Shown here: positions 1-64,000 of the stretch, piece by piece
Layout of the letters: every line of letters begins with the position of its first letter
Position numbering within the stretch: position 1 is the first letter of the stretch
Source: Clytia hemisphaerica
Lineage: Eukaryota > Cnidaria > Hydrozoa > Leptothecata > Clytiidae
Assembly: GCA_902728285.1 (NCBI GenBank)
Contig: CACVBU010000575.1
Location: 383,298 to 447,297 of the forward strand
Direction: 5' to 3'
Length of the DNA stretch: 64,000 nt
Notes under the pieces: generated by a model
What the model saw: only the letters and a program-made list of their open reading frames with translations
What the model was told of the DNA's origin: nothing
Databases searched by the model: none
Program-made: the position numbers and the translations under genes

Positions 1-752
1 TTAAAGAAAGCAGGCGGCAAAGCGACCTTTTTTCCGATGTGTTCTGGGCGTATTACTCAGCCTCGGAGGGGGGGGGCTGTCCTTGAAGGCCGACGCGGAC
101 GTGACACTGGACCTTGTCAGAGATGAATGTTTTGTAAATTTGGTCAGAAAGAAAAATCAAAAATCAAAAGATTTCCCCCATTTTCACCCTGAAAAGTGGC
201 AAAAAAGACTTAAAGTAGACGAAAAATCGAAAAAAAGATCTTTTAAATCCTTAAAGATACACATAAAGATATTTTTACATTGGTGCCTCTAAAATGCCTT
301 TCATATTTGATGTTGCATTTTATAATATCTATGACCACTGCAAATAGAGACTATTAAAATTGCTATGAGCGTAAGATAAACATTAACAACGTTCACTTCA
401 TCGCTTTTCTACAATCAAAACATTCATCGAGAAATTTCCCTGATCTATCGCTCTCAAATGTTTGCTGATGAAAGAACGTGTTATGATTCATTTTATATTT
501 CAATGATAGCGCGAAAGAAAATTTTTTTGAAGTGGCTATCGCTGATTGGTTTTAGTTTAGAAAAAATGATTTTCTATGGTTTGTGTTCCTAAAAGTAAAT
601 AGATTTGTATTTTACCTGTTTTAAAGTTTAGAAGAGATGTTGATATCTTTTTTTTTAGTAATTTTGATTGAGATTGATTATTTGATTGGTACAATTTGTA
701 CAATAACAAATACTTTTCGATTATAGTTAATTAGCTCAACGAGCTGTTCTTG
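1..752. other. no gene recognised
   Basis: AT-rich non-coding sequence. The only notable item is a short G run near 67-76. The small open frame at 83-292 has no start context, domain or splice partner that I can recognise. Confidence 0.5.
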
Positions 753-1131
753 TTACTTTAGGGTAAAAACATTGACTTCCAAGCCCGAAGGGCTAGACTC
801 AAGACGGAAGGACTAGAGAAAAATCTCTAACTTTCCTCAGGCAAGAAAATGTTAAGCCACTTAATTTCCCATCCAGAACTCCCGCGCGTAGTTTTTACAC
901 AAACGCCATATATTGAAAGTAAAGTCTATCGCTAGATTTCAAAAAAAAATGCAGTCCTCAAAAAACAAAGAAAACAAAGGAACCACTCGATACAATCCGT
1001 CGTCATGATTGCGGCGCCCTCCAGGCGCGTTCTGGATGGGAAATAAGTGGCTTCACTTTTTCTTGCTTGAGAAAGCTTAGAGATTCTACTCTAGCCCTTC
1101 GGTCTGTAAACTCAATGGGTAAAAAGTAAAT
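753..1131. mobile_element. MITE/foldback element with long terminal inverted repeats
   Basis: The two ends are imperfect inverted repeats more than 100 bp long. Left landmarks are GGGTAAAAACATTGAC, CCGAAGGGCTAGA and CCACTTAATTTCCCATCCAG (about 760-885). Their reverse complements occur in mirror order at about 1030-1125. The centre is GC-rich (around 1010-1035). There is no coding capacity. The outer boundaries are approximate and I found no clear target-site duplication. Confidence 0.6.
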
Positions 1132-1173
1132 TTACAGTCAGAAAATTCTTGATCATTAAAAACACGTTTCTGA

Positions 1174-1271
1174 CCCAGCTGGCACACAACGTTGTTTCAA
1201 CGTTCATACAACGTTATTTGGATGCTGCGAATGTTAGGTGGACGTTGAAACAACGTTATGTGCCAGCTGGG
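1174..1271. mobile_element. 98-bp palindromic MITE, CCCAGCTGG family, copy 1
   Basis: The element starts CCCAGCTGGCACACAACG and ends with the inverted equivalent. Inside, CAACGTT/AACGTTG is iterated on both arms. It has the same length and ends as the copy at 33887-33984, and a shorter eroded copy lies in an innexin intron at 24521-24580. Confidence 0.75.
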
Positions 1272-2206
1272 AAAGGATTACTGTGAGAGGAGGATCTTAT
1301 TTGGATCTTCACTTATTTGACCTTTTGATGATTTTCTCTGACCAAAGTTTATTGACCATAAATCTAATTTTGTTCGCAAGAATCTTGATTCGATTAACTT
1401 AATTTTTATATATCTTTACATCGTACGGAGGAGGGTTTCTGATACCATATTTAGTATTGTGTATGATTCAGATTCTCCTCCCTGGTTGTCCACTTATCTG
1501 GGTGATATCGCATTTTGACGGTTATCATGAATTTCCCATAATTCTTTGATCACTTAAAATTGCGGTAGTTTGTCGAGTTTCTTTGAGTGGGAAAGTGTAG
1601 AAAAGCAGAAAGATTGATTGTTACAGATAGATATGGAAGAGCTGTCAAGATTCAACCAGTCAGAAAGTGACCCATCGAATCGATGAAGGTATATTGCTTT
1701 CTTTCTACACCCCTGTATCATAGCTCAGTTAACTTTTTCGGAGAATTTTTTCTTCACTTTACCTACACTGTCTGCACCCCAAAATTTCGGTAAATTTTGT
1801 TTTTCTTCTGACGCGAAAGAAAAGCTTTGGAAAGGAAAAAATGGACTTGTTACAACTTATTTACCCCCATAAGTAATTTTCCTGGTGCATTATTCATTCT
1901 CAAAGTTTTTCAGATGATCAATATACAAGTTTGAAATTTCATATTTTTACGTCACTGCACCCCAAAATGTAGGTTCACTTTTTCATTCATAACTTAATAC
2001 CATAATTGTCCGTGTTTCTTTAACTATTAGCTCCGTACTTTTTTCTAAGAACTTTTTCGCCATATTCTTCTTCTTCGAGACGGAGAAGAACAAAAGATTG
2101 TTTAGACGTCTGAATTGAACATCCGTAACTCTGGTTACTCTCCTGACTTGTGATCAGATATCTGTTGTTTTTAACTGACAAGGGTTAAAAATCTTGATTT
2201 AAGCCA
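1272..2206. other. no gene recognised
   Basis: AT-rich sequence with scattered T runs. There is no open frame of interest and no repeat that I could match elsewhere in the window. Confidence 0.4.
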
Positions 2207-2580
2207 GCATAGTTCGGACCCTTTCTTAAGGGGGGATAACACCTTCCAAAAAAGTGAAGAAGGGGGGGGTCAGAAATTTTCATTAAAAAGGGGGGGGATA
2301 GCAAGGAGAGGGGATCGTTTAAGAAGGGGGGCCTACATATATTGTAGATTATTTTCCAGCACTGTTATGAAATTTGGTCTGCATCAAAGGAAGTTCTTTA
2401 TTTTCACTAAAAAATGGTATTATATTTGCCAAACTTAATTTTTCTTTACTGTTTCCCTTCCCTTTTTACCATAACAAATTTAGCCCAAAACCCTTGGGAG
2501 ATAGGCATTTTTAAAGGTTGAGGGGTGCCAAGAAGGGGGGATTGTTTAACAAGGGGGGTCAGACCCCTTTCCGCACTATG
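2207..2580. mobile_element. G-rich repetitive element with iterated AAGGGGGG motif
   Basis: The ends are short inverted repeats: CATAGTTCGGA on the left and TCCGCACTATG on the right. Between them, runs of 6-8 G preceded by AA or AAGAA recur at least five times (2229, 2263, 2290, 2325, 2535, 2553), all in one orientation. It resembles the other G-run elements at 40772, 52909 and 63514, but its G runs are internal. A clean target duplication is not visible. Confidence 0.5.
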
Positions 2581-3062
2581 AGCCACATAGTTTTATCATT
2601 GGACTTTTTAATCTAGGCTTCCGCTAACGAACAAAAACGGAACAGCCGATCTTTTAATAAAGGACCGTTTCTTTTTCTTTGCTATTTAATTATTTCAATG
2701 TTATTGACACTATGTTTGTGACGATTATGCTAGCATAGGCTTTCTTGCGATGTTGTTGAGAATTAAGACTGGTACGAGTTGTGTCCTCTAGATGAATAAT
2801 AGCTCTCTCAAGATATTTTCCCAGTAAAAAATATTTTTGAATCAAAATAACAATAGTGTTGTCAAGTCGAGTACTTTGGTGACACTTGATATTTGACGGT
2901 TGATAAGATTTCGTATATATATAATCGTTTTCCCGTATGTGTGAATATTAATATCACTGAGAATCATTTTTGTACTTGCTTTATCCTAGTCCAGGTAGAA
3001 GATTATACTGATTTTTTATTGACGTCAATTGTACGTAAACTCGCTTATTTGAACTTCTATTA

Positions 3063-3403
3063 CACGCTCTTTTTTTACAAGAATGGTGTTTGTCCATTTC
3101 ATCATGGATATTCTTAACTTTTTGGGACAAATCATCCTAAAATACTTTTACAGCATTCTTAGGTTAAGATCTTAATTTAGACTAGATTTAACATTTAATG
3201 CATACGTCTCAAGCAAAAATTAGCATTTTTGTGAAAGTAGTGAGCCTTACTTGGGGATAATTGGCAATTTATAATTGAAATGCTCTAAAAATGGCCATTC
3301 TTAGGTTCAGTCGCCAAATTTCACGATGGTGATGTTCTTTTAACTATTTGGCCAATTTCATCTTGAATATTCTTATAAGTATATTCTTATAAAAAAAAGC
3401 GTG
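3063..3403. mobile_element. TA-flanked MITE, CACGC/ATTCTTA subfamily, copy 1
   Basis: It begins CACGCTC followed by a T run, ends AAAAAAAAGCGTG, and is flanked by TA on both sides. Internally it repeats ATTCTTA and a 'CATCATGGATATTCTTAAC' segment. It is closely related to the element at 7439-7707, where insertion with TA duplication can be proved. It is inserted into a repeat rich in ATTCGAA. Confidence 0.8.
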
Positions 3404-3844
3404 TATTCGAAACTTCCTATAGTTCGAATTTGTTTACAGTCCCCGATAAGCGTCATGGAGAAACCCTCTTAAAATACTTTCTATAATTCGAATCTCTAAG
3501 GAAGGAAGTCTTTGGACCTGGAACCGGTGGCAAGCTTAAACGTTTAGGGACTGTGTGCATCAAAGTCCGGTTTTAAAACTCTGTGAAGCAGGCATTACAT
3601 TGCAGCTTGGAAAATGTTGATTTATAATCAAAAATAATAATATGTTTTCTTAGTTGTTGGTTATTTGTATCTACGTTGGATACCCATTTTTTATCGTTAG
3701 GTATCAAATCGAGAGTACTTAAAATTTGCTTTAAGCGGTATCCATTGATTTAAAATTTTATTTACTTAATTTGAAGAAATAAAGCATGCATTGCAATGAT
3801 TTGGTATTGCGCTTTACGGCACGGCAATTGATTTTAGAACGAAA

Positions 3845-4022
3845 TGCCTCTTAACGACTCCTGTGGCTTGTGTGATGGCGTGATTGGGGTTTACTGGGGT
3901 TTATTCTTTACGGCATTTCAAATTATTAGGGTGTAATGAAGACGTGACACGTATAGGCTGAAATTTGACGTGATGCTAAAATGTGATGGCGTGATTTTTG
4001 GGTTCGCAGGGGAGCCTCTTAA
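3845..4022. repeat. dispersed repeat with iterated GATGGCGTGA
   Basis: It carries repeated GATGGCGTGA / GACGTGA motifs and is bounded by GCCTCTTAA. A related block at 9724-9886 has the same order: the motif, then TTTTGGGTYC, then GCCTCTTA. No coding potential. Confidence 0.4.
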
Positions 4023-6516
4023 TTCGAATGCTTATCAAAAATACTTAAATGCATAAAGCGCCTTTTGACAAAGAACCTTTTGGCTTCAATCCTTTTTGCT
4101 TGGAAAAAAAATTACGTCATAAAAATGTAGCGCGCGCTCGAAAAAAAAACACATTTCAACTTTTTCAACCGATACGTCAGATCGCGCGTGGAGACCGGCC
4201 TTAAGGTTTTGAAAGGCCGAAAATCTCAACAAACTTAATACACCTTTTCGACCGTAGTCGAACGGTCAGGTGCGTGTCACTTTATTATTTATTTATCCCC
4301 TAAACTCGATCCAATCCTTTTTTTATTGTGCGAAAAAAAAAAGAATGGGATGGTTTTAGGGTGGTAAAACGGACGAAAAAATGCCCGCGCGGCAATTGGC
4401 GATTGGCTACAGTCGAAAAGGGGTATAAACAAACTTAATCTCGGTCAAATGGTTAGCTACATAACTTTTAGAGTAAAACCTTCAAAATTTATTTGGACCT
4501 CCTCATGGTATTCTTTCTCAATTAAAGGTAGACTGGCCATGGCTCCAAATTATAACAAAATTTTCATGTGTTGAAGAAAATCTAATTGTCAGTTGAAGTG
4601 ATACTTCGATCCTCTTAAACCGCAAAATTTTATCACCTGCATAGGAGGGTGTTATAAAGTGACTACATTTACCCTTAAATGGTTCATTATGCACTCCATC
4701 ACTGCGTTGAAATGGGTCGGATTGTTTTTTGAAGTAGGAAATCACGATATCCTTTTGACCTTTTTGTTGAGGATTTTAAGATTGTTATCTCTCCCTTCAA
4801 CTTCACACACACTTTTTTAAGTCGCACGGGATTTGAGGGTTTTATAAGAACATTTTCCTTATAAGAATCGTTATGGATACACTTTCACGATTCGGACCGA
4901 ATAAAGTTATTTAGCTTGTTACGTATTGCCTGGAGTGATATGCCAAAGAATTGTTAGCTGGCGAGTAAACTCTTCTTAGATTCTCTCTAAAGAATGTAAA
5001 GATCGATCTGAAACCTCTTTTTTGGTATTCGATTCTATAAGAACTACAATAAATCAGATTTCTTAAGAATAGTTGTATCATAAACAGTCAGATTTTACCC
5101 AGTTGGATTTTCACGTGGAAAATCTGCTTTAAACACGCTCTTTGAAAAAAAATGCCCTTCGAAGTAAAAGATTTCGTACGTAATGTGAGATTTTTTGGAG
5201 AAGTTAATGTGATATAATGTTTTCAATGTTGATTTTGGTTACAATTTGGTGAAATGACGAAGCAAAGATTTTTCCGAGTATTTCGGAGTCTATTTGCGAA
5301 TGTAAGGTTCTTCAAATTGTAAGATATAAGGCAACGAAGTGTAGATAAGATAGTTTGTTAATAGATTGTAGATAATTTTAAGCTGAGTCGATTTTTAGTG
5401 ATACATAACCAATATTTTACATTTTCTTGGTAAAACGTTGTCATTATAAAAAGTCTGAGTGTGGGCCTTTTTGCTGTGTTTGATCAGTTCAATCAGCAAA
5501 GTCAAGCAGTCAATTCTATCAGTTGAAATAAATAATTGGTTCTGAGTAAGACATTCTGTATACGCTCAGATTTCATCAGCTTTTATACCTTTGGCTATAT
5601 CGTGTTTCAAAATTTGTTATTTTTCTCAGCTGGATAGAATTTTGAAAGTATGTGATTTTTTTTGTTGACCCTTACAAAAACCCGATTGTCAAAATTGATA
5701 TTCTCGTATAATATTCTGGTTTGGTTTTTAATTAATGGCTAACCGATTGTTCTAATAATTTTAGGCTTGGACTACACACATTTAGAGCATGCATACCCAA
5801 TGCGTGGCATAGATGGACTGAAATTTTGAAAAAAAAACTCAAATGAAAGTCGTGTTCAGTCAAAATCTTCTAAATAGGAAAACGTGATTCTTATAAAATT
5901 GGTGTAAGATTATTCAATGTCAACGAGAGTAATATGATATTTTAAAAGTTTTAAAATGTTTATCGATTGAAGTTTATATAGAATTTAATCTTCCAAATGT
6001 GTTTCGTAAAATTGAATTTTATCATTTGGAACGAAGTTTGACTCAAAAAACGGTGTTCGTTTTCACGTGCGCGTGACTGTCTTTCGCGAAGAAGATCAAG
6101 AAGGAGGAAGAAATTTCGAAATACTTTGTAACGTGAGTTTTCTTTTCATCTTTCGACCACTATAAAGATACTCTCTTTTTGATACGTACTACTTACTTCG
6201 CTATCTTTCTATTACTAATGAGTATGAAATATAAATCAACGGGTATCCTAAAAAATACGGTAAATGATGAAAATTCAGTCTTTATTAGAATTCCCTAATC
6301 GATTAGCTCTAATTTTGAAGTTGACACCTTCTAAATTAAGTAGATTGTCCAGAAGTTGTTATAACCCCTCCCAACGAGAACAAAAAGTAGCCAAGTAGAA
6401 AGTAGTGTTGGTATGTTTTACTGTTGGTAGTAGTGATTTGTTTGTCTTGTCGATTTTTGTCTGTTCATATTTTTACTCATTGGGTAACGTAAAGGTTTCC
6501 TACTTTTGAAATACTA
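4023..6516. other. no gene recognised
   Basis: A pair of inverted segments (CACCTTTTCGAC near 4241 and GTCGAAAAGGGG near 4412) suggests an old element of about 190 bp. Otherwise the sequence is AT-rich, without splice-linked coding segments that I can recognise. Confidence 0.4.
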
Positions 6517-6859
6517 CACGTTTTTTTTATATAAGGAAGAAGTTTATAAGGAACTCGAGGCTGAAAATGGTCCAAAAAATAAGGAATTGTTAAGGAACTG
6601 CCCAGGCTGAGGATAAAAAAACAAGTATTAAGGAACAGTAAGAGTTTTCACTTGAACTAGCAATTATCTTGTATTCTCCGAGTTCTTTGTTGAAATAGTC
6701 GATGTTTCCATAATACAACCCATTTTTCATAGTTTCCTTTGACCTGTAGCAGCTATGTAAATAAGGAACTTGATAAGGAACTTTGAGGCTGAAATTCTCT
6801 GTAAAAATAAGGAACTCCAGGCTCAGAGCAAAGTTAAGGTTCCTTATAAAAAAAACGTG
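6517..6859. mobile_element. TA-flanked MITE, AAGGAAC subfamily
   Basis: The element starts CACGTTTTTTTTATATAAGG and ends with its inverted equivalent AAAAAACGTG, flanked by TA on each side. The interior iterates ATAAGGAAC (followed by GAGGCTGA) in place of the ATAAGAACAT of the commoner subfamily. The termini tie it to the CACG family. Confidence 0.8.
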
Positions 6860-7149
6860 TACATCCATTACATCTTATAGATTGTAAGCCTTATGGAAGA
6901 GTGTAGTAAAGGCCCCTGGGGTCCCTCTAAATTTAGATTTTAAAGAGATACGGTTTCATTCAGAGAATCGTAAACAAGATTGTCTTGATAGCTTTTTAGA
7001 TATGAGTTCATAACACGATTATAACAGGATTTTAATCAGTTCACCTCGATTACTCGTCTCGATGTCTCTATAAAAGAGACTACTAAATATGCTTGATTTG
7101 ATCAAATGTTGACAGGTTTTATCGTTTGTAATGTAATGTAAATGCCGAA

Positions 7150-7267
7150 TTTTCGCTTTAAGTGTGCACCTTTATTGCTACCATGTGGAAACCATGTCAG
7201 TGTAATAAGACTAATTCCCTTAAGAGCGGTTTCCTTATGATAACAAAAAAGTGCACACTTAAAGCGA
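7150..7267. mobile_element. short MITE with TTCGCTTTAAGTGTGCAC inverted ends
   Basis: About 20 bp at each end form inverted repeats (left near 7155, right near 7250). The centre is unique and non-coding. A single copy was seen in this window, so the family assignment is open. Confidence 0.55.
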
Positions 7268-7387
7268 ATGGACTTTAACACAGGACGTTATTTCTCTTCA
7301 GAAAGTGTAGTGGGGTGGGGTGTAGTGTTAATGGCGTGTAGTGTTAATGGCGCATAAGCTTTTCCGTGCGCCCCTTTTCTTGGGACA

Positions 7388-7800
7388 AGCTGGAGTTTTT
7401 ACAAGCTCTTATTTGATTTGGTTGGTCGTTAACCAGTACACGCTTCTTTTTTTTATAAGAATGGTGTAAATCCATTTCATCATGGATATTCTTAACTTTT
7501 TTGGGAAAATCATCCTAAAATATTCTTACAACATTCTTAGGTTAGGATCCTAATTGACAATTTATAATTTAAAATGGTCTAAAAATGGCATTCTTAGCTT
7601 GAGTAGCAAAATTCTATGATGGTGATATTCTTAGCATATTCTTGATTTTTTGGCCATTTTCATCATGGACATTCTTATAAAGTGTATTCTTATAAAAAAA
7701 AAGCGTGTAATAAAACAATTTTGTTACTTTTTCTAAAGAACGCTTCATCTCTATCAGTTCAAATGACCAATTAGTGAAGTATCTTATAAAAACTCCAGCT
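7388..7800. mobile_element. GGAGTTTTTA-family MITE interrupted by another MITE
   Basis: The outer element has inverted ends AGCTGGAGTTTTTA. Uninterrupted copies of about 143 bp lie at 13903-14045 and 32706-32844. Here the two halves (7388-7438 and 7710-7800, together about 142 bp) are separated by the 269-bp CACGC element. Confidence 0.85.
7439..7707. mobile_element. TA-flanked MITE, CACGC/ATTCTTA subfamily, copy 2 (nested)
   Basis: It begins CACGCTTC and ends AAAAAAGCGTG. The target in the host element reads CAG-TA-ATAAAAC in the uninterrupted copy at 13903-14045 (reverse orientation). Here TA is present on both sides, which demonstrates a 2-bp TA duplication. This points to a Tc1/mariner-type integrase, although no transposase gene is in the window. 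Confidence 0.9.
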
Positions 7801-9723
7801 CATCCCCTTTTCTTAATAACCTTCTTACTAATCATTCCACAACCGACAGAAAATTTCGCATTTTTCCATGGTAAGGGAGCCCCAATATCCTCTTATTTGC
7901 CTCCCTGGACAACCAGCCAGCACCTCTCTGGCGGCGGTATGTTTGCAGTAGCCTACTGTAGCCAAAAATGAGATCGCTCCTTAGTTATGCCCACTATTCG
8001 TCATCGTTCAAGTTAATAAAACTTTCCAATCACGTTTTGTCCAAATTACATCAGTCAAGTGTACACATCTGTATTTAGACATCACAAATATTTTGTAACG
8101 AGAAAACCTGATTATTCGACAAAATCTCATATCGTCTTTTTCCTGATGTCATCATCCCTATTACGTCATCAATTCAAAAAACTTTAAATCGATTTTGCCC
8201 AAGTCAGCACTTTTTTCACGCTTCAAAGCTAAGTTAAAAACACTTGTAGTTTGTTTATAAGCACTCTAATTTCTATGGCAATTTTATGCGTTTTTATTTT
8301 ACTTGAACTACAGTAAGGCAAACATGTTATTAACTTTAGATATCATGGAAACATAATTAAATCTCAAAAATTCTCCCTAAACTAAGATATTGCTAGAGGA
8401 GAAAATTAAAAATCGTTTTCGTATGCTTTACAATATCTATAAAACAGTATTATCAATGATCTGCCAAATATGTAAGCAAAAATGACACTTCAAACTATTC
8501 TTCCGCCAACGTTTTTAAGGGCGGAAAAGCTTTTTCACGTTCATGAGTTATTAATTGGATGGTATGTTCTATCTAATGATGCCAGGACGAAATAATGTAA
8601 TGACTCTCTTAAAGTTCAGTGTCTGCAGTGTCAGTGTGTAATTCTGTTACATGTTAAAATAGCTCTTCTAAGCTTTACTTGCGATCTACTTGTGTAAGAA
8701 GAATTAAGAAGAAAAATAGTTTCAAAGCTACAAAGAATCCGGCAAAGTAGTTGGCTGAAAACCGAGGTATTTTTCTTTTGGCTTTCTTGTGGCCACGGTG
8801 GGAGATTTTTTGGCAATAGCAAAATAGATTTTATATGAAATTGTAGTTTTTAACTCTACCAAGTAGAAGGGCCCTAGAAGGGTTAATCAACATGCTGAGG
8901 CATGAGTCTTTCCTCTTAAATTGTTGAATTTCAACATATAATTGATATTTCCAGAGAAAGTTTAGTGTCTACCCTAATAATAAGTTAGAAAAAAGATGTC
9001 TGAATTGTGGATTTTTGATAACTCGTTTTTAAATTGTCCAAATAAATTTTTGCATTACTCAGACCTATCTATGACGTTCGTACACATATTCATTACGATA
9101 TCTAATACTCGTTATCTCGGACCCTGATCGTTAAATCTGTTGATCATCTCAGAAATAGTTTTCAAGGTTAAAGGCCGAGGGGATCATTTAGATCGAATCA
9201 TTCTTTCGATCATCTTCTTTAAACCTTGAAAACGATTTAGCGAGTCCAATTCAGACATCAGTTACTCTCGATTTTACTAAACAAACTTTGAGGAACCCTT
9301 GCTTTCTGGGGCCCTACTCTCGGAACCTTGGTGATGGCTCGATAGTTTGAAGATACCGAGCGTCGGCTGTAAAGATAATACTGCAATGAGGGTCTGTTGG
9401 TCTCATTACACTGTGTACACCTATCATCTTTCTGGAGAACCCTATGTCATTAGCACCCATTTGAAATTGAAATCCCATCGAATCATTGAAAGTTTTGTTC
9501 AACTTTAACTGATAGACATGGGGACAATTAGTTTTACAATTCCGTCATTTTTTTTAAGTTTCAATGTTTTGAAAACGGGATTTTATGTTTGTTATTTTTT
9601 CTTTCCAATATTTTGTTTACTGTTTACTGAACCAAGTCTTGCACAGACATGTTAATTTTTCTAATGTTTTGGTTTTCAAAAATTAAGTAAATGACATTTG
9701 TCGTGAGAGCCCTTATCAACCCT
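7801..9723. other. no gene recognised
   Basis: AT-rich, with a weak inverted pair around 9160-9235 (TTTTCAAGGTT / AACCTTGAAAA). I saw no coding exons. Confidence 0.4.
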
Positions 9724-9886
9724 TTTAAGAGGCCTCCCAGCGGCTGGCGTGATGACGTGAAGGAGGATTTTTCGTGACGTGATGAAAAAAGTTGGCGTAA
9801 TGGCGTGAATTTTGGGTCCACTCAAGGAATTTGAAATAAGATATTTATCTTATTTCAAATTCCTTGGTCCACTGAAGGCCTCTTAT
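9724..9886. repeat. dispersed repeat with AAGAGGCCT ends
   Basis: It is bounded by TTAAGAGGCCT and its inverse AGGCCTCTTA, with internal GGCGTGA/GACGTGA motifs shared with 3845-4022. A perfect 44-bp hairpin is inserted within it (see 9823-9866). Confidence 0.45.
9823..9866. repeat. perfect 44-bp hairpin flanked by 7-bp direct repeats
   Basis: Two 19-nt arms (9823-9841 and 9848-9866) are exact reverse complements around the 6-nt loop TATTTA. GTCCACT occurs immediately on each side (9816-9822 and 9867-9873), as a target-site duplication would look. Confidence 0.85.
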
Positions 9887-9991
9887 AACCAATTTTTCAA
9901 ATAAGTGCTTTCTAAGATATTTTGTCGTAGTAGATGCAAGGTCATTGTTTATACTTGATAGTTGTGGTAAAGCACCGCTTCTTTTTTGGTA

Positions 9992-10240
9992 CACGTTTTT
10001 TATTATAAGAATAAACTATATAAGAACATAAGGTTTCGATGGCCAAAATGTTTTTTTCATAAGAACAATTTTAAAAGAACACAATGCTGAAAATCGGTTA
10101 AAATCTTAGAACAAATTAAGAACATCCTAGCCTCAGATTTCAGAAATTACTTAGGGAGTACTGATTTTAACAGATTTTAAACCCATTTAAAGTTGTTAAG
10201 TAAAGGAACTAAGTGTATTTAAAAACATCGTAAGAGCATT
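9992..10240. mobile_element. CACG/AAGAACAT-family MITE, truncated copy
   Basis: The left end CACGTTTTTTATTATAAG is preceded by TA. The interior shows the family order (ACTATATAAGAACATAAGG, then GATGGCC, then repeated AAGAACA). The right terminal repeat is missing, so the end coordinate is approximate. Confidence 0.65.
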
Positions 10241-10801
10241 CAATCCTGGGAATTTCAAAAAGTTAATAACAGTACAGCCCAGCCTGAGCCAAAATTTACT
10301 TCGCGTGGTTCTGACTAAAAACTGACTCTCCTAAGAAATTTGTTAATTAATCCATACTGTACTATTGAAATTCAAAATATTGCTTAAGATTTCAATGCAT
10401 GCTTATGGCCTCGTGCATCAAACTGCTACATTCAACAATAAAAAGGGACTGGGGCCAAATCAGCAGGCAATAATGATACTGATTATAGACCACTCATCAT
10501 TAATGTCCCATCTTTTCACAATGATTAATTGCGATCAATTTCAAAAATCTTTTAAATGCTTATCATTAGAAAACAATACATTTTGGGTGATTACTGGTTA
10601 ATATTAATATAACCACTAGTCTTTAAAATGTGTAGTTTAACGTTGTATTAGAAATTTAAATGATTCCACAATTGCCGGCTAGTCTGAGGTCTTTGTGACG
10701 TCCAACAAACGCTCCTAAATTTTACAAACCTTTTTATGTGAATTCTTTCATGCAAGTTGATGTACAGATGGTGCAATATATTGTAGGTACTTCTACGAAT
10801 A

Positions 10802-11017
10802 CACGTTTTTTATAAGAACAAGTTGTATTTAAGAACATGAGGATTCGATGGCCATAATGTTAAGAACAAACAAGTTAAGGACATTTTCAGGCTTTGCAGA
10901 CTTCAAAACACTCAATACCTTAGTAGATTGCACGAAAAGTTAAACATTCTTAGGCTTAAAGTTAAGAACATTCATAGGCTTTAAAGATTTTTGATGTTCT
11001 TATAAAACAACTTTGTG
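10802..11017. mobile_element. CACG/AAGAACAT-family MITE
   Basis: The left end CACGTTTTTTATAAGAAC is preceded by TA. AAGAACA and AGGCTT are repeated inside. The right end (GATGTTCTTATAAAAC) has lost the terminal CGTG. Confidence 0.7.
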
Positions 11018-11247
11018 CTCCCTGGTTGTCGTAGATTTAAAGTTACAAACCGCTTGTTGCGAAGACCTTAACCAGTTCAATTTTCTAGGATCTTAATGTT
11101 TAGCAACATTATTTTTCTACCTTTAACCCTCGTTTTTCATGTATCGAGACTGACTTTGCCATGTTCTCTACTTCGAAAGACATTCTAGTTATTTTCTGTA
11201 TCGAGAAAGGCTTTAATCACATTTTCATCGATATTCCGTAAGCTGTA

Positions 11248-11488
11248 CAGGGTGTCCCTAATAAAAGTATCGAGTTTGAACATGCGATTAAGTAGAAAGT
11301 TTTAAGTGTGTATTCACAAAATTGTATTTTAAGCTCTCCCTCTTTTTTCTTTGTCAGTTATACGTTGTAACTACCTTTTGTAATGAGCCTATGTGATGGA
11401 GAACGTTATTATATTTTAGCGATAACACACACAAACTTTTCTACTCAATCGCATGTTCAAACTCGATACTTTTATTAGGGACACCCTG
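11248..11488. mobile_element. mariner-like MITE, CAGGGTGTCCC ends, TA duplication
   Basis: This 241-bp element has about 50-bp inverted repeats beginning CAGGGTGTCCCTAATAAAAG. TA lies on both sides (11246-11247 and 11489-11490). CAGGGTGTCCC-type ends with TA target duplication are typical of mariner-related non-autonomous elements. There is no transposase frame. Confidence 0.85.
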
Positions 11489-11614
11489 TATGATGGCATT
11501 TTCCGAAAGTCACCAACTCGAGGTTTAATGAACATCCATAAAACGATCGTTTAACCTACAATCAATAAAATCAAATCAATTCTTAAAAGATCGTTATCAG
11601 ACACAATAGGATCT

Positions 11615-12122
11615 CAGGGCTCGAAATAACGGTCGGACATCGGACATTGTCCGACCCAATTGCTGAAATGTCCGACCCAAATTGATTCTAGTCGGACATC
11701 ATGTCCGACCCAATTACTTTTGGTGCCTTCGAAAAATTTGTCAGATGCGTTGTGAAATTTCCAAAAGAAATTGTAATTTACATAGAATTAGTAACTTCTT
11801 TATTTATACACAAAAACTCTCAAAGTTGCGATCATTAGTGTTAGATATTCATTTTGTGTGATGCTTTTTCTCAACAAATGAAAGCATGCTTCAAGTAAAA
11901 AGCATGGGCTTCTGACCATTAATTGACATTTGTTTAGCTTCTTCGTGATCAATGTAAAATTCTATCAGAAGCTTGTATTAGACTTGAAGTATACCCCACA
12001 TAAAAATCAATCGGACATGTCCGACCCATTTTACTTTAAAAGCCTTAGGACATGTCCGACCCAAATCAATTTTTGATCGGACAGTGTGTCCGACCACCTA
12101 AATATCGTTATTTCGAGCCCTG
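11615..12122. mobile_element. MITE with iterated TCGGACA motifs
   Basis: Inverted ends CAGGGCTCGAAATAACG are flanked by a GGATCT direct repeat on each side (11609-11614, 12123-12128). Both subterminal regions hold several copies of TCGGACA and its inverse TGTCCGA(CCC). CAGGGC termini suggest a hAT-like element, but the visible duplication is 6 bp rather than the usual 8. Non-coding. Confidence 0.75.
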
Positions 12123-12128
12123 GGATCT

Positions 12129-13902
12129 GTGGGCGAGAGTCACCAATCAATGTAAATTGACACTACAATGTCATCCTTACATTAACGGTTCTCCTTTCAT
12201 CCTTTTGTTTACCTTCTCTCTGATTGGTCAGATTCGTTATCACGTGATCTTTCAAATGAATTCCATTAAAAAAGTTTGAATCATAGATTGAATAGAACTG
12301 ATAAAAGTCTTTTTATATTATTTCTCGGCTTGACAAATCGATTTTACAGGGGTTATTTTTATTGAATTGAGGATCTTTTATTGCATATAGTCAGCAGAGA
12401 TTTGTCAAACGTAATAACATTATAAAGGCTCTGTCAAAAAGATTTTGATTTGAATCGCATTTTTATTTTCTATCTATCTGATCTGATCGAAGTCACTTTT
12501 TAAAGAATCCGGCAATTTCACCGACTACGTAAGTGATCATTTGTTATATTTTTTCTGGGAACACAATTTTAAGAAGTGTACGTTAGGTGAAAACCCAACA
12601 CATGCGTTTTAAACCCTTTTGTTGAGGAAATGTCTGTTTTTTAAGTACCGATTTCCGGATTCTTCTCGCACCTTTTGTAGGCATACTTTGATTTAAAAAA
12701 ATTACCTTTAAAATTTTGATAAAAATGTAACACCACCTTCAAAACCTAAGTTGTAAAATTTAAGATATTTTGAAATTCTAAAATTATTTAAACATTCGTT
12801 TTTTTATAAAATGAATTCTAAAGGATTAAGGTTTGTTGCAGAAAAATTTTATATAGACCAATCAAAATGCACTAACTTTTTTCTCGTAAGTTTACTTAAA
12901 AACAGTTTGTAGTTTAATCCAATAAGGATCGGCTAAGGGTGTATTGTTTAAAAGTTTTGACTGCTTTTTAAACGGTAAAAGCCTGGTGATTTTTTAATCG
13001 TATTTATAATTTTTGGATTTCTGGTATTGAATCTTCAAAACATTTGAACGTTGTGCGATTCCTGTATTTGGTAAATAAGTGGTCGATTTTCTGGTAAAGT
13101 AAATTTTTGAAGTGGTTAAGATTTAAAAGAAATCGTTTAATCTGATTTTGATTCTAAACTTTATTTGGATTCATAGTATTTCAATAAGTTTGAGAAAGTC
13201 AAACCTGTCCTCCATTTTAAGCTGTTGATTTTCGCAAAGAAACTGTCTGTAATTTTATTCATTTCGATTCTATTAAAGCCATATAATTCTAGAGTATAAT
13301 CAAGTTTGAACCTTTTTGATTTTTTTTCCCAGATGCGTTGTCCATATAGTTTTTCTGATTTTCTTTTGCCTTTGTGGTAATTTTTCGTTCTTTGGGCTTA
13401 CAAATCAGATCTTTTTACCCTCCCCACCATCCAAAGGGCTTATGCGTTCAGCTTATCTACTCCTCGGTGGGTGCGACGCCAGGTGACGGCTAGTCTTTAT
13501 CTAACGATGTTAGATGTTAGCTGTTTTTAAACTTTAATTACTAAATTGATGTTCAGGAACATCAATTTACACTAGACATGACTTTACTTGATTTTAACAC
13601 AAAAATGGTAGACAAATTACGTGCTGTCATCATCTTTTCATCCATCTTTAAAGTTGTGGTTACAGAAATAAAACCTGTTTATAACTTGAAAATAACCGGA
13701 TATTTTTATCTGAGGAAAATCCAAACCACATGCTCCAAAAGAATTGACTGTCGGTTTGAAAATTTTCATAAAATATAAATTTAATTTGATACACTCCATT
13801 ATATATTAAATTAAAAACCAATTCGTGTCCAGTTTCCCCATATTTAGAACAATCATCATAAATCAATAACCAGTTGTTTGAAGACCTGTTTTGAATTCAG
13901 AT
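12129..13902. other. no gene recognised
   Basis: AT-rich. No repeat was matched elsewhere, and no exon-like open frame had recognisable content. Confidence 0.4.
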
Positions 13903-14045
13903 GAGATGGAGTTTTTATAAGATACTTTAATAATTGGTCATTTGAAGTAATAAAAAGGACGCGTTCTTTATAAAAAGTAACAAATTGTTTTATTACTGGT
14001 TAATGACCAACAAAATCAAATAAGAGCTTGTAAAAACTCCATCTC
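13903..14045. mobile_element. GGAGTTTTTA-family MITE, intact copy
   Basis: This 143-bp element has inverted ends GAGATGGAGTTTTTA. It is the uninterrupted reference for the nested pair at 7388-7800, in the opposite orientation. Confidence 0.85.
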
Positions 14046-14260
14046 GTCCCTTCGAATTGATCGTTTAAGATTCCTTATCGTAATGCAGTATCTCAAAATA
14101 TTACACAATTTATTCTAAAGGTTTTCCGGTAAATGCGGACTCAGCAAAAATCTTTTTACCAGGCAGTCGGTAGATCGATTTATACTGTAATCGAACAATA
14201 GTAATTTTTCAATGACACACTTGATAAAAGATTGACAGTCTGTCTGTATCATACTATAGG

Positions 14261-14314
14261 GCACTTGTAGAATTTCTCGAAAGGAAAACAAAAAAATTTC
14301 CTTCCGACAAGTGC
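14261..14314. repeat. imperfect hairpin
   Basis: GGGCACTTGT...ACAAGTGCC arms with inner AAAGGAAA/TTTCCTT pairing form a stem of about 50 nt. Single copy; function unknown. Confidence 0.55.
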
Positions 14315-14745
14315 CACTTTCTTAAATTTTGTTTATCTTACATACATCGTAAACATGAAAGTTGTGAAATTTACCCCTTGATACGATCCCAGTTTCCAAA
14401 AAAGCAAAAAATGTTTCTTAAAGAAATGGGTGTCCTTTGATATTGTTTATTGTTGTGGTAGCTTTATCTTAGGATAAGGTTGGATAAAGCATAATCCACT
14501 CAATCTAACCAAAATCGTTTAACATCTTATAAAATGTTTGTTTTGGACTTCACCTCTTTGTCAAATAATGATATTGCATCCTTTAGAAATCCTCACTAAT
14601 GAATCTACATAGCATAGACATGTGAAATTGGACTTTTCATTCAAGCCAAAAGCTTTACAAATTAGAATAATGTATCCTCATTTTAATCCAAATTGAGACC
14701 ATTCATAACACGTCTTTGAAAATCTCAATATGGGTTAACAACAAT

Positions 14746-14993
14746 GCATGGTTTTTTATAAGAACTTCCCAAAATTTTGAAGCCTTCGGATGTTCATAAC
14801 TTTTTGAGTTTTAAGCCTAAAAATGTACTTAACATATTCTTATTTTCCTCACTTTTTATGTATTTTTGTCCATTTTCTTAGGAAATTAGCTGTTTTCGAG
14901 TCCGCGAAGCCTTAAAATGTTCTAAACCTGTTCTTAACATTTTGGCCATCGAAGCCTTATGTTCTTATATAGTTTGTTCTTATAAAAAACGTG
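14746..14993. mobile_element. CACG/AAGAACAT-family MITE, reverse orientation
   Basis: The left end is eroded (ATGGTTTTTTATAAGAAC). The right end is GTTCTTATAAAAAACGTG followed by TA. The interior matches the family consensus in reverse, with several ATGTTCTTA motifs. Confidence 0.8.
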
Positions 14994-14995
14994 TA

Positions 14996-17900
14996 TGACG
15001 GTTCATCATGTTCCTCCCCTTTTACACCCTTTATGAACCAGTAATATTCAATGCAAAGCAACTGTGACAACAGCATGCGAGCGCTTTCAGTCTCCATTTC
15101 AATTCCCTCAAAATGCCTCTTGACATTCATTCTCATACAAAATTGTGCACCCACCCCATGAGTAGGTTTATTTTTCAAACTTTTAATAAGAATTATTGCA
15201 CTTTTTAGAAGGCGCATGAAAACGATTGGAGCAGGACATTTTCTACTAAAGATATTCTTATAAAAGTGTTGCTATTCTTCCGTTTTCATGGTGTATTCTT
15301 TTCATTCATTGTTCAAACAGCTTGAAAGTGTGGAAAAACAAAAGGCGTATTCACACCAGAACTGCCACCACCACCCACCTAGCATACAATATTTTCACAG
15401 ACATAATCACTGTCAAACTGTTTGTATAGAAAACTCTCTTAATGTTGTCTGGAATAATCGAGACCGCATAAAAAGTTACCTCAGCATTTTATATTGTTAG
15501 GGATATCGAGTTTTTGTACCTCGCCCAGTCTATTATGTATGCTCACTTCTATCATCTTTTTAATTTTCTGTGTTGGAAATCTCCTTTTCCCCATACTGTG
15601 TTCTTTAGAATGTCTTTTCTTTTGATGCACACCACGCTCACTTATTTTTACTCTGTTGTCTCTGTTAGTTTTTATGTGTTTAGTTATGACTAGTACACTG
15701 TAGGGTTCTGCATTTCTATTATTCTATGACAAGCTGGCTGTTTCATTTTTGAACTATCCCCGTACCGAGTATTATTGTTATAGAGCTGAAAAAATAAACT
15801 GCCAAAATTCGTAAAAATTTTTGTTTTACTGCCGCGCTATAACTGAAAACAATTCGGTAATGTAACGAATACCGCTTTATTTGATACCCATTGGGTCCAA
15901 TTTGAGTAGTATTCTCAGGGCCAACTTTTTATGAATACAGTCGAAGAAGACATCCTCTGATTGGGGATTTTTCTTTCTATAAGGTCATTAGTAGATTAGC
16001 ACATTTGCCAATAATGTGGTAAAAAAAATGATTCTTGATTTACTCACCGTATCATACTAAACTGAACTAAAATACTATCATATTCATGATCTGATAAAGA
16101 TTTCGTTAAAAATTGAAAAGAGGCGTAACGCAAAACCTACTTAAATCGATCAAATCTTACAGTCAATCCTCTCTAATTCGCGTGCCGTGGTCTTTTTTAT
16201 TCGTTACATAATTTATGGATTATTCACTCGGGAAGTGAGGCCACTCCTCTCGTAAATTTATTAACGATCTTCTATCATGCAACGTCTGAAACTGCAGACG
16301 ATTTCGGAATTTAGTTTTAGATCTTATCTCTTTAGAAATCCTCAAAAAAATCTGTTGTCACTTTATATACTGATTTCAACAGATCACAAATCATGTAATG
16401 TCGAACCTAGTTCCCACACATTATTAAAATTTATTTTATTTTTAAATTTTTATCAACTTTTTTACCTATCTTGGTCACAATTAGGTCCTTAAATTCCCTA
16501 AATTGATAAGTCTGAAAATACTTTGAGTAAAGGACTGAAAGGAGCTAGTAAACGTTGCATGCCGCTCGATTTTGTAGTTTTATCTCAGCTTTCCTAAAGT
16601 TAATTTATGAATCATTTAGTTCGTTAGAAATTTAATCCTTTCAAAATTCATTTAAAGCTACTAGATACCTACTTCTCAAAATTGAGTGTCTGGGGAACAC
16701 GATACCCTTCTCTAACAGACGTTCAATAAATGAATTTCGCAATCTGGGTGTCAAGCTCGATCAAATTTACTTTACCCTTAACAATCAAACAAAATGTCTA
16801 TATTAAATGGATTTTCATTAAATTAATATTAAGTCAGTGCTAATGCAGTTAGGGATCAACTTTACCCTATTTCTTTGTCTGTTTTGTTTGTATTTTATCG
16901 GTAAATCTTAATTTTCGGGTGCTCTTTTTTTGATTGAATTGTATGATCGTAAGAAAAAACCTTTTTGTAGAAATTATGGGGGCTAAAAACCTCTAACGCT
17001 CAATCTTTATCCTCACTTTGTTCTATAACCGGACGCTTTTATCTCTGTATTGAAGCTTGGAGCCTCAATATCATGGAGATTTGGGGGTTCCTGAACAAGA
17101 TTTTGAGAACAGATCTCACTGCCGAACTCCAGAATATTACTCATAATAATACTCATAAAATGCTGAAAATAAGATATCCTAGTTGGTCTAGATGAGCGCT
17201 GCATCGGCAGGGATTGTAACGTTAAAATCATCTGAAGAAATTGTTGACGTTCTTATAGAACAAAGAATACTTTTCTATGCGTGGTTTTTCCATTCTTCCG
17301 CGTGCGATTTGAACGTTTAAAACGTGCTTCCTGGCAAACTGACAATGAAAAGCTATATTGGCCGCGTTTTCTTTTTCTTCTAAATATTTAATACAAGCCA
17401 TTCTGAGCCAAAGAAGTTGGATAAAGTTCTCTAATTAAAGCCAAGGAACTCGATATAAATACGCTGTAAACTTTCAATGCAGTAGATAAGGAAAGCAATT
17501 ATTTACAACGATTTGTGTGCTCCAATCAAAATCGGTCCTTTTAGAATTTGAATTTTGAGAATCAATTTCTTAATCTCGTATAACGGTTCTTTATAAAGAT
17601 TTATCTATAACTTTGGGGGATTTATAAATCTCAATTCATCTCATGATGTGTCTAGAGGTATAATTGCTTTTATTTAATTTGATAATCGCCTTTGTCCTGA
17701 TGCCGAATCGAGATTATACTAGAAAATCTAAAGATTATTCTATTAAAATGATAAATGTCCCTAAAAATTGTGCCTTCTTTAGGTTCTAACACTGGAAAAG
17801 TCAGATTTTTTGATGCTACGTCCTACGCCAACCATAAAACGCCTAAGAGAACGGCTTATGGTCTGTCATTAAGTCGTTCGCACAGTTGTGGTCTGGGTCT

Positions 17901-18698
17901 AGTATGGGTAACTCGATGAGAAATGAAAGCTTGGTTTATTATTGGTTAAAAGCCAACAGTTTAAACACAATTTAAAAATAACTTAAAATCCTCGTTACAT
18001 AGACATTATTTGCCGATTTACCAACCACAAGACTTCGTTAACCGAATATTGTTTTGAAATTTTCCAAGATTACAATTCATACGACTTCAAAGAATGCATT
18101 TGATACAATTTCAACGTCTTTATAAATCATTTTAATGGCTTACTATAGATAGACCACAATTTTTCTCGACTCATATTTTGATCGTTCGTTATTGCTGATT
18201 ATTCAAAGTTTTACGTTTTACTTGAATATCACACTATGATTTAATTTAGGTAGATCTTAGTCCAGATTGGAATATTGTTTCGTTTGTTTTAAATTGCTTG
18301 GATGAATAAACCAAATGGTATCTGGAGTGTAAGATTATTGTTATATATTTTACTTCTTCAAAGTTTCGACCCCAAAACGCTTTTTAATAATTTCTAATCG
18401 CTAGTTACTTTGATCTTTCAAGTCAGACAGTCAAAACATTGTGTTTAGTAGAATATAGTGGACCGTTAGAGAAGTCACGTCTAGGCTTATCAAAACAAAC
18501 TTTCATCAAACAAATTTTAGGCTAATATTTTTGAGAGAATTTGAAGGGGTTTGACAGCTTCCTGCGAAAATGTGGCCGCTAATGTTCAGTGTTCTGTTTT
18601 TAAACGGATATTGGGTCGGAATAAAGTTTTTAATTGTAATTGATATCTAATTTTCATGATTTGTCTTGTCGTAATCGACCTTGAGAAGGTGGATAATT
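14996..18698. other. no gene recognised
   Basis: AT-rich DNA of about 3.7 kb. Small open frames exist but show no domain, signal or splice-linked partner that I can recognise. Confidence 0.4.
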
Positions 18699-18871
18699 GA
18701 CCTTATCGGAGTTTTTCATTTTTATAAAAAAGCGATGCATTGTGGGATTGTTTCGAGTGTATTAAAATAGAATTCCCTCGAGGAATTCCTAAGAGATTTC
18801 TATTGTAATACACTCGATACAAGCACACAATGCATCGCTTTTTTAGAAAAATCAAAAACTCCGATAAGGTC
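18699..18871. mobile_element. foldback element, GACCTTATCGGAG family, copy 1
   Basis: Nearly the whole 173 bp is a palindrome. The ends are GACCTTATCGGAGTTTTT, followed by AAAGCGATGCATTGTGG and an inner stem around GAATTCC. A second copy at 46891-47070 has the same arms but the central segment in the opposite orientation. Confidence 0.85.
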
Positions 18872-19869
18872 TATTGATGGGGTTTTGGTTTCTTTGGTGA
18901 ACTTTTTAGCGATTTGATTGAAATTCGCTTGAAGGTGTACTTTGTACTGGTATCTGGTTATTGTAAATGATTTCGATTCGATTACTGTTTTTTCTCGAGA
19001 AAAAGATTGGAGATTCTTATTAAGAAAACGGCTCTTACATTGAGCTCAGTCTAAGTAAGCATTTAATCAGAAAAGTAACCATAATTATGTAGTAAGAGCA
19101 TGTTCTAAACAATCTTTTTAAACAGCCTAACCTCAGCCATAATTTCTGGTTCTTATAAATTTTAGTGTCTCAGTCTTGAGGAAAGTAAAGCAGTAAACAA
19201 ATATGATTACGTCATCATGGCGTAATAATCTCGTAATGAATTCAATGACGTCGTAACCTCAACGCCATTAATGACTCAACTTGTGATGGCATTTTTTGTA
19301 CAAACATTATCTCTTTAAATTCAAGATTCTTCAGGCCCGGCTGAATGACCGTAGAAATGGGGAGACTGAAGGCTCAATAAAATCTAATTTGCTCAAAAGT
19401 CTCCCCGCTTCCGCCTTTAGACTTGGGTATGAACAGTTATGCCATGTGAAGAATGTATTTTTTTGATTCTCCCATACGGAAAATACCAAGAAATGCGCAA
19501 AAATAATTCCCTTAGGAATCACCAGAAGTCTATGTGACACTTTTTTGCTTACTCTTAATCAACATGGGATTTTCAACAAAAGCAAAGAAAATGACGTTTT
19601 ATGAAATTTGAGATCATTATCTTCGTCACTTAAGTAAATAAAGCATGACACCATCAAAATTCTTGAGAGGTCTTTCAGGAGGAGGGTATTTGAGCGAATA
19701 GTTATTCCTTTAATGGTCTATTTTGCGCTCCTACGTAGAGACTTGGGATGACAGGAGCACTTCAGGTAAACAATAGTGGTTATCAAGGGAAAATCAGTGT
19801 TCGTAATGGAGAAAATGATAATTTGATAGAAAGGTTTTGTTTTGTCTTCAAGATGTTTTTTTTTCGGAG
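18872..19869. other. no gene recognised
   Basis: Contains short GACGTCGTAACC/GGCGTAATAATC-like motifs around 19200-19290 that recall the GGCGTGA repeats. No coding exon recognised. Confidence 0.35.
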
Positions 19870-20280
19870 GTGAATGTGGTATTCGTGTTGTTCTCAACTT
19901 CAGTTGAGTTAGAATCTGAGAATGTGTGTCTGTGTGTGTGTGTCTGTGTGTATGTCCCAAAACTTTGGGGCAGCCTGGAGACTTATAAAATTGTTCGATT
20001 TGGCTGAAATTTGGCACACTTGTTCCTTGGGTGATTATCTGGGGGCGCTTTTTGCATTTTTCAAAAATTTTGATTTTTGGGGACTGGGAATGAGTTTTTT
20101 GCCAAAACGAGGCTAAAGCTTTGGAGCAGTCTACAGGCCTCCAAAATGATCGGATTTGGTTGAAATTTGGCATACTTGTTCATTGGGTGAATATCTGGGG
20201 GTCTACAATTGGGCCTATGAATGATTTGAAGCCACTGAAGTTGAGCCCAGTGCGTTGCGCACGTTCGACTATATTAATAT
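19870..20280. repeat. repeat with (TG)n and a duplicated internal unit
   Basis: A TG/TC-rich microsatellite (19922-19955) is followed by two divergent copies of a unit of about 150-160 bp. Each unit contains TTTGGCTGAAATTTGGC (or TTTGGTTGAAATTTGGC), a TTGGGTG segment and ATCTGGGGG. A tail with GTTGCGCAC follows. It looks like a transposon remnant. The open frames across it on both strands are by-products. Confidence 0.55.
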
Positions 20281-21243
20281 TCGATTCTTTGATATAACCG
20301 TTTTAAGTTTTGTTCAATACGCTTTACTATGAAATTTTGAAGAATTTTTATTTCAACGAATGTTTGACTCTTTAGTTATATCCTGTATTTCTTTGTGTTT
20401 GTAATTTAAATTTGTAATTTTCTTGATTGAATAATTGCTACGTGAAATATGTATACTGAAGAAATTCGGTCTGAATGATATTGAATGAAAAAGCAATTTT
20501 CTTTCATTAATACTAAAGTGTATCGCAATTTTTTAATTACGTGAATCTCAGTTTTTATAAGAAACGGTCTCTAAATTAGAGCACTCAATTCAAATTACTT
20601 CGAATGACTGTAGCAAGAGTCAAAATTTATTGGAGTGGGTTTTGAAGCCCTTTTTTCATTATTGAACATAGTTGTTGAGGACTTTAAATTCTATTATTGA
20701 AAGGCTCACAATTTTTGACCCAATCGATAAATTTTGCTATTTCCAGCTATATTCTGACTGATTTTTATGTTATATTCTTACTTTTAACAATGTTCTTATA
20801 AACTAAAGCAATTACTTCATTGAAAAGGCATTTACTAATTGTGATTTAATACTGACGAAATTTCACAAAAGCATTTCATTAATTTATAATCCTTCGCATA
20901 CAAAAGGAGTTCATTATGGTATTAGGAAGTTAGTCTATTGTTCCCTTTGTCTTAATTACCAGTCTAAACAATAGAACGGTCGTTAAGTTAGTAATTAACG
21001 AACTTTTCTACTCGGTATATAATTCTCATGAGAGACAAAGTTCATTAAGAAAAAAATTGGATTTGTCGTTACTTGAATTGACTTAAACCTGAATTTGTAA
21101 TTTATTATTAAAGGCACATAAAATAAAATATTACCCAAATTTCGTTTGGGGCACTTATTAATAAATTGAACAATATCACTTTGGAAGAATCGCACAATTA
21201 CACAATTATTTTTCTGGTGTGGACGGAACCTTAAGAATCCAAG
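20281..21243. other. upstream region of innexin gene 1
   Basis: No coding feature. The last 100 bp lead to the exon 1a start, with the context CCAAGATGGCG, which is nearly the same as that of innexin gene 2 (TCAAGATGGCG). A promoter is presumably here, but I cannot identify elements with confidence. Confidence 0.4.
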
Positions 21244-24200
21244 ATGGCGTTAGTAGCATCTGATATAAAGGGGATGCTTAGCATCACCATAAAATCTCGA
21301 CACGATTCACATACTGATCAATACAATCGTATTTTCATGGTGAAAATTTTACTGGTCACATCCCTGGTTATGGGTATTTCATGGTATTCTGATTCGATCT
21401 CCTGTATTATTCCAGGTAAGTGCAACCACGAATAATCCATTTATTCTCCTATTCCAAAATTTTGTTTATCTATAGTCTTGAAGAAGCATCACCATGTCTT
21501 TTGTGGCGACAGACCTTAAGGGTCTGCTTACATTGAACATCAAATCGAGACACGATGGATACCTTGATCAATATAATCGTATTTTCATGGTCAAACTTCT
21601 TATGGTGACAACCATTGTTATGGGATTGAGTTGGTATGGGGATTCTATCAACTGTATTATTCCTGGTAAGGTTGACCATTCATGAACATGTTGAGAACAA
21701 TGGTCACACACGATGTTAAATGTTTTTCTAATGTGTTTGTTGGTTTTTCCCCTTCTCACTCTGACTAATGACTAATATCTTGGGGAGATTATTCTAATAT
21801 TGGCTAGCCTATTGTAACAAACACATTTGGGATAAGGCTAAGAACATTTGAATTTCATGTCTTTACTAAATTTTGTTATTGAGACAGGGGTGTAGGTTTC
21901 AAAATTCATCAAACTAACATTGCAAACGATATAGGTATGTAACAAATCCCTTTACTACAAATAATCCCAATTCACTAACCCCCGTCTTTGTTCTTTAGAG
22001 GCTCACGGTATCAGTGGAGGATTTGTCTCGCAAACCTGTTGGATTCAGGGGGTATATGTATACAAAGAATTGAAAGACAGAATTGATGAGGTGGCTTATT
22101 ATGGAATCCCAAAGGATATTACATTGGATGGATATTTGACGAATACAGAAAATAAAGAACTATGTCCAATGCATCCAAAACTAGACAAGAAACCTAGCGA
22201 ACATTGTACTCACATGCACAAGACTTTTTTCTTACAGGTAAGTTACTAGTCTAGAATGACTTCGACAAAAGCACGCCTTTTACTTTTATTTTAGTTTTAT
22301 TTGGATTCTAGAACAAAGTGTTTTAAAATATTCTTTTGGAAATTCCTAAAAAATAGCAAATTTTAGACGCTGTCTTCATTTAAAAACAGAAGACATTTCT
22401 TTCTATCTTTATCTAGTCTGTAAAATATTTTTATCTTCGGCGTAATTTGACTGCCATCTACCACAGAAGCTATAGATCAAAACATACAAGTTTTTTTTAT
22501 AAGAACATCCAAAAATTTTGAAGCCTTCGGACAGCTTCGGATGCTCTTAACTTTTTGAGATTTAAGCCTGAAAATTTTATTAGCTTGTGCTTATTTTCTC
22601 CTTTTTGTGAGTATTTTTGTCCGCTTTTCTAAGAAATCGGGTGTTTTAGAGTTCGCGAAGCCTTGAAACTTCCTTAACATGCTTTTTTAACATTTTGGCA
22701 ATCAAAGCCTTATGTTCTTATATAATTTGTTCTTATAAAAAAACGTGTATTACAAAAGCAAAACATACTTCAAGTTTATAATTGCTGATGAGCAATTAAG
22801 ACAAATTCCGGTGTGGTGTTGTTATAGAAAATACCTTTTTTGTCTATTTTCCTCTTTCTTTTGATGCAGGAGAAAATGTCATAGACTAAATATGGCTCTC
22901 TTTAAATCATCATTTTAAAATCATGATACCAAAGTTGAAATCAAATTTCATTTCCCTTACTGTGGTGTTGAAAACATTTGGACCTTACTCCGATATCTTG
23001 TCAAAGTTGAATTTCCTTTTTCTCGCGTTTTCCGGTAAATTGAAGTTTCGTCCTTAAAAAACATTAAAATCGTAATCAGTACATGTTTCTTTCTCATGTA
23101 AAAGCAAAATTATTCCACTAAAATAAAATAATGACTTTGAGTCTAGTATCAAATGTATGAAATAGAGAGAATTTAATCTGAAATACTTGAAACTTTCAAA
23201 TAGTTGAGAAGATATCCTTCACCTTGCCCAATGGTGAATAAAGAATCTCTCAGAATATCGAAAAGAAAATCGTGATCTAAGCGACGATAAACTTCCAATA
23301 GTTGTAGAGAGTTTTTATCTTCTCCTCATAAAGTGCTTGATAAGCTAATAGAGCGTTACATACTATAATAAAGAGTTGACACAATATCTGTGTTTCAAAT
23401 TCAGAGATAAACTTCCCATAACCCAAACTCTCATTCTCTTTTCTTTCAGTATCAATATTTCCCCTTCTTGGTCGCATCATTCGCTATCTTGTTCTACGTA
23501 CCCTACATTTTCTTCCGCACCGCAAATGCCGACCTCATCTCTCTCAAGAACAACATCAAAGAAGGAGAAGCAGATGCTGAAAATATCGCAAAGCATTATT
23601 TCTCAAAAACCACCAATCCACAACGTAACAATATGCTACGAATCGTATTCAATATTTTGATTAAGATTCTTTATTTAGTGGCCAACCTGGTTTGTTTCTT
23701 AGGGCTTGATCGCCTACTGAACGGAGAGTACATTGGATACGGTAATAAATGGATTCAATGGTCGTCACTCGATAATGCTGTTCAATACGATTATATGGGA
23801 ATGAGAGACCACCCCAAACCAGGTTTGTTTACTTAATCCGAATCGGTTTCATATTTCCCGATAATTATTCCCCGGTTCTCCTCACTGTTCAACGTATGAC
23901 ATCACCCTAAACTTGTTTTAAACTTTATGTTAATTCTGAATCGGTTTTTCAATACTCCCCGGATTTCTCAGCGTCAATTTTCTGGCTCAAAAAGGACGCC
24001 GTTAAACGGTCTTTCGCCGGCGCGGAAATAATTGCTTCATTCTATAGAATGATAGTCTAATACCTCGGGATTGTTACACTCAAGCCTTTTACAAATACAG
24101 TCCTAGATTCTTAAAACTACCAGTCGATATACCTTGCATGTGACTCCTTTGAACAAACAAATATTAATTTCTTTTCCCACAGGAAACGAGCTCCTCCCAC

Positions 24201-24902
24201 CATTCGGTTACTGTGAGGTCCACGCCTCCGCCAAAGACATCAAAGAATCATACGCCAACAAACATAAATTCGTATGTGAGTTATCACAAAACGTGTTATA
24301 CCAATACGCCCTTGTTGTCTTGTGGTTCGCCCTTATCATTGGAATTGTTGTATCGTGTGTTGGAGTTCTTGTCTTGTTCATCCATTATGCTATCGGTATC
24401 TTCGGATTCAAGTATGTTTTATTTTCTTTCAAATTATTCTTTTTCATGCTTAGATTTCGAATACAAGTTATGAATTTGCGTCAAATTTCCTTATGTATCC
24501 CTCTAGAAAACGTAACGTAACCCAGCTGACACGCTCGTAACGCCCATATAACGTTAAAATGACGCCGTGTGCTAGCTGGATATCAACAACATAGAACAGC
24601 TTTTCAGCTTTTCAAATTTTCAGCATTTTGTTTATAACTAACCATTCTCTTTTTCTATTTACAGAGCACAAGGACCAACCGGAAAGAAGATCTTCAAAAT
24701 GCTCTCCTTCAGGGAGTTGGAATACTTGGAGTTCATCCGTAAGCGAGATATTGCTCTCTACGGGGAAGTACTTGACAAACTGAAGGACATCAAACTTGGT
24801 CCACACGCACCAAGGGAGGAGTACCCACCCAGAAATGGAGATGACATTCCATTGTACCCAACCAAAGGACAATATTCAGACAAGCCTGGATACCAATTGT
24901 AA
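21244..24902 (+). CDS. innexin gene 1 (gap-junction/hemichannel protein, 416 aa)
   Basis: This gene encodes a four-pass innexin forming gap junctions or hemichannels in the plasma membrane. Exons, found by hand: 1a 21244-21415, 2 21999-22237, 3 23450-23822, 4 24183-24411, 5 24665-24902. Phase is continuous and each length matches paralogue gene 2, apart from the C-terminal tail. Visible features are TM1 (about 30-48), E1 with CIIP (C54) and CWIQG (C71), TM2 starting YQYFPF, TM3 (about 203-225), E2 with two Cys (GYCEV, FVCEL), TM4, and a short hydrophilic tail. The first extracellular segment also contains extra Cys (ELC, EHC) beyond the two usual in E1. Exon 3 ends at an unusual donor, G|GTTTGT. 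An alternative first exon (1b) lies 78 bp after 1a. Introns hold two MITEs (22487-22747, 24521-24580). Family assignment is secure; ctenophore affinity is inferred. Confidence 0.93.
21494..21665 (+). CDS. innexin gene 1 alternative first exon 1b
   Basis: This is a second complete first exon of exactly the same length (172 nt, phase 1 end) as exon 1a. It encodes its own Met, N-terminus, TM1 and the start of E1, ending NCIIP. It differs from 1a at many residues (starts MSFVATDLKGLL against MALVASDIKGML). The donor is G|GTAAGG. Either 1a or 1b can join exon 2 in frame. Joining 1a to 1b through the acceptor-like CTATAG at 21469-21474 would hit a stop after about 14 codons, so the exons must be mutually exclusive. 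Whether choice is made by alternative promoters or splicing cannot be told from sequence. Confidence 0.85.
22487..22747. mobile_element. CACG/AAGAACAT-family MITE in innexin 1 intron 2
   Basis: Flanked by TA. The right end is AAAAAAACGTG. The left end is mutated (CAAGTTTTTTTTATAAGAAC). The interior is the family consensus in reverse orientation. Confidence 0.85.
23823..23875 (+). promoter_or_regulatory. conserved intronic block after innexin exon 3 donor
   Basis: The first 53 nt of this intron are identical, apart from one base by eye, to the corresponding intron start in gene 2 (28749-28801). Key parts are GTTTGTT, TTAATCCGAATCGGTTTC and CCCGATAATTATTCCCCGG. The donor GTTTGT is weak. Translation through it adds LFT and a stop in both genes. 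It may be a splicing or intron-retention control element, or a trace of gene conversion. Confidence 0.6.
24521..24580. mobile_element. CCCAGCTGG-family MITE, eroded copy
   Basis: CCCAGCTGACACGC at the left and GTGTGCTAGCTGG at the right, with internal AACGTT. It is shortened relative to the 98-bp copies at 1174 and 33887. It sits in innexin 1 intron 4. Confidence 0.6.
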
Positions 24903-26933
24903 AGAGGAAGAGAAGACGGGAACACAGTCTAAGTAATCATTTTAGTCCGGTTGCTTGAGATTGTTTTTAAACTTGAAACATTGTGAGGTCCAGCTTCTTT
25001 CACCACCATGGATGTGTTTTTTTAAAATGAGGATTTATTATTATTCATGATTTGGGTATAGAGGCTAGTTAAGCGAGAGCACCATCGGCTAATTCAGTAT
25101 GAAAAGTTCTTATACACTGTGTGGGAGAACATAGTTTTTTCGCTCTCCCTCGCATGCACTTCACTTTCTATAACATGCACTTTAGTATGTTTTGTAAGTT
25201 ATTTTTCTAGAAATTCGAAGATAAAAAGCGATATTTTTAAGAAGTAAACTTTTTGTATGAACAGTAGTGAAATTTATGGCTATAGGGCGTCAATGGCGTT
25301 TCACGCCCAAAAGCCACCCACGAAGCGAAGGGAGTAGTGAAGTATTTTTTGAAATGAAATAATTTTTATTTTAACTTTGTAGATAGATTTACTTTTTTCA
25401 AATAGTTCCAAAGATTGATCTATGGTGGAGATCCCTAAAAGTTATTCGAAATCCTTATAAGGAATTCCCCAGCTCTCTCCACCATAGATTTCCTTTATCA
25501 GATTATTTTGTGTGTGTGTTTGTTTGTGAGTGTATTTTATGTTTTTTATTTTATGGAGACGCCATTTTTTGTTTGTTTTTGACATCATGTTCCTTTTTAT
25601 TGTCAACGGCGTATAATGCTCACTAATTCATCTACCACTATGTACTTTGAGAGCTTGTTCTCAGAAAGTACTATCGTGTAAGCCAGGCTTTAGAAGTAAT
25701 GCTTGAACTAGAATATTCGAATTCTTGAGCATTTTGTTGTTTACTTTTGCCTGAATTTGTTTAGGGTTTTCGTATAACTTTTGTTCCAATTTAATTAAAT
25801 GACTTTAATAATAACGCTTTTTCTTTAAATCGCATTCCAACTATATTGTAAAAAACTTTTTATCATACTTTTTTCATATGTTTGTAAGAGGGAAGTATTA
25901 TTGACGGATTCGAGGTGACCGAGTGTATAACTCGAACCCGTAATTGGTATATTTTTCAACTCGATTTATCGGCAACTCGGTCGCTTCAAATCTTTCTAGT
26001 TTATAGACTATACTACCTAGTTCCTTAAACTTTTTCAACAATTTCTAAAAAATTCGTATTATTTTCTTATACGACCAACTCTAACATAAAAATTTTAATT
26101 GTAAAACATTTTCAAAAATTTTCCTACAAAAATTACATCAAGTTTTACGATAATTTATGTATATTTCTTCACAGAAGTTTATTTGAAAAATATATTTTGG
26201 CAAGTGTCGATAAAAAAGGGGTGTGGTTGTTTGTTTTTTTCGAGGGCGGGCGTTTTTTTGGAGGCGAGGATTAAGAAGAGTGACTTCTGACTTGGGAGCT
26301 GAGTAGAAGTCGGTAATAATAAGCTCCGCAGCATCACTGGGCAAACTGTCTTTTTGGTGTAAAACCCTACTGAGACAAAATCACATTAAGTAGGAAACCG
26401 CATCAAAAGAATACATTTATTCACCTAATGCCTGGTTTTATCTAGATTCTTTTTCTCGTTCTAACAATTGCTGACTGGATTAAAAGTACTAATACCTTTA
26501 GAAGGTTGACATCCAGATTTTTCTTTTATCTTCAAGGATGACTTACCTTGAGAAGGTTTGCACAAATTAGATTTGATGTTTCTTGGTTGAAATATTTTGG
26601 AAATAAATGTCAATCTTTCCCAGGCAGCTTTCTTGCGTGCTTCTTCTACTTGGTAAATAGAGGGAGCTTAGTAATGCTCAGAAAATTAGTAACTTTACAA
26701 GCTTCCTGGCATGTTTTTAAGCATTTTTGTGTGTGACATTCAAAATTAGAGGTGTAGATTTAAGGTTTCTAAAATAAAATTACCTTTGTATTATCTATCG
26801 GACATGTTGCATTTCTTTCGGACAGACTATTCAACCATTTCTTCTCATTATATTTTTCAGAGAGCAAACAAACAAAATAAAATAATAACAAAATTAACAA
26901 TACTGGTGACGTCATCAAAACAATAAATTCAAG
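24903..26933. other. intergenic region between the two innexins
   Basis: 3' UTR of innexin 1, then about 2 kb without a recognisable exon. It holds a 71-bp palindrome (25419-25489, ATCTATGGTGGAGA ends) and an imperfect inverted pair (about 25908-25991, GACCGAGT arms). The upstream end of innexin 2 must lie in its last part. Confidence 0.5.
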
Positions 26934-29900
26934 ATGGCGATGGTAGCAACGGATCTCAAGGGGATGCTTAGCATCTCCATAAAATCCCGACACGATTCAC
27001 ATTCGGACCAATATAACCGTATCTTTATGGTGAAATTAATGTTGGTTTGTTGCGTTGTCATGGGAATCTCGTGGTATTCCGATTCAATCTCGTGCATTAT
27101 TCCAGGTATGAATCCCGATTTTTTATCCAAGTTTCCCCGAATTTTGAAAGTGAATTCCTGGATAGTAATTTATGGCTACCATATTGTGTCCTGATCAAAT
27201 TTCGTCCAATTTTGAAACCTTTAATCCCAGTTTCAGCCCTGTTTCCTTTATTGGCTCGCAGAACAAATTTTCGCAGTATAATAATATCAATAGAAAGTAG
27301 TGTTTTAGATTTTTCTCGAATTATTCAGTTTCGATCATTAATCTTTAGTTTCCCGATTTACTCAAGTCGAGTTTCATCATTAAAATAGCTTTATAAATAA
27401 TATTTTTCAGGTGCTCACGGAATTGACGGGGGTTTTGTCTCCTCAACATGTTGGATTCAGGGGGTATACATCTATAAAGAATTGAGAGCACGTGTTGATG
27501 AAGTGGCTTATTTTGGTATACCCAAAGATATCGATCTTGATGGTATTCTTCATGATACACCAAACAAAGAGTTATGCCCACTGGAACCAAGATTGTCAAA
27601 GAAAGTTAAGGAAGGGTGTACCCCAATGGAAAAGACTTATTTCCTCCAAGTAAGCCTCGTCACCAGTCCTCTTTCCGTCTTTTCTTGATGAACAGACTAC
27701 ACTTGAAATTTTATTACGATTGAACCATCATAACTCTGATGTCTCCCTAACTCGAGCAAGTTTGCTTGTTCTTTCAGTTTACAATGCCTTATAAACCTTA
27801 CTCCATAACTCGAACAAATTTTTGCTCCCAGTGTGACTCCATTGCAATGTCTTCTGACATTATATCAGGGACCCAATAGCTGATTGGTTGTAAGTGACGT
27901 AAAGTTAGTCAAAATGTCATTTTCAACCAATCAGCTGTTGGGTCCGTTGAAGACATTGCAATGATGTACATCATGAATATCCAAAACATTATGTAATCCT
28001 CTACTATCCTTTCTTTTCAGTACCAATACTTTCCCTTCCTGATCGCTGCTTTGGCCATCATTTTCTATGCCCCATACCTCTTGTTCCGTGCTGTCAACAA
28101 CGATCTCATCTCATTGAAAGATAATGTGAAAAGCGACGAAAAAGACGCTGAAAAAATCGCCAAACATTACTTCAGTCAAAAGACTAACCCTAACAGGTAT
28201 ATAAAAATGTTTTACCGGACGTAATTCTCAATTCTATAGGAGTAGCTTCCTCCCCTACTTTCGGGCACGTAGCTAAAGAATGGGTTTCCCTTGACTGCGG
28301 TTGCAAACTCACTCATTTACTTAATTCTAAATTTCTCACTTGGCAATCGCTGGAGGATAGATAACGACTTTTTTTTACTTGATAGGATTTCAAGGAGATT
28401 CAAAGTAAAGCTTCTCCTTGGTTTGTTTCTTGGAGTCGGTTTGAGTATTATAGATATTCCTATATTCGAAGTTCGAAATAGCGAAAGTCCACTGTAATTA
28501 AGACATGTATTTGCACTTATTTGACCAGCTGTTATTTTCAATCTCCAACAGAAACAATGCAGGTCGCATTCTTGGAAACATCTTGGTCAAAGTTTTATAT
28601 TTGGTTGCTAACGTGGTCACACTTACCGGATTAAATCGATTGTTGAATGGAGAATTCATCGGATACGGAAACAAATGGATCGAATGGACCGGCCTTCAAA
28701 ACACCATCCAATATGATTATATGGGAATGAGAGATCACCCTAAACCAGGTTTGTTCACTTAATCCGAATCGGTTTCATATTTCCCGATAATTATTCCCCG
28801 GCTTTCCTTACTCTTCAAAACATATGAGGTTAGAAATCACCCTAATAGTTTTGTTTACATATCCCAAATCGGTTTCATGTTTCCCAAAAGTTCTCCCGTA
28901 TATAACCAGGATATAACCCACCTTTGACTCGCCTCAGAGAATCCTTTTTCATACACAACAACCTACATTAAAGATAAAGACACTTAACCACAAATCTCTC
29001 TTTTCCAAATAGGAAACATCCTTCTCCCACCATTCGGTTACTGCGAGGTCCGCGCGTCCGCTAAAGACATCAAAGAATCGTATGCCAATCAGCATAAATT
29101 CGTTTGTGAATTATCTCAAAACATTTTGTACCAATACGCTTTGGTTGTCTTGTGGTTCGCCCTTATCATTGGAATCGTTGTTTCCGTCATCGGACTTTTG
29201 TTGTTGATCATTCACTACATTGTCGGTGTCTTTGGTATCAAGTAAGTTTTTTTTCGGACAGAAGAACAAATTTTCGTACACTCTTGTCTATTCAAATTCA
29301 TAGATGAAATTATTTGACTTTAGTTTGATAATCTTAAGTAAGTTGATGAATTTTTTTTTCAGACAGAGTCAACTTAATTTCATAATTTCGAGCACGATTA
29401 ACTTACTTCGTTACCTATTGATGAGGCGCTAACATAATTTTAAAACATAATTTTCAACATGATTTGTCCTACTCTCAAAATTCACTAGAAATTGTACAAA
29501 TTTTACTGTGTCGTATTATCGTGCAATATTTTGGTAATACAGTCGTATTATCGTGCAATCTTTTGGTAATACGGTCGTATTATCGTGCAATATTTTGGTA
29601 ATACGGTCGTATTATCGTGCAATCTTTTGGTAATACGGTCGTATTATCGTGTAATCTTTTGGTAATACGGTCGTATTATCGTGCAATCTTTTGGTAATAC
29701 AGTCGTATTATCGTGCAATCTTTTGGTAATACAGTCGTATTATCGTGCAATCTTTTGGTAATACGGTTAGTGCTCTTTAATTCAATGTAACTAAGATCCG
29801 CTTCATCATTTAATAATATCGAGAGTTGCCATCAATAAGAAACAAGAAACTCGACGCTCTATCATACGATACGCTCCCTTCGATGAAAATTAATTCCCCT

Positions 29901-30224
29901 TGGAAATCAAATTAGTAAGAGAGCGTCAACTGTATTCACGAGCCTTTTTATCAAAAATTTCGTTTTTCATTATTTAGAGCTGATGGACCAGTTGCCAAGA
30001 GAATCTTCAAAACACTGTCGTTCCGTGAGTTGGAATACTTAGAGTTCATCCGAAAACGCGATATCGTCCTTTACGGAGAGATCTTGGACCACCTGAAAAA
30101 CGACCGCCTTCACGAAGTCGCCCCGCCCAGCAACCGCGATGACGCCCCACTTTACCCGTCTTTACCAAACAAAGACAGGTACCCTGATGAACAAAAACGA
30201 CCTGATTATGACGGTGGATATTAA
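26934..30224 (+). CDS. innexin gene 2 (gap-junction/hemichannel protein, 419 aa)
   Basis: Tandem paralogue of gene 1, about 2 kb downstream on the same strand. Exons: 1 26934-27105, 2 27411-27649, 3a 28021-28196, 3b 28552-28748, 4 29013-29241, 5 29978-30224. Exons 1, 2 and 4 have the same lengths as in gene 1. Exons 3a and 3b together equal gene 1 exon 3 (373 nt), so this gene has one additional intron (28197-28551). Conserved features are the RHDSHSDQYNRIF N-terminus, CIIP and CWIQG in E1, YQYFPF in TM2, YDYMGMRDHPKPG in the E2 region, PPFGYCEV and FVCEL, TM4, and an FRELEYLEFIRKRD motif starting the C-terminal tail. The tail after that diverges and is acidic/basic. No second first exon was found. 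Introns contain a MITE (27841-27962), a 32-bp tandem array and a pogo-like MITE. Confidence 0.93.
27841..27962. mobile_element. MITE with ATTGCAATGTCTTC inverted ends
   Basis: This element of about 122 bp has long inverted arms: ATTGCAATGTCTTC, then GGACCCAATAGCTGATTGG, mirrored at the right with CCAATCAGCTGTTGGGTCC. It lies in innexin 2 intron 2. Confidence 0.8.
28749..28801 (+). promoter_or_regulatory. conserved intronic block, innexin 2 counterpart
   Basis: See 23823-23875. It has the same weak GTTTGT donor and downstream sequence. A degenerate repeat of its core (AAATCGGTTTCATGTTTCCC) follows about 70 bp further on. Confidence 0.6.
29510..29765. repeat. 32-bp tandem repeat, 8 units
   Basis: Eight consecutive 32-bp units start at 29510, 29542, 29574, 29606, 29638, 29670, 29702 and 29734. 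Units differ at few positions (ATATT/ATCTT, GTGCAATC/GTGTAATC, final A/G). Each unit contains the short inverted arms CGTATTA and TAATACG. It lies in the last intron of innexin 2 and abuts a MITE end. Confidence 0.95.
29765..29932. mobile_element. pogo/Tigger-like MITE abutting the tandem array
   Basis: The right end GAGAGCGTCAACTG is followed by TA. The left end (CGGTTAGTGCTCTTTAATTC) is degenerate. Internal segments match the element at 39290-39463 in reverse orientation (GATACGCTCCCTTCGATGAA). Confidence 0.65.
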
Positions 30225-32055
30225 GTATGTTTCAAAACCAGTATACCTCAAAAGTGGAAAGGATACTTCAAAACCATACCAAGGGATGTGTCAAAACCAG
30301 GGCATGTAGAATGCTTAGACGATTAGAAAATTAAGATTCGCCTAAATTCATAGAATTGAGTCTTATTCGAAATTTTCCTCAACGAAACCTTTAGAGTGGG
30401 TAGATAAACCTCGTAGATGTGTTTTTGGTTAAGTATGCACCATCCGTTTTCTATTTTTGTAAATCTATCAGACAACCTTGAGAACCTTGAGGGTTTTCTC
30501 TTCGTGGCTCGATTTGTAGATATTCTATCAAGCTTGAAAGGAAATCCCGCCTTCGTTTTCATTTTTCATTAGAATCCTTCTATAGTAATTACGCCATTTT
30601 TCGCTAGTATTTTTTCGTAATTACATATTTTTCGATACTTCCACATTCTTGTAAAACGTTTTTTTAAGCAATTTCATTTATTTTTTTGTTTTCATTTTAG
30701 AAAATTGTTCGCAAGCATTTTTCTGTTTTATGTTTTAAAAAGTACCTTCAAGCTCCATTTTAGTTTTTATTTCTGACGTTGATTTTGTCATTATTTTGGT
30801 GGTCAATGCTAGTTCTAGCTCAGTTCTGCTGAAATTTTCCTGAACTTTTTAATGGTAGAATTGTAGCATTAACCACAAGATTTTAATGGCACTTGGCTGG
30901 TAGCATCCAATTTTACAAATTTCGATTTTAAGTCATTTTAATGTTTTTAAAACTTTTATGTTTTTTGCATATTCTAGTTTTTATGGGATAACATTTTTGA
31001 TATGAAGTGAAATAAGGTCACTTACTTTTTTTATGGGAAGAGTCTTAATTCAAAATTGGTGTCGCTGTTAACGAAATTATATATTTTCGAAATTTTGCTG
31101 ACTCAGCAGGCATTGAGACAAGAATAAAAACTCCTTTTTTCACTCACATCACTCAGGGTAACAATAGTATATTAACGTAACGTTTTTTATTAGAAGAAAG
31201 CTAAAAAGTAATATTTTAGTAGTATTTTGGAAAACCAAAGTATTTTTCATTGTATAATAGATTTCATCACCGACTTTTGTAAAGCCCTGTAATCCTGTTT
31301 TTTTCTCGATATAGTAAAACTTTTTATGACCAAAAACACAATAAAAAACATGGACTGTCGATTCATTTTCAGCCTCCTTCCCCTTTTTTCCAAATTGTTC
31401 TCACAATATCGAGTTCTTGCAATTTTCAAAGATGTCCTTATTCAATTGAATTTTGACTTTCTTTGGATTACAATAAACTGAAAATTCTCTTGTATTTCAT
31501 TTTAAAATCTTGAAATATTCAAAACTTCTTGATTAAAATATAATATAGATATCTACAAAGCCTTTAGAAACATTACGTACAGCGCGTCTGTCCGAAAAAA
31601 AAAAGGAATCATGATTTATATATGTTTTGACTCTCTAATTCGATCTTCATAGGTCCAAAAATTGTCTTCGAATTAGAGAAAAAATTGAATAACAGAGGGT
31701 AATTTAAACTATTTTCCAGCTTAGAGAACCAATAGTCGTTTACAGAAAGATCCGGATAGTAGAAGTTCGAATTAGAGTGAAATGACCTCAGTAAAATGAG
31801 GTGGAAAATCCAGGTTGATCAGTAAAACGTGGTCGAAAATATCTAGGGTGGTCCAAAAAATGAGAAAACAAAATCCAAAAGGGGGTTCTGAAATCAACCA
31901 AATCAAATAAGAGGTTGTAAAAACTCCAGCTTTTCCCAATATAAGAAATCTCAACATAGGACCAAGTCACTGTAATATAAGAAATTATGAAGATATTACT
32001 TTATACAAAAATCGCCGGCTCCTTTTTTCCGGATACACGCTGTATTGGTCATTGA
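30225..32055. other. intergenic: innexin 2 3' side to LVN-like gene A 3' side
   Basis: AT-rich. ATTCGAA/AATTAGAGA-rich remnants of the pogo-like family lie around 31630-31790. A fragment of the GGAGTTTTTA family (about 31893-31931) is also present. No gene recognised. Confidence 0.4.
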
Positions 32056-33573
32056 TCAACGTCCAATGTTGACCAAATGGCAAGAAGAGAGGAATGAGCA
32101 TGATTTTCGTTGACAGTAAGATGGAAGCTCGAACAATGAAGGATTCACCGTTGGTTTGAAAGAATCAGCGTTGAAATCTTGGATATCGATCGGAGCCTTT
32201 AAAATGGATTGAAGTGAATTCAGTTATCATAAAAACATCCCCCTTCTCATGCTTAGTCACAGAATAATTTTTTCAGCCAGTAGGGGTAAAGATAACGGAC
32301 TGAAACTCGATGGGGATTGATATTCCCATAATTTTTATGGCTCGGGATTGAATTCCATTGTTTTTAAGTCAGAAAATTCAGTGGGATGGAAAGCGAGTAC
32401 AAAGGTTGGAGTATAATTTTCCACGTGAGACGTTATTTCAGCTATTTTTTCAGTGGAAAGGGGTCCCACCGGGTCTGGGAAAGGGGTGTATACAAGTTAG
32501 GAGAATAAAGAAACCAAAAAATATTGAAAATCTCTAATGGATAGGTCTTGGGTGGTCGCAGGCTAGAGCATATCGGTGACAAACGCTCGTCTGGTTAAAA
32601 CACAGTGTTCCCAGACCATCTTTCAAAAAATAAAGTCACCCTCCATAGCTCAAGCTAGTAAGTAAATTTATACGTGTTTGTATGTCAGTAATAAGTCATG
32701 GGGTTGAGGTGGAGTTTTTACAAGCTCTTACTTATTTGATTTGGTTGGTCGTTAAACAATTTTTTTGCTTTTTCTAAAGAACGCGTCATTTTTATTACTT
32801 CAAATTACCAATTATTAAAGAATCTTCTTATAAAAACTCCATCTTATCTAAAGTCATGGTTAATGAACATTACCTGATTTAGTTGCACCATTCTTCGATC
32901 AGATTGACGCTCGTAATAATAATTGTTTTGAAACCCTTTCTTGTTCCATTTATACATTCCATTATCAGAATTGACGAAGAGAGCTCCTTTGGTCCAATCT
33001 GGTTTCAAAATCCCACACCCTTGAGCTGAAGTGCAGCACCTAAGAATAAAATCAATCGAAAACATCTCGAGTCATTGGTTTTACCTCATTTTGGATAAGC
33101 ATTAAATTTGACCCTTTGCCCGCAAAATTGCTCAGAAAAACTCATATATTTTGAAACCTCTTAGACACCATCCTATAAATGAATCCTTCTTGGTAGAGCT
33201 TTGAAATTTTGAAAGAGTTGATTTCACTTTTTATTAGTATATATACTGACATGCAACATTCTTTCTTTTCTGGATAGATAAGCCACCGTTCGCCTTTTAC
33301 AGTGAGCTGTGTACAAGGCGTGTCTTCGAAAAAACGAACACCGTTGAATCCACAGTAACGGTCGTAGCGTCCGTTCGCGCGGTCCACGCGGTAGCGTAAG
33401 TTCTTGAAATCGTAATAGTAGGTCCCTGTTGTTGTATGGGTACCAATGACTGGGTAATAGAAGGTTTCTTTGAATGTTTGAGTGAACTGGACGGGCCAAG
33501 GTGCAGGGTTAGATGGATCTGTAAGGCCAAGTTGCGCAAAAGCAAAAATGGTGAGAAGTTGTAGAGACAGCAT
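32056..33573 (-). CDS. secreted cysteine-rich LVN1.2/ependymin-related protein, copy A (209 aa)
   Basis: Three exons on the minus strand: 33251-33573, 32874-33039 and 32056-32196. Phase is continuous and the frame ends in TGA. The protein has a signal peptide (MLSLQLLTIFAFAQLGLT), then WPVQFTQTFKETFYYPVIG, a YYYDFKNLRYRVDRANGRYD block, RWLIYPEKKECCMCC, GCGILKPDWTKG, and a C-terminal SYCQRKSCSFLSSC. The layout (aromatic N-terminal block, RYD and CC motifs, CG.LKPDW) resembles the LVN1.2/ependymin-related secreted proteins of invertebrates. Function is not established. The first donor is AT|GTCAGT, weaker than in copy B. The last intron holds a GGAGTTTTTA MITE (32706-32844) and has no counterpart in copy B. 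The acceptor of exon 3 has a poor pyrimidine tract. Confidence 0.8.
32706..32844. mobile_element. GGAGTTTTTA-family MITE in LVN-like gene A intron 2
   Basis: The ends are GGTGGAGTTTTTACAAG and CTTATAAAAACTCCATCT. The body matches the copies at 7388 and 13903. Confidence 0.8.
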
Positions 33574-33886
33574 AGCGAGTTCTTTCCTCCTACAGTGTAT
33601 CTGATACTTGAATACAGGAATAGGTTGTGATTTTTGGCTTATAGCTGTTTGTTTGTTTGTCTTGGGTTCTAATGTTTTTATTACAACGATTTCTTTTTTC
33701 TTTTCTCTATTCTTGTTTTGGCATACACAAATAACCTGGTTTCTTCGCTCTAGTAAATTCTTGCTTTTGTCAAGATTTTTCTATGACAATATATACACTG
33801 TAAATCAACTTTTCTAATATTTGAGGAAACTTCAAATCGAGAAATGAAGAACTAATTTATAATTGCTACACGGTGTTTGTTCCGTG

Positions 33887-33984
33887 CCCAGCTGGAACAC
33901 AACGTTGTCTCAACGTTCATCTAACGTTCACAACGTCCATATAACGTTAGATGAACGTTGAAGCAACGTTGTGTGCCAGCTGGG
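33887..33984. mobile_element. 98-bp palindromic MITE, CCCAGCTGG family, copy 2
   Basis: It has the same length and termini as the copy at 1174-1271. AACGTT is iterated along both arms. It lies between the two LVN-like genes. Confidence 0.8.
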
Positions 33985-34573
33985 TGCCTAATAACTTTTT
34001 TTTATCTCTCGATATTTCGCCCGAATTTGTCTAATACTTTTTACCACTGTGACTCTATTTATCTAAATGAAAGGTTAAATGAAAATTTCAACACGAAATA
34101 ATTATCTCATAACTAAAACAGCTAAACATCTAGGGCCTAGGTTCATTAAGCCAAATTTTCCCAATCAAAATTGAAATCAAAAAATGGTTGCTGAAAAGAA
34201 TGGACATCGCTTAAGGTTGTCTGTTGTCTTAAAGGTTTTGTTTTTAAATAAGAGTGGTATCGTTCCCTTACTCATCAATATTAATTTACAAGCTTTTTCA
34301 CATTGGATTCAATGATACGGATATGGAGCAAGATAACAATAGGCAGACACTGTCCTTATATGAAATATATGTCTGGTATGAAACGGGAACACTTATGTAA
34401 AAATAAAACCTTGAAAGAGTTACTGATACAGATGAAAAAAAAAATCAAATTCAGTTTTAAAACTAATGAAATATATTTCAGAGTATGTAACATGTGAATA
34501 ATAAACATTTTAAAAAATCGTTTAATGTAAAGCCTGGAATAAATGCTGCTCCAAACGAGTCACATTAGGCGGT

Positions 34574-35763
34574 TTAACGGCGGCCGACCGCGCGACAAGT
34601 GGAAGCGTACGAGCATGCTTTTTGCTGACAATATGAAGGGAGCTCGAAAACTTTTGGGTCGACAGTTGGTTTAAATGAGTCTGGATCGTAATCTTGGATG
34701 TCGTTGGGAACTTGATTGATTCGGACCATTCGGCGATCGCTTTGGCGTTCAATGTAGAAATTATCCTGTAAGCCTTTTTGGTTCCATTTATACATTCCAT
34801 TGTCAGAATTGACGAAGAGAGCTCCTTTGGTCCAATCCGGTTTCAAAATACCGCACCCTTGAGCTGCAGTGCAGCACCTACAAGAGTAAGAAAACAATGA
34901 GTTTTAAGAAGCATTGGGAGTTAGGGGATACATATATCTGTCTGCTTGAAATTGATAAAAAAAGACCACCGTGAGTTTTACGTGAATTTTTTTGGAAATC
35001 GATTTTTTCTTGTTCTGTATTCTGACGGGAGTAACAAATGTCGGAAATCTCAATAAGATTAAGGAAAAACGATTTTACAGCCATTAGCAAATGTATTACT
35101 TATGAGGGTAAATTCTGAAAGAGCCTGAGCCAAGAAGAGACAGGAGTGGCACGCAGAAGCCGTAAGCTATAAATTCCTCAGACCCTTGGACTACTGTCCA
35201 ACTAACAGCATACAGCCGGTGACAAAATCCCAATTCAATTTCATTCTTTCGGCCTGTAAATCTACAATTTATCAGCCATCCTATGTCAATTGTGCGTATA
35301 TTTTATTCAGGGTGCATACGCACAAGTCACAATAAGGACGAAATGCATACACTTGCTCTGCCACCCAAATCTACTGAGTGTAGTTGGACAGAAACTCTAA
35401 TTCATATATCTTATAGGATACTCACATGCAGCAGTCTTTCTTCTCTGGGTAGATCAACCATCTTTGTCCTTTGATGACCAGTTGAGAGCAAGGAGTATTT
35501 TGGAAAGCGCGAACACCATTAAATCCACAGTAGCGGTCGTAACGTCCGTTCGCGCGGTCAATACGGTATCGCAAGTTCTTGAAATCGTAGTAGTAGGTCC
35601 CTGTCGTTGTATGGGTGCCAATTACTGGGTAATAGAAGGTTTCTTTGAAAGTTTGTGTGAATTGTGCGGGCCATGGTGTTGGATCTGAAGGTTGTGCCGC
35701 TAGGCCGAGTTGAGCCAGTGCAGCAACTGTTACTAAATGAAGTAAACCCATTTTCGAATCCAC
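34574..35763 (-). CDS. secreted cysteine-rich LVN1.2/ependymin-related protein, copy B (213 aa)
   Basis: Two exons on the minus strand: 35426-35763 (start MDSKM, or Met5) and 34574-34877 (ends TAA). The donor AT|GTGAGT and acceptor TTGTAG|G join in phase 2 at the CCM-CC motif, the same position as intron 1 of copy A. The signal peptide region is MGLLHLVTVAALAQLGLAA. The mature protein shows FTQTFKETFYYPVIG, YRIDRANGRYDRYCGFNG, RWLIYPEKKDCCMCC, GCGILKPDWTKG and SYCQQKACSYASTC. It is highly similar to copy A over exon 1 and less similar at the C-terminus. An ATTAAA-type poly(A) signal can be read on the minus strand at 34521-34526, about 50 nt past the stop. Secretion is likely; the ligand or role is unknown. 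Confidence 0.85.
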
Positions 35764-36881
35764 AAATCCTGTCTGTGTGTTTTCTGAGAGAATCTCTGAC
35801 TAGTGTCAGTTCGTATTTCTGTTTTTATAGTGTATTTGATTTCATTGAGAAATTTTTGCTGACTTGTTAAGTATATATGCGAAATCTGTGTTTTAATATT
35901 ATGATGCTGTAACATGAGCTCTCCTTCCTTTAGCTTTGTTAAGAAACATTGCAAGTAAATAAAGTGTTTTTGTCACTAATTCGATGGAGTGCGAACTATT
36001 TTCTTACATAAGTTTGTAGGTCGTTTTGAACAATAACATTATTACGGTTTCCACTTTCAAGAATCACATTTTTGATGTGAACTACAGTACCGTATTTACC
36101 GCTAACAATCCTAAAAGTTCACTCAACATTCAAATGAAAATATTTCCGCCAAAAAATAAGAATTTCCGAATAACTCGAGAGACGATAACCTTTAATATTT
36201 GATAAAAAAATTGAATTCCCTGCAGAATTTAGCTCTTAGTTTCTTCTGGAATTTTTAACCTGAGTTTTAACATTTAAGACTTAAGAAAGATCCATGGCTC
36301 AAAATGGTTCAATTACTGTAAGGCCGAGAATATAGCCTAGAAGCCACTGGACCTCCGAAATCGAAATATTGAAATTTAATGAAGTGTAAGTAATGAAATC
36401 ACGATTCTCGCCCGAACCTTAAATTTAGAAAAACATTAAAATTCGCGAAATTATACTTTGAGCTTCATTGTAGTACTGAGGGATCGGACATACGATGTCA
36501 GCAAATTTTCACATTTTGATCACTCTCTTCCCGTAGAAACCAGGTCTTACCTTGAAGTATAGCAACTTTGCAACAATTGTAATGACAGTTGTTTCTATAT
36601 GCTGATGATGATAGGTGTTTAAACAAAACATCGAGAAGAAACAGCTTTTTAAACACTTTTTTCGCGAAATGTTTTCGCCAAAGTCCAAAACTCCACCTCT
36701 ATTACACGTGAGCTGTGAACGAATAGAATTATGTCACCCTGTTTTTTCAAAAACAAATTATTAGTTTAGGAAGTTTGAAGTTAGCGATTTAGAACATGAA
36801 TTGTGTGAATATGCGAAAATTAGGTTGGCTAAGAGTCATCTATTCCAACTTAAAGGATTAGTTGAAGGCGATTTGGTGATA
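35764..36881. other. upstream of LVN-like gene B; no gene recognised
   Basis: It should contain the promoter of copy B on the minus strand. I could not identify specific elements. Confidence 0.35.
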
Positions 36882-37108
36882 CACGTTTTTTTTATAAGAA
36901 CATCCAAAAGCCTCAACTTTTTAAGTTTTAAGCCTAAAAATGTTCTTAACATGTTCTTATTTTTACCATTTTTTTACCATTTTTACCCATTTTTTAAGAA
37001 ATCGGGTGTTTTCGAGTCCGCAAAGCCTTAAAATGTTCTTCTTGTTCTTAACATTTTTTCCATCAAAGCCTTATGTTCTTATACAGTTTGATCTTATAAA
37101 AAAACGTG
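36882..37108. mobile_element. CACG/AAGAACAT-family MITE, reverse orientation
   Basis: CACGTTTTTTTTATAAGAAC at the left and TTATAAAAAAACGTG at the right, flanked by TA on both sides. The interior is the reverse family consensus with small deletions. Confidence 0.9.
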
Positions 37109-38219
37109 TACAACCAAATTCCTAGTTATCTTTTTTTGAAATTTTAAAGATTTTGAGCCTCGTTGTTCTTATAAAAAAAAAGAACTTCTTTGAAAATTTC
37201 GATTAGTTTGTAACAAGACCGAACAAAAAGTTCATTCAATTGAATTTTCAAAATCCACTCAAGATCGTATTTCCAACGACTCATGGAGAGGGAGGTAGAG
37301 CTCAAGACACGTTATTTATATCAGATAAAATATAATATTTTCTATATATTTTTGGAAGAGACTTCTAAGTACAAAAGATATTTACATCAAAAGTGGGAAA
37401 AAATAAAATAAAAAATAAATACATTGAGAAAAGTTATAAAAAAAGAGTTACAGTTAGGTATTCTTTAAAATATAAATTTCAAATACAATAATTCACTTGA
37501 AAAGAATGAAATTTGGTGTCACTCTACATAGTGCTCGGCTAAAGTAGATTCTATAAAGGGTCAGTGTTGCAACCACCTTTGGTGAAGCTTGGCGGAAAGT
37601 TCAAGATTGTACAAAAAGTTTGAGAATTTTTTTCCAAGGGTTTATTTACAATTGAGACGGAAATTTTCGTCCTCTCTAATCATGTTGGGAGTTTCACAAG
37701 ATGAGAAGCTTGGATTTCAAAATTTTATAGAAATGAAAATAATTTCAAAAAATGTGAATGATGCAATTATCATAAGTTATCAAAAAATATATACTATTCT
37801 CCTAAGCGAAATGCAGCTCAGAAAAATTATTTCCTTCTTTTTAAAAATATTAAATTTCTAAAAATATCAATTTCAACATTTGAGTCGCGTTAAAATAAAA
37901 TTATTATTTTAACAAAAATATTCCAAAAAAGTGCAATGCATTATATTAAAAGACCCCAAAAGTAACCAAAAATTTGATTCACCAAATAAGTTATCAAGAA
38001 TCACGTTTAACGGATCTAAGAAAACATTTCTAAAAGAACCCATTGAAGGAGAGCAAGAATAGCCAAATAAGGAATTCAAGACAATTACCACTCCTTCGTT
38101 TGTTTTTTCATAGATTTTCATCTTCAGGTGAAAAGAAATTATGGTCAACAAGGAAATTCCCAAAAGAATCCATTGGAGGAGAGCAAGAATTACCAAATAA
38201 GGAGTTCGAAGACAATTAA
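37109..38219. other. 3' flank of the RTK gene
   Basis: AT-rich. It includes the downstream copy of a 129-bp tandem duplication that overlaps the RTK stop region (see 38022-38282). No other gene recognised. Confidence 0.4.
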
Positions 38220-54578
<16,359 letters not shown>

Positions 54579-56276
54579 CTTTATATTTGTTTGTATTTTT
54601 CCCTTTTTTTTCTACTGAAACGAAAAAGGTAAGACGATTATTATTGACGACCAAAAGCAGTGCTCAAAATCTGTTTTACACAACCAATAGATTTAACAAA
54701 AGTTTTAGAATTGTTCCTTGGTCTTGAGACGTAAAAACCATTCTTAAAGTAGGCTATGGTGCGCGAAAATCTGTTTTATACAGTAGAAGTATGAGCACAG
54801 ATAAGACCAACCTTGATCATAATAACCCCAACCCTGAACCTAAAGTTATAGATTTTTTAGACTTTGAAATATACTCTTTTACAGAAACTTTGCCATAAAT
54901 TTTGAGAGATGACATCTAATCTCATTAAGCCAAACAAATAAAAATCAAATTAAACTTCCTTTAAAATGAATAATTGTTATACCGAAAATTTATTAACTTT
55001 CTGTAAAATGATCATTTCTGTTGACAAACCTTACTTCAAATTCATAAATGGAAAAGTTAGTGCTCTAGAATGTTTCAAAGTATAATAAAAACCGGATAAG
55101 ACTAGTTTTTCTCGTGACAGCATACCATCAAAATGGCACCTGACAGTAAAAACAAAACTCAGTATACTTCAATAGTATATCAAAACAAAATGACTAGCCA
55201 ATCAAAACTAAACATGACAATAAATATAAGCGAAACTGCCTTACAGCAAGACAACTATCGTCAAATACAAACAAAAAAAACAAATCATTTATTTGTAGCT
55301 TCCAACTTATACTAACCGTCTTTATAAGTCTTCTCATTCTTTGTATATAAAGGCATCTTGTTCAATTTCAGAAACATCTCTCTATTTGTTTTTTTAAAAA
55401 TATCAAAGTCATAAACCAAGTCAACTATAAGTCATTAAAGACTTTTCCAATATAGTTAATAGATTAGAAATGACGTTATTCTCAAAATCGTCAACTAACG
55501 TCTTGACACCCCACAAGAAAATTTCCTTCAACAAGAAACTAAAGGCAGCAGCCGAGTCATCACGAATCGAACTTGAGATACTTTCAGACATTTGGCAGAA
55601 TTAACAACTTTTGTGTGAGTAAAATGTCAGAGAAATCCTATTTACCAAATGTTTTGATAAGAAAACATAAGAGAAGTGAAACCTCAATTTTGACTTAATA
55701 CATCATCATGAAATCGTGACAAATCAAACATGATCATTTTTATCATAAGAAATATTCATTTGTATGGCAAAAATATGCAATTTTTGGTAGAGCACTTCAA
55801 AATGTGCTAAAATTAAGCGTTCATTTTCTATGTAAAACTTCAAAAAAAAAATTCTTGTTTCAAACTCCATCAAGAGAAATTATTTGGACTAAAAAATAAC
55901 TTAATAGTTTTCCACTGAACGTATTGAAATGATTTATCATTTCTTACATAAATCTTATCAATAACTGCTATCAAGAGATTCAAGTGATCTTATAATAAAC
56001 ACATCACACAAAACTAATTAATTATAAATGACGTCATGATAGAAACTTTGATCATTTTTGGATGAGAGGAAAGTAAATTGTCAAACAGTAAAAATCCAAT
56101 TTTATGACATGACGTGAGGGATTAATGACACAATCCTAGACTTGTGTAAAAACTCTGACAAACTTTAAACTAACCTTTCATGGCAATAATTTTAAGTGGG
56201 TGTCATCAGTTAATTTAACTCGCCTATCCTATGCTAATTGTTTGATTACATATATTGAAAATTGCGAGGAAGTATA
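54579..56276. other. RTK upstream region; no gene recognised
   Basis: 5' UTR or promoter of the RTK is expected on the minus strand. The 60-codon frame at 55133-55315 is low-complexity and unlikely to be real. Confidence 0.35.
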
Positions 56277-56520
56277 CACGTTTTTTATATAAGAACAAAC
56301 TATATAAGAACATAAGGCTTCGATGGCCAAAGTTAAGAACATTTTAAGGCTTTGTAGACTCAAAAACACCCTATTTCTTAGGAAAATAGTCAAAAATACT
56401 CACAAAAAGGTTAAAATAAGAACATGCTAAGAACATTTTTAGGCTTAAAACTAAAAAAGTTAAGAACATCTAAAGGCTTCAAAGATTTTGGATGTTCTTA
56501 TAAAATTTAAAAAAATGTGT
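56277..56520. mobile_element. CACG/AAGAACAT-family MITE
   Basis: Complete copy with TA on both sides. The left end is CACGTTTTTTATATAAGAAC. At least six AAGAACA motifs occur inside. The right end is altered (AAAAAAATGTG). Confidence 0.88.
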
Positions 56521-57834
56521 ACAGATTTGCGACACTTGTTTCAAAATTGGTCTTTTAAACAAAACAACAAAACTCTGCCAAATGAATGCTCCGAATTTAT
56601 GCTCTTTTTTATCTCAACGCTTTGATGAATGATGAATGATTATCAGGTTATAAACATCTTGATAACATCTAGATCAAACAATCTAGTATTGGCAGTATTT
56701 CAAATGGAACAAATTAATCACAACTTTCAAATTAACTCTATTGATCCATTGTGAAAAGAGTTTTATCAAAATTTGAACATTTAAAACTATCGTTCAATAA
56801 TCCTCTAAATTGAAATAAAACCCTTCACCCATATGATCAGAATAAAATCTTAAAATATTACAAACATGATTATAATAGAAGTTTTAATGTTATAAGATTT
56901 TTTTTAAATGATGTATTTGTGTATACAAAAGAGAAGGTGGAGTTTTACCACGTCTTTTAGAACATTATTTTCCTCTAAGCTTATCACAAACAAAGCCAAG
57001 GAAGTTTACAAAATAGTGAGGGATTAAGCTTGAATTTTTCAAAGCAACAAAAATTATTAAATATATAAAAGACGACTGGATATAAATAAAAACTTCTCTG
57101 CTCTAGAATCAGTTATGTTACACACTATGCATGAAAGCAAGCAGTTTTAATGCGTTATAATCTTGAAACTAGACACAAATATGATATAACCAAAAATATG
57201 TTAAAACTGATGAAACAGATGATCTATGATCTCAAGCTATCTAAGTATTCTGTTAAATAAGAAGAGAAGATAAAAAAACAGATTATAGTGCATCAGAAAA
57301 TGAGAGCTGAAATCAAAAAAATCATATGACTTCATCTTCCTTCTTTCTCAAGCTCTAGTCAACCAACAATTACCAGAAAACGTTTTTTGTGTTTTCTCGA
57401 GTTTAGACAACATGACATCTTAACTTATATGACGTAAGAGAAACAAAAGAAAGGGGCTTATATCAAATGACAGTGCTTTATAAAAAATCTAAAACCATAT
57501 GATATGCTTAGAATGCTGCCTTTGGAATTTGTTGGGACATAGCATTTGTCTCCTCTCCCAGTTAGGTATCTAATAAAATATTGAAAATACATTTTCAAAA
57601 ATCAAACAAAGGTCTAAGTGGTTGAAAAAAATCTAGTAATGCGGGGAAAGTTCCTAAAATCATCAAAAAGACAAACATAGATTTGTAGTTTTGCTACAAT
57701 TATGTGCATGCAATAAAAGTTATCAAGTTTCTGAATGGTTAGAAAATGTAGAAAAGGTGTATCTTGATTTCTTTTGTTTTCAAGTGCCACTGTTACAGAA
57801 CATACAGGAACTTGCCAAATGTTCCTAACTGCAA

Positions 57835-58553
57835 GCATAGTATAAGAAAGCCGCGGCTGGAATATGTACCGCATTGTCTTTTCAGTTAATTGCTGTTCCA
57901 TCTCTGTCTCCGAGCTTTATAAGAACATCAAGATGCTCAGTTTTTTATTGGTAGATAGTTTTTGAAATTTTTCTCTTATTTTCCTTCACAAAAAGTTTTT
58001 TTGTTGCTAGCTATCTTTGAATCTGTACCCAATAGAACACTTGAACTAATTTTGGACATATTTTAGGGGTATTTTGTAGAAACAATAGTTTTTCGCCAAA
58101 ATTGAAATCATAAGAACTATATTCAAGATGACAACTTTCCTGTCAGTTTAAGTGATAAATTTTGAAGATGATGGCTTTAAATTTTCACAGTATTATCTTG
58201 ATTTACTTTTTCATTGATTTCTAAAAAGATTTCACTAAAATATTGTGAAGGCATTTCGAGGCACCTCATTAATTTTTGAGTTCTTTCAGCCCAGTCATTT
58301 TGTGCTTGTTTAAATTTCTTAGTGTTGATTTTTACTTTACAATGATTTTATAATACAAGTGTATTATCAAGAGGCAATCATTAATGTCTAAAACGCACTG
58401 AGAAGTAAGTATTAACGACAAACTAATAAAATTTACCATTAAAGATGCTACATTACTGATTTCTTGATCAAGAAATAGTCATCAAATACGACAGAGATAG
58501 AACAACAGAAATTCAGATGTTATCATTCCAGCCGCGGCTTTCTTATACTATGC
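57835..58553. mobile_element. 719-bp segment bounded by 29-bp perfect inverted repeats
   Basis: The 29 nt at 57835-57863 are the exact reverse complement of 58525-58553. Both contain GTATAAGAAAGCCGCGGCT. The interior is AT-rich and non-coding. Probably a non-autonomous DNA transposon; no clear duplication seen. Confidence 0.7.
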
Positions 58554-58609
58554 TGCAAGAGATAGAGTAGTTTTTTCCGATAAGCCTTATCTTTACACTG
58601 TGATCCCTA

Positions 58610-58831
58610 CCGTAACTTGATCTAATGTTGACATCCCTCCTCTAATTCCGACACCCTTTTTATCAGCTGAAATTGATAGAAAGGTTGAAACTGTTTTTTT
58701 TTTGGCTTAGTGGTCACAGAGGAATAATCCTTTTTCAATCAGTGATTCAAGCTTTCATATTATTCCTTTTAGTTCCTGTCTCTAAAGAAGGGTGTCGGAA
58801 TTAGGGATGTCGATATTAGACCAACTTACGG
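58610..58831. mobile_element. TA-flanked MITE with CCGTAA ends
   Basis: Inverted arms of about 45 bp: CCGTAACTTGATCTAATG, then GACATCCCT and AATTCCGACACCCTT, mirrored at 58785-58831. TA on both sides. Confidence 0.75.
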
Positions 58832-59379
58832 TACAATATAAAGGTCCTATACCAGCATCTTTTAATAAGTAGCACCTAATTAATTGCTTATTAAGAAACA
58901 AAGTATATACAGTGAATTTTTCTAAGGAACAGTAAATTTTTAGATTTATGGCAACTTTGAAAAATAATGTTAGGGAGTTTTTCCATTCTGCCATTGTTGA
59001 TGTCTGGAAACTTTTGTAAGAGAATTGAACCTTGCAAAGGTGTTAAAACAATCTTATGTTTTAGTTTACTATGATTTTGACAAAGCCTTAGTATGTAGTA
59101 TGCTAGGGTTAAACGCGACTGAACTGGAACAAATCTACTCAAGTTGGTCAAGTTCAAGTAAGCTGCCTGTCCCTGTGTTCTTAATTGACATAAATTCCAC
59201 CCACAAAATATAATCAAACACAAAACTATGAAGTACTATGACTATCAGTCAGTTTAAGCTTAAACTCCTATATCAGGATTTGAAACTAGGCTAGTCTTAC
59301 CTCTATATGTACATTGACAAGTAAATCCTTGAGAGAAGTTTATATCAAAATCTGAAAAAAAAAACGAAAGTGGCCTCTT

Positions 59380-59640
59380 CTACTGATCTATCTATTTATC
59401 TATTATGGTTGAGTTACAGGAGGCTCTGGGAGCCCATTCTCGCAACTATAGATGCTTTGAGTAAGCATCCTGTCAGCACCTTGAACTGACTACCCAATTC
59501 CCCTCACATGGCATGGGTTGACACGGGCAAAGGTTTGTTCACTTGCCAAGTGAACTGTTGTGAGTGGGGATCGAACCTTGGTCGCCTGTACCGGAATCAA
59601 GGTTGATGTCCACCGCCTCTGATCAGTCAGGACCTCCTTT
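59380..59640 (-). mobile_element. tRNA-derived SINE
   Basis: On the minus strand it reads a Pol III-like promoter region with AGGCGGTGGACATCAACC followed by the B box GGTTCGATCC (59572-59581). A conserved-looking body and a (GATA/TAAA)-type tail at about 59380-59410 come next. The tRNA-like head, body and microsatellite tail are the usual SINE layout. Confidence 0.7.
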
Positions 59641-59671
59641 CTTTACCGATATTACGCGAACAACAGTGTGC

Positions 59672-59770
59672 GCTAAATTATTTTGGTTTCACTTTCGATT
59701 TCAAGCAAAGGTCTTAGCAACAGGGTGCGCGTACATAGCAACGGAACTGGGTAGAAAAATCTAAACATAG
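59672..59770. repeat. inverted partner of 60660-60750
   Basis: TGGTTTCACTTTCGATTTCA, CTTAGCAACAGGGTGC and CTAAACATAG occur here and, inverted with a few changes, at 60660-60750. This links the LINE-like unit to a mirrored second fragment. Confidence 0.65.
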
Positions 59771-60105
59771 AATTCAAAAAAAATACCGATCATTGTATAG
59801 AGCACTAAAAAATACCCCCTTTCTATGTTTAGTTTGTTCTACCTTGGATTATAACTAAAAATATCTTCAAATAACCTTTGTCCGCTATCTGCTATTTAAT
59901 ATTTGTTTCCTATCTAGATTATATTAGCGTTAGAATATGGTAAATTTTCACGAAAAATATTTTGTGATGGCAGTACACCCAATGGCGCCCACGGGAAAGT
60001 TCCAATTTCTAATTATCAGGAAATTGGGGAAACCGGTTTACCACAATAATTGAAACGATAAAAAACGTACGGAATGAAACCTGACAGAAGGTTTTTCAAC
60101 CAGAT

Positions 60106-60408
60106 TTATTCAGATAAAGCTATAAGAGATTCAAAAAGGAAAGTTGTTGGGAAGGCAGGGGAAGGAAAGAGTAAACGCAAGACAGAAGGTTTGGTTGTGT
60201 TGATCAGGTATGTTTTTATTCTATCCAAACAAATATTATAAAAGACCAAGGAGGCCCTGACTGCCTCTAATTGCTTCCTAGCGCTCTTTCGCAGCTGTTT
60301 ATCAAATTTCCACCAATAAGGTTGTTGCATTTCAAACGACCCTCTTTTTGGCACCCGTGGTCTCCCAGTGCCTTGCACGACGGGCGGCTGTAAAATCCCA
60401 CCCTTCAT
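60106..60408 (-). other. unrecognised 100-codon open frame
   Basis: An open frame with mixed composition (PVVQGTGRPRVPKRGS near the N-terminus) between the inverted repeats. I do not recognise it. It may be a transposon remnant rather than a gene. Confidence 0.2.
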
Positions 60409-60803
60409 ATATTTGTTTCAATCTGTTATCCGTGACTTAGGTTTTTTCTCATCTTCAATTTACTGAAGAATGCGGAAATAATATGATGCTAGAGCTAAAT
60501 TGTCAACAAAGTGCCATAAGAAACCATTGAATAAAAGAAGAACTTAAAATTTTAAATATTTTCATTTTGAAGAATAGGTGCAAAAAAGTGAAACATAGAA
60601 AAGTTTCATTTTTCATTGCATTAATGGAAATGGGGGATTTGGAAAATTTTCTACTGTATGTTTAGTTTTTTGCACAAACCCCTGTAACTATGGGCGAGCA
60701 CCCTGTTGCTAAGATGTTGGCTTGAAATTGAAAGTGAAACCATTCTGACGTTATTCTGACGTCAAATAAAAACTGAACGGATGTGTTGTTAAAAGATGTA
60801 AAG

Positions 60804-61702
60804 ATGGCGGAGAAAATTCAGGAAAATCTACGAAAACAACCGAATTCAGCATCAATTTACGACCTCTGCAGCCCATCTGAATGTGTTTCAAGTGAAGAAG
60901 GAAGATCCAAGTGATCACCCCTGATCTATTGGAACGGGTCAATTCATGTGAAACATCAACAGTTTCAGGATTCCGAAAGGAGATAAAAGCTTGCGAAAAT
61001 ATAATGAAAGCCCAGGACGTAGAAATCAGTCAACTACTAAAGTCCAAAGACGTCAATACAATGATCAGCGAAATAAAGGATAGCTTTGAGACCAGAATGG
61101 CAACGATCGAAAAGAAGATGGAAGACATCATTGAGAAGAAAGAAGAAAATAGATCACAAAGCTACGCAGCAGTCGCATCGAGGCAAATCGAGAAAAACAT
61201 AGAAAACGTACTTCGAAGGGAAAAACAGGAGGAACGACAGATTCAATCCACGGCGTGCAATCTAATTCTTCATGGTGTTGGCGAATCCACTGAAGATTCA
61301 GAGGAGTCAACCAAAATCTACGACGAAGAATATCTAAATGAAAAAGTCTTACCTAAGAAACTAAGCTTAAGAAATATAAAGATTGAAGAAACTCAAAGAA
61401 TCGGAAAATTTTCGAAGGAGAAGGAAGATGAAAAACGCTATCGACCAATAAAAGTCCGATTTGCAAACGAAGAAGACAAAAATACAGTGTTAAGAGCAAT
61501 CACTAAAGGAGAAAGATTGCCCTTCCGTGTGACAGAAGATCTTACGAAAAATGAAAGGAAGACAATCAAAGAGTGGTGTATGAAAGCCCAAGAAATGAAC
61601 ACGTCACTAAAGGATGCAAACTTTAAATTCAAAGTCAGGGGGAGCCCTAGGAAAAAACTCTATCTTGAGAAAATTGTAAACCGAACAAAGAGCGGTTCAT
61701 AG
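60804..61702 (+). pseudogene. LINE-type ORF1 (coiled coil + RRM-like), frameshifted at the 5' end
   Basis: The main frame (60911-61702, 263 codons) encodes a charged coiled coil (about 20-100) with KKMEDIIEKKEENRSQSYAA. An RRM-like region with NLILHGVGES, QRIGK and RPIKVRFANEEDKNTVLRA follows, then a basic C-terminal segment (RVTEDLTKNERKTIKEW). This is the layout of ORF1 proteins of many invertebrate non-LTR retrotransposons, which bind RNA and have chaperone activity. A better start lies at 60804 (AAGATGGCGG), but that frame hits a stop near 60910 and must shift to continue, suggesting a small indel. No ORF2 (endonuclease/reverse transcriptase) follows. A few tens of bases after the stop an (ATT)n tail appears, so this is an ORF1-only or internally deleted copy. 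Confidence 0.7.
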
Positions 61703-61741
61703 AGGCCCATGTGCTCGCACGGTGGCCTGCGAACTTGTATA

Positions 61742-61760
61742 GCATTATTATTATTATTCA
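61742..61760 (+). repeat. (ATT)n tail of the LINE-like unit
   Basis: A short ATT microsatellite closes the unit 40 bp after the ORF1 stop, as at the 3' end of many non-LTR elements. Confidence 0.6.
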
Positions 61761-62282
61761 AAACAAGGACCCCCGGGCGCGTCCGGGCAGAAATAAATAG
61801 ATTGTCAAAAAAGCTCAAACTCATTTTCTCACCAAAGTCAACACTGAAAAAAGAAAGAAAGTAATTAAAATTATTTAAGTTATTTTAGATGACTTTTTAC
61901 TTGAATTAGAGGACCGAGATCCGGGCGGTTTAAATAAATAGATTTGGGCCGCCCTGATGACGCCCTGAAAAATCCGGGCGACATCCAGTCGTCACCGGGG
62001 GTCTTTCAAAACGAAAGTAAAATCAGCCCGTACTCGAAATCCCGTAATCTTTGATATACCGTGAGATCAGGTAACTTGCATCAGTTGTCAGTGGAGGCTA
62101 GCATGTTTTAGACTTTAAACTCTTACCGTGAAGTCTGGTAACTTGCATCAGTGGAGGGAAACATGCATAGCCATCAAATGACTGACCAATCAAAGCAGCA
62201 GAATTTCAAAACAAATGAACTACGCAGCTCCGGTCGCAGCTCTACTCTACCATTTTTGTTTTGATTTAACTTTGTATTGGGC
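61761..62282. other. no gene recognised
   Basis: Two related segments around 62055-62170 (GTAACTTGCATCAGT repeated) suggest a local duplication. CCGGGCG-rich words occur near 61770-62000. No coding content recognised. Confidence 0.4.
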
Positions 62283-62580
62283 CATTCCAGTTTTTATTCG
62301 TTACCCCCCAATGGACGACATGGAATTTCCGTAGCAAATTGCTTTCAAGAAAGTCCGGAATTTCCGTAACAAATTTACAAAATACCTATCATCAAAACCG
62401 TGGAATTCCGTTACTGTAACATAAAAAAATCATGGAATTCCAATACTTTAATGCAAAATTAAGTAAAATTCATGGAATTCCGATGGAATTTCTCTTTAAA
62501 GTTTGCCTGGAATTCCGTGCCAAAATTTATTTCAAAAATTGATGTCATCCATTAGGGGGTAATTTTTTTTTTCTGGAATG
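62283..62580. mobile_element. MITE with CATTCCAG ends, C5/G5 runs and iterated GGAATTCCG
   Basis: Ends CATTCCAG / CTGGAATG are followed inward by TTACCCCC(C/T)AATGGA in mirror form. The interior repeats GGAATTTCCGTA or GGAATTCCGT about eight times. No clear target duplication. Confidence 0.7.
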
Positions 62581-63513
62581 ATGACCAGCCAGGTCATTCA
62601 TTTGAGGCTAGTATAGGGAAATTGAACAATACACCGTTTAGGAGTGTCGACTGCGCACGCGTCAATCCAATTTTCCATTGTTTTGATTTTAGCGATCACG
62701 GAAAATTCACTCTCCTCCGTAAAAACACGGTAGGTAAACATCTGGTTCTCATAAGGAAACATAGCAGAAAAACGGTAGGTAAAGAACTCCTTTTAATCAT
62801 AACTTCTTTTCCTCTTGATGAATTTTTGTGAAATTTTCAGGAGAGACTTATAAAATTATCATTGGTATCATGTTCAAATATCTAAATCATTCTCTTTAAA
62901 GGAGAGACAAAAATTCACAATGTTTACATTCCTCTAACCTTTCACAGTACTAAAGTGCGCATTTTTACCTACCATTTTTACCGGGCCTCTGCAATGGAGT
63001 ACCGTGAAATGGCGAGACTCCTAAACGGTGTATTGAATTGAATTGAATATATTTTTCAGGATAACCCCTTACGAAAATTGCATAGAATCGCAGTGCTCCG
63101 CAACTTTAGCATTGTCAATCATCGCCGCACTGCGCTTTGATGGGAAATATCAAGAAGGGTGAAAATATACTTTGGGGCCAGGCTTTCATCTATCTCACAT
63201 CTAACTGTCTGAATTTATTCAGGCTATATGTTTTTCTTTGGGAAAAAAGACAAGCTAACAAACTGACTTTGATAGACGGAAAAATAAATAAAATAAGTAC
63301 CTTTCATATGGTAGTTATCCAGACTTTATTCAGATGTTCTTTCTTAGGTTTTCCACAAAAATTGATTGAGATCTTCCACCTTTTGGTGCTGGTGGGAGCA
63401 CAAAGTATCGCCTTTAGTCTTTAAAATGTTTACATAGCCCGAAAAGTAACCCGGAAAATCCGATTCAATTATTTTGGCGGGAAATTCTAAATGATTGTGT
63501 TGAAAGTGGTAAA
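62581..63513. other. no gene recognised
   Basis: Contains inverted words CACCGTTTAGGAGTGTCG (62631) and CGAGACTCCTAAACGGTG (63013) about 400 bp apart, with ACGGTAGGTAAA repeated in between. Probably another non-autonomous element (about 62618-63045). No host exon recognised. Confidence 0.45.
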
Positions 63514-63726
63514 GGGGGGGGTTTTCAGGGGTCTTAAATACCGTCATACCGACAAAAATTTGGGTCAAATACCGTAGTACCGTCGATAAAAGAAGCCTAA
63601 TTACCTAAATACCGATACCGGTAGAAAATGAAATACCGTAATCCCGTCGTTTTTTTCTGGTAATACCGATTTACCGGGGATAAAAAGGCCCAATACCGTC
63701 GTACCGTAAAAGTGAAACCCCCCCCC
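63514..63726. mobile_element. poly-G-ended MITE with iterated ATACCG motif
   Basis: It begins with eight G then TTTTCA, and ends TGAAA then nine C. GGTAAA lies on both sides (63508-63513, 63727-63732). AATACCG(T) and its variants recur about ten times inside, many followed by CGTACCG or TCATACCG. Confidence 0.75.
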
Positions 63727-63732
63727 GGTAAA

Positions 63733-64000
63733 AATCTCGGACTGATTGATTGAAACTTTATGGGCCTTTATGGTTTATGATGACGAAACTTATGTTGGAA
63801 CAACGATGTAAAAATAATAGATAACCAACTTGCCTTGATTCTCAAAAAACATCCGTGTTACGGTTGTAAAAATATTAATGACATTTTGCATCGTAAAAAG
63901 TGCAATTAAATAAAAACTTGCTTCATTTGCAGCCTTCTATTGGACAAAATCGATCACGTGATGTATATTTTTCCAAAATTTGGGTTAGAAAAAGTGTATT
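63733..64000. other. no gene recognised
   Basis: AT-rich sequence to the window end, with no feature that I can support. Confidence 0.4.

Follow-up and report, generated by a model that had tools for sequence, protein, structure and literature searches.

The start of intron 3 is nearly identical in two tandem innexin genes of Clytia hemisphaerica, here called A and B, matching at 52 of 53 bases, and this identity, already claimed by the original prediction on this DNA, is real and exceptional. It belongs to a tract of 87 bases running across the exon 3/intron 3 junction, which may be a cis-acting element under purifying selection that acts on the splicing of intron 3, a reading given a probability of about 0.42. 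The selected control element that had been proposed is in this form the best single explanation, with modest support from a predicted RNA structure across the junction, while the fairly sharp, conversion-like edges of the tract count against it. It is unusual for intron sequence to persist between old paralogues for longer than their coding sequence does. The two genes lie about 5 kb apart in the window (the whole analysed stretch of 64,000 nucleotides), and are modelled as follows.

21244-24902, forward strand: innexin gene A
21244..21415, forward strand: gene A exon 1a, a possible alternative first coding exon
21494..21665, forward strand: gene A exon 1b, the alternative to 1a, with an open frame joined to exon 2
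21999..22237, forward strand: gene A exon 2
23450..23822, forward strand: gene A exon 3
24183..24411, forward strand: gene A exon 4
24665..24902, forward strand: gene A exon 5, including the stop
26934-30224, forward strand: innexin gene B
26934..27105, forward strand: gene B exon 1
27411..27649, forward strand: gene B exon 2
28021..28196, forward strand: gene B exon 3a
28552..28748, forward strand: gene B exon 3b
29013..29241, forward strand: gene B exon 4
29978..30224, forward strand: gene B exon 5, including the stop

Both whole proteins are identified as innexins (PF00876; 97.5 bits for B and 92.9 bits for A, cut-off 25), and gene A read through exon 1b encodes a protein of 416 aa. The genes are strongly diverged, as only 43 of 99 four-fold sites are identical (15/25 in exon 4, and 28/74 in exons 1, 2, 3 and 5 pooled), and the identity of exon 3 is about 66% (247/375). 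The conserved features at the junction are listed below.

23789..23875, forward strand: junction tract of gene A, comprising the last 34 bases of exon 3 and the first 53 of intron 3
28715..28801, forward strand: junction tract of gene B, comprising the end of exon 3b and 53 bases at the start of the homologous intron
23823..23875, forward strand: intronic block of gene A, with the donor GTTTGT at its start, 52/53 identical to B
28749..28801, forward strand: intronic block of gene B, 52/53 identical to A

The two junction tracts are identical at 84 of 87 positions, and all three differences are C/T transitions, of which the sole one in the intronic block is a T/C at intron position 8. At least 52 matches in 53 are expected by chance with P = 2.7e-18 at a background identity of 0.43, that of the four-fold sites, and with P = 4.5e-6 at a background of 0.75. 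Intron 3 of A aligns to that of B with a score of 119 (26 when shuffled), while introns 1, 2 and 4 of the two genes give no alignment (scores 22–23; shuffled maxima 30–32). The 88 coding bases before the junction are identical at 68 positions, so that the roughly 20 differences reported earlier are exactly 20; they had been described as mostly synonymous, but the affected codon keeps its residue for 8 of them and changes it for 12. The contrast in conservation, moreover, had been placed at the splice site, whereas the tract begins 34 bases inside the exon, with 2 differences in that stretch, and passes the exon-intron junction without a break.

Intron starts of seven other tandem innexins of the same genome, used as a control set of 63 comparisons, match at a mean of 17.3 and a maximum of 26 of 53 bases, even though in 28 of these 63 pairs the exon ends are no less similar than in A and B. 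The A/B pair is thus unmatched among the 64 comparisons. Against a selected element, the block is absent from three paralogues whose intron occupies the identical site. One protein scan and one DNA-pattern scan of genome_contigs and one DNA-pattern scan of viral_contigs, bacterial, archaeal or viral collections in which no such genome is expected, gave no match. No account of a conserved innexin intron element was found in the open-access literature searched.

The strongest rival is a recent gene conversion of about 87 bp between A and B, long after their divergence, which would have left a functionless tract; this is a realistic possibility, although a less probable one than selection. The genes are close tandem neighbours, the tract edges are fairly sharp (84/87 inside, 63/100 columns just downstream), all of the differences inside are transitions, and the greater likeness of four-fold sites in exon 4 could reflect an older exchange. 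In these respects the tract resembles a microconversion tract of tandem duplicates, which is short and of high identity with fairly sharp edges, but none of the 63 control comparisons, including the 28 with exon ends as similar or more so, shows such an intron start. An exon identity of about 66% is also a poor substrate for recombination, and pairing in the stem described below begins at the very base where the tract starts in A. A sharp-edged conversion tract had been named as the finding that would speak against a selected element; the fairly sharp edges would fit such a tract, while the control pairs and the low identity of exon 3 speak against it. If conversion is the true cause, it urges caution against taking identity between tandem paralogues as constraint.

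The donor had been called weak. CAG|GTTTGT pairs with U1 at -7.2 kcal/mol, which is mid-range among 14 donors (-11.8 to -4.0 kcal/mol) that include those of A and B and one, at L045, scored a base out of register, the U1 5' end being taken as unmodified. As GTACTT, GTTAGT and GTAGAC occur among the 21 donors of the control innexins, weakness is no distinguishing mark of this donor, and a weak donor as the key to the junction conservation is unsupported. A minor-spliceosome intron was likewise rejected, as the donor GTTTGTTTAC is, by eye, unlike the U12 type. Reading through intron 3 continues the frame as P-G-L-F-T-stop, giving the same residues and early stop (GLFT-stop) in both genes, as had been predicted from the sequence; this common ending follows from the identity of the intron starts and is not separate evidence. 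It presumably falls in the second extracellular loop, before both loop cysteines and the fourth transmembrane helix.

Under the preferred reading of a selected element, the tract would have been common to both genes since their duplication, and in the pre-mRNA the exon end GAUUAUAUGGGAAUGAGAGAYC would pair with the intron start GGUUUCAUAUUUCCCGAUAAUU, placing the donor in an enclosed loop, where pairing with CGAAUC would be possible as well. The fold itself, or a protein binding the folded or unfolded form, would then set how frequently intron 3 is removed. Where the intron is retained, translation would end after GLFT in the second extracellular loop, and such transcripts would either be decayed or yield a subunit that forms no channel. 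What we infer is that selection is responsible, that splicing is affected and what becomes of the retained form. The elements of the predicted fold are as follows.

23789..23810, forward strand: exonic arm of the predicted stem in gene A, pairing with 23845-23866 in the minimum-energy fold
23845..23866, forward strand: intronic arm of the predicted stem in gene A
28715-28736 with 28771-28792, forward strand: predicted stem in gene B, one pair longer at its base
23822..23844, forward strand: possible inner helix in gene A, donor GGUUUG (23822-23827) with CGAAUC (23839-23844)

Support for an RNA structure spanning the junction is modest. The stem is predicted in both genes with duplex energies of -20.0 / -18.2 kcal/mol, and the left edge of the tract in A is its first paired base. 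The mean pairing probability between the arms is 0.68–0.80 in all four context lengths for B and 0.79–0.85 in three of four for A, falling to 0.04 in the longest, where other pairings are preferred. The inner helix is present in the minimum-energy fold of B and absent from that of A, with pair probabilities of 0.41–0.43 and 0.28–0.31, respectively. Scores for the best stem across a junction are as high as those of A/B at 3.1% of 1500 positions of the window and, with 600 shuffles per gene, in 1.2% (A) and 0.5% (B) of them, whereas the stem duplex compared with shuffled intron gives P values of 0.058 / 0.106. Among the 192 synonymous encodings of DYMGMRD ranked by pairing with the block, that of A is 2nd and that of B 16th, while L023, a paralogue without an intron at this site, ranks 160th; weighted by codon usage, P is 0.017–0.029 for A and 0.11–0.14 for B. 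The stem was tested only after it had been found, its P against chance varies from 0.005 to 0.14 with the choice of control, and the tests of A and B are not independent, as the sequences are nearly identical.

Several other measures weigh against the stem. Two of 32 other innexin donors have junction-stem scores of 0.83 and 0.81, comparable with A (0.828) and B (0.824), and the total folding energy is no better than that of shuffles (z of -0.43 and +0.28). In its favour, one of the A–B differences turns a G-C pair of the stem into G-U and the other two lie outside the helices of the two-part fold. One double change occurs in the stem across A, B and the two decayed copies described below. Counted over the four copies, 84.4% of cells are paired, a value reached in 120 of 500 column shuffles. 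Extra masking of the donor was not detected, its mean unpaired probability being 0.41–0.50 against 0.12–0.63 for the other eight donors. Of the RNA folding earlier suggested for the block, a stem across the junction is thus predicted, but the intronic block alone folds no better than shuffles, and the palindrome CCGAATCGG was rejected as a hairpin of its own on the same ground. Eleven Rfam 15 matches at E up to 5 occur in 21000-30500, none of them over the blocks, so a known structured RNA is not indicated there.

Junction structures of this kind have counterparts. As described in PMC11802352, RNA structure at the junction affects donor use in the MAPT (tau) exon 10 donor hairpin and in donor-masking stems of the SMN2 exon 7 type; the innexin stem shares its position at an exon-intron junction, but those cases are experimental and concern exon inclusion, whereas the innexin stem is predicted, has arms of about 22 bases with the donor in the loop, and retention would here end the protein. 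The ultraconserved elements of SR protein genes, tied to unproductive splicing (PMC4379411), are likewise unusually conserved and associated with an outcome like that proposed for the innexins, but their conservation extends across species and they belong to splicing-factor genes, whereas the innexin block comprises 53 bases shared by two paralogues of one genome.

A degenerate second copy of the core had been noticed downstream in both introns. It is present and is larger than the core, as it spans the exon end, the donor region and the block, forming a decayed tandem duplicate about 100 bp downstream.

23898..23962, forward strand: gene A, second copy within intron 3, with its core AATCGGTTT at 23939
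28814..28898, forward strand: gene B, second copy within the homologous intron, with its core at 28867-28885

Aligned with the first copy of its own gene, the second copy is identical at 50 of 76 columns in A (1 of 500 shuffles as good) and at 62 of 83 in B (0 of 500), the latter also being recovered by blastn and by a whole-genome search. The junction tract ends about 12–22 bases before the second copy becomes recognisable. The aligned donor GT is missing from the second copies, while a GT dinucleotide one base earlier persists; as an independent structured element the second copy was rejected, since alone it does not fold into the junction stem. A more elaborate form of the preferred reading, in which a bipartite exon-intron RNA switch includes the paired exon end with its synonymous choices and the decayed copy competes with it, tuning full-length against cut subunits in both genes together, is improbable as a whole. 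The module would once have been duplicated in tandem, both genes keeping the decayed copy with an altered donor. A splicing switch, if true, would give the animal a direct and testable means of setting electrical coupling through RNA structure, and would do so in both genes simultaneously.

A further rival, though an unlikely one, is a DNA enhancer or promoter of the co-regulated tandem genes which lies over the junction by chance, with the second copy as a homotypic repeat. The block contains TGTTTAC (TGTTCAC in B), TAATCC and GATAA, of which we take TGTTTAC to be forkhead-like and TAATCC to be Otx/Pitx-like, but motifs so short are expected by chance in AT-rich DNA. This explanation is favoured by the fact that an RNA reading has no more than modest support and by the core AATCGGTTT, which is unchanged in all four copies. 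The 19-base core, with at most 2 mismatches, occurs at 15 places genome-wide, 3 of them at these loci and 12 elsewhere, against 3 places for the reversed pattern, and is thus in mild, unexplained excess. However, a DNA element would have no need to lie on a splice junction or to consist of pairing halves, and the donor itself lies within the tract. A whole-genome DNA search with the block, whose counts are lower bounds and which missed the second copy of A, lists three matches, namely A, B and B's second copy, and no further copy; a repeat or mobile element is unsupported on the same matches.

Least probable is an ADAR recoding substrate, in which the exon-intron duplex would direct editing of an exonic adenosine before splicing. 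The GRIA2 R/G site is built in this way, its exon pairing in a stem with a conserved complement in the intron, and in the innexins, too, the exon end and the intron start are predicted to pair on either side of the donor, which leaves an A-A mismatch at the first position of an AGA codon. The genome contains ADAR-type deaminase domains, with 7 matches on 4 contigs. The candidate adenosine, however, faces A and not C in the predicted stem and has a 5' G neighbour, which disfavours ADAR, while the arginine is retained in many aligned paralogues, and PMC9989829 describes recoding sites in Hydra as probably few or lacking.

As judged by eye, most of the 12 other places with the core are alike hardly beyond it, while L052 and L054 have a few extra bases in common with the block on one or both sides of the core. 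L052 also resembles, by eye, a coding exon of another gene.

Genes A and B are two innexins lying in tandem, each matching PF00876, in a genome rich in innexins, some of them with long uninterrupted frames, a gene content compatible with a cnidarian. Gene A, for which a second candidate first exon exists, contains five coding exons, while gene B contains six. Of 1233 aligned coding bases 845 agree, as do 43 of 99 four-fold sites, so silent change between the two genes is far advanced. The features at the exon 3/intron 3 junction are as follows.

21244-24902, plus strand: gene A, innexin
26934-30224, plus strand: gene B, neighbouring innexin
23789-23875, plus strand: tract of gene A (34 exonic and 53 intronic bases)
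28715-28801, plus strand: tract of gene B
23823-23875, plus strand: block of gene A, first 53 bases of intron 3, beginning with the donor GTTTGT
28749-28801, plus strand: block of gene B, likewise
23789-23810 and 23845-23866, plus strand: exonic and intronic arms, paired across the donor in the minimum-energy fold of A
28715-28736 and 28771-28792, plus strand: the corresponding arms in the minimum-energy fold of B

The tract is taken to be an element kept by selection at the junction, where it would control how intron 3 is removed. The starts of intron 3 in the two genes are near-identical, as originally noted (52 of 53 bases match), but the identity does not begin at the donor, as the last 34 exonic bases already show only two differences; the whole tract thus has 84 matches in 87 bases. 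Among the last 88 exonic bases 20 differ, 18 of them upstream of the tract, and only 8 of the 20 fall in codons for the same residue rather than most of them, as had been supposed. Intron 3 of A aligns with that of B at a score of 119 (shuffled maximum 26), whereas introns 1, 2 and 4 (scores 22-23; shuffled maxima 30-32) and the far end of intron 3 (19; shuffled maximum 28) give no alignment.

The main rival is gene conversion between A and B, and the tract does have edges, as a converted segment might; however, the exon, at about 66% identity, is a poor substrate, and zero such intron starts were found among the other tandem innexins compared. For this control, seven tandem innexins from two other contigs supplied 21 donors and 63 homologous pairs, in which the intron starts share a mean of 17.3 of 53 bases (maximum 26), while exon ends are at least as similar as those of A and B in 28 pairs. 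The next rival is a DNA enhancer, with candidate motif resemblances in the block. ADAR editing would be conceivable, given that the genome has ADAR-type genes, but the arginine concerned, kept in many paralogues, and the sequence context speak against it. Recoding in Hydra, described as probably scarce (PMC9989829), counts against it too.

A genome-wide DNA search (417 Mb in 951 contigs), whose counts are lower bounds, recovered the block in at least A and B, plus one decayed copy again in B. Three distant innexins (L040, L041 and L042) share this intron position but lack the block, and L023, a paralogue with the same QYDYMGMRDHP residues, lacks an intron there.

The degenerate second core proposed downstream in both introns is present. 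It belongs to a larger unit, duplicated in tandem some 100 bp downstream, which spans the exon end, donor region and block. The second copy is identical to the first at 62 of 83 aligned columns in gene B, where blastn also finds it, and at 50 of 76 in gene A; the two second copies agree at 63 of 100 columns. As they lie at matching places in A and B, the duplication most likely predates the split of the two genes. Both second copies have T in place of the donor's aligned G, with a GT dinucleotide surviving one base earlier, so they may still serve as donors. The second copies carry T at all three sites that distinguish the first copies; polarised in this way, two exonic changes fall to A and one intronic change to B. 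Elsewhere, in L052 (C594 near 3420631), what by eye resembles a zinc-finger protein gene has an exon edge with a decayed, partial counterpart some 124 bases off (~1490-1560 and 1615-1660), which may be another instance of exon-edge duplication.

The RNA structure originally suggested is modestly supported, in that a junction stem is predicted in both genes, with arm duplex energies of -20.0 (A) and -18.2 (B) kcal/mol, while total folding energy at the junction is ordinary. Duplexes as good arise in 0.0085 (A) and 0.0145 (B) of 2000 shuffles of the exon, and in 0.058 and 0.106 of 2000 shuffles of the intron. A best-stem-across-junction score, independent of the chosen arms, is equalled at 3.1% of 1500 positions across the window, and in 1.2% (A) and 0.5% (B) of 600 shuffles; A and B score 0.828 and 0.824, and among 32 other innexin donors one reaches 0.83 and L040 0.81. 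The test tied to the arms, which were picked after the fold had been seen, was matched at 0.3% of 1500 positions and by none of 500 shuffles. Among 192 synonymous encodings ranked by pairing with the block, A is 2nd, B 16th and L023 160th (codon-usage-weighted P of 0.017-0.029 for A and 0.11-0.14 for B). Several results, among them the ordinary folding energy and a donor no better concealed than others, speak against the stem: when all four copies are considered, the share of paired cells is 84.4% (35-58% with the partner slid), but 120 of 500 column shuffles reach it; the second copies folded alone do not form the stem; and A's stem yields to other pairings (0.04) in the longest of the contexts tried. 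Since all the tests rest on one sequence and followed sight of the fold, they are counted together as a single, modest piece of evidence for the predicted stem.

A hairpin across the donor would be the most likely means by which the junction element sets intron 3 removal. Retention of the intron would yield a putative transcript whose product gains GLFT and then ends within the second extracellular loop, by innexin topology before the loop's two cysteines and the fourth membrane helix. In layout the tract resembles the donor hairpin of tau exon 10 (PMC11802352), and in pattern, with unusual conservation beside a predicted premature stop, it resembles unproductive-splicing elements (PMC4379411). 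The tract is at most a candidate member of either group: low donor accessibility, expected of donor-regulating hairpins, is not seen, the tract donor being no more hidden in the predicted folds than other donors.

Several further features were observed. Gene A contains tandem first coding exons, 1a (21244-21415) and 1b (21494-21665). Both have an ATG and a donor of their own and continue in frame into exon 2; they share 83% and 71% of residues, respectively, with the first exon of gene B. An intron of gene B (28197-28551) splits an exon undivided in gene A (23450-23822), and in L023 an intron interrupts a different position near that site. Intron 2 of gene B contains an inverted repeat (27864-27951) that looks like a small inverted-repeat element, with below-threshold Rfam microRNA matches on both strands, while in its intron 4 a 32-base unit is repeated 8.1 times in an array with 96% matches (29510-29767). 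The control donors belong to four-exon innexins (L034-L039), five in one tandem array (C355:1020000-1057000) and two in another (C142:250000-269999), with several repeat matches from intron to intron; at the end of one stretch (L037 5676-7001, C355) lies a tandem array with a period of about 185 bases and neighbouring units about 93% alike. On the minus strand of the window, an uninterrupted frame of about 515 codons (47104-48651) matches cytochrome P450 (PF00067, 249.7 bits).
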